Shown: positions 1 through 64,000 of the stretch, piece by piece | Layout of the letters: every line of letters begins with the position of its first letter | How positions within the stretch are numbered: position 1 is the stretch's first letter | Assembly (NCBI RefSeq): GCF_004343305.1 | Contig: NZ_SMAF01000012.1 | Span: 1 to 64,000, forward strand | Source: Pseudofulvimonas gallinarii | GTDB taxonomy: Bacteria > Pseudomonadota > Gammaproteobacteria > Xanthomonadales > UBA2363 | Direction of reading: 5' to 3' | Length of the DNA: 64,000 bases | Program-made: the position numbers and the translations under genes | Notes under the pieces: generated by a model | The model's database searches: none | What the model saw: only the letters and a program-made list of their open reading frames with translations | What the model was told of the DNA's origin: nothing

Positions 1-445
1 GGGTAAAGTCGTCAGCGACCGTCAGGCATTTCAGGCGGCGCCCGTTGGCCAGCGCGTCGCTGACGAAATCCATGCTCCATACCGCGTTGGGCGCCGTCGC
101 AGACGACAGCGGCTGGCGCTCGCTGGGCGGCCTGCGGACCTTCCTGCGACGACGCACGGCCAGGTTCGCCTCGCGATACAGGCGGTAGACCTTCTTGTGG
201 TTCACGGCCGGGTACTCCGGACGCAGCAGGTCGTGCAGGCGGCGATAGCCGAACCTGCGGCGCACCTGCGCCAGTTCGATGATGCGCGCCGACAGCGCAT
301 GGGTCGCAGGCGTCTGTTCGGGCGGATGGCGGAAGGCGTCGCGGGACAGCCCCGCAAGGCGACAGGCCCGGCGCTCGCGCAACATCGTGAGTTCGAGCAT
401 GCGCCGGACCGCCTCGCGCTTGCGTTGCGGTGCTAGCGTTTTACC
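1..445 (-). CDS. IS3-family transposase OrfB, N-terminal part (runs off window)
   Basis: This is the amino-terminal part of the DDE integrase subunit of an IS3-family element, entering from the left edge. Read on the minus strand from a -1 frameshift point near the slippery run at 438-445, it gives the HTH_21-like stretch with RRFGYRRLHDLL and HKKVYRLYREANLAVRRR. It continues into the integrase core start WSMDFVSDAL, which carries the first catalytic Asp, and then LTVADDF. The second Asp and the Glu lie outside the window. It has no start codon of its own, as expected if it is made only as an OrfAB fusion by programmed frameshifting. Because OrfA upstream is broken, a functional fusion is unlikely. 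The family call is firm; activity cannot be judged. Confidence 0.85.
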
Positions 446-698
446 CCGAAGCCGACCCTCAGCGCTTCGATGTCCAGTGCGCTTCAGCCAGCAACCGCTT
501 CAAGCGGTTGCTCTCCGACTCCAGCTCCTTCAGGCGCTTGGCGCCTTCGGCCTCCATGCCGCCGTACTTGGCCCGCCAGGCGTAAAAGCTGGCCGGGCTG
601 AAGCCGTGTTGCCGGCCCATCTCCGCTACCGCCATGCCGGCCTCGGCCTGCTTGATGAAGCCGATGATCTGTTCCGTGGCAAAGCGACTCTTGCGCAT
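433..698 (-). pseudogene. IS3-family transposase OrfA, frameshifted near its C-terminus
   Basis: OrfA is the helix-turn-helix DNA-binding subunit of an IS3-family element. It begins MRKSRFATEQIIGFIKQAE, followed by the HTH segment (HGFSPASFYAWRAKYGG) and a leucine-rich coiled coil (KELESESNRLKRLLAEAH). After AEAH the open frame gives WTSKR and a stop at 459. Adding one G at about 477 restores HLDIEALRVGFGVKR and a stop at 433-435, the ending I know from relatives, and sets OrfB in the expected -1 frame. I therefore read this as a one-base deletion. The frameshift removes the region where OrfA hands over to OrfB, so the element is probably inactive. Confidence 0.75.
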
Positions 699-764
699 GT
701 CCGTCCTCTTTGGATGACGGACTCTACCTGGCTTCGAGTGGTACGGCTCAGTGGGGGCAGGTCA

Positions 765-1011
765 GTAGCTCCCTGTTCTCACGTTCGAGCTCCTTGACGC
801 GCTTGGTCTCAGCCGTCGTAACGCCGGAACGCACGCCGCTGTCGATCTCGTGCCGCTGCACCCAGGTCAACAGCGTCTGCGGGACACAGCCGATCTTCGG
901 CGCAATCGACTCGATGGCCGCCCACAAAGACGGGTACTCGGCCCGGTGCTCTTGCACCAGCCGGACCGCCCGCTCACGCACCTCTGGGGAAAACTGCTTC
1001 GACTTGCTCAT
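765..1011 (-). pseudogene. Second IS3-family transposase OrfA, truncated by element A
   Basis: This is the DNA-binding subunit of a second, different IS3-family element. The protein starts [21 protein letters not shown], includes the helix-turn-helix region ([23 protein letters not shown]) and the start of a coiled coil ([14 protein letters not shown]). It is then cut off by the inverted repeat of element A; the last residues (TCPH, stop at 748) are read from that repeat. About 20 C-terminal residues of a normal OrfA and all of its OrfB are missing here. It has a good Shine-Dalgarno (GGAG) before ATG 1011. Confidence 0.8.
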
Positions 1012-1061
1012 GGCTCCATTCTCTCAAGAGTTGGAGCCTCCACGATTCCCGGGGCGGTTCA
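765..1061 (-). mobile_element. IS3-family element B (right end, interrupted)
   Basis: This is the remaining right end of the second insertion sequence. Its terminal inverted repeat reads TGAACCGCCCCGGGAA on the minus strand, from 1061 to 1046. The leader between that repeat and the ATG (GGAGGCTCCAACTC... GGAGCC) is the usual layout for this IS3 subgroup. Element A sits inside its orfA. Any remainder of element B would be found left of the window, on the far side of element A. Confidence 0.75.
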
Positions 1062-1166
1062 AGTTGATCGACGGCGCAGCGCTCCTCTACCTCCTTCAGG
1101 ACGTCGGCCTCAACGCGCGAATTCTGATGTCGCAAGATGATTCGTCCCACTCTTAGGTAAGTCGGT

Positions 1167-4886
<3,720 letters not shown>

Positions 4887-4921
4887 CGATGGAATCCTTG
4901 GAAGTCGTGTGCAGCGAGGGT

Positions 4922-4929
4922 TCGCGATA
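4922..4929. promoter_or_regulatory. Candidate SahR site in the metH leader
   Basis: The octamer TCGCGATA lies 36 bases before the metH ATG and is repeated exactly in the leader of the upstream ArsR-type regulator gene (5936-5943). A shared short site upstream of both genes is what an autoregulated metH regulator would need. The octamer could recur by chance in GC-rich DNA, so this is only a candidate. Confidence 0.35.
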
Positions 4930-5004
4930 CAAAAGGAGAGGATCGTGGTCCGGACGGGATGCGTCGGCGCCTTTGGAAGCCGGCACCTGGCAGGCGGACT
5001 CGCG

Positions 5005-5928
5005 CTAGCGTCGCACCGCCAGCAACGTGAGGATTTCGAAATGCGGCGGCCTGCGTTCGCGCGAGCCAAGCTCCAGCGCGATGATTTCCAGGCCCGCGGC
5101 CTGGCAGTACTTGCGCAGGTCGTCGCGACGGAAACCCATATTGACGTGGCCGTAGGGCTTCACGGCGGCCGTGTGCGCGTGCCGGCTGAGCGTCGTCGCC
5201 AGCATCCGTCCGCCCGGGCGCAGCACGCGCGCGGCTTCGGCGATGGCGCGCGCCGGTGTCGCGCTGTAGGTGAGCGCATTGAGCAGCAGGACCAGGTCCA
5301 CGCTGCCGTCGGCGACCGGCAGCGCGTGCATGTCGCCGATATCGACGCGCACGTTCGCCAGGCTGCTGAGGCGTTCACGCGCTGCGGCGACGACGCGTTC
5401 GGAGATGTCGAGGCAGGTGATGCTGCGGGCGCGCGGTGCCAGCAGTTCGGCGATCACGCCATCGCCGGAGCCGACATCCAGCACGTCGCCGGGTTCAAGC
5501 AACCGGGTGAAGGCGCGCGTCAGGGTTTCCCAGGTGCGGCCGGGTGAATAGTGCCGTTCCATGCTGCCGGCGACGCTGTCGGCCCAGTCGCCGCCGCGCC
5601 GTTCCGCCAGCACCAGCTTCAGGCGGCTGGCGTCCTGGTCGAGCAGGGCATCGTCGAGCTGCGCTGCCAGCGCGTCGAGCAGGCTCGCTGCACCGGGGTC
5701 GATGCGGTCATTGGCACGATAGAAGGCCGAGACACCCTGGCGCCGGTCCAGCACCAGGTCGGCCTCGCGCAGCTTGGCCAGGTGGGTGGAGACGCGCGGC
5801 TGCGCCAGTGCGGTGATCGCCGACAGCTCGGCCACGCTGAGCTCTTCCACGCGCAGCAGCGCCAACAGGCGCAGGCGCGTCGCGTCGGCGAGGACGCGCA
5901 GCAGGCCCGATCCGTCTTCCAGTTCCAT
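5005..5928 (-). CDS. sahR: ArsR-family regulator fused to a SAM methyltransferase domain (SahR type)
   Basis: The 307-residue protein has two parts. Residues 1 to about 90 form an ArsR winged helix-turn-helix ([33 protein letters not shown]). Residues about 130 to 300 form a class I methyltransferase fold with the SAM/SAH-binding loop [17 protein letters not shown]. ArsR-methyltransferase fusions beside met genes are known in Proteobacteria as SahR, a repressor that senses S-adenosylhomocysteine and controls the methionine cycle. Its place directly upstream of metH on the same strand fits that role. The arsenic-type Cys metal site is not evident. The start at 5928 gives a family-like N-terminus but no clear Shine-Dalgarno. 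Whether the methyltransferase domain is catalytic is unknown. Confidence 0.8.
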
Positions 5929-5935
5929 CGTTTGA

Positions 5936-5943
5936 TCGCGATA
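5936..5943. promoter_or_regulatory. Candidate autoregulatory operator before sahR
   Basis: TCGCGATA here is part of a perfect palindrome, ATCGCGAT (5935-5942), within an AT-rich patch between the predicted transcription start (about 5949) and the sahR ATG at 5928. The same octamer occurs before metH. A repressor bound here would sit at about +7 to +14 and block early transcription. This is inference from position and repetition. Confidence 0.4.
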
Positions 5944-5955
5944 TAAGGATGGGTC

Positions 5956-5984
5956 AGCCTAGCGATCAGGGATGGGACGGTCAA
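5956..5984 (-). promoter_or_regulatory. sigma-70 promoter for sahR-metH
   Basis: On the minus strand TTGACC (5984-5979) is followed after 17 bases by TAGGCT (5961-5956), a good match to sigma-70 elements at ideal spacing. The start would fall near 5949, about 20 bases before the sahR start codon. Confidence 0.6.
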
Positions 5985-6062
5985 GGCGTGGACGCGTAAT
6001 GCGAACTTCGTCCTGAATCGCGCTAGGCTAGGCGGCAAACGACGGGGAACAGGGGGGTGGTG

Positions 6063-7451
6063 ATGATCCGTGCAAGGGTGGCTTTGGCGCTGTTTGTTGC
6101 GGGCGCGGCGTCGGCGCAGGCGCAGCCGCGCATCGCGGTGACGGAAATTGACCGTGCCCAGTTGCCGGCGGAGGAATTCCGGCTTGACGGTCTGAGCCGT
6201 AATGGCGAGCCGACCTGGTTGCGCCTGCGGCAAATTCCCGCCTTCACGCCTGATGCGCGGCTGGTCGTGGTTGGTCCGGATGGCGCCGAACGTGAGAGGA
6301 CTGTGCCGGAGCTACGGCATTTCGCGGGCACCGAACGGGGACAGGCGGGCGCGCGCGTGTTCATGTCCCTTGGCGGCGATGGCAGCATCCGTGGCTGGGT
6401 GACGAGGGGGTCGCAGGTCGAGGCATTCGCACGGCCGGCCGGGTCCGGCGGCGCCAGCGTGCTCTCGCTGCAGCGACTGGAGATGGGCCGTGGGGACGGC
6501 GACGGTTTCAGCTGTGCTGCGGACGACCTCGGGTTGGCGCCGGAGCCGGAAGCCCTCGCTGCCGCCGTTCGGGCGTCCGGTACAGCGGAGCCGAGTGGCT
6601 CGGCGCCCAGGATGGCGCGCATCGCCGTGGAAACGGACCTCTCCTACCTGGCGCTGTTCGATGGCGACGTGGACAAAGCCACACGCTATGCGGTCGACAT
6701 GATCGGTTTCGCCTCGGCGACCTATATCAACGAAACCGGTTATGGCCTGGCGGTGACGTACCTCCGCTTCTGGGAGGGCTCCGAACCCTGGGTGCAGACC
6801 AGTTCCACCCACTGCCGCCTTTTCGAGTTCGGCCAGTACTGGAACGTCCACATGGAGGATCTGCAGCGCTCCACCGCCGTCATGTTCTCGGCGCAGACAC
6901 CACGGGGCGGTCTCGCCTGGTTCCCGTCGCTGTGCAGCTCGTCGTTCAACTCGGACATCACCTATGCCAATTGTCCCGGGATGACCGGCTCACTCAATGT
7001 GGGCGGCGCGTATGCCTACGTCGGCGGGATGTACGGCTCCTTCAATCCCGCGCAGCCGCAGGTCATGTGGGACAGCATGGCTACCGCTCACGAGATCGGG
7101 CACAACCTCGGGTCGCCGCATACGCATTGCTACGCCAACTATCCCGGCAACGGTGCGCCCGTGGTCGACCAGTGCGCCACCGAGGCCTCGTCCAGCTCGA
7201 GCCAGTGTTACGAGTCGGGTCCAACCTCGCTGCCGGGGCCCCAGGGCCAGGGCAGTGGCACGCTGATGAGCTATTGCCATCTGCAGCCCGGCGGTTTCGG
7301 CAACGTCACCTTTACCCTCGGTGCAGGCCACCCATGGGGCGACCAGCCGGAGCGGGTGCCGGCGCGCATTGGCGCGTATGTGCAGCAGCGGGATCTCGCA
7401 GCACCGGGATGCTTCTTCAGTGACGGGATTTTCGCTGACGGTTTCCAGTAG
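6063..7451 (+). CDS. Secreted zinc metalloprotease, reprolysin/M12-like
   Basis: Predicted extracellular zinc endopeptidase. The ATG at 6063 is preferred over two in-frame GTG codons just upstream, because it starts a compact signal peptide (MIRARVALALFVAGAASAQA). A prodomain-like region extends to about residue 180. The catalytic domain has the zinc motif HEIGHNLGSPH (first His at 343), i.e. HExxHxxGxxH, and many Cys residues expected to form disulfides. The chain ends DGIFADGFQ, a short tail shared in form with the exported protein at 16080-16883. It is divergent from sahR, with about 130 bases between. The substrate is unknown. The exact subfamily (M12B, or another metzincin) cannot be settled by eye. 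Confidence 0.8.
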   Translation: MIRARVALALFVAGAASAQAQPRIAVTEIDRAQLPAEEFRLDGLSRNGEPTWLRLRQIPAFTPDARLVVVGPDGAERERTVPELRHFAGTERGQAGARVFMSLGGDGSIRGWVTRGSQVEAFARPAGSGGASVLSLQRLEMGRGDGDGFSCAADDLGLAPEPEALAAAVRASGTAEPSGSAPRMARIAVETDLSYLALFDGDVDKATRYAVDMIGFASATYINETGYGLAVTYLRFWEGSEPWVQTSSTHCRLFEFGQYWNVHMEDLQRSTAVMFSAQTPRGGLAWFPSLCSSSFNSDITYANCPGMTGSLNVGGAYAYVGGMYGSFNPAQPQVMWDSMATAHEIGHNLGSPHTHCYANYPGNGAPVVDQCATEASSSSSQCYESGPTSLPGPQGQGSGTLMSYCHLQPGGFGNVTFTLGAGHPWGDQPERVPARIGAYVQQRDLAAPGCFFSDGIFADGFQ

Positions 7452-7497
7452 GCTTGGCGCCATTGTCGCTGCTCCATGTTCGAGGGATAGCCCGTCG

Positions 7498-7914
7498 ATG
7501 TACTTCCTGATCAAGTCGCTGCACCTGCTGTTCGTCGTGGCATGGATGTCGGCGGTGTTCTACCTGCCGCGCATCCTGGTGAACCTCGCCGAGGACGGTG
7601 GCCAGCCTGCCGTCCGCGACCGCCTGGTGCTGATGGGTCGGCGTCTGTACCGCTTCGGGCACACGGTGTTCGGACTCGCGGTGCTGCTGGGGCTCGGGCT
7701 CTGGCTCCACTACGGCATCGGCGGCGGCTGGCTGCACGCCAAGCTGGCGCTGGTGGTCGTGCTGCTGGCCTATTTCATCTGGACCGGCGTGATGCTCAAG
7801 CGTGCCGCCGCCGGCGGTGCGCTGCCGTCTTCGAAGCGGTTGCGCCTGGTCAACGAGCTGCCGGTGCTGCTGCTGTTGCCGGTGATCTGGCTGGTCCTTG
7901 CCAAGCCGTTCTGA
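7498..7914 (+). CDS. hemJ: Protoporphyrinogen oxidase HemJ family
   Basis: Integral inner-membrane protein of 138 residues, the size of HemJ, which oxidises protoporphyrinogen IX to protoporphyrin IX in bacteria without HemG or HemY. Four hydrophobic segments are visible. The conserved residues are the His near the N-terminus in the first helix (H9, IKSLHLLFVVAWMSAVFYLPR) and a Lys in the segment WLHAKLALV; both classes of residue are reported as essential in HemJ. ATG 7498 gives this N-terminus; the open frame extends upstream through the end of the protease gene without similarity. It is convergent with the next gene, with directly abutting stop codons. CopD-like membrane proteins are related, so the enzymatic role is likely rather than certain. 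Confidence 0.8.
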   Translation: MYFLIKSLHLLFVVAWMSAVFYLPRILVNLAEDGGQPAVRDRLVLMGRRLYRFGHTVFGLAVLLGLGLWLHYGIGGGWLHAKLALVVVLLAYFIWTGVMLKRAAAGGALPSSKRLRLVNELPVLLLLPVIWLVLAKPF

Positions 7915-8628
7915 TCAGGCCGCGCGCAGCGCCCGCGCGAAACGGCTGAGGCCGAACCACAGCACCGCCAGCGAAAGGGCGGCGATCAGGCCGCCCCAGA
8001 ACCAGTGCGGCAGGAACAGTGCGTGCGCGATCTGGCCGGTGTCCGAGGGCATCCGCCCGGCCGCCGTGCTGGCCTCGGCGGTGAACAGGTAATCGACACT
8101 GGCGAACGCGGCCAGGCTCAGTTCGATCGCCAGGAAGCAGGTGCCGCTCTGGATCGCCAGCGGTGAACCCCTGGCCAGCAGCAGGGCAAGCGCTGCCACG
8201 ACCGCCAGCGCGAGCAGGATGCCGACCGGAGTGCGCAGCCAGAGCGCAAGGCAAAGCAGCAGGAGTCCGGCGAGGATCAGCAGCGCCCGGCGCGCCGAAG
8301 CCGGCTGGCGCGCCGACAGGAACAGCGCCAGCGCCGCGAACGGCGGGGCCAGCGGTCCACCAGCGGCGATGATCGCCCGGCTCAGGCGCGAGCCGCTGCT
8401 CATCGTGCTGGCCACGCCCGACCCGTCGGCATAGACGTCCAGGCGCACGAATTCCCCGCCACACAGGATCGCCGCCAGTCCGTGGCCGAGTTCGTGGAAC
8501 AGCGTCGCCAGCACCTGCAGCGGCCAGGCGATCCACGACAATGAGGGAAACACCAGCGGCAGCACCAGCACCACGAGGCTGAGGCCGGTCGCGGTGGCGA
8601 GGGCTGAGAGTGCGTTGCGGCGGGTCAT
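7915..8628 (-). CDS. M50B-type membrane metalloprotease-like protein
   Basis: A 237-residue multi-pass membrane protein with the motif LFHELGHG near residue 62, matching the HExxH of the M50B peptidase family (intramembrane or membrane-embedded zinc proteins). Six or more hydrophobic stretches follow. An Asp in a second conserved motif, usual in active site-2 proteases, is not obvious, so activity is uncertain. ATG 8628 is chosen because it begins MTRRNALSALA just ahead of the first transmembrane helix. The stop abuts the hemJ stop. No substrate or partner can be deduced. Confidence 0.7.
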   Translation of the reverse strand: MTRRNALSALATATGLSLVVLVLPLVFPSLSWIAWPLQVLATLFHELGHGLAAILCGGEFVRLDVYADGSGVASTMSSGSRLSRAIIAAGGPLAPPFAALALFLSARQPASARRALLILAGLLLLCLALWLRTPVGILLALAVVAALALLLARGSPLAIQSGTCFLAIELSLAAFASVDYLFTAEASTAAGRMPSDTGQIAHALFLPHWFWGGLIAALSLAVLWFGLSRFARALRAA

Positions 8629-8814
8629 CGTTGCGCAGCTTAACCGCATCGGATCAAGGAGCGGCGCCACTCTCGACTTCCGCGCAAGGAAGCGGCAGGG
8701 TCATGGCCACAGCGAAAGTGACGATGCCGTTCCGGCGCGCGTCCTTGCCGCAGGCGATCCGGTGACGCCCGCGCGCTGTACCCGGTTTCCCCCGTGGCTC
8801 GACGGAGTGAAGGC

Positions 8815-10059
8815 ATGCAGTGGGACAACACATTGCACGGACTGCTGGTGGCGCTTGGCATTGGCCTGCTCATCGGCCTGATCCAGGAGAACCGCGAGGA
8901 CGACAAGCGGCCGTTGCTGGCGGGCGTACGCACGCACGCGCTGGTGGCGATCCTTGCCGCTGTCGCGGTCGGACTGGGCCAGTGGGTGCTGATCGCCGCG
9001 CTGCTGGTCATCGGCGCGCTGGTCGTCGCGTCCTACCTGCATGCCGGCGACGGCAGTCCTGGCATCACCAGCGAGATCGGCGTGCTGGTGACGGCGATGC
9101 TGGCGGCGCTGGCCAGCCTGCGTCCCGACCTGGCCACCGCGCTCGCCGTGGTCACCGCGGGCCTGGTGTACGCGAAGCGTCCGCTGCAGCGGCTGGCGCG
9201 CGAAGTCATCAGTCCGCGCGAGATCAACGATGCACTGCTGTTGGCTGCCGCGGCACTGGTCGTGTTGCCGTTCCTGCCCGACGAACCCGTCGATCCCTGG
9301 GGCGTGCTGGTGCCTTCGACGATCTGGCGCATGGTGGTGCTGGTGATGGCGGTCGGCATGCTGGGCCACATCGCCATCCGCCTGGTCGGCGGGCGCTGGG
9401 GCTTGATGCTGGCCGGATTCTTCGCCGGCTTCGCCTCCTCGACGGCGACCGTGGTGACGTTCGGCCAGCGCGTACGCGAGCATCCGGAGCAGCGCATCGC
9501 CTCGATCGCGGCGGCGTTGCTCGCCAACCTTGCATCACTGTCGCTTTTCGCCGCGGTGATTGGCGCCGGTTCGGCGGCGCTGCTGCGGGCGACGATGTGG
9601 CCGCTGCTGGCATCGGGGACCGTCCTGCTGCTCGCCAGCGCCATTGCCTGGCGGCGCAATCCACCTGGGGACGAGCCCATGCGCGAGCCGGACGCGCGCG
9701 CCTTCAGGCTCAGCCATGCGCTGCTGTTCGCGGTCATCATCACCGTGGTGCTGCTGGCATCGACGGCGCTACGCCATCTGTTCGGTGATGCCGGCGCCAT
9801 CGCCGCGGCCATGGCGGCCGCCATCGGCGAGCTGCGGGCCGCCGCCGCCGGCCTCGCACAGCTGGTCGCCGTCGAAGGCGTCGAGCTGGGACTGGCGCGC
9901 TGGGGCGTCATCGGCATGCTGGTGACCAGCACGCTGGCGAAATCGGTGATCGCCTGGATGGCGGGCGGTCCGCGCTACGGGCTGGCGGTGTCCGCGGGCC
10001 TCGTCGCGGCGCTGGCCGCTGCCGTCGGCGTGGCTTTGTGGCCGATGGCGGCGGCCTGA
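8815..10059 (+). CDS. MgtC/SapB family membrane protein with DUF4010 domain
   Basis: A 414-residue integral membrane protein. The N-terminal 130 residues resemble MgtC/SapB (LLVALGIGLLIGLIQE, RTHALVAILAAVAVGLG), and the rest is the hydrophobic DUF4010 region with GFFAGFASSTATVVTFGQR. About ten to twelve hydrophobic segments are visible. ATG 8815 is preceded by GGAGTGAAGGC, a good ribosome-binding site. MgtC proteins are linked to growth at low magnesium, but the long DUF4010 form has no settled function. Its promoter must lie in the gap shared with the divergent M50B gene. Confidence 0.8.
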   Translation: MQWDNTLHGLLVALGIGLLIGLIQENREDDKRPLLAGVRTHALVAILAAVAVGLGQWVLIAALLVIGALVVASYLHAGDGSPGITSEIGVLVTAMLAALASLRPDLATALAVVTAGLVYAKRPLQRLAREVISPREINDALLLAAAALVVLPFLPDEPVDPWGVLVPSTIWRMVVLVMAVGMLGHIAIRLVGGRWGLMLAGFFAGFASSTATVVTFGQRVREHPEQRIASIAAALLANLASLSLFAAVIGAGSAALLRATMWPLLASGTVLLLASAIAWRRNPPGDEPMREPDARAFRLSHALLFAVIITVVLLASTALRHLFGDAGAIAAAMAAAIGELRAAAAGLAQLVAVEGVELGLARWGVIGMLVTSTLAKSVIAWMAGGPRYGLAVSAGLVAALAAAVGVALWPMAAA

Positions 10060-10127
10060 TCGTCCGGCCGGGTTGAATGCCGACCAGGCGCTGCGGCGTC
10101 GTCCGCGGCGTCCGGCAAACGCGACGG

Positions 10128-10631
10128 TCAGGCCGGATAGTCCACGGCGACGATCAGGAAGCGCGCACATCCGCCCGGCAGTTCCGCTTCGATCTCGTCA
10201 TCCTCGCGCTTGCGCAGCAGCGCGCGCGCCAGCGGCGAATCGACGCTGATCAGCCCGCCGCGTGCATCGGTCTCGTCGGGGCCGACGATGCGATAGCTGT
10301 GCGACTCGCCCGAGGCCAGGTTCTCCAGCGTAACCCGCGCACCGAAATACACGGTGTCGCGGTCCTTCGGCGCCGCATCGACGACCTTCAGCTGCGGCAG
10401 CCGCTTGCTCAGGTAGCGCACGCGGCGGTCGATCTCGGCCAGCTGCTTCTTGCGGTAGGCGTACTCCGCATTCTCGGAACGGTCGCCCTCCGCCGCCGCA
10501 GCCGCGAGCGCGCGCACGACTTCCGGACGGCGCAGGCGCCACAATTCATCCAGCTCGGCCTTGAGCCGGTCGTGGCCTGCGCGCGTGATCAGCGCGGTGG
10601 AACGTTCGGGTGGCGGTCGCCAGCGGCTCAT
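10128..10631 (-). CDS. greB: Transcription elongation factor GreB
   Basis: GreB binds the secondary channel of RNA polymerase and stimulates cleavage of backtracked transcripts. The 167-residue protein has the N-terminal coiled coil with the acidic tip motif [16 protein letters not shown] at about 48-63, where Asp and Glu coordinate the catalytic magnesium. The C-terminal FKBP-like domain follows ([25 protein letters not shown]). The basic DRDTVYFG and the ending favour GreB over GreA. It stands alone between genes of opposite orientation. Confidence 0.93.
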
Positions 10632-10742
10632 TGCGTCTATGCAGGGATGGACCCGGGAGCGGGGCCGGCAGTTTACGGAACCGGATGCCGGATGGCCCGA
10701 CCAGGGCGATAATCGCGTTCAGACAAGGAGGAAACGGCCGGA

Positions 10743-11291
10743 ATGGGCATGATCGGAGCGGGAATCGCAATTGCAGTCGTCGTGTGGGTGATCTGGATGT
10801 TCAACAGGCTGGTCCGCCTGCGCAACCAGGTCCGCACGGCCTGGGCCGATATCGATGTGCAACTGACGCGTCGCCATGATCTGGTGCCGCAGCTGGTCGC
10901 GGCCGTGAAGGGCTATGCCGACTTCGAGGCGGCGACGCTGGAAAGCGTCACGGCGCTGCGCAACCAGGCCATGGCGCTGCATCGACCGGGCCCGCTCGGC
11001 GATGTCGAGGCCTCGCTCGCGCTTGCGCTCGGCAAGGTGTTCGCGCTGCAGGAGGCCTATCCGGACCTCAAGGCCAGCGGCAATTTCCAGCAGCTGCAGC
11101 GCGACCTTGTCGATGTCGAGGAACACCTGCAGTACGCGCGCCGCTACTACAACGGCGCCGTGCGCGACTACAACGACGCCGGCCAGCGTTTCCCTGACCT
11201 GTTCATCGCCCGTGCCTTCGGTTTCGGCCAGGCCGAATTCTTCCAGGCCGAGGGCGCCGCGCGCGCGGCCGTCGCCGTGGAGCTGCCGTGA
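10743..11291 (+). CDS. LemA family membrane-anchored protein
   Basis: A 182-residue protein with one N-terminal transmembrane helix (MGMIGAGIAIAVVVWVIWMF) followed by the LemA helical domain, including RLRNQVRTAWADIDVQLTRRHDLVP and the C-terminal VRDYNDAGQRFPDLFIARAFGF. AAGGAGG lies upstream of ATG 10743. The stop overlaps the next start as ATGA at 11289-11293, so the two are translationally coupled. LemA and DUF2207 proteins commonly occur as a pair with unknown biochemical function; envelope stress has been suggested for relatives. Confidence 0.9.
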   Translation: MGMIGAGIAIAVVVWVIWMFNRLVRLRNQVRTAWADIDVQLTRRHDLVPQLVAAVKGYADFEAATLESVTALRNQAMALHRPGPLGDVEASLALALGKVFALQEAYPDLKASGNFQQLQRDLVDVEEHLQYARRYYNGAVRDYNDAGQRFPDLFIARAFGFGQAEFFQAEGAARAAVAVELP

Positions 11292-13048
11292 TGCACTGCA
11301 ATCGCTGGGTGATGCGCCTGCTGGACTGCCTGTTGCCGGCCTGCCTCCTGCTGGCAGGCCCGGCGAGGGCGGCAGAGTGGATCCAGGACTATGACGTGCA
11401 CATCCGGATCCTCGCCGACGCGAGCCTGGAGGTCACCGAGAACATCACCGTCACCGCAGAAGGCCGCGACATCCGCCGCGGCATCTATCGCGATTTCCCC
11501 ACGCGCTACGAGGACCGCTTCAACAATGCCGTCGTCGTCGATCTCGACGTGCTCGGGGTCGAACGCGATGGCCGGGCCGAGCCCTGGTTCACCGAGCGCA
11601 TGTCCAACGGCGTGCGCATCAACACCGGCAACGACGATCTGCTGCCGGTGCCGGCGACCTACCGGTTCACCATCCGCTACCGCACCACGCGCCAGCTGGG
11701 ATTCTTCGGGGACCACGATGAGCTGTACTTCAATGCCATCGGCCACGGCTGGCTTTTTCCGATCCGTGCCGGGCGCGTGCGCGTCGAGCTGCCCGCGCCG
11801 GTCCCGGTCGGGCAGATGCAGGCGGAAGCGTATGTCGGCGCCCTGGGTGACCGCGGCCGCAGCTACACCGTGGACAAGCCTGAACCCGGCGTGGCGGAGT
11901 GGTCGCTGACGGCGCCGCTGATGCCCAACCACGGCATGACCATCGTGCTGACGTTTCCGAAAGGCCTGGTGCCCGAACCGACGCGCGCGGAACGCTTCGC
12001 GTGGCTGCTCAAGGACAACCGCGGCCTGCTGATCGCGCTCGCTGGATTGCTGGTGCTGCTCGGGTATTGTGTCCGGAGCTGGATCAAGGTCGGCCGCGAC
12101 CCGAAGAAGGGCGTCATCATCGCCCGCTACCAGCCGATGCAGGGCTGGAGCCCGGCGGCAATGCGCTACCTGGTCAAGCGGGGACTGGATGCCCGCTGTT
12201 TCACCGCCGAGGTGCTGTCGCTGGCGGTGAAAGGGCATCTGCGCATCGAGTGCGATCCAGCGGCCGGCAAGGACGGCTGGATGATCCATCGGGTGACGCC
12301 GTCCCCGGGCGCGCAGGCGCCAGAGCTGGCGTCCTCGGAACAACAGCTGCTTGACAGCCTGTTCCCGTCCCTGAGTTCCACGCTGCAGCTGAAGTCCACC
12401 AGCGCGCCGGTCCTGCAGACGGCACAGACCCAGCAGCGGCTGAACTTTGAAAACGCCTTCGCCAAGCGCTACTACCATCGAAACCTTGGCCATGTCGGCA
12501 AGGCCGTGCTGATCGCCGGCGTGGCGGACGTGGCGGCGTTCCTTTTTTCCGGTGGTCATGGCCTGCCGGCGATCTTCCTGGTGACCGGGCTCATGATTGC
12601 TGTGGTCGCGATATTCGTCTGGCTGATCGAGGCGCCCACGACGCAGGGGCGCAAGCTGCTCGACGAGATCGAAGGACTGAAGATGTACCTCAGTGTCGCC
12701 GAGCGCGACGAACTGGCCGGCCTGAAGGGACCTGACGCGCCCCCGACCCTGGATGCCAGCCACTACGAGCGGCTGCTGCCCTATGCGGTCGCGCTCGATG
12801 TCGAAGATGCCTGGACGAAGAAATTCACGCTGGCCGCCGGTGCCGCCGCAGCGGCGGCGGCAACCGGCGCGATCGCCTGGTACAGCGGGGGTGGCCCGAA
12901 GGACCTGGGCAGCCTCAGCAAGGCCGTCGGCAGCGGCCTGAGTTCGGCGATCGCCTCGTCGTCGTCGCCGCCGGGCAGTTCGTCCGGCAGTGGCGGCGGT
13001 GGTTTTTCCGGGGGTGGCGGTGGTGGCGGCGGCGGTGGCGGTCGCTGA
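11291..13048 (+). CDS. DUF2207 membrane protein with Gly/Ser-rich tail
   Basis: A 585-residue exported membrane protein. A signal peptide (LLDCLLPACLLLAGPARA) leads into a periplasmic DUF2207 domain (EWIQDYDVHIRILADASLEVTENI, RRGIYRDFPTRY) of about 220 residues. A transmembrane helix follows near 245, then a cytoplasmic region, a pair of helices near 410-450 and another near 520. The end is a low-complexity Ser/Gly tail terminating in an eleven-Gly run plus Arg. Such Gly-rich ends are common in this family. The gene is translationally coupled to lemA, and its stop codon lies inside a hairpin. The function is unknown. Confidence 0.88.
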   Translation: MHCNRWVMRLLDCLLPACLLLAGPARAAEWIQDYDVHIRILADASLEVTENITVTAEGRDIRRGIYRDFPTRYEDRFNNAVVVDLDVLGVERDGRAEPWFTERMSNGVRINTGNDDLLPVPATYRFTIRYRTTRQLGFFGDHDELYFNAIGHGWLFPIRAGRVRVELPAPVPVGQMQAEAYVGALGDRGRSYTVDKPEPGVAEWSLTAPLMPNHGMTIVLTFPKGLVPEPTRAERFAWLLKDNRGLLIALAGLLVLLGYCVRSWIKVGRDPKKGVIIARYQPMQGWSPAAMRYLVKRGLDARCFTAEVLSLAVKGHLRIECDPAAGKDGWMIHRVTPSPGAQAPELASSEQQLLDSLFPSLSSTLQLKSTSAPVLQTAQTQQRLNFENAFAKRYYHRNLGHVGKAVLIAGVADVAAFLFSGGHGLPAIFLVTGLMIAVVAIFVWLIEAPTTQGRKLLDEIEGLKMYLSVAERDELAGLKGPDAPPTLDASHYERLLPYAVALDVEDAWTKKFTLAAGAAAAAAATGAIAWYSGGGPKDLGSLSKAVGSGLSSAIASSSSPPGSSSGSGGGGFSGGGGGGGGGGGR

Positions 13049-13056
13049 CCGCCACC
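13034..13056. terminator. Hairpin over the DUF2207 stop codon
   Basis: GGTGGCGGTC (13034-13043) and GACCGCCACC (13047-13056) form a perfect ten-pair stem with a three-base loop. The stop codon sits at the loop edge. It lies between two convergent genes and lacks a T-run, so it may act on both strands as an imperfect terminator. Confidence 0.45.
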
Positions 13057-13078
13057 CGTCCCGGCTTTCCCGGCGGAC

Positions 13079-14572
13079 TCAGCGCCTGCGTCCGCCGGCG
13101 ATGCCACCGAGCACGCCGCGCAGGATCTGGTTGCCGAGCTTGGTGCCAACGGTGCGCATGGTGGATTTGGTCATCGCTTCCAGCGCGCCCTGGCGACGCT
13201 TGGTGCCGAACATCCATTCCTTCATTTTCGACATGAGGCCGCCTTCCTCGCCGGTCGGCGGCGGTGCGGTCGGCGTGTTCGGCGCATTGGCCGTCGCCGC
13301 TTCGGCCTGCGCCAGCAGCTTTTCGTAGGCGGACTCGCGGTCGATGGCGGTGTCGTACTTGGCACCCACCGGCGAACGCAGCTTGATCGTGTGTCGCTCC
13401 TCCGGCGTGATCGCACCCATGCGGCAACGTGGCGGGGCGATCACCGCCTTCTGTACCGGCGTCGGGATGCCTTTGTCGTCCAGCGTCGAGACCAGCGCTT
13501 CGCCCACGCCCAGCTCCAGCAGCGTTTTCGCGACGTCGACGTTCGGATTGGCGACGAAGGTTTCGGCGGCGCTGCGGATCGCCTTCTGGTCGCGCGGCGT
13601 GAAGGCGCGCAGGCCGTGCTGGATGCGGTTGCCGAGCTGGCCGAGGATGGCGTCGGGCACGTCGTCCGGCAGCTGCGTGCAGAAATAGACGCCGACGCCC
13701 TTGGAGCGGATCAGCCGGACGACCTGCTCGATGCGTTGCACCAGTGCCGGCGGCGCATCCTTGAACAGCAGGTGCGCCTCGTCGAAGAAATACACCAGCT
13801 TGGGTTGCGCCAGGTCGCCCACTTCCGGCAGCGTCTCGAACAGCTCGGACAGCAGCCAGAGCAGGAAGGTCGAGTACAGCCGCGGTTTCAGCAGCAGGCG
13901 TTCCGCGCTGAGCACGTTGATGATGCCGCGGCCACTCATGTCCTGGCGCATCAGGTCGATCAGTTCCAGCGCCGGCTCGCCGAAGAAGGCTTCGCCGCCG
14001 TCCTGTTCCAGCCGCAGCAGCGCCCGCTGGATGGCGCCGATCGACGCCGGATTGACCAGGCCGATCGCCGCGGAGATCGTCTTGCGGTGGTCGTTGACGT
14101 GGTTGAGCAGCGCGCGCAGGTCCTTGAGGTCGAGCAGCAGCAGGCCTTCGCGATCGGCCACCTCGAAGGCGACGGCGAGGGCGCCGGCCTGGACGTCGTT
14201 GAGTTCCAGCACGCGGGCCAGCAGGGTCGGGCCCATCTGCGTGACCGTGGTACGCACGGGATGTCCCAGCTCGCCGAACAGGTCCCAGAAGATCACCGGA
14301 CTGCCTTCGCTGCGGTAGTCCTCCAGGCCGATCATCTCGACGCGTCCGGCGATCTTGTCATTCATGGTGCCGGCCTGGGACAGGCCGGCGAGGTCACCCT
14401 TCACGTCGGCGAGGAACACCGGCACGCCCAGGCGCGAGTAGGCCTCGGCGAGCACCATCAGCGACACCGATTTTCCGGTGCCGGTGGCGCCGGCGATCAG
14501 GCCATGGCGGTTGCCGTACTTCGGCAGGAATTCGACGGGCAGGTCGCCCATGCCGATCCGGATCTGGGTCAT
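13079..14572 (-). CDS. DUF853 family HerA-like ATPase (YjgR)
   Basis: A 497-residue cytoplasmic P-loop ATPase of the HerA/VirB4-like group, the length of E. coli YjgR (about 500). Walker A is GATGTGKSVSL near residue 30, Walker B is LVYFFDEAHLLF near 265, and sensor-like motifs follow (YFCTQLPDDVPDAILGQLGNR). The C-terminus ends in the basic stretch GGIAGGRRR. ATG 14572 gives the conserved start TQIRIGMGDLPVEFLPKYGNRHGLI. Relatives are widely conserved, but the substrate, nucleic acid or otherwise, is not established. It is convergent with DUF2207. Confidence 0.88.
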   Translation of the reverse strand: MTQIRIGMGDLPVEFLPKYGNRHGLIAGATGTGKSVSLMVLAEAYSRLGVPVFLADVKGDLAGLSQAGTMNDKIAGRVEMIGLEDYRSEGSPVIFWDLFGELGHPVRTTVTQMGPTLLARVLELNDVQAGALAVAFEVADREGLLLLDLKDLRALLNHVNDHRKTISAAIGLVNPASIGAIQRALLRLEQDGGEAFFGEPALELIDLMRQDMSGRGIINVLSAERLLLKPRLYSTFLLWLLSELFETLPEVGDLAQPKLVYFFDEAHLLFKDAPPALVQRIEQVVRLIRSKGVGVYFCTQLPDDVPDAILGQLGNRIQHGLRAFTPRDQKAIRSAAETFVANPNVDVAKTLLELGVGEALVSTLDDKGIPTPVQKAVIAPPRCRMGAITPEERHTIKLRSPVGAKYDTAIDRESAYEKLLAQAEAATANAPNTPTAPPPTGEEGGLMSKMKEWMFGTKRRQGALEAMTKSTMRTVGTKLGNQILRGVLGGIAGGRRR

Positions 14573-14685
14573 GCGGGTGCCCCGTGCAGAGTCATGGCCG
14601 GCAATTCTAACCCGCCGTTCCAGCCCGCAGTACGTGCGTGCCCTGCGCGCAGGCGCGACGTGTCCGGACTGTTTTCACCTCGCGA

Positions 14686-15671
14686 TCAGAGGATGCCGAT
14701 GTGTTGCAGCCATGCCATGGCGTCGTCCGTCCAGCGATGGGAATCCTTGCCATGGCGATGGACGCCGGTCTCTTAGAGCCGCAGCGTGACGTCGACACCG
14801 GCGGCTTTCATGGCGCGCCCGTACACCTCGGCGTAGTGCACCGGGTCGATGGGTTCGTCCCTGGCATGGACGAGCAGGGTGGGCGGAATCGCCGGGCACC
14901 TCGATGTCCGTGTTCAGCAGCTTCACCGCGTCCGCGCGCGGCGTCATGTTCCGGTGTTCCATCCGCCTGCGCCGCACCCATCGGTAGACCCGCCCGAGCC
15001 CGAATATCCGGATTACGACCGGCTCGGCGCGCCGCCGGCGCCTCCACCAGCCACTGCGTCATGGGGCGGGGATAGACCGGGATCGCGAAGTCCAGCCTCA
15101 GGCTGGCCTGGTCGGCTTCATCGATGGCTGCGTAGGTGCGTGTCGCGAAAGCCGTGCTCGACAGCACCGCAAGACTGCCGCCGGCCGAAAAACCCATCGC
15201 GCCGATGCGGTCGGGATCCACGCCCTATCCGCCTGCGTTGTGGCGGACCGGTGCCATCGCCCGCTGCGCATCCTGCAAGGCCATCGGGACCGGTGGTGTG
15301 TCGCGTCGACGCGCCTGGCGATTCCCGTTGCAGCCGATGTTCGGCACCCGGTACCTGATCAGCACGAAGGTGATGCCGGCGTCCGTAAGTCGGGCGCAGC
15401 CGTCAGCGCCGTCCTGTCCGATCGTGCTGTGCGCGCCGATGCCCAGCCTCGTGCAGCCGCCATCCGGAAAAACCAGAACCGTCGCGCGCACTGAGCGCGC
15501 GCCAGGCCGGTCGAGCAGGAACGACGGCTGCGTGAGTGCGTCCGGCTCGTGACCGATGGCGCGGATGCCGTGTTGAAGCACCTTCGAATCTTCGCGCCAG
15601 AGCGGGACTTCTTTGGAGCCGCCTCGCAGGGCTGGCTGGATTGGCCGGGGACGTCGGTTCGGTCCCGGCAA
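14686..15671 (-). pseudogene. Alpha/beta-hydrolase (esterase-like), decayed
   Basis: Remains of an exported or cytoplasmic alpha/beta-hydrolase. In one frame from 15671 a TVLVFPDGG oxyanion-hole-type motif is followed by ITFVLIRYRVPN and DAQRAMAPVRHNAGG. A TAG at 15225-15227 then interrupts the frame just before the nucleophile elbow IGAMGFSAGGSLAVLSS (GxSxG). Further on, the coding frame changes at least twice between about 14970 and 14895, giving LLNTDIEVP and then PPTLLVHARDEPIDPVHYAEVYGRAM. A TAA at 14773-14775 precedes the terminal His-containing part ETGVHRHGKDSH and the stop at 14686. Two nonsense codons plus frameshifts rule out an intact product. The 5' end is unclear. Confidence 0.7.
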
Positions 15672-16079
15672 CGCCGCCGGAGACCGCAGGGGCGCTCGCC
15701 GTCTACAGGATCAGGGCTGCCGTGTTCAGCATGGCCTGCGGCAAGCGGAAGCCAGGACGAGGCATGGCGGCACGCTCGTGGCTGCGATCAGCGTGGAATC
15801 GTTCCGCTTGTCCATCGACCACGCGCGGGCAGGCGGGTGCCGCGCGCCGCTCGTCGGTATCGTTGTTAACGACGGGATGACCCGGCGCGGGGACCGGTCC
15901 GTCCGCGGGCCGGCGGCGTGCTGTACGGAAAGCGTCCGTACACGGGAGTGTCCGGGAAGGCGCGGGCGGGAACATCGCCCCGTTCCGCACGACGGCTGCC
16001 CGCAAGGGATGGCCGCTCCGGGTCGCCCGATACACGCGGCCGGGTATCCGACCACCCGTGCTTCCCGGCGCCGGCGCCA
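15672..16079. other. Non-coding stretch, nothing recognised
   Basis: About 400 bases between the hydrolase pseudogene and the next exported protein. Short open frames occur on both strands, but none has a ribosome-binding site with a recognisable or membrane/secretory N-terminus. It is probably decayed sequence continuous with the pseudogene. Confidence 0.5.
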
Positions 16080-16883
16080 TCAGTGCTGCGATCCGGAGGC
16101 CGTTGGCGATGCCGGCTCGAAAGAATCGGCGAAAATGACGTCATCGATCCGGCGGACGTCGATGTTGTCGACGCTGATCAGGCTGTTCGTGGGGGTATTC
16201 CACGCCATCCCGACGAGCAGGCCACCGATGCCGCGGCCGTCAGGCGCGACGCCGAAGGCGCGATCGGTGACGCGCGGCACGTCATTGACCCACAGGGTGT
16301 AGATGCGCTGGTCCATGTCGTAACGCCAGTGCAGCTTCACCAGCGAACCCGGACTCCAGATGCCGCCGACGCTGGTGGCCTGGCCGGCGGCATCGGAAAT
16401 GGTCATGCCGCCTGATCCGCCCAGCGTGATCGTCGAGTACGACCGCGCCGCGCCGCCATGCTCGCGCAGGTAGACGTTGTACTGGCTCCAGCTGCCGGGC
16501 ACGAGGTCGATGCGGATGTCCACGAGGCCGTCGGTGACTTCCTGCTCGCCAAGGAACGAGAAGCGGACGGTCGCGGCAGTGATCGGGTCGCCAGCCCAAC
16601 CGATGTCCAGTGACGGCGTCGGAAATGCGCTGTTGCGGACGATCGCGCTCAGGAGCGAGGGCACTTCGAACGGCTGGCCGGCAGCCGCACCGCCCTGGCC
16701 GATCGGGGTATCCAGCGGAAGCGCGTTGAAATCGGCCTGCAAGAGGATGGTGCCGCCGGTGGCTTCCGGATCGGCGATCTCATCGGCCAACGCCGGGTCA
16801 GGCACGCCTGCTGACGAAAGCGCGGCGAACGTCGACAGGCAGAAACCCAGGCAGGTCGAGGCAAAAGGGTGTTTCACGGTCAT
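16080..16883 (-). CDS. Exported protein of unknown function with IFADSFE tail
   Basis: A 267-residue protein with a signal peptide (KHPFASTCLGFCLSTFAALSSAG) and a beta-rich body that looks like a jelly-roll or concanavalin-like fold (DFNALPLDTPIGQGG, GWAGDPITAATVRFSFLGEQEV, KLHWRYDMDQRIYTLWVNDVPRV, SVDNIDVRRI). The end is DDVIFADSFEP plus a short extension, close to the IFADGFQ end of the protease at 6063-7451. ATG 16883 is annotated. However, AAGGAG lies only one base before it and seven bases before an in-frame GTG at 16877-16875, so the GTG may be the true start. No enzyme motif is evident. Confidence 0.7.
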   Translation of the reverse strand: MTVKHPFASTCLGFCLSTFAALSSAGVPDPALADEIADPEATGGTILLQADFNALPLDTPIGQGGAAAGQPFEVPSLLSAIVRNSAFPTPSLDIGWAGDPITAATVRFSFLGEQEVTDGLVDIRIDLVPGSWSQYNVYLREHGGAARSYSTITLGGSGGMTISDAAGQATSVGGIWSPGSLVKLHWRYDMDQRIYTLWVNDVPRVTDRAFGVAPDGRGIGGLLVGMAWNTPTNSLISVDNIDVRRIDDVIFADSFEPASPTASGSQH

Positions 16884-17242
16884 TCTCCTTGTTGTGGTGC
16901 TCGTCCAGGTGAAGCGGTGTCCAGGGTCGGCGTGGTGTTCGCTGCCGGTAGCCGCGAGAACCGTGGACGCCAGGTCGGGTGGCGTTGGGCGGCAACGTCC
17001 CAAGACGATGGCGCGACTGCCGGATGTGGGGGCAAGGCGCCGGGACAGGTCCCATCGCCTCAGGACCGGCGCATCGTGGCGCAGTGCAGTGGCGGCGGCA
17101 CAGTGCAATAGGTTGGGTGCCGGCCGGGTGGAGCGGAATCCGCAGCTTCCGGTGCCCGGGCAGCGATCCCGCGTCCGCATGCCGAAGGCGTTTACCGGCG
17201 AGCTGTCTGGTTGTGTCTCGGCGTCAGGTCCGGCAGCGGCCG
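16884..17242. other. Non-coding gap, nothing recognised
   Basis: About 360 bases upstream of the exported protein at 16080-16883 and downstream of the small exported protein at 17243-17752. The AAGGAG for the former lies at its left edge. No further gene, repeat or convincing promoter could be identified. Confidence 0.5.
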
Positions 17243-17752
17243 CTACGGCACGATCCGGACAAAGCGGTAGCGGTCGATGCCATGTGTTCCCGGCTGGTAC
17301 GACGTACCGTTGGCGATATAGGTCTCGCTGCGTTCGATGGTGTCGCGGTCGACGAGCTTCAGTGAGAACGCGTGGACATGGGATCGCCCCGGGATCTGCA
17401 CATTCAAGCCGTCGACAAACTGGAAGTGGTGGCCGCTTTCCTCATCGCTGCCGATATGTCGCAGGCTGGGCGCATTGCCCTGCGGGCAGTAATGCGTGGC
17501 GACCAGATGGTCCCCGTCCATTGTATAGATCGTCATTGATTCGCGACCCTGTCCCATCGTCCATGTTTCCACCAGGGCCGATCCCCCGGCGGTCAGCCGG
17601 AACTCGACTGTCGTCGAACTGCCCTGGACATCGGGACGCCAGTGACCCTGCAGGGATTTCAGGGTCTCGAAGGTGTCAAGGCCATGGCTTTCGGCCGCTG
17701 CACCTGTCGTTGCGACAAGCGCCAAAGCCAGCAACATCCGATGCGATTTCAT
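17243..17752 (-). CDS. Small exported protein, possibly lipocalin-like
   Basis: A 169-residue protein with a signal peptide (MKSHRMLLALALVATTGAAA) and a mature beta-rich domain. Repeated short strands are broken by Gly, with TFETLKSLQGHWRPDVQ at the start, GGSALVETWTMGQGRESMTIYTMDGDHLVATHYCP in the middle and GIDRYRFVRIVP at the end. The pattern (WxxD, strands, a Met/His-rich middle) resembles the DUF1579/lipocalin-like domains of unknown function, but I cannot confirm the family. ATG 17752 is chosen because it gives the signal peptide. Its neighbours are other exported proteins. Confidence 0.65.
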   Translation of the reverse strand: MKSHRMLLALALVATTGAAAESHGLDTFETLKSLQGHWRPDVQGSSTTVEFRLTAGGSALVETWTMGQGRESMTIYTMDGDHLVATHYCPQGNAPSLRHIGSDEESGHHFQFVDGLNVQIPGRSHVHAFSLKLVDRDTIERSETYIANGTSYQPGTHGIDRYRFVRIVP

Positions 17753-17936
17753 GTCGATCCCGCCACAGGGTGGATGCTTGACTTTACTGGCACGCGCGTC
17801 GGCGGGGAACGCGGGGTCGGGATGGCCAGGACGGCCCGGCATACGCGACATGCTGCGGCCGAAGGCTCCGGCAAAGCCGGGTGTCGGGAAGCAGCGGGCG
17901 CCTTGCGCGACGACGCCCGCCAGCGTCCATGGCTCG

Positions 17937-18770
17937 TCAATTGCGTGGTTGGCGTGGATCCTTGTCGCTCAGCAACGCGCGCGTACCGGTGCCTTCGAAG
18001 ATCACCACGGTCAGCTCGCCCGGGTTGACGTCGAGTGCCGCGTTCCCGCCGATGTCGACGCCAACGTTCCCGAGGACGCGGCGGGTGCGCAGGTCGATCG
18101 TATGCGTGCCGGCGGGGAGCGCGGTGACGGTATTGATCGAAACGGCGTGGAGCGACGGGTTGCTGGCGAAATTTCCAATCTGGATCCGGTTCCAGCCACC
18201 TTGCGGCAGGTACGCATCGTTGACGTAGATCACGGCGTCCACGTCGGCGTAGTAACCGGCGGTCGGGTTGGTGGTCAGGGCGCCGATGCTGGCAAGAATC
18301 TGCACCGTCGACGGCGACTGCAGGGTGAAGGTGACGGACATGCCTGGCTGTATCGTCGCCACGTTGCTGGTGACATTCTCACGTCTGGCGGTACCCCTGG
18401 CATGAAGGACCTGCACCACGCCGCTTGGGCCCTGCGGTCCTGGAGGTCCCATCGGTCCTGGCTGGCCGTCGGCACCCGCGGCGCCAGCGGGACCGGCGGG
18501 ACCTTGCGGGCCGTCCGCACCGGCGGGACCGACAGGACCCGCGGGGCCTTGTGGGCCCGGCGGACCGTCGGCCCCCGCTGGGCCCTGCGGACCTGCAGGA
18601 CCCTGTGGGCCTATAGGGCCGACGGGTCCGGCTACCCCCGCGGGTCCTTGCGGACCGGCGGGGCCGGCAGGACCGACCGCGGTGCCCGGTGCGCAGGGGC
18701 CAAGCGCGCCGGCGCTGTCGAAGCACAGCACTTCATCGCCGTCGGCTGCGGCCGGCAGGCCGGGAATCAC
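17937..18770 (-). CDS. Collagen-like Gly-X-Y repeat protein, N-terminus apparently missing
   Basis: The frame encodes 277 residues. A short head ([20 protein letters not shown]) is followed by 28 uninterrupted Gly-X-Y triplets at about 33-116 (GPA, GPQ, GAD types). A globular C-terminal domain of about 160 residues follows ([44 protein letters not shown]). Bacterial collagen-like proteins of this design are exported and trimerise. Here no signal peptide exists. The only possible start in frame is a GTG at 18770, and a TGA lies twelve codons farther upstream. The head looks like the interior of a longer protein, so the gene is probably truncated or frameshifted at its 5' end. Confidence 0.6.
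18423..18674 (-). repeat. Gly-X-Y coding repeat (28 triplets)
   Basis: A nine-base-periodic stretch encoding 28 consecutive Gly-X-Y tripeptides, mostly GPA, GPQ and GAD. The codons vary, so the DNA is degenerate rather than an exact tandem repeat. Confidence 0.85.
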
Positions 18771-18964
18771 GCCCGCATTGCCCGATCCACCGTACGTTCA
18801 CGGCGAGCCGAAAGAATGCGTGCGGGGCGCGCGTGCGAGCGTGCACCCGGGCGCTGTATCGGGCCAGCCTCCGCTCTACCTCGTGGCGCCTGCGCAGGCC
18901 GCCGACGCTACGGTGCCGGAAAAACCCGGCTGCAATGCCCTCGGGGTCCGCGGAGCGGGCCGGG

Positions 18965-20977
<2,013 letters not shown>

Positions 20978-21015
20978 GGCGTGCGGGCGCTCTTGGCAGA
21001 TTCGGGCGATGGGCC

Positions 21016-21801
21016 TCAGGCCCAGGAAGGCTTGCGCTTGTCGAGGAAGGCGGTGAGGCCTTCCTGGCCTTCCGAGGACACGCGCAGGCGCGCGATCAGC
21101 TCGGCATTGTCCTCGTCGAGCATGCGTTGCGCCTTGGCATCCGGATGGGTGACGCGCTGGACCAGCGCCTTGGCTTCCGTCACCGCGACCGGGCCGGCGT
21201 TGCGGAACAGCTTCACCTGCGCGTCGACGGCGGCGTCGATCTGGTCGGCGGCCACGACCTGGTGCACCAGACCGATGGCAAGCGCCGTGGTGGCATCGAA
21301 GAGCTCGCCGGTGAGGAACCAGCGCCGCGCCTGGCGCGCACCGATGGCGTCGATGACATAGGGAGAGATCGCCGCCGGCACCAGGCCCAGGCGGACCTCG
21401 GTGAGTCCGAAGCGCGCGCTGTCGGCGGCGATGGCGATATCGCAGCACGCGACCAGGCCGACGCCGCCGCCGAACGCCGGACCGTTGACGCGGGCGATGG
21501 TCGGCTTCGGCAGGTAGTTCAACGTCCGCATCAGCTCCGCCAGCTTGCGGGCGTCGCGCTGGTTTTCCTTTTCGTCGGCGCCAGCCATGCGGCGCATCCA
21601 GTTCAGGTCGGCACCGGCGGAGAACGAGGCGCCTTCACCGGTAAGGACCACCACGCGCACGGCCGGATTCTCGGCCAGCGCCTTCAGGCGCTCGGTCAGT
21701 TCGGCGATCAGCGCGTCGTCGAAGGCGTTGTGGATGGCAGGGCGCGACAGGCTGAGCCAGGCGATGCCGTGCTCGATCCGGCAGGATGTCGATGGATTCA
21801 T
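21016..21801 (-). CDS. liuC: Methylglutaconyl-CoA hydratase (enoyl-CoA hydratase family)
   Basis: Crotonase-fold protein of 261 residues that hydrates 3-methylglutaconyl-CoA to HMG-CoA in leucine breakdown. Family marks are the oxyanion-hole segments SFSAGADLNWMRRM (about 64-77) and NGPAFGGGVGLVACCDIAIA (about 108-127), the catalytic-Glu region FGLTEVRLGLVP, and the C-terminal helix. The assignment to this substrate rests on its position between liuB and liuD; by sequence alone it could be another enoyl-CoA hydratase. ATG 21801 has GGGGA five bases upstream. It is divergent from efeO. Confidence 0.87.
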   Translation of the reverse strand: MNPSTSCRIEHGIAWLSLSRPAIHNAFDDALIAELTERLKALAENPAVRVVVLTGEGASFSAGADLNWMRRMAGADEKENQRDARKLAELMRTLNYLPKPTIARVNGPAFGGGVGLVACCDIAIAADSARFGLTEVRLGLVPAAISPYVIDAIGARQARRWFLTGELFDATTALAIGLVHQVVAADQIDAAVDAQVKLFRNAGPVAVTEAKALVQRVTHPDAKAQRMLDEDNAELIARLRVSSEGQEGLTAFLDKRKPSWA

Positions 21802-21932
21802 GGATTCCCCGTAGGCTTTCTGCCCCGAATGATAGCCCGATGCGACGGGTGAACCCGTGCCGGAACGGGGCGGGGCTGCGGCGAGGCGCTGACGCTGGCC
21901 ACGGCCGGTGCCGCAAGATCCGCGCCTTGTCA

Positions 21933-21954
21933 TATAATGAGAAGCGTTCGCAAT
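21933..21954 (+). promoter_or_regulatory. Fur box overlapping the efeO -10 element
   Basis: AATGAGAAGCGTTCGCAAT (21936-21954) is a close match to the 19-base Fur operator seen in Xanthomonadales and pseudomonads, with 5'-AATGAG and CGCAAT-type half sites. The perfect -10 hexamer TATAAT (21933-21938) overlaps its left end, so bound Fur-Fe would block the promoter. It lies about 50 bases before efeO. The -35 match is poor. Confidence 0.7.
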
Positions 21955-22003
21955 CGGCTATTGGCCGCTTGCCTTGGCTATCCGGAATTTCTGAGGACAT
22001 CAG

Positions 22004-22888
22004 ATGGGCAACATCGGCTCACGAACCGTCGCGCTTGGGGTGCTGGCCTGCATCCTGGCCGCCTGCCAGCCGCAGCAGGGCGCCACACCGGCGGCCGATC
22101 CGGCGCCATCACCATCGCCCGTCGACGCCGGGTCCGCCACGCCGTCGCCTTCCTATACCGAAGAGGTCGAGGCCTATCGCGCCTGGGTGCAGGAACAGGT
22201 CGCGCAGCTGCAGATCGATGTGCAGGCCTTCGCCGCGGCCATCCGGGCCGGGCGCATCGACGATGCCCGCAGGTTGTACGCAGGCAGCCGCCAGGGCTGG
22301 GAACGCATCGAGCCGGTGGCCGAACTGTTTCCTGATCTCGACCGTCGCATGGACGCGCGCGCGGATGATTTCAAGCTCGCCGAGGCCGATCCGGAATTCA
22401 GCGGCTGGCATCGCCTCGAACACGCGATGTTCACGCTGCAGACGCTGGAAGGCATGGCGCCGTTCGCGGCGCAGCTGGTGGCCGATGCCGCCGAGTTGCA
22501 GGCGCGTCTGCCCGACATGGATCTGCCGCCCAGTGCCGTCGTCGGTGGCGCCGCCGAACTCGTCGAGGAAGTGGCGGCCGGCAAGATCAGCGGCGAGGAA
22601 AACCGATACGCCGGGACGGACCTGTGGGACATCCAGGCGAACATGGAAGGTGCGCGCAGGATCGTCGAACTGTTCCGTGCGCGGATCGCCGAGCGCGATG
22701 CCGGCTTGCTGGCCGGCATCGAGGAAGGCTTCGAAGAAGTCGATGGCATTCTTGCCGCATACCGCTCCGGCGATGGATGGGCGCACTACAGCGCGCTGAA
22801 TGACCGCGACCGCAACAGCCTGCGCGGCGTGGTGAACCACCTGGCCGAACAGCTCGCGCTGCTGCGCGGCACGTTGCACCTGGATTGA
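22004..22888 (+). CDS. efeO: EfeO/EfeM-type iron-uptake lipoprotein (M75 domain)
   Basis: Periplasmic iron-binding component of an Efe-type ferrous/ferric iron uptake system. The N-terminus is a lipoprotein signal with lipobox LAAC (Cys near residue 19), then a Pro/Ser/Ala-rich linker. Next comes an all-helical M75 (imelysin-like) domain with the metal-binding HRLEHAMF (HxxE) near residue 130. At 294 residues it has only the M75 domain; the cupredoxin domain of E. coli EfeO is absent, so it is closer to EfeM. A Fur box precedes it, and efeB starts six bases after its stop. No efeU permease gene lies beside it. Confidence 0.88.
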   Translation: MGNIGSRTVALGVLACILAACQPQQGATPAADPAPSPSPVDAGSATPSPSYTEEVEAYRAWVQEQVAQLQIDVQAFAAAIRAGRIDDARRLYAGSRQGWERIEPVAELFPDLDRRMDARADDFKLAEADPEFSGWHRLEHAMFTLQTLEGMAPFAAQLVADAAELQARLPDMDLPPSAVVGGAAELVEEVAAGKISGEENRYAGTDLWDIQANMEGARRIVELFRARIAERDAGLLAGIEEGFEEVDGILAAYRSGDGWAHYSALNDRDRNSLRGVVNHLAEQLALLRGTLHLD

Positions 22889-22894
22889 GCCGCC

Positions 22895-24178
22895 ATGGTG
22901 GTGAAGGACGGAACAGACAACGGTGACGCCGCGCGTCCCGGGGAACCGTCGCGGCGGCGCCTGCTGAAATCGGGTCTTGCGCTGGCGGGCGCCGGGGCCG
23001 CACTGGTCGCCGGCTGCAGTCGCGGCGTCGGCCAGACGTCTAGTGCCGAGCACAGCGGCATCCACCAGCGGCAACCGGTGTTCGGTGCGCACCAGTCCGG
23101 CGTCACGACGCCAACCCAGGCGGCCGCCATTGTCGCGGCCTTCGACGTGGTCGGCGCCGACCGTGGCCGGCTTGCGCGTCTGCTTCAGGTGCTGACCCGG
23201 CGCATCGCATTCCTGATGGAAGGCGGGCCGGTGCCTGAGCGTGACCCGCGACTGCCGCCGCTGGATTCCGGCGTGCTTGGACCGGATGTGTTTCCGGACA
23301 ATCTCACGGTGACCGTCGGCGTCGGCGCCTCGCTGTTCGACGACCGCTTCGGACTGGAGGCCGTGAAGCCCAGGCAGCTGATCGAAATGCCGGCATCGCC
23401 GAACGATGCGCTGGATGCCACCTGGTGCGATGGCGACATCGTCCTGCAGATCTGCAGCAACACGGCGGAAACCAACCTGCACGCGCTGCGCGACCTCATC
23501 AAGCACGGCGCCGGGCTGATGAACCTGCGCTGGAGCATGGATGGCTTCCTGCCGCCGCACACGGTGCAGAAGCTGGGCAAGGATTCGGTCATCAACCTGA
23601 TGGGCTTCAAGGACGGTACGGCCAATCCGGATGCCAGCGACGCGGCGCTGATGGATCGCCTGGTGTGGGTCCAGCCGGACCAGGGCGAACCGGACTGGGC
23701 GATTGGCGGCAGTTACCAGGTCGTGCGCCTGATCCGGAATTTCGTCGAGTTCTGGGATCGCACGCCGCTGCGCGAGCAGGAGCGCATCTTCGGCCGGCAC
23801 CGCGCGACCGGCGCACCGCTGGGTCGCAGCCACGAACACGACCCGGTCGATTTCAGCAACGATCCCGATGGCCGCATCACGCCACTGGACTCGCACATCC
23901 GCCTGGCCAATCCGCGCACGCCCGGCAGCCGGCAGATCCTGCGCCGCGGGTTCAACTATTCGCGTGGCATGACCCGTGCCGGACAGCTCGACCAGGGTCT
24001 GCTGTTCGTGTGCTTCCAGAACGATCTCGACGACGGCTTCATCGCCATCCAGCGTCGACTCGACGGCGAGCCGCTGGAGGAATACATCAAGCCTTTCGGT
24101 GGCGGGTTCTACTTCGTGCTGCCGGGTGTGCCGGGGCCCGTCCATTACCTCGGCCAGTCGCTGATCGAAGCCGCCTGA
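22895..24178 (+). CDS. efeB: EfeB deferrochelatase / DyP-type peroxidase, Tat-exported
   Basis: Haem-containing dye-decolourising-type peroxidase of the periplasm that acts with EfeO in iron uptake. The 427-residue protein begins with a twin-arginine signal (SRRRLLKSGLALAGAGAAL). Family marks are INLMGFKDGTANP (the GxxDG catalytic Asp motif, about residue 240), the proximal haem-ligand His region (EHDPVDFSNDP), RRGFNYSRG and LLFVCFQNDL near the end. It is six bases after efeO and surely co-transcribed. Its stop codon lies inside a hairpin shared with convergent liuB. Confidence 0.93.
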   Translation: MVVKDGTDNGDAARPGEPSRRRLLKSGLALAGAGAALVAGCSRGVGQTSSAEHSGIHQRQPVFGAHQSGVTTPTQAAAIVAAFDVVGADRGRLARLLQVLTRRIAFLMEGGPVPERDPRLPPLDSGVLGPDVFPDNLTVTVGVGASLFDDRFGLEAVKPRQLIEMPASPNDALDATWCDGDIVLQICSNTAETNLHALRDLIKHGAGLMNLRWSMDGFLPPHTVQKLGKDSVINLMGFKDGTANPDASDAALMDRLVWVQPDQGEPDWAIGGSYQVVRLIRNFVEFWDRTPLREQERIFGRHRATGAPLGRSHEHDPVDFSNDPDGRITPLDSHIRLANPRTPGSRQILRRGFNYSRGMTRAGQLDQGLLFVCFQNDLDDGFIAIQRRLDGEPLEEYIKPFGGGFYFVLPGVPGPVHYLGQSLIEAA

Positions 24179-24222
24179 CCGCGACGGCCCGCCTGCCGGT
24201 CGGCCAGCGGGCATTCGCGGTC
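24177..24222. terminator. Bidirectional hairpin between efeB and liuB
   Basis: GACCGCG (24177-24183) pairs with CGCGGTC (24216-24222), and inside it GCCCGC (24187-24192) pairs with GCGGGC (24207-24212), with a small internal loop. It starts in the efeB stop codon and ends four bases from the liuB stop. No T-run is present, so termination efficiency is uncertain. Confidence 0.5.
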
Positions 24223-24226
24223 GACC

Positions 24227-25834
24227 CTACATGCGGAAGACGCCGAAGCGATCCTTCTCGATCGGCGCGTTGAAGCTGGCGGAGAGCGCCAGGCCCAGCA
24301 CACGACGCGTATCCGCCGGATCGATGACGCCATCGTCCCAGAGCCGGGCGGTGGCGTAGTAGGGATGGCCCTGGCGTTCGTACTGTTCGCGAATCGGTGC
24401 CTTGAAGGCATCCTCTTCTTCGACCGGCCACTGGCCACCGCCGGCTTCGATGCCGTCGCGCTTGACCGTGGCGAGCACGCCGGCGGCCTGTTCGCCGCCC
24501 ATCACGGAAATGCGCGCGTTCGGCCACATCCACAGGAAGCGCGGCTGGTAGCCACGGCCGCACATGGCGTAATTGCCGGCGCCGAAGCTGCCTCCGATCA
24601 GCACGGTGAACTTTGGCACGTGCGAGCAGGCGACCGCGGTCACCATCTTGGCGCCGTCCTTGGCGATGCCGGCGTTCTCGTACTTTCGGCCGACCATGAA
24701 GCCGGTGATGTTCTGCAGGAACACCAGCGGGATGTCGCGCTGGTTGCACAGCTCGATGAAGTGCGCGCCCTTGAGCGCGCTCTCGGCGAACAGGATGCCG
24801 TTGTTGGCGACGATGCCGACCGGATAGCCGTAGATGTGCGCGAAGCCGCAGACCAGTGTCTTGCCGTAGCGCGGCTTGAATTCGTGCAGCTCGCTGCCAT
24901 CGACTATACGGGCGATGACCTCGCGCACGTCATAGGGCTGGCGCGTATCCGGCGGCACCACGCCGTAGAGCTCTTCGGCCGCGTACAGAGGTTCGCGTGG
25001 ATCGCGGATCGACACCGGCAGCTGCTTGCGGCGATTGAGGTGGCCGATGATGTCACGGGCGATGGCCAGTGCGTGCGGGTCGTTTTCCGCGAAATGGTCG
25101 GCCACGCCCGACACGCTGGTGTGCACGTCGGCGCCACCCAGCGCTTCGGCGTCGACGATCTCGCCGGTGGCCGCCTTCACCAGCGGTGGGCCGCCGAGGA
25201 AGATCGTGCCCTGTTCGCGCACGATCACCGTCTCGTCACTCATCGCCGGCACATAGGCGCCGCCGGCCGTGCACGAGCCCATCACCACCGCGATCTGCGG
25301 GATGTTCCTCGCGCTCAGTCGTGCCTGGTTGTAGAAGATGCGGCCGAAATGGTCGCGGTCCGGGAAGACCTCGTCCTGCAGCGGCAGGAAGGCGCCGCCG
25401 GAATCGACCAGGTATACGCAGGGCAGGTGGTTTTCCAGCGCGATCTCCTGCGCGCGCAGATGCTTCTTCACCGTCATCGGGAAGTAGGTGCCGCCCTTGA
25501 CGGTAGCGTCATTGGCGACCACCACCACTTCGGTGCCGTTGACGCGGCCGATGCCGGTGACGATGCCGGCACCCGGGGCGGCATCGTCGTACATGCCGTG
25601 CGCGGCCAGCGGCGACAGTTCCAGGAACGGCGAACCCGGATCGAGCAGGGCGCGGATGCGCTCGCGCGGCAGCAGCTTGCCGCGCGCGGTGTGCTTCTCG
25701 CGGGCCTTGGCACCGCCACCCTCGGCCGCAGCCGCCATCCGCTGCTTCAGGTCGTCGACGGCGGCACGCAGGTGTTCGGCGTTGCGCTGGAAATCGGCAC
25801 TGCGGGGATCGATCTGGGACGTCAGGACGGGCAT
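24227..25834 (-). CDS. liuB: Methylcrotonyl-CoA carboxylase carboxyltransferase (beta) subunit
   Basis: Transfers CO2 from biotin on LiuD to 3-methylcrotonyl-CoA in leucine degradation. The 535 residues are exactly the family size, with two crotonase-like lobes. The N-terminal lobe includes [21 protein letters not shown] and [18 protein letters not shown]. The C-terminal lobe includes [37 protein letters not shown] and [22 protein letters not shown] 25834 gives MPVLTSQI; an upstream in-frame ATG would add ten unsupported residues. It is separated from liuC/liuD by the oppositely oriented efeOB pair, an unusual break in the cluster. Confidence 0.95.
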
Positions 25835-25897
25835 GGCATCGCGCGCTGGAAAAGGCCCGCGCATGTAAGCACAGCGCGGGCGAAGGCGCCAGCCGGA

Positions 25898-27718
25898 TCA
25901 GTTGCCGGGACGGTTGCCGAAGCCGCTGTAGAGGACGATGTCGCGCTGTTCCACTGCGCCCAGGTCGATGCTGCCCAAGCGGTCGGGAACGCTGGTGACG
26001 TCATGCTGTGGCGCCCGCCCGTAAAGGTCGTTCCCCGCGTCGCTGGCGCCCGTGCAGTGGTCCAGTGCGGGCGATCTTCCACGCGGCGCAAACCGGGCAT
26101 CCAGTGCGGGATCGACCTGCCAGTAGGTCGCCGCAGGCAGGCCAGCGGTTGAATGCGTGACGATGCAGGGCGCGACGGCGGGCAGGGCGACCGCCGCACC
26201 CGCATACGCATAGATGAGCTCGTGGCCGGGCGCCCAGAAAACGCTGCCCTGCGGACGAAGCACGCCGCCATGCATGTAGAACACGCCGCCCACCTGGTTG
26301 TGGAGCACGGAGTTGTAGAAAAAGTCGACGTTTGAACCGGTGCCGCCGATCAATGTGCGTTCACCGCCTGATCCACCGGCGATGTTGCCGGTGAACACGC
26401 TTCGCCGGATGTTCAGGCGCTGGTCCTGCAAGACTTCGAACACCGCCGACACCCCGTGATCGTCGGAATTGTTCTCGAACAGCGTGCGCGAGATATTGGC
26501 GATGCCGGCCAGGGCGCCGGCGTCATTGGTGAAATAGCCGACAGCTCCCCCCGCCCCGGACGATGGGCCGGTACGACTGTTGCCGAAAAAATACGAACAG
26601 GGCTTGCGCACCGTGCCCGCCACGATGCAATCACCGATACGGCTGTGATCGATATGCCAGACCACGCCATTGAGGGCATACAGCGCGCCACCGCGCTCCC
26701 GCGCAGAGTTTCCGGCCACCAGTGGGCCATCCAGCGAGATGTTGCGGTAGGGCAGGGCGGTGGGGCCGATCGCGCCGATCGCGCCGCCCATGTCGGCGAT
26801 ATTCCCGGTGATGCGGACGCTGTAATCCGCGGTGGGATCGTCGCCGAAGATCCGCGCGGACAGGCTGCCTTCGTTGATGAAGATGCCGCCGCCGTAACTG
26901 GCCTGGCCATTGCTGGCATGGCCGGCGGCGTTGCCGACGATGAAGACCTGCTGGCCGGCGCCGGGTGACGGGTCGATGAGCATCGAAGCGGATCCGCTGC
27001 GCAAGGCCACGCCGCCGCCGGAGCGGAAGGCGAAGTTCCCGGAGATTTCGCCATGCCAGGCATGCACGGTGCAACCGCGCAGGCAGTGGATGCCACCACC
27101 GTAACCCTGGGCAACCAGGGTGTCGGCACGGTTGTTCCTGACGATCGCACCGTACGCCATGTTGAGCTGTGCATACTGGTCAAGGGTCGGGCCGGTGGAT
27201 GACAGGTGGATGCCGCCCCCGTTGCTCGCCGAGTTCTCCTCGACGACGGTGCCGCGCTCGAGGTTTACAGTCATCGGGCCCGTGATGTGCAGCCCGCCAC
27301 CTTCGCCAGTGGCCAGGTTGCCATCACGGATCGCCACGTTGCGCAGGGTCACTGCGCGGCGCGGATTGCCCACGGCGTTCTGGATCTGCATCACCCGGGT
27401 GTTTCCAGGAGTCGCGCGCAGCGTCGTCGGGAAGGTCGCCGTGGGGGTGGCATTGCCGCATGCGGTGAAGCCGCCGGTGATTTCGATGTCCCGCACCGGA
27501 TTGACCAGCAGCAGGTTGTCGACCGCCTGCTCGAGCACGGCCAGGCGGATCTGGTGAGGGCCGCTGCCGGCATCGGCTACCGCCGCGGCCAATGCCGTGG
27601 ACAACTGGCTATGGCTGCAGTCGGTTGTGTGCCCGACGGTGTAGAGGGCGGCAACGGCCGGCAGCGGAAAAACCAGCGTGGCAAGCAAGGTCAGTGATGC
27701 ACGGAAGCTGATGGGCAT
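25898..27718 (-). CDS. Secreted right-handed beta-helix protein (paralogue 1)
   Basis: A 606-residue exported protein: signal peptide (MPISFRASLTLLATLVFPLPAVAA), then many short repeats rich in Gly, Asn and Ser of the kind GGGIHL, NSASNGGG, GGGVALRSG and SGNFAFRSGGG. These are characteristic of right-handed parallel beta-helices and polymorphic outer-membrane-type surface proteins. It begins LYTVGHTTDCSHSQLSTALAAA and ends DIVLYSGFGNRPGN. It is a paralogue of the divergent gene at 27908-29683, sharing the N-terminal layout (Cys-containing opening, an ITGGF/IEGGY segment with a nearby Cys) and the SIDLGAVEQ/YDLGAYEQ ending. No catalytic residues are evident. Adhesion or surface structure is a guess. 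Confidence 0.75.
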   Translation of the reverse strand: MPISFRASLTLLATLVFPLPAVAALYTVGHTTDCSHSQLSTALAAAVADAGSGPHQIRLAVLEQAVDNLLLVNPVRDIEITGGFTACGNATPTATFPTTLRATPGNTRVMQIQNAVGNPRRAVTLRNVAIRDGNLATGEGGGLHITGPMTVNLERGTVVEENSASNGGGIHLSSTGPTLDQYAQLNMAYGAIVRNNRADTLVAQGYGGGIHCLRGCTVHAWHGEISGNFAFRSGGGVALRSGSASMLIDPSPGAGQQVFIVGNAAGHASNGQASYGGGIFINEGSLSARIFGDDPTADYSVRITGNIADMGGAIGAIGPTALPYRNISLDGPLVAGNSARERGGALYALNGVVWHIDHSRIGDCIVAGTVRKPCSYFFGNSRTGPSSGAGGAVGYFTNDAGALAGIANISRTLFENNSDDHGVSAVFEVLQDQRLNIRRSVFTGNIAGGSGGERTLIGGTGSNVDFFYNSVLHNQVGGVFYMHGGVLRPQGSVFWAPGHELIYAYAGAAVALPAVAPCIVTHSTAGLPAATYWQVDPALDARFAPRGRSPALDHCTGASDAGNDLYGRAPQHDVTSVPDRLGSIDLGAVEQRDIVLYSGFGNRPGN

Positions 27719-27907
27719 GGGGGGATCCGGAGGCGGTTGGACGACTGTTGCCGGGACATTCGGCAAATCGGCCGCGACCATGCCAACCGGTGCCGTCGAC
27801 GGCGGGCAGCGCCGTGTCCGGTCGCGCAGGAAGCCGGCCTGGCATGTTTTCGCCGGCATTCGCGAATGCGTGGCTGAGGGCGATGGCCGCCCGACCGGAG
27901 TTGCCTC

Positions 27908-29683
27908 ATGAAGACCGTGCCATGGCGTGTCATGTCCTGCCTGCTACTCACCTTTGCCGTGTCCTCCCTGCATGCCGCCAGCTATTCGGTGGGCGGCGCC
28001 GGCTGCACCCATCCGACCTTGCAGGCGGCGTTGAATGCCGCGGCGACGGCGGCAGGTGGGCCACATCGGATAAAGCTGGCGGCAGCTGAGCTGACGACCG
28101 TGGGCCTGACGCTCAATGCACCCGCCCACGACATCACGATCGAGGGCGGTTATGCGGGCTGCACGTCGGAAATGCCAACCGCTGGCGCCAGCACCACGAT
28201 CAGACAGACCGGTGCTGCGCGCGTGTGGTCGATGACCGGGGGCGACGTGGCGTTGCCGCGGCGGACGATCACGCTTATGCGGGTGCGGATTACCGGCGGC
28301 AATGCCGCCGCGGCGTCGGGTGGCGGCATTTTCGTCGGTGGCAAGCTGGAGCTGCGTCTGGCGCAAGGGGCCGTCGTGACAGGCAACCATGCGCTTGATG
28401 GCGGTGGCGTGGCCCTGTATTCCGGTGGCGAAGCCGTCGAAGACGTGGCCCGGCTGCGACTGGACGAAGGGGCCATGGTCCGGGACAACAGCGCGTCGCG
28501 ATTCGGCGGCGGCCTGCATCTGCTCGGGGGCGCGAATGCGACGCTGCTCGAGGGCGGCGTCAATGACAACACCGCATCACTCCGCGGCGGCGGCATCTAT
28601 CTGGACGGTCCGGGAACAGACCTGCGGATACAGACGTTCGGCCAATCCAGGGTCACGGTCGATGGCAATACGGCCGGACTGGCGGCGTTCTCCACCGGCA
28701 ATGGATATGGCGGCGCCATCTACAGCGCGCGTGCCCGCGTCCTTGCCGATACCACGGGGAGCCCGGGTGAGCACAAGATCTCCCTGTCGGGAAATACGGC
28801 CAATTTCGGCGGTGCCATCTACGCCGAGGGGCCGACCAACGGCACCTTCACATTTATCGAGCTGCGTGACAGCGCCATCACCGGCAACTACGCCCGGGGC
28901 AAGGGTGGCGCGTTCTATTCGCGCTTTGCCGTCGACTGGGTGATCACCCACGACAGCACCGGGCCGTGCGCTGTTTTCCTCCTTGGCCTGGTTCCGTGTT
29001 CGCTGGTATTCGGCAATGCGGCCGGCAATGAGGGGGCGCCCGGCTTCCCGGGCGGCGGCGTGTTCTTCCTGGCAAGTGATGCCGGCGTGTCGCGCAGCAT
29101 CGCGCGCGTCCGGCGCACGCTGTTCCAGTCCAACGAGGATATCGACGGCCGTGCAGCGATCATCGAGGCGGAAGGCGCGAACGAGTATCTGATCGAACGC
29201 AGCCTGTTCAAGGGCAATATCGCGGATGGCGGCGGCGCAACCTTTGCGGCCCTGTTCCGTTCGGGAAGCGCGAACAGCTGGCTGCTTTACAGCACCGTCC
29301 TGGACAACCACGTCGACCGCCTGTTCGTGTTCGGCGGTACCACGCTGAATGTCACCGGCAGCATCTTCTGGGACCCGGGCACGACGATATGGATGCAGCC
29401 GCCCTCGGCAATGACACATGGCGACTGCCTGATCTCCCATACCACGGCCAATCTCCCCGGATCGGTGCTGACCTGGGATCCACGCCTTGACTCACGTGGG
29501 CGGCCACGCAGGCGCTCCGACGCCTGGGACTACTGCGCGACCGCGGCGGCGGCCGACGCCGAGGGGCGCAACGGTTACGACATTCCGGGTGTGACGAACG
29601 CGTATGGCCTGTACGACCTCGGCGCCTACGAACAGGCCGACGTGATCTTCACGCACGGAATGGGCTCATACCCGATCAACTGA
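27908..29683 (+). CDS. Secreted right-handed beta-helix protein (paralogue 2)
   Basis: A 591-residue exported protein with signal peptide (VMSCLLLTFAVSSLHAAS) and a Gly-rich repetitive body (ASGGGIFVGG, ALDGGGVALYSGG, SRFGGGLHLLGG, SLRGGGIYLDG, NFGGAIYAEG) typical of a right-handed beta-helix. The opening YSVGGAGCTHPTLQAALNAA and the segment IEGGYAGCTSE parallel its divergent neighbour at 25898-27718. The C-terminus reads YDLGAYEQADVIFTHGMGSYPIN and keeps the DVIF part of the tail seen on other exported proteins here. About 190 bases separate the two start codons. Function unknown. Confidence 0.75.
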   Translation: MKTVPWRVMSCLLLTFAVSSLHAASYSVGGAGCTHPTLQAALNAAATAAGGPHRIKLAAAELTTVGLTLNAPAHDITIEGGYAGCTSEMPTAGASTTIRQTGAARVWSMTGGDVALPRRTITLMRVRITGGNAAAASGGGIFVGGKLELRLAQGAVVTGNHALDGGGVALYSGGEAVEDVARLRLDEGAMVRDNSASRFGGGLHLLGGANATLLEGGVNDNTASLRGGGIYLDGPGTDLRIQTFGQSRVTVDGNTAGLAAFSTGNGYGGAIYSARARVLADTTGSPGEHKISLSGNTANFGGAIYAEGPTNGTFTFIELRDSAITGNYARGKGGAFYSRFAVDWVITHDSTGPCAVFLLGLVPCSLVFGNAAGNEGAPGFPGGGVFFLASDAGVSRSIARVRRTLFQSNEDIDGRAAIIEAEGANEYLIERSLFKGNIADGGGATFAALFRSGSANSWLLYSTVLDNHVDRLFVFGGTTLNVTGSIFWDPGTTIWMQPPSAMTHGDCLISHTTANLPGSVLTWDPRLDSRGRPRRRSDAWDYCATAAAADAEGRNGYDIPGVTNAYGLYDLGAYEQADVIFTHGMGSYPIN

Positions 29684-29990
29684 TCACGGCAGGCGTCTGT
29701 CTTCATTCCACGGCGGCACGGAATCGTGCCTGCCGGTGGCTCCATCCGGACCTGCGCCGGGGCAGGCCCGCCAGCGGGCTATGCAAGGCCGGTCCGTTGG
29801 TCGCGGGGTGGAAACGGTGGACGCATCATCGTATCGCGCCGGGACCGGCGTGGTGGACGCGGCCTCTGCGTCAGCGTCTGCGTCATCGACAACGATCGCC
29901 CACGGACCCGATGTGTGGTGGCCGTTCCAGGGCATCGGTCGAATACCCACGACCCCACCTGCGAGGCCCGGGATCATCGGATCCCGAATG
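29684..29990. other. Non-coding gap, nothing recognised
   Basis: About 300 bases between the beta-helix gene and the terminator of the convergent thiolase gene. Only short frames without family similarity or ribosome-binding sites are seen. Confidence 0.5.
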
Positions 29991-30024
29991 AAAACGCCCG
30001 GCCACGCGATGGCATGGCCGGGCG
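29991..30024 (-). terminator. Rho-independent terminator of the thiolase gene
   Basis: CGCCCGGCCA (29995-30004) and TGGCCGGGCG (30015-30024) form a perfect ten-pair stem with a ten-base loop. On the minus strand it is followed by TTTTC. It lies 54 bases downstream of the thiolase stop, so it should end the leucine-gene transcript here. Confidence 0.85.
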
Positions 30025-30078
30025 ATCCGGATGCGGGGGCCGCCAGGGCCGGCCGCGATGCCGGGCTGGCGTTCCGGG

Positions 30079-31257
30079 TCAGACCAGCTCGATTGCGATG
30101 GCGGTCGCTTCACCGCCGCCGATGCAAAGGCTGGCGATGCCACGCTTGGCGCCGCGGGCGCGCAGCGCGTGGATCAGCGTCACCACGATGCGCGCGCCGG
30201 AGGCGCCGATCGGATGGCCCAGTGCACAGGCGCCACCATGGACGTTGACCTTGGCGTGATCGATGCCCAGCTCCCGGATCGGTGCCATGGCGACGCAGGC
30301 GAAGGCTTCATTGATCTCGTAGAGGTCCACCTCGTGCTTGCCCCAGCCGGCTTTCTCCAGCACCTTCTGGATGGCGAACACCGGCGCGGTGGTGAACCAT
30401 TCCGGCGCCTGCGCATGCGTGGCGTGGGCAACGATGCGCGCAAGCGGCGTCAAGCGATGCTGCTGCGCCGCTTCCGCCGACACCACGACCACCGCCGCGG
30501 CGCCGTCGGAGATCTTGGAGCTGGATGCGGCGGTGATGGTGCCGCCATCGCGCTTGAAGGCCGGGCGCAGCGTCGGGATCTTTTCGATGTCGCAGCGCGG
30601 CGGTTCCTCGTCGCGGGTTACCGTGACCTCGCCCTTGCGGGTGGTGACGGTGACGGCGGCGATCTCGTCATCGAAGGCACCGCTTTCGGTGGCGGCCAGC
30701 GCCCGACGCACGGATTCGGCGGCGAAGGCGTCCTGGTCTTCGCGCGTCATCGCGAACTGGTTGACGCACATCTCGCCGAACACGCCCATCGCCTGCTTGT
30801 CGTAGGGATTGGTCAGGCCGTCCCACATCATGTGGTCGACGATCTCGCCATTGCCCATGCGGTAACCGCCACGTGCCTTCGGCAGCATGTAGGGCGCATT
30901 GGTCATCGATTCCATGCCGCCGGCGATCGCCGTGTCGATGGAGCCGGCCTTGATGGCATCGTGCGCCAGCATGATGGACTTCATGCCCGAACCACACACC
31001 TTGTTGACGGTGGTGCAGCCGGCCGAGCGCGGGATGCCGGCATCCAATGCAGCCTGGCGCGCGGGTGCCTGGCCCAGGTTGGCCGGCAACACGCAGCCCA
31101 TGAACACTTCTTCGACGGCCTCGGCGGGCAGGCCGGCATGATCCAGCGCGGCACGGATCGCCGTGCTGCCCAGATGCGTGGCCGGTACGCCGTCGAACTG
31201 GCCCTGGAAGGAGCCGATGGCCGTGCGCTTGGCGCCGGCGATGTAGATCTCGGTCAT
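30079..31257 (-). CDS. Acetyl-CoA C-acetyltransferase (thiolase)
   Basis: Thiolase of 392 residues, cleaving acetoacetyl-CoA with CoA into two acetyl-CoA, the last step of leucine (and ketone-body) oxidation; the reverse condensation is also possible. Signature residues are the nucleophilic Cys in [10 protein letters not shown] (about 90), the His in [19 protein letters not shown] (about 345-360) and the second Cys in [11 protein letters not shown] near the end. Thiolase substrate range cannot be read from motifs, but the liu neighbours favour acetoacetyl-CoA. ATG 31257 gives the usual start [14 protein letters not shown]. It is followed by a strong terminator. Confidence 0.93.
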
Positions 31258-32010
31258 GACAGTTTCCCGAATGATGAGACGATGATGCGTTGCAGGATTA
31301 TGCGCCCGGGTCGCTGGGGCGACAATGCGACCGGTCACACTACGCTGTGCTTCCAGCGAATTCGGATCCGATTATTGCGGCGCAACATACGGGCCGCCAC
31401 TGGACCAAAGGGCACCCGGCATTCGCCGCCACGGCAATCGCCGCGGTTCCGGATGTTCCGCTCATTGACCGTCCAGCGAGCCGCAGCGTCCGCCTGCCTC
31501 GTACATTGCCCGGGCGCTTGTCAGCGCACGGGCACAGCCGCACGGACAACGCGCCTTCTCACACGGGATCCCTCTGCGCTGCCGGCATTCGCGGTGCTGT
31601 TCACCACGCGCCGGCGTTCCCCCGGGCAGCCGCCAGCACCGTCTGCTGCGATTTCGCGCTCCGGCAACTCCGCCCAATGCGGGGACGAAGCCCGCGCCTC
31701 CGATCGAGTCCCATGCGTCCGGCCGGCGGAGGGTCGGGCCACCGTCCGTTGCCGGCATCCTCATGGACGGACGATCTCCACAGGGATGCGCCCGACCACA
31801 GTCAGGCGCCCATGGATGGTGCGTGTTGGGCCCCGACCGCTGCACGCGAAGCGCGCGTGCAGGAGGCGCGTGCGGCAGTCGCCAGGGGTGTCCCCCCCTG
31901 AAGTTGCTTTCAGCAGGACAGGCAGGAGAAGTCACCCGGGCGCCAAGCAAGGCGCACGAGACAGCCACGGACGTCAGCCGCCGCACCCGGCCGGGACATC
32001 GGAGCATCTG

Positions 32011-32034
32011 CGCTCTGGCGCTCTGGCGCTCTGG
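32011..32034. repeat. Triplicated octamer CGCTCTGG
   Basis: Three exact head-to-tail copies of CGCTCTGG (32011-32018, 32019-32026, 32027-32034) in the long non-coding gap. The period of eight would shift frame, which fits non-coding DNA. It is a possible slippage site. Confidence 0.85.
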
Positions 32035-32135
32035 TGCCAGCAACCAGCCGGTGCACAAGACCAATGGCTGCTTCGCTGGAACAATGCGGCCGTCACCGAC
32101 CGGCGCACGGTCGAGGCGGATCGGTCCAGCGCGGA

Positions 32136-32152
32136 CGCGGACAGGGTCCGCG
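32136..32152. terminator. Hairpin downstream of isovaleryl-CoA dehydrogenase
   Basis: CGCGGAC (32136-32142) and GTCCGCG (32146-32152) make a perfect seven-pair stem with a three-base loop, twelve bases beyond the dehydrogenase stop. No T-run follows on the minus strand, so it is only a possible terminator. Confidence 0.35.
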
Positions 32153-32163
32153 GCCCGACAACC

Positions 32164-33321
32164 TCAGCTGTTGCCGGCGAAGAGTTCGCGGCCGATCAGC
32201 ATGCGCCTGATCTCGTTCGTCCCCGCGCCAATCGCATACAGCTTGGCGTCGCGCAGGATCCGCCCGGTCGGATACTCGTTGATGTAGCCATTGCCGCCCA
32301 GGCACTGGATGCCTTCCAGCGCGACCTGGACCGCCGCCTCGGTGGCATGCAGCAGCACCGATGCGGCATCAATGCGCGAATCGCGTCCCTGGTCGTAGTC
32401 GCGGGCGACCTGGTAGGCATAGGCGCGCGAAGACGCCAGTGCGGTGTACATGTCGGCGATCTTGCCCTGCATCAGGCCGAAGGTGCCGATGGCCTCGCCG
32501 AACTGCCTGCGCTCGCGCACGTAGGGCAGGGCGATGTCCATGGCGGCCTGCATCAGGCCCAGCGGGCCACCGGTCAGGACCAGGCGTTCCGTATTCAGGC
32601 CGCGCATCAGCACGCGCACGCCCTGGTTCACTTCGCCAAGCACGTTTTCCTGCGGGATCTCGCAGTTGTCGAACACCAGTTCGCAGGTGTTGGAGCCGCG
32701 CATGCCGAGCTTGTCCAGCTTCTGCGCGGTTGAAAAGCCCTTCATGCCGCGTTCGACGATGAAGGCGGTCATGCAGCGGCTGCCTGCTTCCTTTCCGGCA
32801 GTGCGCATGTAGACCACCAGTACGTCGGCCTCGGGGCCGTTGGTGATCCACATCTTGTTGCCGTTGGCGACCCAGACCTCGCCACGCAGCTCGGCGCGGC
32901 AGCTCATGGAGCCGACGACGTCGGAACCGGCACCCGGCTCGCTCATCGCCAGCGCGCCCTTCCACTCGCCCGCGCACAGCTTCGGCAGGTACCTGCTTCG
33001 CTGTGCATCGGTGGCGTTGGCGTAGAGGTTGGAAACGCACAGGTTGGAATGCGCGCCGTAGCTCAGGCCCACGCTGCCGGAGGCGCGGGAGATTTCTTCC
33101 ATCGCCACCATGTGCGCGAGATAACCCATGCCGGCGCCGCCGTACTCTTCCGGAACGGTGACGCCGAGCAGGCCCATTTCACCCAGCTTCGGCCACAGGT
33201 CCTGCGGGAATGCGTTCTCGCGGTCGATCTCCTCCGCCCGCGGGGCGATTTCCGCCTGTGCAAAGGCGTGCACGCTTTCGCGCAGCAGGTCGAGTTCTTC
33301 GCCGAGGGAAGGTATGCGCAT
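32164..33321 (-). CDS. liuA: Isovaleryl-CoA dehydrogenase
   Basis: FAD-dependent acyl-CoA dehydrogenase of 385 residues that oxidises isovaleryl-CoA to 3-methylcrotonyl-CoA, passing electrons to electron-transfer flavoprotein. Family marks are [13 protein letters not shown] (about 125-137), [14 protein letters not shown], and [21 protein letters not shown], whose Glu corresponds to the catalytic base position characteristic of isovaleryl-CoA dehydrogenases. [35 protein letters not shown] is near the C-terminus. ATG 33321 gives the family start [15 protein letters not shown]. It lies 73 bases downstream of ldh on the same strand and is separated from the thiolase by the 900-base gap. Confidence 0.93.
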
Positions 33322-33394
33322 GATCCGATGCCGTCTTGTGGGTGAAGCAGGGATGCGCGCGCCTCCCGACGCGCGCGTCGTGTGCCGTGCCGGC

Positions 33395-34498
33395 TCAGTT
33401 GCCGCGCATGCGGCCCTGGAAGCGCGGCGCATTGTTGCCCATGTGCGGCAGCTTGATCTTGCCGATCTGGGCGATGCGCTCCTCGGCCATGCGGTCGGCG
33501 GCCTTGAAGGTCGGAATGCCGTCGCGCTTGGCGATCTCGAAGATCTTGCCGAGGTTGTAGTAGATCGTGCGCATCATGCGCATGGCGCGCTCGCGGTTGT
33601 AGCCATCGAACTCGATCGAGACGTTCATCAGGCCGCCGGCGTTCACGGCATAGTCCGGTGCGTACAGGATGCCGCGCTTTTCCAGCTCGATGCCGCACTC
33701 GTCGGTGGCCAGCTGGTTGTTGGCGGCGCCACAGACGACCTTGCACTTCAGGCGCGGAATGGTGTCGAGGTTGATGGTGCCGCCCAGCGCGGTCGGCGAG
33801 TACACGTCGCAGTCGACGTCGTAGATCTCGTCCAGCTCGACCGCTTCGCAGCCCAGCTCGTCCACCGCACGCTGCACGGCCGCCTTGTTGATGTCGGTGA
33901 CGAACACCTTGGCGCCCTGTTCGCGCAGCAGCTTCACGAACTCCATGCCGACGTGGCCGACGCCCTGCACGGCGTAGCTGTACTTGCCGACATCCTCGTT
34001 GCCGTAGACGTGGTTCAGCGACGCCATCAGGCCCTGCAGCGTGCCGTAGGCGGTGAACGGCGAGGGATCGCCGGAGCCGCCATGGACCTGGTGCACGCCG
34101 GTGACGTACTCGGTTTCCTTGAGCACGTATTCCATGTCGTTGACGTCGATGCCGACGTCCTCGGCGGTGATGTAGCGGCCGCCGAGCGAATTGACGAACC
34201 GTCCGAGCGCGCGGAACAGCGCCTCGCTCTTGTCGGTGTTGGGATCGCCGATGATGACGCCCTTGCCGCCACCCAGGTTCAGGCCGGCCACGGCGGCCTT
34301 GTAGGTCATGCCCTTGGACAGACGCAGCACGTCATTGAGCGCATCTTCCTCGGTCTTGTACGGCCACATGCGCAGACCGCCCAGGGCCGGGCCCAGCACG
34401 GTGTTGTGGATGGCGATGATCGCCTTCAGGCCGGCGTCCTGGTTGTGGCAGAACACGACTTCCTCATGGCCCGAGGTGGCGATTTTTTCGAACAGCAT
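33395..34498 (-). CDS. ldh: Leucine dehydrogenase (Glu/Leu/Phe/Val dehydrogenase family)
   Basis: NAD-dependent enzyme of 367 residues that deaminates leucine and other branched-chain amino acids to 2-oxo acids, feeding the adjacent liu pathway. The N-terminal catalytic domain shows [12 protein letters not shown] and the glycine-rich [11 protein letters not shown] with the catalytic Lys of this family ([21 protein letters not shown]). The C-terminal Rossmann domain has [15 protein letters not shown] with the GxGxxG nucleotide loop. Length matches leucine dehydrogenases rather than glutamate dehydrogenase. The neighbours (liuA onward) support branched-chain substrates. Its promoter must lie in the 34499-34660 region, which also contains a structured element. 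Confidence 0.92.
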
Positions 34499-34584
34499 GT
34501 CGGACTACTCCGCTATCGGCGTGGGATGATTGGCCGGCCCGGAAAGCGGTGGCACGGAGAATTGTGCACCTGCAAAACTTCCGG

Positions 34585-34638
34585 ATGCCGCCCTGCGTGA
34601 GGGCCGGCATTGTAGCAGCCCGCTTCGGCGGGTTTTCT
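34585..34638 (+). ncRNA. Orphan structured element ending in a terminator-like hairpin
   Basis: Two hairpins stand in the divergent gap between ldh and the glycosyltransferase. The first (34585-34610) pairs ATGCCG with CGGCAT and CCCT with AGGG, with one bulged C and a five-base loop. The second pairs CCCGC with GCGGG around a TTCG tetraloop (34619-34632) and is followed by TTTTCT on the plus strand, the classic intrinsic terminator form. No plus-strand gene lies upstream for about 5 kb. This could be a small RNA, or a transcription attenuator in the leader of the glycosyltransferase gene. No promoter was identified with confidence. Confidence 0.4.
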
Positions 34639-34660
34639 GTACGCAGACGTGTGGAAGGTG

Positions 34661-36502
34661 ATGACACAACGGGTGTTCATGGTGCTGTGGCTGCTGCTGG
34701 CCGCGCTGAAACTGGCGCTGGCCGTTCACCTGCCGCTTTTCGGCGACGAAGCCTTCTACTGGTGGGAAAGCCGCTGGCCGGCGTGGTCGTACAGCGACCT
34801 GCCGCCGCTGACCGCCTGGCTGATCGGCCTGGGATCGGCCATGCCGGGCGCCGAGATCGCGGTGCGCTGGCCGTTCCTGTTGCTGGGACTGCTGCTGCCC
34901 TGGCAGGTGGCGTGGCTGGCGCGCAGCAGCCATGGCGAGGCGGCCGCATGGACGGCCGGCATCCTGGCGCTTGTGCTGCCGCTGGCTTTCGCCATCGGCG
35001 TGATGGCGGTGCCCGACGTGGTGATGGCCTGCCTGTCCGTCGCCGCCGCACACCAGTTGCTCGTCGCATTGGCACCTCCGGCACGGGCCCGGCCATGGTT
35101 GTTGCTCGGCGTCGTGCTCGGGTTGGGCATGCTCTGCCATTACCGGTTTGCAGCATTGCCGCTGGTGATCGCGCTGGTCGTCCTGATGCATCCGCACGGA
35201 CGCGCCACCCTGCGCACGCCCTGGCCGTGGCTGGCTGCGCTGGTCGCGGCGTCGACATTGCTTCCGCTGTGGTGGTTCAACGCCGGCCATGACTACGCCG
35301 GCCTGCGTTTCCAGTTGCTGGACCGCCACCCCTGGGCCTGGCAGTCCGACGGCTGGCTGCAACTGGCCGAGCAGGCGCTGGTGGTCGGTCCCGTTCTGGC
35401 CTGGATCATGGTCGCGACGATGTGGCGGCTGTGGCGACGCCGGCCACTGGCCGGCAACGAGATGACGCTGGCGGTGCTGGCGTCGGGAATGTGGCTGCTG
35501 TTCTTCGCACTGGGATTTGTCGCCGACAACGAGCGCTTCCGCTGGCACTGGCAGTTGCCGGCCTATCTGGTCGCCCTGCCGCTGGTGGCCGGGTCGTGGT
35601 CGACGTGGTCGCAACGCATCCGGACCGCCGCGCTGGCGGTGTCGGCCCTCGTCATCGCGCTGGTGCTGGCGTACTTCGCCGCCGGGATCTGGCCGTCTGC
35701 GCAGGGCGGCTGGTTCGATGGCAAGCGCTTCCCCGCGAACTTCAGCGGCTGGCGTGAAGTCGCGGCGTGGCAGCGCGAGGCGGATGCCGGCGCGACCCCG
35801 GTGATCGTGGACAACTTCATGCTCGGGGCGGCATTGACCTACTACATGGCGCCGGAACGTCGCGATGCCGTGCGCGTCCTCGACGACCCGCTCAACAGCC
35901 GTCATGGCCGCGCCGCCCAGCTGGCGATCTGGTCGCTGGACGAAGCGGCGCTGGCTTCGCAGCCACCGGCACCAGGCTGGCTGCTGGTCGAGGAAACCGC
36001 GCGTCGTTTCAGCGACCGCTGGGACTGGTACCGGAACCTGTGCACGCGTTTCGCGGGACTGCGCCTCGACGGCGTGCTCGACCTGTTCGACGGACGCAAG
36101 CGCTTCGTGCGCTGGCGCCATGACGGTTACTCGACGCAGCCGCACTGCGACACTGCAGCGTTGCCGCCGCTGGGCTGGGTGGACCAGGACCGCCAGGTGC
36201 GCCACCGTGGCGAGCCCGTGCTGGTTTCCGGCTGGGTGACGCAGGCGGGGCAGGGCATCGAAGCGGTCGACATCCGCATCGAAGGCCAGGCGCCGGTCAG
36301 CGTATCGCGGACGCGCGAGGCGGCCTGGGCGCGCCAGCATTGGGGCGAGCTGGGTGATCCCGCCGGTGATCGCCTCGGTTTCGGCGTCGTGATCGACACC
36401 CGCGACTGGGCAGCCGGGACCTACACCTACCAGGTCGAGGCGCGTCGTCCGGACGGGCTTGTCTGGCCCATCGGCAGCGGCGCGCTGCGCATCGATCGCT
36501 GA
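34661..36502 (+). CDS. Polytopic membrane glycosyltransferase (ArnT/PMT-like) with extra C-terminal domain
   Basis: A 613-residue inner-membrane protein of the GT-C glycosyltransferase type, which uses polyprenyl-phosphate sugars on the outer face of the membrane. The first periplasmic loop carries the acidic catalytic motif in LFGDEAFYWWESRWPAWSYSDLPPL. About ten hydrophobic helices run to residue 350. A soluble region follows, including VIVDNFMLGAALTYYMAP, and a beta-rich C-terminal domain (SGWVTQAGQGIEAVDIRIEG). The start is uncertain: GGAAGG lies only two bases before ATG 34661, so a nearby GTG or ATG (34679) may be used. The acceptor (lipid A, protein or polysaccharide) cannot be told. 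Its stop abuts the convergent maf stop. Confidence 0.8.
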   Translation: MTQRVFMVLWLLLAALKLALAVHLPLFGDEAFYWWESRWPAWSYSDLPPLTAWLIGLGSAMPGAEIAVRWPFLLLGLLLPWQVAWLARSSHGEAAAWTAGILALVLPLAFAIGVMAVPDVVMACLSVAAAHQLLVALAPPARARPWLLLGVVLGLGMLCHYRFAALPLVIALVVLMHPHGRATLRTPWPWLAALVAASTLLPLWWFNAGHDYAGLRFQLLDRHPWAWQSDGWLQLAEQALVVGPVLAWIMVATMWRLWRRRPLAGNEMTLAVLASGMWLLFFALGFVADNERFRWHWQLPAYLVALPLVAGSWSTWSQRIRTAALAVSALVIALVLAYFAAGIWPSAQGGWFDGKRFPANFSGWREVAAWQREADAGATPVIVDNFMLGAALTYYMAPERRDAVRVLDDPLNSRHGRAAQLAIWSLDEAALASQPPAPGWLLVEETARRFSDRWDWYRNLCTRFAGLRLDGVLDLFDGRKRFVRWRHDGYSTQPHCDTAALPPLGWVDQDRQVRHRGEPVLVSGWVTQAGQGIEAVDIRIEGQAPVSVSRTREAAWARQHWGELGDPAGDRLGFGVVIDTRDWAAGTYTYQVEARRPDGLVWPIGSGALRIDR

Positions 36503-37084
36503 TCAACCGGCGAGCGGATCGACGCCGGCATCGCGCAACATCCTCGCCAGCGCGATGAGCGGAAGGCCGACCAGCGCCGTCGGATCGCGGCTGTCGATAT
36601 GTTCGAACAGGACGATGCCCAGGCCTTCGCACTTGAAGCTGCCGGCACAGTCGTAGGGCTGCTCGCGCTGCAGGTAGGATTCGATTTGACGCTCCTCCAG
36701 CGGGCGGAACCGCACCGCGGTCGTGTCGAGGTGAACCTGTTCACAGCCGGTGGCGTCGATGACGCAGACCGCCGTCAGGAACCGGACGGTACGACCCGAA
36801 CAGGCGGCCAGCTGTTCGCGCGCACGCGCGTGGTCGCCGGGCTTGCCCAGCAGGCGGTCGCCCAGCGCGGCAACCTGGTCCGAGCCGACCACCACGCGGC
36901 CCGGATGGTCTGCGGCAACGGCGCGCGCCTTGGCGATGGCCAGCCGGCGGGCGAGGGCGTCCGGCGCTTCGCCGGGCCGCGCCGATTCGTCGACGGCCGG
37001 TGCCGCCTGGGAAAATCCGGTCAGGATCCGTTCCAGCAGCGAGCGACGGTAGGCGGAGGTCGAGGCCAGTACGACAGTAGTCAT
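36503..37084 (-). CDS. maf: Maf family nucleotide pyrophosphatase (YceF type)
   Basis: House-cleaning nucleoside-triphosphate pyrophosphatase of 193 residues. It has the family start VVLASTSAYRRSLLERI (SxxRxxLL) near the N-terminus, DESARPGEAP, and VVVGSDQVAALGDRLLGKPG, followed by YDCAGSFKCEGLGIVLFEHIDS. The combination SDQ and C-A-G-S-F-K is the YceF type, reported to act on m7GTP, rather than the TTP/UTP type. It is divergent from yceD, with 52 bases between starts; maf-yceD adjacency is common in gammaproteobacteria. Confidence 0.9.
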   Translation of the reverse strand: MTTVVLASTSAYRRSLLERILTGFSQAAPAVDESARPGEAPDALARRLAIAKARAVAADHPGRVVVGSDQVAALGDRLLGKPGDHARAREQLAACSGRTVRFLTAVCVIDATGCEQVHLDTTAVRFRPLEERQIESYLQREQPYDCAGSFKCEGLGIVLFEHIDSRDPTALVGLPLIALARMLRDAGVDPLAG

Positions 37085-37097
37085 GGAACGCCTTGAA

Positions 37098-37127
37098 TTG
37101 ACAGGTTCTTTATACGGGCGCTAGCAT
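37098..37127 (+). promoter_or_regulatory. Strong sigma-70 promoter for yceD-rpmF
   Basis: A perfect TTGACA (37098-37103) is followed after 18 bases by TAGCAT (37122-37127). The transcript should start near 37134, only about three bases before the yceD ATG at 37137, so the mRNA would be almost leaderless. Confidence 0.7.
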
Positions 37128-37136
37128 AGCCGTCTT

Positions 37137-37649
37137 ATGTCTCGCGGGCTGCCCGATCAGGTCGATGTCTGGCGAATGGTGACCGGGCGTCGCTGCTTTG
37201 CGGGCGAGCTCGATCTGGCCAGCCTGACGCGCCTGCGCGACAGTCTTGGCAGCACCGAAGGCGTCGTCACCTGCGAGATCGAGTTCGATACGGACGAGTT
37301 CGACCAGGCCTATGTCGAAGTGCGCGCCCAGAGCGAGCTTCCGCTCGTCTGCCAGCGCACGCTCGAGGTGTACAGGCAGCCGGTCTCGATCGGGCTTCGT
37401 CTCGGCCTCATGCGGCGCGAGGACGAGGAAGCGGCATTGCCGCCCGGATACGAGCCGCTGCTGGTGCCGGCCGACGGCATGGTGGCGCTGGCGGACCTGA
37501 TCGAGGACGAGCTGATCCTGGCGCTGCCGCTGGTGCCGGCGCGACCGGACAGCGCGCTGGTCGGACAGGAAGAAAGCGCCGCGGAAGAGGCGCAGGAAGA
37601 TGCGAAGCCCAACCCCTTCGCTGTTTTGAAATCGCTGCGCTTGCAGTAG
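37137..37649 (+). CDS. yceD: YceD family protein (DUF177), linked to 23S rRNA/L32
   Basis: A 170-residue cytoplasmic protein of the DUF177 family, almost always encoded next to rpmF and implicated in 23S rRNA accumulation or ribosome assembly. Visible marks are CEIEFDTDEFDQAYVEVRAQSELPLVCQRTLEVYRQPV, with a conserved Cys-containing strand. The acidic IEDELILALPLVP is also present, then an acidic tail and KPNPFAVLKSLR, the ending typical of the family. The N-terminus (VDVWRMVTGRRCFAGEL) agrees with relatives, so ATG 37137 is accepted although there is no Shine-Dalgarno and the promoter is immediately adjacent. Confidence 0.9.
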   Translation: MSRGLPDQVDVWRMVTGRRCFAGELDLASLTRLRDSLGSTEGVVTCEIEFDTDEFDQAYVEVRAQSELPLVCQRTLEVYRQPVSIGLRLGLMRREDEEAALPPGYEPLLVPADGMVALADLIEDELILALPLVPARPDSALVGQEESAAEEAQEDAKPNPFAVLKSLRLQ

Positions 37650-37741
37650 GCGGCAACCCGGACAACAAGTCCTCCGTTCAAGGACGAACGGCGGCAATCA
37701 CGTCAGGATGACACGGCAAGAGATCACTGGAGTTTTCCACC

Positions 37742-37942
37742 ATGGCTGTTCAGAAGAGCCGCAAGACCCCGTCGACGCGCGGCATGCGCCGTTCCCACGA
37801 TGCCCTCACCGCGGCGCAGCTTTCGACCGACCCGACCAGCGGCGAGACCCATCGTCGCCACCACGTCACCAAGGATGGCTACTACCGTGGCCGCCAGGTG
37901 ATCGCGTCCAAGGTGGAAGTGGCCGAGGACGACGAGGATTAA
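37742..37942 (+). CDS. rpmF: 50S ribosomal protein L32
   Basis: Small basic ribosomal protein, 66 residues, beginning [21 protein letters not shown] and containing [19 protein letters not shown], diagnostic of L32. GGAG lies nine bases before ATG 37742. It is 92 bases after yceD and followed by a terminator at 38020-38060. The zinc-ribbon Cys residues of some L32 proteins are absent, as in most gammaproteobacteria. The acidic end (EVAEDDED) is slightly longer than in E. coli. Confidence 0.97.
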
Positions 37943-38019
37943 GTTCCTCCCGTGCCGACCGTCGCGTCAACATCGCGCCGGGAGGCACCGGCGCAAGGCC
38001 ATCAATGCAAGACAGGCAG

Positions 38020-38060
38020 GGGCGTGAGCCGGCGATGAGCCGGGCTCGCGCCTTTGTCTT
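38020..38060 (+). terminator. Intrinsic terminator between rpmF and fabH
   Basis: A long stem from 38021 to 38052 pairs GGCG with CGCC, then GAGCCGGC with GCC/GGCTC around a GATGA loop with one mismatch and one bulge. It is followed by TTTGTCTT (38053-38060). It should end or reduce transcription from the yceD promoter before the fab genes. Confidence 0.7.
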
Positions 38061-38115
38061 ACCCGCGTGTCGCCCGCCAGGACGGCAACCGCGTGGTTTT
38101 CGGGAGGATATCTAG

Positions 38116-39084
38116 GTGATCTATTCGCGAATTGCCGGAACGGGCAGCTACCTGCCTGAGCGTGTGTTGACCAACGCCGACCTCGAGAAAATGGTCGAGA
38201 CCACCGACGAGTGGATCCGCGAGCGCACGGGCATTTCCGAGCGCCGGATCGCCGCCGAGGGCCAGACCACGGCGGATCTTGCCGAGCAGGCCGCGCGACG
38301 CGCGATGGAAGCGGCCGGCGTCACCGCCGACGACATCGACCTGATCGCCCTGGGCACCACGACCCCCGACCTGATCTTCCCGAGCACGGCCTGCCTGGTG
38401 CAGGCGCGCCTGGGTGCGGGCGGTTGCGCCGCGTTCGATGTCAACGCCGCCTGCTCCGGATTCATCTACGCGCTGTCGATGGCCGACAAGTTCATCCGTT
38501 CCGGCCAGTCGAAGTGCGCGCTGGTGATCGGCGCCGAGACGTTGACCCGGATGATCGACTGGACGGACCGCGGCACCTGCGTGCTGTTCGGTGATGGCGC
38601 CGGCGCCGTCGTGCTGAAGCCGTCCGAAGAGACCGGCATCCTCTCGACGCACCTGCATGCCGATGGCGGCCACAAGGAACTGCTGTTCAATCCCGTCGGC
38701 GTGTCGTCCGGTTTCCGCGACGAGCACAACCACGGCGTCAAGGTGGTGATGATCGGCAACGAGCTGTTCAAGGTCGCCGTGCGCGCCCTGGCCAAGGTCG
38801 CCGAGGAAGCGCTCGAAGCCAACGGCATTGCCCAGGAAGAACTGGACTGGCTGGTCCCGCACCAGGCCAACCTGCGCATCATCAGCGCCACTGCGCGCCA
38901 TCTCGGCCTGCCGATGGAAAAGGTCATCGTCACCGTCGACCGCCACGGCAACACGTCGTCGGGTTCGGTGCCGCTGGCGCTCGACGAAGCGGTCCGCGAC
39001 GGCCGCATCCAGCGCGGCCAGCTGCTGCTGATGGAAGCCTTCGGCGGCGGCATCACCTGGGGTTCGGCACTGCTGCGCTACTGA
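38116..39084 (+). CDS. fabH: 3-oxoacyl-ACP synthase III
   Basis: Starts fatty-acid synthesis by condensing acetyl-CoA with malonyl-ACP. The 322-residue thiolase-fold enzyme has the Cys-His-Asn triad: C113 in NAACSGF, H249 in HQANLR and N279 in HGNTSSG, plus the C-terminal [14 protein letters not shown]. It starts with GTG at 38116, with GGGAGG nine bases upstream, and gives the family start [19 protein letters not shown]. In many relatives plsX lies between rpmF and fabH; here it is missing and a terminator stands in the gap. It is followed by a hairpin and fabD. Confidence 0.97.
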
Positions 39085-39095
39085 TCGGGTCGGCT

Positions 39096-39125
39096 CCGGC
39101 GAGACACGGAGTGTCCGCTCGCCGG
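39096..39125. repeat. Strong intercistronic hairpin fabH-fabD
   Basis: CCGGCGAG (39096-39103) and CTCGCCGG (39118-39125) pair perfectly, and inside them ACAC pairs with GTGT around GGA. No T-run follows. It could be a partial terminator, an RNA stability element or a processing site between the two genes. Confidence 0.6.
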
Positions 39126-39157
39126 TGTATCGAACAAGTGAACTGGGAGTTTTCTGG

Positions 39158-40114
39158 ATGACTGCACAAAACCAATCGATGGCCGATCTGGCCTTCGTGT
39201 TCCCGGGGCAGGGGTCGCAGGCGCCGGGCATGCTGGCGGACCTGGCGGCCGCGTTTCCGCTGGTGACCGACACCTTCGCCGAGGCCTCCGAAGGGGCAGG
39301 CGTGGATCTGTGGGAGATCAGCCAGTCCGGCGACGAACGCCTCAACCAGACCGAGTTCACGCAACCGGCGCTGCTCGCCGGCGGCATCGCGGTGTGGCGG
39401 CTCTGGCGCGCGCAGGGCGGGGCCATCCCGGCGCAGCTGGCCGGCCACAGCCTGGGTGAATACACCGCGCTGGTCGCAGCGGGCGCCCTTTCGCTGGCTG
39501 ACGGTGCCCGCCTGGTGCGCGAGCGCGGCCGCCTGATGCAGGAAGCGGTGCCCGCCGGTGTCGGCGCCATGGCCGCGGTGCTCGGCACCGACGACGCGCT
39601 GGTTGCCGACGTCTGCGTCGCGGCGTCCGGCGACGAGGTCGTGGTTCCGGCGAACTACAACTCCCCCGGCCAGATCGTCATCGGCGGCCACGCCGTCGCC
39701 GTGGATCGCGCCATTTCGCTGCTCGCCGAGCGTGGCGTGCGCAAGGCGGTGAAACTGCCGGTCAGCGTGCCTTCGCACACGCCGCTGATGCGTCCCGCGG
39801 CGGAGCGCCTGGCAGGCGTGATGGCGCAGCTGGACTGGCAGATGCCGTCGCTTCCGGTGCTGCACAACGTCGACGCCCGACGTCGCGATTCGGTCGAGGC
39901 GATCCGCGATGCGCTGGCGGCGCAGCTGTTCCAGCCGGTGCGCTGGACCGACTGCGTGCAGGCGCTGGTCGCGGCTGGCGCGACGCGGATCGCCGAATGC
40001 GGTCCGGGCAAGGTGCTCGCCGGCCTGGTGAAGCGCATCGACAAGTCGCTGGACATGCGCGCCCTCGGCGGCGCGGACGAATTCAACGCGGCGCTTGACG
40101 CCTGGCGCGCCTGA
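39158..40114 (+). CDS. fabD: Malonyl-CoA:ACP transacylase
   Basis: Moves malonyl from CoA to ACP. The 318-residue enzyme has the nucleophile S98 in GHSLGEYTALVAAG, the N-terminal LAFVFPGQGSQ motif, and the catalytic His region SVPSHTPLMRPAAERL near 200. GGGAG precedes ATG 39158. fabG starts 20 bases after its stop. Confidence 0.97.
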   Translation: MTAQNQSMADLAFVFPGQGSQAPGMLADLAAAFPLVTDTFAEASEGAGVDLWEISQSGDERLNQTEFTQPALLAGGIAVWRLWRAQGGAIPAQLAGHSLGEYTALVAAGALSLADGARLVRERGRLMQEAVPAGVGAMAAVLGTDDALVADVCVAASGDEVVVPANYNSPGQIVIGGHAVAVDRAISLLAERGVRKAVKLPVSVPSHTPLMRPAAERLAGVMAQLDWQMPSLPVLHNVDARRRDSVEAIRDALAAQLFQPVRWTDCVQALVAAGATRIAECGPGKVLAGLVKRIDKSLDMRALGGADEFNAALDAWRA

Positions 40115-40134
40115 GCACCGACAAGGAGACCCTT

Positions 40135-40884
40135 ATGAACGCAGTGCTTGAAGGCGAAATCGCCCTCGTCACCGGCGCCAGCCGCGGCATCGGCGCCGCC
40201 ATTGCCGACACGCTGGCCCGGGCCGGCGCACGCGTGATCGGCACCGCCACCAGCCCGTCCGGCGCCGATGCCATCAGCGAGCGACTGGCGGCGCTGCCCG
40301 GCAAGGGCGAGGGCCGCGTGCTGGACGTGACCGCGCCGGGCGCCTGCGAGGCGCTGGTCGAAGCGGTCGGCAAGGACATCGGCGCGGTGTCGATCCTCGT
40401 CAACAACGCCGGCATCACCCGCGACCAGTTGTTGATGCGCATGAAGGACGACGACTGGCAGGGGGTCATCGACACCAACCTGACTTCGGTCTTCCGCCTC
40501 GGCAAGGCGGTCCTGCGCGGCATGATGAAGGCACGCAAGGGCCGCATCATCTCCATCGCCTCGGTGATCGGTTCCATCGGCAACGCCGGCCAGGCCAACT
40601 ACGCGGCCGCCAAGGCCGGCATTGTCGGCTTCAGCAAGTCGATGGCGCGCGAAGTCGGCAGCCGCGGCATCACCGTGAACGTGGTCGCGCCGGGTTTCAT
40701 CGAGACCGACATGACGCGCGACCTGCCGGAGGCACAGCGCCAGGCGCTGGCCGATTCGATCGCGCTCGGGCGCCTGGGCACGCCGGACGATATCGCGCAG
40801 GCGGTCCTGTTCCTGGCCGGACCGGGCGGCGCCTACATCACCGGCGAAACGCTGCATGTCAACGGCGGCATGTACATGAGTTGA
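40135..40884 (+). CDS. fabG: 3-oxoacyl-ACP reductase
   Basis: NADPH-dependent short-chain dehydrogenase of 249 residues reducing 3-oxoacyl-ACP. It shows the cofactor loop TGASRGIG (12-19), NNAG (about 90), the catalytic Ser in [14 protein letters not shown], and the YxxxK pair in [11 protein letters not shown]. The C-terminus [12 protein letters not shown] is typical of FabG. AAGGAG precedes the ATG. Confidence 0.97.
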
Positions 40885-41025
40885 GGCTAGCGGCTGGCAA
40901 GGCGCATGCCACCTTCGCGACACTCGGACTTGCAGCCGGCTGGGTCGGGAAACCGCTTCACGGACGGGCGCCAATCGTGTCCGTTCCTGTGTCGTGTTCT
41001 TCGTCCTGGCCGGCAGGAATCCGCG

Positions 41026-41053
41026 TAACGTCCGGCACCTCCACGTTATTTTT
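41026..41053 (+). terminator. Possible weak terminator between fabG and acpP
   Basis: TAACGT (41026-41031) and ACGTTA (41043-41048) form a six-pair stem with an eleven-base loop, followed directly by TTTTT (41049-41053). It sits ahead of a separate acpP promoter, so it would isolate acpP expression. The stem is short and AT-containing. Confidence 0.4.
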
Positions 41054-41095
41054 CCGCCCCGGTCGGGGGCTTCCCTCCGCCGGGCGGTCATGCTC

Positions 41096-41101
41096 TACAA
41101 T
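41096..41101 (+). promoter_or_regulatory. -10 element of an acpP promoter
   Basis: TACAAT lies 36 bases before the acpP ATG, in the 250-base fabG-acpP gap. The -35 match is poor (TTCCCT at 41071-41076). acpP often has its own promoter because its product is needed in large amounts. Confidence 0.45.
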
Positions 41102-41137
41102 CCCCGCTTCACTCACGCAGCAGAGGTCGTCACACAC

Positions 41138-41377
41138 ATGAGCAGCATCGAAGATCGCGTCAAGAAAATCGTGGTCGAGCAGCTCGGGGTCAAGGAAGAG
41201 GAAGTTACCCCCAGCGCATCGTTTGTCGATGATCTCGGCGCAGACTCCCTGGATACCGTCGAGCTGGTGATGGCGCTCGAAGAAGAGTTCGAGTGCGAGA
41301 TCCCGGACGAAGATGCCGAGAAGATCACCACCGTCCAGCAGGCCGTCGACTACGTCAAGGCCCACGTCAAGGCCTGA
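41138..41377 (+). CDS. acpP: Acyl carrier protein
   Basis: Acidic 79-residue carrier of growing acyl chains. The 4'-phosphopantetheine attachment site is S37 in [19 protein letters not shown], and the four-helix acidic layout and ending [10 protein letters not shown] are typical. ATG 41138 is chosen because it gives the family start [11 protein letters not shown]; the frame is open upstream without similarity. It lies in its usual place between fabG and fabF and is followed by two hairpins. Confidence 0.98.
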
Positions 41378-41387
41378 GCCTTGACCG

Positions 41388-41456
41388 GCGCGTCCGTCCA
41401 GACGGAGCGGACGCGCATGCAGTTGAATCCGGCGCCCGGCAATCCTGCCCGGGCGC
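41388..41456. repeat. Tandem hairpins between acpP and fabF
   Basis: The first stem pairs GCGCGTCCG (41388-41396) perfectly with CGGACGCGC (41408-41416), and the second pairs GCGCCCGG (41432-41439) with CCGGGCGC (41449-41456). Neither has a T-run. Placed right after acpP, they may protect the acpP message or reduce read-through into fabF. Confidence 0.6.
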
Positions 41457-41489
41457 ATTCATGTCCATCCGTTGAAGTGTGATATCGCC

Positions 41490-42731
41490 ATGAGCAAGCG
41501 TCGCGTCGTCGTCACCGGCCTGGGCATCCTGTCGCCCGTCGGAAATACCATCGATTCGGCCTGGGAGGCCGTGACAGAAGGGCGCAGCGGCATCGGCCCG
41601 ATCACCCACTTCGACGCCAGCGCGTTTGCAACGCGCATTGCCGGCGAGGTCCGCAACTTCGATCCAGCCCACTGGATCGCCGCCAAGGACGTGAAGAAGA
41701 TGGACCCGTTCATCCACTACGGCATCGCCGCCGGACTGGATGCGCTGGCCGATTCCGGGCTTGAGATCACCGATGCCAACGCCGAGCGCGTCGGCGCGGC
41801 GATCGGCGCCGGCATCGGTGGCATCGGCACCATCGAGAAGACGCACGAGGCCTACATGACCGGTGGGCCGCGCAAGATCTCGCCGTTCTTCGTGCCGAGC
41901 GCGATCATCAACATGATCTCGGGCCACCTGTCGATCATGAAAGGCCTGAAGGGCCCCAACTTCGCGGCCGTCACGGCCTGCACCACCGCCACCCACTGCA
42001 TCGGCCTGGCCGCGCGCATGATCGCCTACGGCGACGCCGATGCGATGCTGGCGGGTGGCGCCGAGTATTCGACGACGCCGACTGCCGTCGGCGGCTTCAT
42101 TTCCGCCCGCGCACTGTCCAGCCGCAACGACGAACCCGAGCGTGCCAGCCGTCCGTGGGACGTCGATCGCGACGGCTTCGTGCTCTCCGATGGCGCCGGC
42201 ATCGTGATGCTGGAGGAATACGAGCACGCACGCGCCCGCGGTGCCCGCATCTACTGCGAGCTGATCGGTTTCGGCATGAGCGGCGACGCCTACCACATGA
42301 CCGCGCCGAGCGAGAACGGCGACGGCGCCGCGCGCTGCATGGTCAACGCGCTGCGCGACGCCGGCATCGACGCCGCCGAAGTCGGCTACATCAATGCGCA
42401 CGGCACCTCGACGCCGGCCGGCGACGTCGCCGAGGCGCAGGCGGTGCGCAGCGTGTTCGGCGAGCACGCAGGCAAGGTTATGGTCAGCTCGACCAAGTCG
42501 ATGACCGGACACCTGCTCGGTGCGGCCGGCGGCATCGAAGCGATCTTCGCCATCCTGGCCCTGCATCGCGGCGTCATTCCGCCGACCATCAACCTGGAAA
42601 ATCCCGATCCGGCCGTGGCCGGACTGGACCTCGTGCCGAACACGGCGCGCGAGGCGCAGGTGGACATCGCGCTGTCGAACTCCTTCGGTTTCGGCGGCAC
42701 CAACGGCACGGTCGTCTTCCGGCGCGCCTGA
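41490..42731 (+). CDS. fabF: 3-oxoacyl-ACP synthase II
   Basis: Elongating condensing enzyme of fatty-acid synthesis, 413 residues. The active-site C164 lies in TACTTATH. The two His residues are in [11 protein letters not shown] (about 305) and [11 protein letters not shown] (about 340), and the C-terminus reads [17 protein letters not shown] 41490 gives [18 protein letters not shown], the usual start; a TTG eighteen bases upstream is less likely. Confidence 0.97.
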
Positions 42732-42794
42732 CCGCGCTGGCGGTCGCCTTCCGGCGAGTCCGCGTCCCGCAACCATGTCGCCGGCAGGCCACCG

Positions 42795-44153
42795 ATGACC
42801 TCGACCGTCGACACGCTTGCGGGCATTGATCCGCTGGCGCTGCTGGCCCGCTGGCCGCAGCGCTACCCCGCGTTCCTCGACAGTTCCGCCGGCAATCCGC
42901 TCACCGGTCGTCGCGACCTTCTCGCGGTCGGCGACGGTCGCCATCTCGTGCTCGGCGGCGACGGCCAGGTACGCGACCAGGACGGGCAGGTGGTCGGCAG
43001 CGATTTCGCCAGTTGCCTCGACGCCGCGTTCGACCGCGAGCGACTCGAACGCGACAGCGCTGACGACGATGTCGCCGGCGGTGGCTGGCTCCTCTACCTG
43101 GGCTATGAAGCGGTCGCGCAGTTCGAACCGACCTTGCGCCTGCCGGCCTTCAACGAGGCGGCGTTGCCGGTCGCGCTTGCGCTGCGCACGCCGGCCACCC
43201 TGTGGCGGGAACATGCCGACGGTCGCAGCCGCGTCTTTGCCGAGCCCGGCTGGGAACACCTGCTGGATCGCCTTTGCGAAGACGCCGCCGAGTGCGCATC
43301 TCCTGGGCACGGCGACGATCTGCCGCCGGTCGATGCGCTGGTCGAGGATCCGCCGCAACGCTTTGTCGATGGCGTGCAGCGCGTGCTCGACCACCTGCGT
43401 GCCGGTGACACCTTCCAGGTGAACCTTTCGCGCGGCTGGCGGGCGCGTTTCGCGGCGTCGCCGGACCCGGTGGCGCTGTACAGGCGCCTGCGGCGCCTCA
43501 GTCCGGCGCCGTTCTCGGCGCTGCTGCGGTGGCAGGACGCCAGCGTGCTGAGCGCCTCGCCCGAACGCCTGCTGCGCGTGCGTGGTCGCCGCATCGACAC
43601 CCGTCCCATCGCCGGAACGCGGCCGCGGGGGCGTGACGAAGCGGAGGACGCGGCGCTGCTCGCCGAGCTGATCGCGCATCCCAAGGAGCGCGCCGAACAT
43701 GTCATGCTCATCGACCTGGAGCGCAATGACCTCGGGCGCATCTGCATACCGGGCAGCATCCGCGTCGACGAGCTGATGACGCTGGAGTCGTACGCCCATG
43801 TCCACCACATCGTTTCCAACGTCGGCGGCGAGCTGCGCGCGGACGTGACGCCCGGGCAGGTGCTGCGCGCGCTGTTCCCCGGTGGCACGATCACCGGCTG
43901 TCCGAAGGTGCGCTGCATGGAGATCATTGCCGGGCTGGAAGCGGTCGGCCGCGGTCCCTATACCGGCGCCATCGGCTATCTGGACTGTCACGGCGACATG
44001 GATCTCAACATCCTGATCCGCAGTGCCTGGCTGGATGTCGACCGCATGGGCTTCCGCACCGGCGCCGGCATCGTCGCCGATTCGATCGCCGGGCGGGAAC
44101 TCGCCGAAACACGCGCCAAGGCGCGCGGCATGTTGGCGCTGCTCGGACAATGA
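42795..44153 (+). CDS. pabB: Aminodeoxychorismate synthase component I, with Ala at the catalytic Lys position
   Basis: Converts chorismate to 4-amino-4-deoxychorismate for folate, using ammonia from a PabA partner not found here. The 452-residue chorismate-binding protein has SPERLLRVRGRRIDTRPIAGTRPRG, LMTLESYAHVHHIVSNVGGEL, FPGGTITGCPKVRCMEII and GAIGYLDCHGDMDLNILIR. E. coli PabB has PIKGT with a nucleophilic Lys at 274; this protein has PIAGT with A273, as in anthranilate synthase TrpE. The start and the coupled pabC gene (ATGA overlap at 44150-44153) still favour PabB. TrpE-like activity cannot be excluded. Confidence 0.85.
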   Translation: MTSTVDTLAGIDPLALLARWPQRYPAFLDSSAGNPLTGRRDLLAVGDGRHLVLGGDGQVRDQDGQVVGSDFASCLDAAFDRERLERDSADDDVAGGGWLLYLGYEAVAQFEPTLRLPAFNEAALPVALALRTPATLWREHADGRSRVFAEPGWEHLLDRLCEDAAECASPGHGDDLPPVDALVEDPPQRFVDGVQRVLDHLRAGDTFQVNLSRGWRARFAASPDPVALYRRLRRLSPAPFSALLRWQDASVLSASPERLLRVRGRRIDTRPIAGTRPRGRDEAEDAALLAELIAHPKERAEHVMLIDLERNDLGRICIPGSIRVDELMTLESYAHVHHIVSNVGGELRADVTPGQVLRALFPGGTITGCPKVRCMEIIAGLEAVGRGPYTGAIGYLDCHGDMDLNILIRSAWLDVDRMGFRTGAGIVADSIAGRELAETRAKARGMLALLGQ

Positions 44154-45040
44154 AACGTTCGCGCACCGTGGCCGGCCCGGCAAAGCGCCCCGGCATCACT
44201 CGCGTCCAGGCACTGGTCGATGGCAAGCCGTCCGCGAGCATTCCGGCGCTCGATCGCGGGCTGGCCTATGGCGACGGCCTGTTCGAAACCATCCGCTTCG
44301 TGGCCGGGGCCGCGCCCTTGTGGCCACTGCATATGGCGCGCCTGCGCGCCGGTTGCCGACGGTTGCAACTGCCGCAACCCGACCTCGCACTGCTCGCGCG
44401 TGAAGCGGGTTGTCTTGCCCGTGGCGGCGACTGCATCGTCAAGCTGGTGCTTACCCGCGGCGACGGCCGCGGCTATGGGCCGGATCACGCCGCTACGACA
44501 AGGCGGATCCTCGGCCGCCACGACCTGCCCGGGATGCCCGCCAGCGTCTACGGCCAGGGCGCGCGCCTGCGCTGGTGCCGCCTGCAGCTGTCCAGCCAGC
44601 CGGCACTGGCCGGCCTAAAACACCTCAACCGCCTTGAAAACGTGCTCGCGCGGGGCGAATGGCGCGACCCGCGCATCCATGAAGGCCTGCTGCTCGATGC
44701 CGACGGACACGTGATCTCGGCAACCGCTGCAAACGTTTTCATCGTGCGTGGCGGTGTGCTCCTGACACCGAAGCTGGACCGCTGCGGCGTTGCCGGCGTC
44801 GCGCGCGCCTGGATCCTGCGTCGTGCGCGCCGGGCGATGGCCGTGCGCGAGGACGATCTGGACCGCGCAGCCGCGCTCGCCGCCGACGAGGTCTTCATCA
44901 GCAACGCCGTGCGCGGCATCGTTCCGGTCACGCGCATCGGCGATCGCCGATTTCCCGTCGGACCGGTAACCCGAAGGCTCGGTTACACTCTGGCGGCCCT
45001 GGGCATTGGCCAGCCACCCGGAACGCTTTCGGAACGATGA
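44150..45040 (+). CDS. pabC: Aminodeoxychorismate lyase
   Basis: PLP-dependent fold-IV enzyme of 296 residues that splits aminodeoxychorismate into 4-aminobenzoate and pyruvate. The PLP-binding Lys is K157 in LKHLNRLENVLAR; ALDRGLAYGDGLFETIR near residue 35 and SATAANVFIVRGGVLLTP near 190 complete the family pattern. It overlaps pabB and mltG by four bases at each end (ATGA), so it is translationally coupled to both. The first fifteen residues (basic, RSRTVAGPAKRPG) exceed the E. coli protein, so a later start is possible. Confidence 0.93.
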   Translation: MKRSRTVAGPAKRPGITRVQALVDGKPSASIPALDRGLAYGDGLFETIRFVAGAAPLWPLHMARLRAGCRRLQLPQPDLALLAREAGCLARGGDCIVKLVLTRGDGRGYGPDHAATTRRILGRHDLPGMPASVYGQGARLRWCRLQLSSQPALAGLKHLNRLENVLARGEWRDPRIHEGLLLDADGHVISATAANVFIVRGGVLLTPKLDRCGVAGVARAWILRRARRAMAVREDDLDRAAALAADEVFISNAVRGIVPVTRIGDRRFPVGPVTRRLGYTLAALGIGQPPGTLSER

Positions 45041-46161
45041 CCGAGTCTCCCTCCGCAACCTGGCATCGTGCGCACGGCTGGATCGGCAAGGTGCTGCTGG
45101 TCCTGCTGCTGCTCACTGCGGTCGCTGCCGCATTCGCCTGGCGCGATTACCAGCACTTCGCTTCGACACCGCTGCCGATCGGCAATGACGAAGTGATCTT
45201 CGAGGTCAAGAAGGGCGACTCGCTGCGCACCGTCGTGCGCCGCCTGGCGCGCATGGGCCTGACCGAGAACTGGCGCCAGCCCTGGTGGCAGGCGCTGGCG
45301 GTGGAAACCGATGTCATCCGGCGCCTGCAGGTTGGCGAGTACGCGCTGGGCCATGGCGTCACGCCGCGCAGCCTGCTCGACAAGTTCGCGCGTGGACGCG
45401 TGGTCCAGCACCAGTTCACCATCATCGAAGGCTGGACCTTCGGCCAGCTGCGACGCGCGCTGGCCGACGTCGAAGGCATCACGCACACGCTCGCCGACCA
45501 GAGCGACGAGATGATCATGGCGGCGCTGGATGCCGAGGGCCAGCACCCGGAAGGCTGGTTCCTGCCGGAGACCTACGCCTTCACCCGCGGCGTCACCGAC
45601 CTGGCGCTGCTCAAGCGCGCGCACCTGGCGATGAAGGCGGAACTGCAGGCCGCGTGGGCGAAGCGCAGCGAGGCCACCGCCGTGGAGACGCCTTACCAGG
45701 CGCTGATCCTCGCGTCGATCATCGAGAAGGAAACCGGCAAGGCCAGCGAGCGGCCGGAGATCGCCGGCGTGTTCTCGCGGCGCCTGCGCCTGGGCATGCG
45801 GTTGCAGACGGATCCGACGGTGATCTACGGCCTGGGCAGCGCCTTCGACGGCAACCTGCGTCGGCGTGACCTGCAGGCCGACACGCCTTACAACACCTAC
45901 ACGCGCGAAGGCCTGCCGCCGACACCGATCGCGCTGCCGGGCAGGGATTCCATCGCCGCGGCGATCTCGCCGGCCGATGGCAGGACGCTGTATTTCGTTT
46001 CGCGCGGTGATGGCAGCCACCAGTTCTCCGAGAACTATCGCGACCACGTCAACGCCGTGCGCCGCTACCAGCTCGGCGCGCGCCGGCAGGTCCTGCAGGC
46101 GGAATCGACGGGCCCGGCCGGCGACGCCGGCGCTGGCGACGACGACGCGTCGACGCCATGA
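45037..46161 (+). CDS. mltG: Endolytic murein transglycosylase
   Basis: Inner-membrane lytic transglycosylase (YceG-like) that cleaves nascent glycan strands and may set their length. The 374-residue protein has one N-terminal membrane helix (WIGKVLLVLLLLTAVAAAFAW), then a LysM-like region (VIFEVKKGDSLRTVVRRLARMGL). The catalytic domain carries LILASIIEKETGKASERPEIAGVFSRRL with the catalytic Glu, then MRLQTDPTVIYGLG, YNTYTREGLPPTPI and DGSHQFSENYRDHVNAVRRYQ. The overlaps with pabC and tmk indicate a single operon. Confidence 0.95.
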   Translation: MTESPSATWHRAHGWIGKVLLVLLLLTAVAAAFAWRDYQHFASTPLPIGNDEVIFEVKKGDSLRTVVRRLARMGLTENWRQPWWQALAVETDVIRRLQVGEYALGHGVTPRSLLDKFARGRVVQHQFTIIEGWTFGQLRRALADVEGITHTLADQSDEMIMAALDAEGQHPEGWFLPETYAFTRGVTDLALLKRAHLAMKAELQAAWAKRSEATAVETPYQALILASIIEKETGKASERPEIAGVFSRRLRLGMRLQTDPTVIYGLGSAFDGNLRRRDLQADTPYNTYTREGLPPTPIALPGRDSIAAAISPADGRTLYFVSRGDGSHQFSENYRDHVNAVRRYQLGARRQVLQAESTGPAGDAGAGDDDASTP

Positions 46162-46805
46162 ACGGCCGTTTCATCAGCATCGAAGGGGGCGAGGGTGCCG
46201 GCAAGAGCTCGGTGATCGCCGCCTGTCTCGACCATCTGCGAGCGCACGGCATTGATGTCGTTGCCACGCGCGAACCCGGCGGCACCGCGCTGGCCGAACG
46301 CATCCGCGCACTGATGCTGGACGCCGCGCACACCGGCATGACGGCGCACACCGAGTTGCTGCTGGTCTTCGCGGCGCGTGCCCAGCATGTGCGCGAAACC
46401 ATCCGCCCGGCCCTGGCGCGCGGTGCCTGGGTGCTGTCGGACCGCTTCACCGATTCCAGTTACGCCTACCAGGGTGGCGGACGCGGCCTTCCGGTCGATG
46501 TCATCGCCATGCTCGAGGACTTCGCCGTCGAGGACACGCGTCCGGACCTCACGCTGTGGCTTGACCTGCCGGTAGCCGATGGACTGGCGCGGATGAAAGG
46601 CCGCGGCGACGCCGACCGCATCGAGGCCGAGTCGCTGGCCTTCTTCGAGCGCGTCCGTGCCGCCTTCGCGGCGCGCGCCGCGGCAGAGCCCGCGCGATTC
46701 CGTCGCATCGACGCCGCCGCCGCGATCGATGACGTCGCCGCGCAGGCCCGAGCCGCGCTGGATGCGCTGGTCGCGGGCAACAGAAACAGGGTGGTCCTGT
46801 CATGA
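46158..46805 (+). CDS. tmk: Thymidylate kinase
   Basis: Phosphorylates dTMP to dTDP. The 215-residue P-loop kinase has EGGEGAGKSS (9-18), the DR(F/Y) motif in VLSDRFTDSSYAYQGGGRGLP and VATREPGGTALAERIR near 35. The lid-region Arg residues lie in RMKGRGDADRIEAE. It overlaps mltG and holB by four bases at each end. Confidence 0.96.
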   Translation: MNGRFISIEGGEGAGKSSVIAACLDHLRAHGIDVVATREPGGTALAERIRALMLDAAHTGMTAHTELLLVFAARAQHVRETIRPALARGAWVLSDRFTDSSYAYQGGGRGLPVDVIAMLEDFAVEDTRPDLTLWLDLPVADGLARMKGRGDADRIEAESLAFFERVRAAFAARAAAEPARFRRIDAAAAIDDVAAQARAALDALVAGNRNRVVLS

Positions 46806-47737
46806 GTACAACGCTGGCGCCCTGGCTGCAGCCGGCGTGGACGCAGTTTGAATGCGCGCTGCGCAACGGTCGGCTTGGTCATGCCGTGTTGCTCGCCGGT
46901 GAGCAGGGGCTCGGCAAGCGGACGCTGGCACAGGCGATGGCGACGCGCCTGTTGTGTCAATCGCCCGCCGCCGACGGCAGCGCCTGCGGCCACTGCCGCA
47001 GTTGCGTCTGGCTGGCCGCCGGTACGCATCCGGATTTCCGGCAGGTGCAGCCGGAAGAAGACAGCGACAGCATCAAGATCGCGCAGATCCGCGACCTGAT
47101 CGCCCGCGTGCAGCTGACCGGCCAGGCCAGCGCCGTGCGCGTCGCCATCGTCGAACCGGCAAACGCGATGACCAACCAGGCGCAGAACTCGCTGCTCAAG
47201 ACGCTGGAAGAACCGCCGCCGGGCGTGCACCTGATCCTCGTGGCGGACGAGCCCGAGCATCTGCTGCCTACGGTGCGCAGCCGTTGCCAGCACTATGTGG
47301 TCACGGTGCCTTCGCCGCAGGTCGTGCAGGCGTGGCTGGCTGCTCAGGGTCGCAGCGTACTGGCGTTGACCGTCGCGCTGGCGGCCGGCCATCCCGGAAC
47401 GGCGATGGCCTGGAGTGAACCGGAGGCTTCGAAGCGCCTCGCTGCCGTCGGCGAGGACCTGGTCGCCGTGCGCAAGGGCCGACAGTCGCCACTGGCCGTG
47501 GCCGGTCGCTGGGCGGCGGCAGCGGACGACAATGTCGAGGCTGCGATCGCCTGGTTGCGTCTGTGGGGCTGGGCCAGCGCCGGCCACGACGTCGCCCAGG
47601 GCATCACGGCGCCGGCCGATCTCGACCATCTCAGCCGCTGCCAGGCCGAGGCCATGAAACTGCGCGGCCGCCTGCGCGCGCCGCTCAAGCCGAGCTGGCT
47701 GCTGCACGAGTGGCTGCTGTCCTGGCAGGGCAAGTGA
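46802..47737 (+). CDS. holB: DNA polymerase III subunit delta'
   Basis: Clamp-loader subunit of 311 residues. It shows the AAA+ layout with a degenerate P-loop (GEQGLGKRTLAQ, about 33-44), the zinc-binding Cys cluster in CGHCRSCVWLAAG, and NAMTNQAQNSLLKTLEEPPP with the SRC motif in TVRSRCQHYVV. These are diagnostic of delta'. It is the last gene of this block: a long perfect hairpin follows, and the pilZ gene often found next in relatives is absent. Confidence 0.94.
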   Translation: MSTTLAPWLQPAWTQFECALRNGRLGHAVLLAGEQGLGKRTLAQAMATRLLCQSPAADGSACGHCRSCVWLAAGTHPDFRQVQPEEDSDSIKIAQIRDLIARVQLTGQASAVRVAIVEPANAMTNQAQNSLLKTLEEPPPGVHLILVADEPEHLLPTVRSRCQHYVVTVPSPQVVQAWLAAQGRSVLALTVALAAGHPGTAMAWSEPEASKRLAAVGEDLVAVRKGRQSPLAVAGRWAAAADDNVEAAIAWLRLWGWASAGHDVAQGITAPADLDHLSRCQAEAMKLRGRLRAPLKPSWLLHEWLLSWQGK

Positions 47738-47739
47738 GC

Positions 47740-47781
47740 GGGGCCTTGTCCGCGATCGGTTGCAGTCGCGGACAAGGCCCC
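47740..47781. terminator. Long perfect hairpin after holB
   Basis: GGGGCCTTGTCCGCG (47740-47754) pairs with its exact complement at 47767-47781, and an A-T pair extends the stem to sixteen, with a ten-base loop. It begins two bases after the holB stop. No T-run follows, but the stem is the most stable in the window and probably ends the operon. Confidence 0.6.
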
Positions 47782-47901
47782 AGGCACGGCACGGATCCCG
47801 CTTGCCCGTAGAAGGCTTTCCCCGCCCCAACCTCCGGCACGTGCGCGACAGGACAACCGGAGTAAGCTTGCGGCGCCTTACCGGAATCGCAGCGTGCCGC
47901 C

Positions 47902-48495
47902 ATGTCCGAGCCGTCCGACCCGCGCGAACCCACGCCGCACATGCGCCGTCTCGCAGCCTCGATGTCGCGCTCGCGCGATGCACTGCGCACGCTGCCCGGC
48001 ATGCTGTCGCGCAGCCTGGCGCCGTCCGCCGGCGGCAAACACCGGATCTGGCGCGACCTGCGGCTGATGCTGGTGGCGCTGGTGCCGTTCGTCGTCGCCG
48101 TCGTGGTCATGGTCATGCGCGGCGGCCATGGTGCCTGGGTGATCGTCCAGGCCGCGCCGCCGCCGTGGCAGGCCGATGCCGGGATCGACCCGCGCATCCG
48201 CGAGCTGATTGGCGAAACCGTCGTGTTCGAACGCACACGCCTGCGTGGCCCCGATCCATTCGCCTGCAAGGGCGCGCGCTACCGGGAGTTCGACATGGCC
48301 GTCCAGGGCGTGTTCCAGGGCGCGCTCAGCGACGATCCACGGCTTGCACAACGCGCGGCAACGCTCGGTCTGGACGGACCGGAAGTCAGGACACTGCGCA
48401 TCGACTGCGACAACGCCAGCTTCGACTTCCATCGCGTCGACAACCGCCTGCTGCTGATGCTCGACGGTGCCATCCTGCGGCTGGTCCCGCGCTGA
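47902..48495 (+). CDS. Membrane-anchored protein of unknown function
   Basis: A 197-residue protein not recognised as any family. An N-terminal Arg/Ser-rich cytoplasmic part (about 50 residues) is followed by one membrane helix (LMLVALVPFVVAVVVMVM). A periplasmic domain of about 125 residues follows, containing two Cys (PFACKG and IDCDN) that could form a disulfide. It ends RLLLMLDGAILRLVPR. A bitopic topology with a positive-inside N-terminus is likely. It stands between the holB hairpin and the ABC exporter genes. Confidence 0.6.
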   Translation: MSEPSDPREPTPHMRRLAASMSRSRDALRTLPGMLSRSLAPSAGGKHRIWRDLRLMLVALVPFVVAVVVMVMRGGHGAWVIVQAAPPPWQADAGIDPRIRELIGETVVFERTRLRGPDPFACKGARYREFDMAVQGVFQGALSDDPRLAQRAATLGLDGPEVRTLRIDCDNASFDFHRVDNRLLLMLDGAILRLVPR

Positions 48496-48594
48496 CCGGA
48501 CCGGGGGCGCTGCGGTGCGCTGCGTCCCGGCTGTCGAAATGGCGCGGTCGCAATCGACTCACCCTTGACGAACCAGGCCCGGTGGAGGGCAGGC

Positions 48595-49554
48595 ATGACG
48601 TTGGCGATCGAAACCATTGATCTGCGCAAGACCTTCGCGAAAACGCACGCCGTCGATGGCATCAGTCTGCAGGTGGCGCGCGGCGCGGTATACGGCCTGC
48701 TTGGCCCCAACGGTGCCGGCAAGACCACGACCATCCGCATGCTGGCGACGCTGTTGCGGCCGGATGGCGGCAAGGCGCTGGTGTTCGGGCAGGACGTGGT
48801 CGCCAAAGCGGCACAGGTGCGCAACCGGATCAGCCTGACCGGCCAGTTCGCTTCGGTCGATGAAGACCTGACCGGCATGGAGAACCTGGTGCTCATCGCC
48901 CGGCTGCTGGGGTTTTCGTGGCGCGACGCGCGGCAGCGCGCCACGACCTTGCTGGAAGCCTTCGATCTGGCCGGGGCGGCGGTCCGCCAGGTGCGCCATT
49001 TCTCCGGCGGCATGCGGCGTCGACTGGATATTGCCGCCAGCCTCGTCCGCGCCGCCGACCTGCTGTTCCTCGACGAGCCGACGACGGGTCTGGATCCGCG
49101 CAGCCGCAACCAGGTGTGGGACATCGTGCGCGCCATTGCCGGCCAGGGCACGACGGTATTGCTGACGACCCAGTACCTCGAGGAAGCGGACCGTCTCGCC
49201 GACCGGCTTGGCGTCATCGACCACGGCCGGTTGATCGCCGAGGGCACCAGCCGCGAACTCAAGCAGTCGCTGGGCGGTCGCACGCTGCATGTCCGCCTGG
49301 CCGATCCGTCCCGGGCCGAGGAGGCGCGTTCGCTGCTGCAGGCGGCGCTGGGTGGCGTGCATGCGGGCCATGAGCCCGGGCTCCTGCTGGCCAAGGTCAA
49401 CGACGACGAGCGCGTGCCGGCGGCGCTGTCGGCGCTGGCGGGAAGCGGACTGGCGTTCACTGAGTTCGCGTTGGCACAACCCAGTCTCGACGAGGTGTTC
49501 TTCGCCCTGACCGGGCGGTCGGCCGAGGCGAAAGGCGAGGAAGAGGCGGCATGA
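48595..49554 (+). CDS. ABC transporter ATP-binding protein, DrrA family
   Basis: A 319-residue nucleotide-binding protein of the daunorubicin-resistance (DrrA) type of ABC-2 exporters. Walker A is GPNGAGKTT (near 38), signature [10 protein letters not shown] (near 137), Walker [14 protein letters not shown], then [16 protein letters not shown]. The family's C-terminal domain includes [14 protein letters not shown] 48595 has GGAGG ten bases upstream and gives a compact start; ten further in-frame codons upstream lack support. It overlaps the permease gene by four bases. The exported substrate is unknown. Confidence 0.93.
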
Positions 49555-50357
49555 ACCAGGCTTTCGAACGCGCACTGTCATCCGGGCCTGCGCCCGCCGC
49601 ACCCGGCGGCTGGTCGGCGGCGGTCACGCTGGCCTGGCGGGCGATGCTGAAAATCAAGCATGTGCCTTTCCAGCTCTTCGACGTCACCGTGTTCCCGATC
49701 ATGATGACGCTGATGTTCACCTACCTGTTCGGTGGTGCGCTGGCGGGATCGACCGGGGCGTACCTGCAATACCTGCTGCCGGGTATCGTCGTGCAGACCA
49801 TGGTGTTCCTCACCGTCTACACCGGCGTCGGCATCAACACCGACATCGACAAGGGGCTGTTCGACCGCTTCCGCTCGCTGCCGATCTGGCAGCCGGCACC
49901 GATCGTCGGCGCGTTGCTCGGCGATCTGGCCCGTTATGCGCTGGCGGCGCTGGTGGTGCTGACCGTCGGCTTCATTCTGGGCTTCCGGCCGGAGGGCGGC
50001 ATCGTCGGTGTGGTACTTGCCGTGGCGCTGATGCTGGTCTTCGCCTCGGCGATGTCGTGGCCGTGGATCATCGTCGGCATGCTGGTGCGTTCACCGGAAT
50101 CGGTGATGACCACCAGCTTCCTGTTCCTGTTTCCGCTCACCTTCGTCAGCAACATCTTCGTCAACCCCGACACCATGCCGGGCTGGATGCAGACGGTGGT
50201 GTCGGTGAATCCGGTGAGCCATCTGGCCAGCGCATCACGCGGCCTCATGCACGGCAACGTCGATGCCGGCGACGTGATCTGGGTGCTGCTCGCCTCGCTC
50301 GTGGTCACCGCCGTCTTCGCGCCGCTGGCCATGCGCATGTACTACCGCGAGCGCTGA
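49551..50357 (+). CDS. ABC-2 type transporter permease
   Basis: A 268-residue membrane component pairing with the upstream ATPase. It has six hydrophobic segments ([71 protein letters not shown], and others). The ABC-2 signature region is [40 protein letters not shown]. Together the pair forms a DrrAB-like exporter, commonly for antibiotics, lipids or cell-envelope precursors. The overlapping start (ATGA) shows coupling. Confidence 0.92.
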
Positions 50358-50398
50358 AGCCCGCGGGCGTGGCCGGGTGGGAGTGGGTGCTGGCGTAG

Positions 50399-50432
50399 CG
50401 CCGGCAAACATCCATGGAAGGATCCGCCGGCG
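50399..50432. terminator. Possible bidirectional hairpin between permease and fpr
   Basis: CGCCGGC (50399-50405) pairs with GCCGGCG (50426-50432), and inside it ATCC pairs with GGAT. It lies between two convergent genes. No T-run. Confidence 0.35.
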
Positions 50433-50442
50433 ATGTCCGTGC

Positions 50443-51291
50443 CTACTTGTCGACGAAGGCGCGTTCGATGACGTAGTCGCCCGGCTCGCGCGTGCGCGGC
50501 GAGACCTGGAAACCGCGCTCGTCGAGCAGGCGGGCCGTGTCGGCCAGCATCTGCGGGCTGCCACACAGCATCAGGCGGTCGGTGGACGGGTCCAGCGGCG
50601 GCAGGCCCAGGCGCGCGGTGAGTTCACCGCTCTCGATCAGGTCGGTGACCCGGCCGGTGTTGTGGAACGCTTCGCGCGTGACCGTCGGGTGGTAGAGCAG
50701 CTTGCCGCGCACCAGCTCGCCCAGGTATTCGTGCTCGAACAGGCCGCGCTCGAACAGGTCGCGATAGGCGAGGTCGTTCACTTCACGGACGCCATGGACG
50801 ACGATCACCTGTTCGAAGCGCTCGTAGGTTTCCGGCTCCATCGCCAGACAGACGAACGGCGCCAGGCCCGTTCCGGTGGCGAGCAGGAACAGCCGCTTGC
50901 CCGGATTGAGGTCGTCGAGCACCAGCGTGCCGGTGGGCTTGCGGCTCATGAGGATGCGGTCGCCGACCTGGATGTGCTGCAGGCGCGAGGTCAGCGGCCC
51001 GTCCGGCACCTTGATGCTGAAGAACTCCAGGTGTTCTTCCCAGCTTGGACTGGCGATCGAGTAGGCGCGCATCAACGGCTTGCCTTCGACTTCCAGCCCG
51101 ATCATCACGAACTGGCCGGCGCGGAAGCGGAAGCCGGGATCGCGCGTGGTCTTGAAGCTGAAGAGGCCATCGTTCCAGTGACGCACCTCGAGGACGTTCT
51201 CCACAGCGAAGCCGCGCAGGGCGGGGTTGCCCTCGGGCTGTCCGGAAGCGGCCGCCAGCGGTGCCGGCGACATGTCAGGCTGATGGCTCAT
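50443..51291 (-). CDS. fpr: Ferredoxin--NADP(+) reductase
   Basis: FAD-containing reductase moving electrons between NADPH and ferredoxin or flavodoxin. The 282-residue protein has the FAD-binding RAYSIASPSWEEHLEFFSIKV and GPLTSRL, the NADP-domain loop LLATGTGLAPFVCL, LMLCGSPQML, and the C-terminal YVIERAFVDK typical of the gammaproteobacterial group. ATG 51291 is preferred; it leaves about 25 non-conserved residues before GFAVENVLEVRHWN, so a later ATG (MSPAPL) is also possible. It is divergent from the his operon. Confidence 0.93.
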   Translation of the reverse strand: MSHQPDMSPAPLAAASGQPEGNPALRGFAVENVLEVRHWNDGLFSFKTTRDPGFRFRAGQFVMIGLEVEGKPLMRAYSIASPSWEEHLEFFSIKVPDGPLTSRLQHIQVGDRILMSRKPTGTLVLDDLNPGKRLFLLATGTGLAPFVCLAMEPETYERFEQVIVVHGVREVNDLAYRDLFERGLFEHEYLGELVRGKLLYHPTVTREAFHNTGRVTDLIESGELTARLGLPPLDPSTDRLMLCGSPQMLADTARLLDERGFQVSPRTREPGDYVIERAFVDK

Positions 51292-51390
51292 GTCGTGGGG
51301 TCCTGGCGCCGGCGATGTCGTGGGCGCGTGTGGGATGAACGGCAGCAATTATCCGGCCGCTGTCGCGGTGCAGCAAGGGCGCTTCGAGCC

Positions 51391-51419
51391 TTGACGCCCC
51401 TGCGTTCAGTCTGTAGTGT
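51391..51419 (+). promoter_or_regulatory. his operon promoter
   Basis: TTGACG (51391-51396), a 17-base spacer and TAGTGT (51414-51419) make a good sigma-70 promoter. Transcription should start near 51426, about 32 bases before the first gene. Such a short leader leaves no room for a His-rich attenuator peptide. Confidence 0.65.
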
Positions 51420-51430
51420 GCGCGAACGTA

Positions 51431-51442
51431 TTAACGCATTAA
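51431..51442. promoter_or_regulatory. Candidate operator for the TrpR-like his regulator
   Basis: TTAACGCATTAA is an AT-rich near-palindrome at about +6 to +17 from the predicted start, and TTAACGCA is directly followed by TTAACACA. AT-rich dyads of this kind stand out in this GC-rich DNA. The first gene of the operon encodes a TrpR-family protein, so autorepression is plausible. Inference only. Confidence 0.45.
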
Positions 51443-51457
51443 CACATTGGATAAGCC

Positions 51458-51799
51458 ATGAAGCGACGCCAGACCGCCGTGCAGGACCCCGACCGCGCCG
51501 AGCGCATGCTCTGCGAGGCCCTGCTGGCGATGCGCACCGTGGACGAGATGCGCGCCCTGCTCGATGACCTGTGCACGCCTGCCGAACGCGAGGCGATGCG
51601 TGATCGCTGGTGCGTCGTACCGCACCTGCTCGAAGGCGAGCCGTACCGGTCGATCCATGAGCGCACGGCGGTCAGCATCACCACCATCGGGCGCGTCGCC
51701 CGATGCCTGGAGCAGGGCGCCGGCGGCTATCGCCTGGCCGCGCGCCGCGTCCTGGGCCGGACACGCCGCGCCGCGCCGACCGGTGGAGCACAGGCATGA
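51458..51799 (+). CDS. TrpR-like regulator, YerC/YecD family, of histidine biosynthesis
   Basis: A 113-residue protein of the YerC/YecD branch of the TrpR superfamily. It is all-helical, with LCEALLAMRTVDEMRALLDDLCTPAEREAMRDRW followed by the helix-turn-helix EGEPYRSIHERTAVSITTIGRVARCLEQG, the region equivalent to the TrpR reading head. The C-terminus is basic. It is the first gene of the his operon and overlaps hisG by four bases. Its likely role is a repressor of the operon responding to histidine; effector and operator are not proven. I recall this family being predicted as HisR in comparative genomics. Confidence 0.8.
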   Translation: MKRRQTAVQDPDRAERMLCEALLAMRTVDEMRALLDDLCTPAEREAMRDRWCVVPHLLEGEPYRSIHERTAVSITTIGRVARCLEQGAGGYRLAARRVLGRTRRAAPTGGAQA

Positions 51800-52689
51800 G
51801 CGCGCCCCGTGACCGCCTGCGCATCGCCGTACAGAAATCCGGCCGCCTGGCGGAAACCTCGCTGGACCTGCTGCGTCGCGCCGGGCTGTCCTTCCGCGCC
51901 AGCCGCGACCGCCTGTTCCTGTTCGGCGACAACCTGCCGATCGACGTGCTGCTGGTGCGCGACGACGACATCCCGGGCCTGTTGCGCGAAGGCAGCTGCG
52001 AACTGGGCATGGTCGGCCGCAACGTGCTCGACGAACAATCGCTGGCGACGCCCGGAGTGGTGTTCCCCAAAGTGGTGAGCACGCTGGGTTTCGGACGCTG
52101 CCACCTGGCCATCGCGGTGCCGCAGGAGATGCCCTGGGGATCGCCGGCCGACCTCGAAGGCCTGCGCATTGCCACTTCCTATCCGGCGCTGCTGGCGGCG
52201 TGGCTCGCGCGCGAAGGCGTGGCCGCCGAAGTCGTCACGTTGAACGGTTCGGTCGAGATCGCGCCGCGCCTGGGCAAGGCCGACGTGATCTGCGACCTGG
52301 TGTCCACCGGCGCGACGCTGCAGGCCAACCAGCTGCGCGAAGTCGCGACGGTGCTGGACAGCGAAGCCGTGCTGGCGCGCACGCCGCGCGCACTGTCGCC
52401 GCTGCTGGCGGAACTGGCCGAACGCCTGCAGGCACGCATCGACGGCGCCCTGTCGGGCGCGCAGGTGCGCCTGCTGATGTTGCAGGCGCCGCGTTCGGCA
52501 CTCGCCGACATCACCCGCCTGCTGCCATCGCGGCAGGCGCCCAGTGTCATGAGCCTTGACGGCCAACCCGACCAGATCTCCGTGCAGGCGCTGTGCCATC
52601 GCAGCCTGGACTGGTCGCATCTGGAGGCGCTGCGCCAGGTCGGTGCACGCGGATTGATGGTGATGGCGGTGGATCAGGTGCTGGCATGA
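51796..52689 (+). CDS. hisG: ATP phosphoribosyltransferase (long form)
   Basis: First enzyme of histidine synthesis, joining ATP and PRPP. The 297 residues are the long, HisZ-independent form with a C-terminal regulatory domain for histidine feedback (about 220-297, MLMLQAPRSALADITRLLPS-type region). The catalytic domain shows LRIAVQKSGRLAETSLDLL at the start, GMVGRNVLDE, RIATSYPAL, and the PRPP-loop region DVICDLVSTGATLQANQL. ATG 51796 overlaps the regulator's stop. Confidence 0.96.
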   Translation: MSAPRDRLRIAVQKSGRLAETSLDLLRRAGLSFRASRDRLFLFGDNLPIDVLLVRDDDIPGLLREGSCELGMVGRNVLDEQSLATPGVVFPKVVSTLGFGRCHLAIAVPQEMPWGSPADLEGLRIATSYPALLAAWLAREGVAAEVVTLNGSVEIAPRLGKADVICDLVSTGATLQANQLREVATVLDSEAVLARTPRALSPLLAELAERLQARIDGALSGAQVRLLMLQAPRSALADITRLLPSRQAPSVMSLDGQPDQISVQALCHRSLDWSHLEALRQVGARGLMVMAVDQVLA

Positions 52690-54011
52690 AACGGATCGAC
52701 TGGAACACCCTCGACACGGCGGGTCGCGACGGCGCGCTGGCGCGTCCGCAGCCGATCCGCGACGGCGCATTGATCGCCTCGGTGCGCGGCATCATCGACG
52801 ACGTGCGGCGTGACGGCGACGAGGCGTTGCGGCGCCTGACCTCGCGGCTGGACGGCTGCGACCTCGACGCCTTCGAAGTCACCGACGACGAGTTCGCCGC
52901 CGCGCAGGCGCGGGTGCCGGCGGCGGTGCAGGCGGCGATGGCGGCCGCCGCCGCGCGCGTCGAGACCTTCCACCAGGCGCAGATGCCTTCGCGCCTGCGC
53001 GTGCAGACGGCACCCGGCGTGGTCTGCGAATCGCTGCTGCGTCCCATCCAGCGCGTCGGCCTGTATGCACCGGGTGGCAGCGCGCCGCTGCCTTCGACGG
53101 TCTGGATGCTGGCGGTGCCGGCGCGCATCGCCGGCTGCCCGGAAGTCGTGCTGGCGACGCCGCCGCGAGGCGACGGCACCGTCGATCCACTGATTCTGGT
53201 GGCCGCCCGACTGTGCGGCGTGCAGCGCGTCCTCAAGCTCGGCGGCGCGCAGGCGATCGCCGCCATGGCCTACGGCAGCGACAGCGTTCCGCGCTGCGAC
53301 AAGCTGTTCGGCCCAGGCAACGCCTGGGTCACGCAGGCGAAGTTGGAGGTGGCCGGTGATCCGGCCGGTGCCGCCATCGACCTGCCGGCCGGACCCTCCG
53401 AGGTGCTGGTCATTGCCGACGACAGCGCCGATCCGGACATCGTCGGCGCCGACCTGCTGGCACAAGCCGAACACGGTACCGATTCGCAGGTGGTGCTGGT
53501 CAGTCCGGATGCGGCGCTGCTGGATGCGGTTGAACGCCGCACCCGCGAGCAGTCGGTGCGCTTGCCGCGTGCGGCGATTGCCGGCGCGGCGCTCGCCCAC
53601 GCACGCCTGCTGCTTGTGCGCGACCTGGTGCAGGCGGCCGAGGTCTCGAACCGCTACGCCCCCGAACACCTGATCATCCAGACGCGCGAGCCGCGTCGAC
53701 TGCTGCCGCGCATCGTCCACGCCGGCAGCATCTTCCTGGGCCCCTGGTCGCCGGAGACCGTCGGCGATTACTGCGCCGGTCCCAACCATGTGCTGCCGAC
53801 ACTGGGCTGGGCGCGATCCTGCGGTGGCGTCGGCGTCGACAGCTTCCTGCGCCGCATCAGCGTGCAGGAACTCAGTGCCGACGGCCTGCGCGGCATCGGT
53901 CCGGAAGCGGCGCTGCTGGCGCGAGCCGAGCAGTTGGAGGCGCATGCGCGTGCCGTGGACCTGCGTCTGGCGCGGCTGTCCGCCGCCCGTGGTGATGGAG
54001 CCGCGGCATGA
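52686..54011 (+). CDS. hisD: Histidinol dehydrogenase
   Basis: NAD-dependent zinc enzyme of 441 residues carrying out the last two oxidations, L-histidinol to L-histidine. Markers are GLYAPGGSAPLPSTVWMLAVPA (about 120), KLFGPGNAWVTQAK and DLPAGPSEVLVIAD. DLLAQAEHGTDSQVVLV supplies catalytic Glu/His and zinc-ligand residues, and APEHLIIQT and CAGPNHVLPT complete the set. It overlaps hisG and hisC by four bases. Confidence 0.96.
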   Translation: MKRIDWNTLDTAGRDGALARPQPIRDGALIASVRGIIDDVRRDGDEALRRLTSRLDGCDLDAFEVTDDEFAAAQARVPAAVQAAMAAAAARVETFHQAQMPSRLRVQTAPGVVCESLLRPIQRVGLYAPGGSAPLPSTVWMLAVPARIAGCPEVVLATPPRGDGTVDPLILVAARLCGVQRVLKLGGAQAIAAMAYGSDSVPRCDKLFGPGNAWVTQAKLEVAGDPAGAAIDLPAGPSEVLVIADDSADPDIVGADLLAQAEHGTDSQVVLVSPDAALLDAVERRTREQSVRLPRAAIAGAALAHARLLLVRDLVQAAEVSNRYAPEHLIIQTREPRRLLPRIVHAGSIFLGPWSPETVGDYCAGPNHVLPTLGWARSCGGVGVDSFLRRISVQELSADGLRGIGPEAALLARAEQLEAHARAVDLRLARLSAARGDGAAA

Positions 54012-55081
54012 ATCCGCTCGACCTGGTCCGGCCCGACCTCGCCGGCTTCGTGCCCTATGCGTCGGCGCGACGCAGCGGCGCGCCGGCGCCGGTTCGTCTC
54101 GATGCCAATGAAGCACCGTGGGCGCCCTGTGGCGACACCCTCGACCTGAACCGTTATCCGGCACCGCAGCCGCCGGCGCTGCTCGCCGCGCTGGCGCAGC
54201 TGTACGGCGTGCGCGATGACCAGCTGTTCGTCGGTCGCGGCAGCGACGAGGCGATCGACCTGCTTGTCCGCGCTTTCTGCCGCGCCGGCATCGACAACAT
54301 CGTCGCGCTGGCGCCGGGATTCGGCATGTACCGCATTGCCGCGCGCATCCAGGGCGCCGGCTGCCGCGAAGTGACGCTGCAAGGCGAAGACGGCTTCGCG
54401 CTGTCGGTCGCGCGTATCCTGGCGCAGGTCGATACCGGCACGCGCCTGGTCTTCCTGTGTTCGCCGAACAATCCCACCGGTACCAGTTACCACGATCTGG
54501 TCGAACAGCTGCTGCAGGCCCTGGATGGTCGCGCACTGCTGGTCGTGGACGAGGCCTATATCGAGTTCTCGGACACCGCCAGTGCGGCCGCGATGCTTGA
54601 CCGGTATCCGCACCTGGTCGTGCTGCGCACGCTTTCAAAGGCGCATGCGCTGGCCGGTGCGCGTGTCGGCAGCCTGATGGCGTCGCCGGAGCTGGTCGGT
54701 CTGATCGCCGCGATTGCGCCGCCGTATCCGTTGCCGGCGCCCTGCGTCGAAGCCGCGTTGCGCGTGCTCGAAGCCCAGAGCCTGCTCGTCACCGTGCAGC
54801 GCATTGCCGCCATTCGCCAGCAGCGCGATCACTGGCAGGCGCAGCTGGCGCGTTGCCGGGCGGTGCGGAAGGTCTGGCCGAGCCAGGGCAATTTCCTGCT
54901 GCTGCGGCTGGTGGATGCGAAGGCCGCGTACCGGAGCCTGCTCGACGCCGGCATCATCGTTCGCGACGTCTCGGCGCAGCCGGGCCTGGACGGATGCCTG
55001 CGCGTGACCATCGGCAGCCCGGACGAGAACGCGCGCGTGCTCGACGTGCTGGTGGCGATGGCCGAAGCGGTGCCGGCATGA
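54008..55081 (+). CDS. hisC: Histidinol-phosphate aminotransferase
   Basis: PLP enzyme of fold type I, 357 residues, converting imidazole-acetol phosphate and glutamate to histidinol phosphate. It shows RLDANEAPWAP, FVGRGSDEAIDLLVRAFC, FLCSPNNPTGT, VVDEAYIEFSD and the PLP Lys in LRTLSKAHALAGARVGS. It overlaps hisD and hisB by four bases. Confidence 0.96.
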   Translation: MNPLDLVRPDLAGFVPYASARRSGAPAPVRLDANEAPWAPCGDTLDLNRYPAPQPPALLAALAQLYGVRDDQLFVGRGSDEAIDLLVRAFCRAGIDNIVALAPGFGMYRIAARIQGAGCREVTLQGEDGFALSVARILAQVDTGTRLVFLCSPNNPTGTSYHDLVEQLLQALDGRALLVVDEAYIEFSDTASAAAMLDRYPHLVVLRTLSKAHALAGARVGSLMASPELVGLIAAIAPPYPLPAPCVEAALRVLEAQSLLVTVQRIAAIRQQRDHWQAQLARCRAVRKVWPSQGNFLLLRLVDAKAAYRSLLDAGIIVRDVSAQPGLDGCLRVTIGSPDENARVLDVLVAMAEAVPA

Positions 55082-56142
55082 GCGCCAAGGTCCTGTTCGT
55101 CGATCGCGACGGCACGCTGATCCGCGAACCCGACGATTTCCAGATCGACTGCTACACGAAGTTCCGCATGGTGCCGGGGGCGATCTCCGCCCTGCGGCGC
55201 GCCGTCGATGCCGGCTACCGGCTGGTGATGGTGAGCAACCAGGATGGCCTGGGCACCGACTCATTTCCCTACGAGTCGTTCGAGGGGCCGCAAGCGCTGC
55301 TGCTGGATATCCTCGCCAGCGAGGGCATCCGCTTCGACGAGGTCCTGATCGATCCGACACGGACGGAAGAGGGTGCCGACACACGCAAGCCGGGTATCGG
55401 CATGGTGCGTCGATACCTGCGCGCCGGCGCAATCGATGTTGCACGAAGCGCGGTGATCGGCGACCGCGAGAGCGACCTCCAGCTGGCGGCCAACATGGGC
55501 CTGCGCGGCTACCGCCTGGGCAGCGACTGGGACTGGCCCGCCCTGATCCACGACCTGCTGGATGCGCCCCGCCGCGCACGTGTGCAGCGCGTGACGCGCG
55601 AGACGCGCATCGAAGTCGAGGTGGATCTGGATGCCACGGCGACGCCGGTCGTGGCCACCGGCCTGGGCTTCTTCGACCACATGCTGGAGCAGCTCGGCGT
55701 CCATGGCGGCTTCGCCTTGCGCCTGGCCTGCGACGGCGACCTGCATATCGATGAGCACCATACCGTCGAGGACTGCGCGCTGGCCCTGGGCCAGGCCCTG
55801 CGGGAAGCACTGGGCGACCGCCGCGGCATCCAGCGCTACGGCTTCCTGCTGCCCATGGACGAAGCGCTGGCGCAGGTGGCGCTGGACCTGTCCGGTCGCG
55901 CCGGCTTCGTGTTCGAGGGCCGCTTCGGCCGCGACAGCATCGGCGGATTGTCCACCGAGATGGTGCCGCATTTCTTCCGCAGCCTCGCTGGTGCCCTGGC
56001 CGCGACGCTGCACCTGTCGGTGCGCGGCGAGAACACGCACCACATGGTCGAGGCCTGCTTCAAGGCGGTCGGCCGCTGCCTGCGCGATGCCATGCGGCGA
56101 GGCAGCGACCGCGCCGTTCCCAGCAGCAAGGGCAGCCTGTGA
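55078..56142 (+). CDS. hisB: Bifunctional histidinol-phosphatase / imidazoleglycerol-phosphate dehydratase
   Basis: 354 residues in two domains. Residues 1 to about 165 are a HAD-type histidinol phosphatase with DRDGTLI (D9, D11) and VIGDRESDLQLAANMG. Residues from about 170 on are the dehydratase, with GFFDHMLEQLGVHGGF, IDEHHTVEDCALALGQAL and ENTHHMVEACFKAVGR, which supply the metal-binding His residues. The fused form is typical of gammaproteobacteria. ATG 55078 overlaps hisC. Confidence 0.96.
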   Translation: MSAKVLFVDRDGTLIREPDDFQIDCYTKFRMVPGAISALRRAVDAGYRLVMVSNQDGLGTDSFPYESFEGPQALLLDILASEGIRFDEVLIDPTRTEEGADTRKPGIGMVRRYLRAGAIDVARSAVIGDRESDLQLAANMGLRGYRLGSDWDWPALIHDLLDAPRRARVQRVTRETRIEVEVDLDATATPVVATGLGFFDHMLEQLGVHGGFALRLACDGDLHIDEHHTVEDCALALGQALREALGDRRGIQRYGFLLPMDEALAQVALDLSGRAGFVFEGRFGRDSIGGLSTEMVPHFFRSLAGALAATLHLSVRGENTHHMVEACFKAVGRCLRDAMRRGSDRAVPSSKGSL

Positions 56143-56732
56143 GCACGCGCCGCGTCGTCGCGGTGCCGGTTGGTGGCGCCAATTTCGGGTCCGTCCGGCG
56201 CGCGTTCGAGCGCCTCGGCCAGGCAATCGAATTCAGCAGCGATCCTGCCGTCGTCCGCGCCGCGACCCATGTCGTGCTGCCGGGCGTAGGCGCCGCCGCG
56301 CCGGCCATCGCCGCCTTGCACGCGCGCGGCCTGGTCGATGTGCTGCGACGCCTGGAGCAACCGCTGCTCGGAATCTGCCTGGGCATGCAGCTGCTGTTCG
56401 AAGGCAGCGAGGAAGGCGAAGGCGAAGCGCTCGGCCTGCTGGAAGGGCGGGCACGCCGCCTGCCGCCGGCGCCGACCTGGCCGCACATGGGCTGGAACAC
56501 ACTGCGGCGCAGCGTCGACTCGCCCCTGCTCGCCGGCATCGATGACGGCGAATGGTTCTACTTCGTCCATGGCTATGCGCTGCCGGTCGGCAACGACACG
56601 CTCGCGCAGTGCGAATCCGGCATCGCGTTCACCGCCGTGGCCGGTCGCGGCAACGTGTTCGGCTGCCAGTTCCATCCGGAAAAATCCGCGGCGGCCGGTC
56701 GCCGCCTGCTCGCCAATTTCCTCGACCTGTGA
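56139..56732 (+). CDS. hisH: Imidazole glycerol phosphate synthase, glutaminase subunit
   Basis: Class I glutamine amidotransferase, 197 residues, supplying ammonia to HisF. The nucleophile Cys lies in GICLGMQLLFEGSEEG (near 84), and the His-Glu pair in CQFHPEKS (near 180). It overlaps hisB (GTGAGC start, GTG at 56139) and hisA. Confidence 0.95.
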   Translation: MSTRRVVAVPVGGANFGSVRRAFERLGQAIEFSSDPAVVRAATHVVLPGVGAAAPAIAALHARGLVDVLRRLEQPLLGICLGMQLLFEGSEEGEGEALGLLEGRARRLPPAPTWPHMGWNTLRRSVDSPLLAGIDDGEWFYFVHGYALPVGNDTLAQCESGIAFTAVAGRGNVFGCQFHPEKSAAAGRRLLANFLDL

Positions 56733-57469
56733 AACTGATTCCCGCCATAGACCTGCGCGACGGCAAGGTGGTACGCCTGCATCGCGGTGATTTCGACCGC
56801 CAGCGCGAATTCGATGTCGATCCGCTGTCGCTCGCACGCCGCTATCGCGACGCCGGTGCCGACTGGCTGCATGTCGTCGATCTCGATGGCGCCCGTGCCG
56901 GCGAGCCCCGCGCACTCGACCTTCTGTCCGGTATCGCCGCCACCGGCCTGAATGTGCAGTGGGGCGGCGGCGTGCGCTCGCGTGGACACGTCGATGCACT
57001 GCTCGCGGCCGGCGCGAAACGCGTCGTCGTCGGCAGCGTCGCGGCGCGCCAGCCGGCCACGTTCGCGTCGTGGTTGCACGAGCTCGGAGGCGGGCCGCTT
57101 TGCCTTGCCCTGGATGTCCATGTCGACGCCGATGGCGCTTGCCGGATCGCCGTCGATGCCTGGCAGGGCGTCGCCGAAGCCGGCCTCGACGTCCTGCTGC
57201 CGCGCTTCATCGATGCCGGCCTGCGGCATGTGCTCAGCACCGATATCGCACGCGATGGCGATGCCTCCGGGCCGAACGTCGAGCTGTACGCGCGCCTGGT
57301 TTCGGCCTGGCCGACGCTGCAGTGGATCGCCTCCGGGGGCATTCGCGACCGCGCTGACCTCGCGCGCCTTTCCGGCAGCGGCGTCGCCGCGGCCGTGGCC
57401 GGCACCGCGCTGCTGGATGGCACGCTGCCGCTCGACGTGATCGGCGCGATGTGCTGGGAAACGCCCTGA
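56729..57469 (+). CDS. hisA: ProFAR isomerase
   Basis: Beta/alpha-barrel isomerase of 246 residues opening the ribose ring of ProFAR. Two half-barrels are visible, with the catalytic Asp residues in KLIPAIDLRDGKVVRL (N-terminal) and STDIARDGDASGPNVELY (middle), and phosphate loops GGGVRS and ASGGIRD. It starts with GTG at 56729, overlapping the hisH stop (GTGA). Confidence 0.95.
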   Translation: MKLIPAIDLRDGKVVRLHRGDFDRQREFDVDPLSLARRYRDAGADWLHVVDLDGARAGEPRALDLLSGIAATGLNVQWGGGVRSRGHVDALLAAGAKRVVVGSVAARQPATFASWLHELGGGPLCLALDVHVDADGACRIAVDAWQGVAEAGLDVLLPRFIDAGLRHVLSTDIARDGDASGPNVELYARLVSAWPTLQWIASGGIRDRADLARLSGSGVAAAVAGTALLDGTLPLDVIGAMCWETP

Positions 57470-58254
57470 TGCTCGCGCGCCGGATCATTCCCTGCCTGGA
57501 TGTCGCCAACGGCGTCGTCGTCAAGGGCGTGCGCTTCGGCGACCACCGTGTCGTTGGCGATATCGTCGCACTGGCGCAGCGCTATGCCGCGGAAGGCGCC
57601 GACGAACTGGTGTTCTACGACATCACCGCCAGCCCGGAGCGGCGCCGGGTCGACGTGGCCTGGATCGAGCGCGTGGCCGATTGCCTGGACATCCCGTTCT
57701 GCGTCGCCGGCGGGATCAGCAGCGTGGACGATGCCGGCGCGGTACTGGCCGCCGGTGCCGACAAGGTGTCGATCAATTCGCCGGCGCTGCGGCGTCCCGC
57801 GCTGATCGAGGAACTGGCGGCCCGCTTCGGCAGCCAGTGCGTGGTCATCGGCATGGACACGGTCGATGGTCGCCTGCGGCGCGACAGTGGTCGGCCCGAG
57901 CGGGCCAGCGACAGCGGCCTTGAACTGCTCGACTGGGTCCGCGAAGTCGAAAGCCGTGGTGCCGGCGAGATCGTCCTCAACTGCATCAGCGCCGACGGTA
58001 CGCGCGAGGGTTACGACCTGGCGACCACCCGCAGCGTGCGCGCTGCCACGCGGCTGCCGCTGGTCGCCTCCGGTGGCGCCGGCCGTGCCGGCCATTTCGC
58101 CGCCGTTCTTGAAGAAGCTGGCGCCGATGCGGCGCTGGCGGCCAGCGTCTTCCACAGCGGCGAGATCCGCATTCCCGATCTCAAGCGGACGCTGCTTGCG
58201 CGCGGCATCCGCATCCGGCCGGTGCCGCCGGGCGGACTGCAAGGAGCAGCATGA
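57469..58254 (+). CDS. hisF: Imidazole glycerol phosphate synthase, cyclase subunit
   Basis: Beta/alpha-barrel cyclase, 261 residues, making imidazole glycerol phosphate and AICAR with ammonia from HisH. Catalytic Asp residues are in RRIIPCLDVANGVVVKGVRF and the later strand LNCISADGTREGYDL. Phosphate loops are AGGISSVDDA and ASGGAGRAGHF. ATG 57469 shares one base with the hisA stop; it overlaps hisI by four bases. Confidence 0.96.
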   Translation: MLARRIIPCLDVANGVVVKGVRFGDHRVVGDIVALAQRYAAEGADELVFYDITASPERRRVDVAWIERVADCLDIPFCVAGGISSVDDAGAVLAAGADKVSINSPALRRPALIEELAARFGSQCVVIGMDTVDGRLRRDSGRPERASDSGLELLDWVREVESRGAGEIVLNCISADGTREGYDLATTRSVRAATRLPLVASGGAGRAGHFAAVLEEAGADAALAASVFHSGEIRIPDLKRTLLARGIRIRPVPPGGLQGAA

Positions 58255-58892
58255 TGACGACGACGACGCCAATCCCGGCACGCGGCCTGGTGGACAGCCT
58301 GGACTGGAACAAGGGTGGAGGGCTGCTGCCAATGGTCGTGCAGCATGCGCATGACGGCCGCGTCCTGATGCTGGGCTATTGCGACCGCGAGGCGCTGCAG
58401 CGCAGCCTCGACAGCGGTGAGGTGCACTTCTTCTCGCGCTCGCGCGGCGCCTTGTGGCGCAAGGGCGAAACCTCGGGCAACGTGCTGCGCGTGGTCGGCA
58501 TTGCCGCGGACTGCGATCGCGACAGCCTGCTGTGCCAGGCGCTGCCGGCTGGCCCCACCTGCCATCGCGGCAGCGACAGCTGTTTCGACGGTGACGGCCA
58601 CGCGCATCCCTGGCTCAATGAACTTGAAGCCCTGATCCGGCAGCGACGGAGCGAAGCGCCCGGCAGCAGCTACGTCGCGCGGCTGTTCGCCGCCGGTACG
58701 GCGCGCATGGCGCAGAAAGTCGGCGAGGAAGGCGTGGAGACCGCGTTGGCGGCGGTCTCCGGCGACGTGCGTTCGCTGCAGGGCGAGGCCGCCGACCTGC
58801 TGTTCCATCTGCTCGTGCTGATCGCCGACCGCGGGCTTTCGCTCGCGGATATCGCCGGTGAACTGGCGGAACGACATCGGCCTTCGGCGTGA
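58251..58892 (+). CDS. hisI: Bifunctional phosphoribosyl-AMP cyclohydrolase / phosphoribosyl-ATP pyrophosphatase
   Basis: 213 residues. The HisI half (to about 120) has LDWNKGGGLLPMVVQ, MLGYCDREALQRSLDSGEVHFFSRSR and the zinc-binding D/C set in DCDRDSLLCQALPAGPTCHRGSDSC. The HisE half has ARMAQKVGEEGVETALAAVSGD, with the Glu residues of the MazG-like pyrophosphatase. It is the last gene of the his operon, 21 bases from the convergent protease gene. A second in-frame ATG follows immediately (58254). Confidence 0.95.
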   Translation: MMTTTTPIPARGLVDSLDWNKGGGLLPMVVQHAHDGRVLMLGYCDREALQRSLDSGEVHFFSRSRGALWRKGETSGNVLRVVGIAADCDRDSLLCQALPAGPTCHRGSDSCFDGDGHAHPWLNELEALIRQRRSEAPGSSYVARLFAAGTARMAQKVGEEGVETALAAVSGDVRSLQGEAADLLFHLLVLIADRGLSLADIAGELAERHRPSA

Positions 58893-58913
58893 GCCGGTTT
58901 CCCGCCGGCACCG

Positions 58914-61121
58914 TTACCGCAAAGCAGGCGGATCGGCATCCTCGAAGCTTTCGACAACCTCACGCAGGTTGATCGAATCCCGCGGCGGCGAAACGGCACC
59001 GGCGCCGAGACCACGCCGGGCGAAACCGGCACGGCAGCGCAGATAGTCGGCTTCATCGTCCGCGCGCACGGCCATGAGCACCGCGTCGCGTGCCTCGGTA
59101 AAGGTCGCATCGAACGGAAACAGCTTCAGCGCCGCGACCAGCTGCGCAAGAAACCGCCTGTGCCGCGAGGCGAAGTCCGGTTCCGGCGTATCGGCGAGGA
59201 TATTGCGCGCGCACTGCCACAAGGCCGAAGCCCAGACTTCACCGGCGCTGTGGATCTCGTGCGGGGTGAAGGAGCGGAGTTTCCAGTCGAACGGCTCGAA
59301 GCCCTGCGGCAGCGGCTTGCGGTCGCTGATGTGGGCAAACGTAAGTGGATTGATGGCCAGGCTGGCCGAGTAGGGGAACCTGCGGATGCCGTGGTAGTAC
59401 GTATTGTCCGGACGTTCCGGTGTGCCCGCTGGTGGCCAGGCATCACCCGGAAGGTCGTAGTCGAGATTGCCATATGCACCCAGCGGATAGGCGCCGTGGA
59501 AATCGCCCGTGCCCGGGGCGGCGTGGCGATGGCGGCGATCCACCATCAGGAACAGCCCGACGAAGTCGGCCGTTCCTTCGTGAAGCGCGCCCGCCTGGCC
59601 CTGGTATCCGAGGCGGGTGAGGCGACCCATCATCGTGTGCGTCCACTCGTGCGCGAACACCGGGAAGTCGAAGGCGCTGGTATCACGCCGGCTGAGGCTG
59701 AAGGTGTTCAGGCCCATGACCAGCGCCGGGCTGCTGCCGTCGGCCGTAGTCATGGCGAAGGTGCCCAGGAAGGCGGCATTGACCACCAGCGGATCGCCCC
59801 CGATTCCGCCGCGTCCGTAGTTGTCGGACTGCATGTTGCCTGCCGCCTCGTCAAAACCGAGGTCGTAGAACAGGTCATGCAGCCAGTTCGCGGCGTAGAA
59901 CACCTGCACGATCTTGGCGTTCAGCTGTGCCGAAGCGACGGGGACAGGCAGGGCGGGTTGTGCCGGGAACTGGAAATAGTCCCTGTCGCTGTCATCCGGG
60001 TTGTAGGAATGGTCGAAGACACCCGGAGACGTTATGCGGGCGCGATGGTCATGCGCCGCATTGAAAGCCGGCCCCCAATTGACGAAGGCATCCTGATGCC
60101 AGTGGCCATTGACGACCGGCAAGCCATGGAAGAACGCATCGACATTGTTGCCCACGGTTTCAACCGCGCCTGCAGGCAGCCATGGATCGCGCGTGGAGAT
60201 CGCGCCCTGCTGCGGGCGAACGAGCGACATCGGGGCTACCTGCAACGGCCGCCAGCCGTTGGCATGGGCCACGGGATGCGGAACCGTGGAGCCGAACGGG
60301 TCGACATAGGGATTGCCGGCGCGGTCGGCAAACACGCGGTAGCTGAAGTCCTGATCACCGCAGTCCTGGATGCACAGGCCGCTGCGATCCAATGTCCGAA
60401 GGTCGTGGATGCGGTCGACCTCACGCAATATGCGCCCGTCGCGGGCCGAAACCAGGAGCGTCCGGGCGACGGGGCGCTGGGTGCCGGATGTACTGCCATT
60501 CAGTTCGATTTCGAAGGCCGGTTCCAGATGGCCGGTGAGCGGATACCAGACGGCCCGTGCGCGCACGGTTCCCGGGTTGGGAAAATCGGGCGTCCCTTCG
60601 ATTCGGAAATGCTTCCAGCCCGCTTCATCGTCCGTGGTCCGATGCGGTTCGGGTCTGGCGCCTATCGAGGGCGCCTGCAACGCGATCGACAACGCGCTTC
60701 CGGTATCCAGCAGGAAGCCGTCGGGGTGGGGTGGCACCGTGGTGGTATCCCGCGACAGCACGCGCACGAATCCGGCGCTGTCCAGCAGCACACTGATGCG
60801 GGTGCCGAACACCGGCAGATCGTCGACCCACTGGCTGTAACCGATGACTTGCACAGCCGCTTCGGATACTGGCGTCCCGGCATTGCTGCGACGCAGCTGC
60901 CCATGCACGGGCAGGTCCAGTGCGGCGATCGCCAACCCGTGGAGGAGATCGCTGCCACGCTTCAGTTCCGTCCACCCGTCGACGCCTCCGGCATCGGCCG
61001 GTACGAAACGGGCGTCACGCTGCAGTACCGGCGTGGCAAAGGTCGCCGCCGGGACCATTGTCAGCGCCAGAACAAGCATCCCTGGATGGCCCAGGAACCC
61101 GCCGGAGCGATCGCTTTGCAT
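58914..61121 (-). CDS. Secreted M36 (fungalysin-type) zinc metalloprotease
   Basis: A 735-residue exported protease. The N-terminus has a signal-like hydrophobic segment (GMLVLALTMVPAATFA), followed by a long propeptide domain of the FTP/PepSY kind (SNAGTPVSEAAVQVIGYSQWVDDLPVFGTRISVLLD). The catalytic domain carries HEWTHTMMGRL (first zinc His at 491) and the third ligand in HEGTADFVGLF, the M36 pattern HExxH...E. Upstream are NAKIVQVFYAANWLHDLFYDLGFDEAAGN and NYGRGGIGGDP, also typical of fungalysins. The end, REVVESFEDADPP, contains a SFE motif, possibly a relic of the tail seen on other exported proteins. No dedicated secretion genes are adjacent. Confidence 0.85.
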   Translation of the reverse strand: MQSDRSGGFLGHPGMLVLALTMVPAATFATPVLQRDARFVPADAGGVDGWTELKRGSDLLHGLAIAALDLPVHGQLRRSNAGTPVSEAAVQVIGYSQWVDDLPVFGTRISVLLDSAGFVRVLSRDTTTVPPHPDGFLLDTGSALSIALQAPSIGARPEPHRTTDDEAGWKHFRIEGTPDFPNPGTVRARAVWYPLTGHLEPAFEIELNGSTSGTQRPVARTLLVSARDGRILREVDRIHDLRTLDRSGLCIQDCGDQDFSYRVFADRAGNPYVDPFGSTVPHPVAHANGWRPLQVAPMSLVRPQQGAISTRDPWLPAGAVETVGNNVDAFFHGLPVVNGHWHQDAFVNWGPAFNAAHDHRARITSPGVFDHSYNPDDSDRDYFQFPAQPALPVPVASAQLNAKIVQVFYAANWLHDLFYDLGFDEAAGNMQSDNYGRGGIGGDPLVVNAAFLGTFAMTTADGSSPALVMGLNTFSLSRRDTSAFDFPVFAHEWTHTMMGRLTRLGYQGQAGALHEGTADFVGLFLMVDRRHRHAAPGTGDFHGAYPLGAYGNLDYDLPGDAWPPAGTPERPDNTYYHGIRRFPYSASLAINPLTFAHISDRKPLPQGFEPFDWKLRSFTPHEIHSAGEVWASALWQCARNILADTPEPDFASRHRRFLAQLVAALKLFPFDATFTEARDAVLMAVRADDEADYLRCRAGFARRGLGAGAVSPPRDSINLREVVESFEDADPPALR

Positions 61122-61166
61122 GGTCCATCCCCCATTCGGCGCCGTTGCCGACGCGTGTTGTCGCCG

Positions 61167-62435
61167 CTACAGCGTGCTGGCGAAGAACCGCGCTCCGTTG
61201 CCATCGATCAGCGGCATGGCGATGCCGGCTTCGATCTCGATGTCCACGAACCAGGTGATTCGCGCACGCAGTCCCAGGCCAATGCTCGCATAGGCGGACC
61301 GGTTGCGCTCGCCGAAGACGTTGCGGCGCGCGCTGCCGGCCTCGAAGACCGCCAGCAGGCGCAGCCAGTCCCAGCGCAACGGCTTCAGGTATTCACCGGA
61401 CAGGTACCAGTAGCTGTTGCCTTCGATGTCATCGCTTTCGTAGCCACGCATGCGGCGCGACCCGCCCAGCGAATAGGCGTTGCGACTGCCAGGCCCGCCG
61501 CCATAAACGCCACCGGCGGCGATCAGGTGGACGCTCTGGTGCCTGCGCTTGCCAAACGGACGATAGTGCCGGTAATCCAGGTCGAGGCGCTGGTAGCTGT
61601 AATCCGAAAGAATGCTGTCGGAGGCCGCTTCGGCGCGGGCCTGGAAACGTCGGCCGCTCTGGCTGTAGAGGTTGAAGTGCAGGTCGTCGTAGCTGGCCGT
61701 GAACACGGCGGCCGTTGCCATGCCATCGGAGGGTGGTGCGAACACGCCTTCCGCCATCTGGTCCTGCCAGTACAGGCCGGTGCCCAGAATCCAGCCCTTG
61801 CGTGGCCGTGATTCACGGAAATCCCGCGTGCCGAGCAGTTCCAGCCGGGTAAACGTCTCGTCGAAGGCCTCGCCGTCGCGGTTGATCGACACCTGGTCGG
61901 TGCGGTCGACCATGCCGTTCACGCTGTAGTGGCTGTCGCGGATATAGGGCGCGTAATAGCTTATGCGCGCCGATTCGGTGCTGTCTCGGTCGCGCTCGGA
62001 TTCGATGTTGCCTTTCTCGACATAGGCCACCATGCGGTGGTTGAGGCCGAACATGTTGCTCCAGCGGATCTGCGCGCCGTAGCTGTAGTCGCCGTCGGAG
62101 TTGCCTTCCACGCGCGGAATCGGCAGGAAATAGCGCTTTTCGCGCACGCGCACGGCCAGTACCACTTCATCGCCCGAGGGCACCGCCTCGATGTCGACAT
62201 GGCGGAAAAGCCCGAGGTCCTGGACCGATTGCCGGCTCGCCTCGATGGCCTGCGGCGTCGCTTCATCACCGACCCGAAGCGCCAGTTCGCGCAGGATGAC
62301 GATGTCGCGTGTGGTTTCGTTGCCACTCAGCTGGATGGCCGCGACGCGTGGCGCGGCGCCCGCCGTACCGGCCAGGGCGAGAAGCAGGCCGGCAAGGCCG
62401 GTGCGGGCGATGGACTGGAGGGTTGGGCGGGTCAT
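61167..62435 (-). CDS. Omp85-family outer-membrane beta-barrel with one POTRA
   Basis: A 422-residue protein with signal peptide (LAGLLLALAGTAGAAP), one POTRA-like domain (about 28-105: VAAIQLSGNETTRDIVILRELALRVGDEATP, DLGLFRHVDIEAVPSGDEVVLAVRVREK), then a barrel of alternating strands. SLGGSRRMRGYESDDIEGNSYWYLSGEYLKP resembles the conserved RGY segment of BamA/TamA/ShlB proteins. The end, IDGNGARFFASTL, lacks the canonical terminal Phe. It is too short for BamA, and is more like the small surface-antigen D15 family. It may be partnered with the adjacent protease gene (45 bases apart, same strand), but this is inference. Confidence 0.8.
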   Translation of the reverse strand: MTRPTLQSIARTGLAGLLLALAGTAGAAPRVAAIQLSGNETTRDIVILRELALRVGDEATPQAIEASRQSVQDLGLFRHVDIEAVPSGDEVVLAVRVREKRYFLPIPRVEGNSDGDYSYGAQIRWSNMFGLNHRMVAYVEKGNIESERDRDSTESARISYYAPYIRDSHYSVNGMVDRTDQVSINRDGEAFDETFTRLELLGTRDFRESRPRKGWILGTGLYWQDQMAEGVFAPPSDGMATAAVFTASYDDLHFNLYSQSGRRFQARAEAASDSILSDYSYQRLDLDYRHYRPFGKRRHQSVHLIAAGGVYGGGPGSRNAYSLGGSRRMRGYESDDIEGNSYWYLSGEYLKPLRWDWLRLLAVFEAGSARRNVFGERNRSAYASIGLGLRARITWFVDIEIEAGIAMPLIDGNGARFFASTL

Positions 62436-62599
62436 GCCCGAAGCGTCGCCGGGATCGCCGCCCGTGGCAAGACCTCAAATCGGACCGAGCATGAACCGGC
62501 TGCCTGCTGGGGCATCCGGTTTATGCTCGGGCAGGCTTTACTTGCAGGCTCACGCGGCCTCACCGGGAAAAATTTCCCGCAAGGCCGCCGCGGCCGCGG

Positions 62600-63283
62600 T
62601 CAGCCGGGCAGGTCGATCGCGCGGAAGTCCGGGACCGCGACATGGCCGTTGCGCTCGGCCACTTCGCCTTCACGTTCAAGCAGGCGGGTATGGATTCCGG
62701 CTGCGCGCGCGGCGTCCAGCTCGGCGACGATGTCGGACAGGAACAGCACCTCGCCGCCGTCCAGCCCGATCTCGCCGAGGATTCGCCGGTACGACTCCAC
62801 TTCGCGCTTGCCGCCGATGGTGGTGTCGAAGTGGCCTTCGAACAGCGGCAGCAGGTTGCCCGCTTTGCTGTGGCCGAAGAACAGTTTCTGCGCGGCAATG
62901 GAGCCGGAGGAATAGACGAACAGGCGCAGGCCGGCCTCGTGCCAGGCGCGCAGCTGGTCCGGCACGTCCGGATAGACATGGGCGAGGAAATCGCCTCCGG
63001 CGTAGCCGCTTTCCCAGATCATGCCCTGCAGCGCCTTCAGCGCGGTGTGCTTGCGGTCGATGTCGATCCAGTGCAGCAGGGTTTCCACCACCTGCGGTGC
63101 GTCGATCGCGCAGCCCACCTCGTCGGCGACCTGCTGCAGCCACGGCCGCACCGCGGGATCGTCGCGGTGCTGTCCGACGAAGCCGGGCAGGGCGGCGCGG
63201 GCGAACGGGAACAGCACCTGGTGCACGAAGTGGATCGAGCTGGTCGTCCCTTCGATGTCGGTGACGATGGCCTTCAGGCTCAT
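62600..63283 (-). CDS. mtnC: Enolase-phosphatase (methionine salvage)
   Basis: HAD-family bifunctional enzyme of 227 residues that converts diketomethylthiopentyl-1-phosphate to acireductone. It has the HAD nucleophile motif in IVTDIEGTTSSIHFVHQVLFPFAR (DIEGTT in place of DxDxT, diagnostic of this family), YSSGSIAAQKLFFGHS, and VLFLSDIVAELDAARAAG. ATG 63283 overlaps the mtnD stop by four bases. The gene order on the minus strand is mtnB-mtnD-mtnC. Confidence 0.95.
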   Translation of the reverse strand: MSLKAIVTDIEGTTSSIHFVHQVLFPFARAALPGFVGQHRDDPAVRPWLQQVADEVGCAIDAPQVVETLLHWIDIDRKHTALKALQGMIWESGYAGGDFLAHVYPDVPDQLRAWHEAGLRLFVYSSGSIAAQKLFFGHSKAGNLLPLFEGHFDTTIGGKREVESYRRILGEIGLDGGEVLFLSDIVAELDAARAAGIHTRLLEREGEVAERNGHVAVPDFRAIDLPG

Positions 63284-63843
63284 TGCGGCAGCGCCTGTCC
63301 GGGCTCGTAGCGCGGGAAGCGGCCGGCAATGTCGGCGCCGGTGAAATTCGCCACCCAGCCTTCGACATTGGTGAACAGGCGGATCGCCACGAAGTGCGGC
63401 GACGGCCCCATGTCGAACCAGTGCGGGGTACCGTCGGGCACGCCGATCAGGTCGCCGGCCTCGCACAGCACCTCATAGACCTTGTCATTGACGTGCAACG
63501 TGAACAGGCCGGAGCCGGCGACGAAGAAGCGCACCTCGTCCTCGCTGTGCGTGTGCTCGTCGAGGAACTTCCGGCGCAGCGCCTCACGGTCCGGATGATC
63601 GGGATCCAGGCTGATGACGTCGACCGCCTGGTAGCCGTTCTCCTGCATCAGCCGGCGGATGTCGCGGTCATAGGCGGCCAGCACCTTTTCCGGCGGGTCG
63701 CCGGGCACGATGGGTTCGGCGGCTTCCCATTGTTCGAAGCGCACGCCGATGGCGCCAAGGTGGCGTGCCATCTCGGCATGGTCGGACGTGGCCACGCCGG
63801 GCTGGTCGGGACGGTTCTCGTCGAAGATGCGCAGTCGGCTCAT
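63280..63843 (-). CDS. mtnD: Acireductone dioxygenase
   Basis: Metal-dependent cupin of 187 residues that oxidises acireductone to the keto acid precursor of methionine and formate (Fe form). Metal ligands are in [14 protein letters not shown] (HxHxxxExR) and a later His in [14 protein letters not shown] 63843 gives [15 protein letters not shown], and its first three bases overlap the mtnB stop (ATGA), so the frame extending upstream is not used. Confidence 0.96.
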
Positions 63844-64000
63844 GTCCGCAGTCTCCTCAGTTGCAGTTCGCAATCGAGCAGGAACTCGAAGGCTTCGATA
63901 TGGCGCAGGGTTTCACCGACATCGCGGCCCCAGGCATACAGGCCGTGGCCGTCGATCAGGTAACCCCAGGCCGGCACGCCGGTGTCCAGCCAGGCATCGA
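63840..64000 (-). CDS. mtnB: Methylthioribulose-1-phosphate dehydratase, C-terminal part (window edge)
   Basis: The right edge of the window holds the last 52 codons of MtnB on the minus strand: [27 protein letters not shown], with the late metal-ligand His in [10 protein letters not shown], then [23 protein letters not shown] and the stop at 63840. This zinc aldolase-class-II-fold enzyme dehydrates methylthioribulose-1-phosphate. The stop overlaps the mtnD start, so mtnB, mtnD and mtnC form one operon. The rest of the gene is outside. Confidence 0.92.

Follow-up and report, generated by a model that had tools for sequence, protein, structure and literature searches.

Tail-bearing genes in the window

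The window, by which we mean the whole 64-kb stretch of DNA analysed, encodes an exported metalloprotease of the M12B (reprolysin-like) type that closes on a nine-residue motif (Table 1); its translated C-terminus is ...FFSDGIFADGFQ, with the stop codon at 7449-7451. A sequence-only reading of this DNA had proposed that several exported proteins of different folds end in such a tail, and translation bears this out for the protease and for a second exported protein, encoded on the minus strand, whose C-terminus is DDVIFADSFEPASPTASGSQH. The probable start of the latter is MTVKHPF..., and its signal peptide, recognisable by eye, was missed by our home-made rule. The proposal fares less well for the beta-helix-like protein (C-terminus ADVIFTHGMGSYPIN), which retains the D, I, F and G of the motif but has lost the final F-E. 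Its PSSM score compares with 18.2 and 18.8 for the two true tails of a 464-kb sample, and because one tailless protein scores 9.1, this tail is not above noise by score alone. The fourth proposed example, the VESFED of an M36 protease, has neither the I-F nor the D-G core in translation and was rejected.

Table 1. Tail carriers and tails in the window
Feature	Position	Strand	Evidence
M12B (reprolysin-like) metalloprotease, exported, tail carrier	6063..7451	+	PF13688, E 1.9e-17; signal peptide and tail in translation
Tail DGIFADGFQ	7422..7448	+	exact pattern match; 0 residues between motif and stop codon
Exported protein, family unassigned, tail carrier	16080..16883	-	translation; Pfam gives no match
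Tail DVIFADSFE, then 11 further residues	16116..16142	-	match with 2 mismatches; translation
Beta-helix-like exported protein, degenerate tail, weak case	27908..29683	+	weak PF02415 match; translation
Degenerate tail DVIFTHGMG, 5 residues from end, weak case	29639..29665	+	translation; PSSM 8.5, within noise reach

Frequency, position and composition of the tail

The source genome (3.45 Mb) was searched with a 27-base pattern encoding D-x-I-F-x-D-G-F-(E/Q), the reversed pattern serving as control. Exact matches numbered 19 versus 0 for the control, and with up to 3 mismatches 135 versus 3; with controls giving 0-3 matches, a chance origin of the tail was rejected. All but one of the exact matches (18 of 19) lie 0-4 residues before a stop codon at the ends of long ORFs, the exception (L013) being internal. 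Stretches fetched around most of the listed places with at most 2 mismatches (∼100 places listed) yielded 77 complete ORFs with a relaxed tail, of which 65 end 0-4 residues past the motif and all 77 within 16. Among these 77 the counts by position were D1 71; I3 60 and L3 15; F4 74; D6 47 and N6 22; G7 66; F8 75; and E9 56, Q9 11 and D9 8. The tail is conserved at the protein level, since codons are used in it much as elsewhere in the genes, apart from a certain shift in Ile and Asp, and since the 60 bases that follow the tails are unrelated (0 of 2850 pairs above 60% identity). Mobile or duplicated DNA at the 3' end was rejected as a source of the tail, the downstream DNA being dissimilar and synonymous codons varying. 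Upstream of the tails, 12 of 2926 pairs are more than 60% identical, and several carriers are paralogues.

Two further observations concern the source genome. Four of its proteins (L223, L224, L242, L254) bear a cysteine variant, ADG(I/V)(F/H/Y)C(D/N)(G/D)F(E/D), and the region G000:C6:113000-136500 holds a cluster of several tail genes with many CDxGAxE ends, by eye typical of choice-of-anchor Q.

Carriers of the tail

Signal peptides, called by a crude home-made rule, were present in 47 of 61 strict-tail genes, as against 52 of 154 neighbouring non-tail genes, some of which have degenerate tails (Fisher p 9e-9), and 66 of 296 non-tail genes of a wider sample (p 8e-16); the enrichment that the sequence-only reading had anticipated is thus borne out. 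The 464-kb sample (20 stretches plus the window) was not drawn randomly, is tail-poor and is of use for base rates only. Inside it, a tail-like score and a signal peptide were not significantly linked (2 of 67 versus 2 of 231, p 0.22), because it contains only 2 strict tails. Our rule finds no signal peptide in 14 of the 61 tail genes; for some of them the start had been placed too far upstream, the window gene at 16883 being one. A crude transmembrane-like stretch beyond residue 120 was seen in 7 of the 61. One DUF1501 carrier of the source genome has a Tat-like N-terminus by eye, and the Sedimenticola DUF1501 protein gave only a weak TAT_signal match. We regard it as almost certain that the tail is a tag on exported proteins.

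The carriers are diverse. Pfam assigns 69 models to the 77 tail proteins (overlaps counted separately), including beta-helix, FG-GAP, S8, M14, M64, GSDH, RCC1, LRR and Kelch. NCBIfam places 15 of the 77 in choice-of-anchor Q, 9 in CSLREA and 5 in rhombotarget A, and single carriers match MYXO-CTERM-anchored and myxosortase- or rhombosortase-dependent families; judging from the family names, relatives of the choice-of-anchor, rhombotarget and MYXO-CTERM/rhombosortase-dependent carriers presumably bear known sorting tails elsewhere. Matches to the M12 protease occur in 38 of 101 relatives, a count that includes the protease itself. By a lenient pattern, a tail is recognisable at the end of all 30 protease loci fetched (the query among them), 21 of which satisfy IF..GF(E/Q/D), and the tail sits at the very end even where 114-494 residues separate the matched part from the stop. 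A single homologous C-terminal domain was therefore rejected as the explanation, on the 69 Pfam models and on the spacing in the M12 homologues, as the sequence-only reading had expected. Its broader claim of a conserved C-terminal tag on many unrelated secreted proteins, which it took to suggest a sorting, anchoring or secretion signal, is well supported as regards the tag by the frequency of the tail, its C-terminal position and the diversity of its carriers. Doubled tails, with two motifs 3-5 residues apart at the C-terminus, occur in L098, L105, L358 and L374; three of these loci come from Marinicella records and L374 from a MAG named Alcanivoracaceae.

Distribution across genomes

Exact IF.(D/N)GFE matches were found in 55 of the 101 relatives, with a control of at most 1 per genome. 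In a class sample of 370 genomes, 19 genomes outside the order had 1-2 pattern matches each, 23 in all. On reading all 23, we found none positioned 16 residues or less from the end of an ORF longer than 100 residues; we attribute to chance the four (L327, L331, L337, L339) that stand no more than 9 residues from the end of short ORFs (26-42 residues). A scan of GTDB genomes gave, among the matches listed (at least 118 stretches), Dokdonella, Marinicella, Wenzhouxiangella, Tahibacter, Rudaea, Thermoanaerobaculia and many others. Among those listed, 87 of 123 exact matches have a stop no more than 13 residues away (no more than 4 in 63 of them), 10 of the 87 being on ORFs shorter than 100 residues; the other 36 have no stop so near or are open. 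In some Acidobacteriota matches the motif is followed by 21 or 41 residues or sits N-terminally (L075, L066, L097). In L097 and L405 the motif directly follows the signal peptide.

Of 17 named genomes in which exact IF.DGFE was counted, 8 from Thermoanaerobaculia or allied groups have 16-85 matches each and 0 controls. Tails of the Thermoanaerobaculia type are longer, IF.DGFESG(D/N)TSAW.., with the stop 8-13 residues past the motif in 15 of 16 loci fetched and an internal motif in the remaining one (L349). One long-form tail occurs in Marinicella litoralis (L136).

The motif within a jelly-roll domain

In Anaerolineae (Chloroflexi) the motif is internal, at the start of a jelly-roll domain. 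Ten Chloroflexi copies of the domain were selected by the motif, so its invariance among them is by choice; in two L161 copies that were not picked by the motif, the same place reads DDVIFKDDFES and TNMLFLDGFES. Nine long C-terminal tails, eight from Thermoanaerobaculia-type or allied genomes and one from Marinicella litoralis, match only the first ∼20 positions of the domain profile and then end (i-E 7e-5 to 2.5e-3). Motif and domain also occur in cis in G011 (L405), where the motif stands twice before a partner-type domain of the kind described below.

An AF2 model of the complete domain, built from 13 sequences, has a pLDDT of 84.9 and a pTM of 0.84 (pLDDT 76 in an earlier run with 10 sequences). 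VIA-align matched the model to glucuronan lyase 2zzj (Z 19.3, rmsd 2.6 over 199 residues) over a range that begins at model residue 1; this range gives ends only and does not imply a residue-by-residue match of the motif. Because the model lies on 2zzj from its first residue, the counterpart of the tail segment in a known jelly roll is probably the N-terminal part. The motif itself is poorly placed, with a mean pLDDT over the first ten residues of 34 in the 10-sequence run and 58 in the 13-sequence run, and it takes the shape of an extended stretch plus a helical turn with no clear strand. We speak of a donor segment as a safer term than donor strand, because the segment is moderately confident and is not drawn as a strand.

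A candidate partner lacking the motif segment

Profile A3, which represents the jelly-roll domain without the motif segment, found matches in 53 of the 101 relatives, usually one per genome. We read the partner type for 30 of the 53. Of these, 27 are small exported proteins consisting of a signal peptide, a Cys, a few residues, a Trp and then the domain; of the other three, L405 and L406 carry the segment or a variant of it in cis and L430 is a longer fusion. A profile of 23 partners (A4) aligned by hhalign with columns 11-214 of the complete domain (E 2.9e-34), and the partner thus lacks the ten columns that hold the tail motif. The situation resembles a donor-strand pair in that the acceptor lacks one segment of its fold and the missing segment is found on another polypeptide, the motif being present both in the cis domain and at the C-termini of the clients.

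The partner also tracks the tail. Among genomes with at least 2 exact tails, 43 have the partner and 11 do not, versus 10 and 37, respectively, among those with fewer than 2 (Fisher p 3.4e-9), and the excess of 3-mismatch matches over the 101 relatives has a median of 70 with the partner versus 16.5 without it (p 2.4e-13). The association persists under within-family permutation (p 3.2e-4 for exact tails and 4e-5 for the 3-mismatch excess), a correction made at family level only. The single f2 genome with exact tails (G090; n = 15) is also the only one with the partner; in f12 (n = 14), only G013 and G030 have exact tails and only those two have the partner; and the only f8 genome (n = 14) without the partner, G019, has 0 exact tails. 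G019 gave 46 matches at 2-3 mismatches, and in the 19 fetched there was no I-F tail on a long ORF. Of the 54 genomes that have two or more exact tails, the 11 without a partner match comprise 6 from f3, 3 from f7, G006 (12 tails) and G078, and partner divergence is a possible reason for these missing matches. Conversely, the partner is present in 10 of the 47 genomes with one exact tail or none, and 7 of these 10 belong to f9, a family with variant tails. In f9 genomes that still have the partner, tails with Arg in place of Gly occur (IFADRFQ in L278, IFRDRFE in L441), possibly a co-varying pair of variant tail and partner.

In two Sedimenticola MAGs (L091, L130) a tail gene is followed directly by the partner gene, and the genome of L091 (G477) has one exact IF.DGFE match. 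Four partners tested matched no NCBIfam family over cut-off, one showed a Pfam laminin-G similarity just under cut-off, and no enzyme family match over cut-off was obtained for the partners tested. Overall, we consider a functional link between partner and tag likely. The sequence-only reading had suggested looking for a co-occurring transporter, sortase-like or membrane gene; a co-occurring gene does exist in the form of the segment-less partner, but what it suggests is docking or anchoring on a split domain and not a transporter or sortase. The same reading had held that the tail has no described machinery. Searches of an open-access library turned up no description of tail or partner, and six tail strings sought in full text matched 0 papers; a strong candidate partner has now emerged here from co-occurrence and fold complementarity.

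Three other accounts of the tail were weighed against these data. In the first, an outer-membrane exporter, whether the type II secretion system or a different one, would read the tail as a secretion signal, with the partner as an accessory. GspD is indeed over cut-off in 99 of the 101 relatives, and exact tails are absent from G003 and G019, the two relatives lacking it; however, GspD is equally common in genomes free of tails, the 8 Thermoanaerobaculia-type or allied genomes with 16-85 exact matches all lack a GspD over cut-off (divergent secretins only), and the identity of the tail with the segment missing from the partner is left unexplained. Type II secretion as the sole reader was set aside on the distribution of GspD in both sets of genomes, and we judge the wider exporter account unlikely.

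LPXTG, PEP-CTERM, GlyGly-CTERM and MYXO-CTERM tags consist of a signature motif followed by a transmembrane helix and basic C-terminal residues. By analogy with these, the tail could be the cleavage or transpeptidation site of an undescribed sortase-like enzyme, an idea with which the choice-of-anchor-type families among the carriers are in keeping, as is the many-to-one pairing, typical of such systems according to PMC3237569. Yet with 65 of 77 tails ending 0-4 residues past the motif there is no room for a transmembrane or basic stretch, doubled motifs exist, and the tested partners have no match to an enzyme family. We hold a sortase-like reader to be very unlikely.

Finally, a jelly-roll domain since lost could have left the tails behind as functionless remnants that gene duplication then spread, given that the motif is identical to the start of the domain and that several carriers are paralogous. 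The variation of synonymous codons and the dissimilar downstream DNA described above argue otherwise, as do the retention of the tail at the end of protease homologues across the order and its tracking of the partner, and we find such an origin scarcely probable.

What may hold the partner

C-terminal repeats are present in the aligned partners of f7, f9 and f11 and, by eye, in the f3 partner L434. Compared with solved structures, the C-terminal part of profile A4 finds dockerins (best E 3.1e-4), and 12 of the 13 matches listed are cellulosomal proteins; single-sequence Pfam dockerin matches are below cut-off (2 of 6 partners). The aligned f1, f8 and Sedimenticola partners showed no dockerin, nor did the partners read from the source genome and of the Marinicella type. 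At eight f9/f7 loci, the gene directly downstream of the partner encodes a secreted protein whose N-terminal part matches solved cohesins (profile A5 of the 8 adjacent genes, best E 9.5e-9), with Pfam cohesin matches below cut-off for 2 of 3 single downstream proteins. Each of three cohesin-like neighbours tested has an IPTL-CTERM-like anchor at its end, with scores that exceed the curated cut-off in two and fall just short of it in one; three more such ends were recognised by eye, and two of the proteins are cut by the end of the locus. At the f11, f3 and two f9 loci a small secreted protein follows the partner. These small neighbours (profile A6) have no credible PDB match, and their profile similarity to the cohesin group is partly due to the signal peptide.

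Other lineages differ. Three SLH repeats are found in the Sedimenticola partner, whose gene either overlaps the tailed DUF1501 gene or comes immediately after it. A receptor gene in the same position beside DUF1501 in the source genome was sought and rejected, there being none in the 20 kb read there. The tailed DUF1501 gene itself follows a DUF1800-like gene both in the source genome (L404:5103-8451, by eye) and in Sedimenticola (L091:2360-5612, Pfam). Four f8 (Marinicella-type) loci (L438, L439, L411, L417) have the partner beside genes that by eye are sulfotransferase-like or membrane acyltransferase-like, hinting at a surface glycan. In the genus of the source genome the partner lies beside a small secreted protein; the source genome's own partner is encoded at L435:9452-10168 on the minus strand. 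Neighbours were read mainly from same-strand downstream ORFs, and the simple gene caller used missed the partner in 8 of 14 neighbourhood loci. We place anchoring to the surface or matrix through the partner at slightly less than an even chance.

Proposed mechanism

To our knowledge, bacterial C-terminal sorting tags are read by membrane proteases, sortases or dedicated exporters. The tail described here would work differently, as a C-terminal docking tag. D-x-I-F-x-(D/N)-G-F-E would be the detached N-terminal segment of a concanavalin-like (glucuronan-lyase-like) jelly-roll domain, and the small secreted partner that most tag-using genomes appear to encode, usually once, would be the same domain without that segment. 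Clients would first be exported by Sec or Tat, after which the tail of a client would complete the fold of the partner in the manner of donor-strand complementation. By completing this fold, the tails would tether many exported proteins to the partner, so that a single partner might attach dozens to ∼100 different proteins. Where the partner is dockerin-like, the complex could bind the cohesin-like protein encoded adjacent to it, often one with an IPTL-CTERM membrane anchor; in Sedimenticola the SLH repeats of the partner could serve instead, and in further lineages the partner might attach by acting as a lectin.

The data show the tag, its export bias and position, its co-occurrence with the partner, the matching boundary, natural cis fusions and, for some families, dockerin/cohesin similarity; we infer physical docking, non-covalent binding and the final location, and we rate docking by completion of the partner fold as somewhat more probable than its negation. 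A more general reading, to which we give an even chance, is that of a natural, genome-wide tag-and-catcher in which one secreted segment-less jelly roll acts as universal receptor, docking and receptor folding are one event, and the anchors are lineage-specific (dockerin with cohesin and IPTL-CTERM, SLH, perhaps glycan binding); the longer tag of Acidobacteriota should then pair with a shorter receptor. If true, a tag that is the missing piece of one receptor's fold would represent a different logic for building the cell surface, and it would explain the destination of the secreted proteases and the beta-helix, propeller and RCC1/LRR proteins of Dokdonella, Marinicella and their relatives. It would also supply a rule, readable from the genome, for predicting surface proteins and a natural peptide tag/receptor pair for protein display. 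Since we can name the partner, the tag and, for some families, the candidate anchor of the partner, the proposal is directly testable.

Comparison with known systems

The tail shares with GlyGly-CTERM/rhombosortase, PEP-CTERM/exosortase and MYXO-CTERM/myxosortase a short C-terminal homology on unrelated Sec-exported proteins, a sporadic distribution and many clients for one partner. It differs from them in having no transmembrane helix or basic end, all 77 tails ending within 16 residues of the motif, and in that no protease was seen; six tail peptides compared with NCBIfam matched no CTERM model. The candidate partner differs as well, being secreted, without an enzyme match and lacking exactly the tagged segment. 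The logic of our evidence follows by analogy that of the rhombosortase case, for which PMC3237569 describes many-to-one pairing, co-distribution and, where a genome has one client, adjacency of client and partner, as here in Sedimenticola. The C-terminal domain of type IX secretion is likewise a C-terminal signal on diverse surface proteins, but it spans 40-82 residues from cleavage site to end as described in PMC11969387, whereas the motif here has nine, short of the ∼40-80 residues of a type IX substrate.

Donor-strand exchange is a known way of joining secreted proteins, as exemplified by TasA (PMC9674648). As in chaperone-usher pili, type V pili and TasA, a segment-less beta-sandwich would here, by prediction, be completed by another polypeptide. 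Unlike in those systems, there would be one partner for many clients, the donor would be a C-terminal tag and the fold is concanavalin-like, and we noticed no filament, usher or chaperone.

The cellulosome offers a parallel in those families whose partner has dockerin-like repeats and whose next gene encodes a cohesin-like domain. Its dockerins are carried by the enzymes; here the dockerin would be on the adaptor (so far as part of the partners is concerned), the cohesin-like domain is on a second protein (A5), and the clients would attach via a nine-residue tail. SpyTag/SpyCatcher is an engineered split-domain tag made of a short peptide and a domain lacking that peptide. The system proposed here would likewise be a tag-and-catcher pair but, unlike SpyTag/SpyCatcher and with no covalent bond known, one that is natural and genome-wide.
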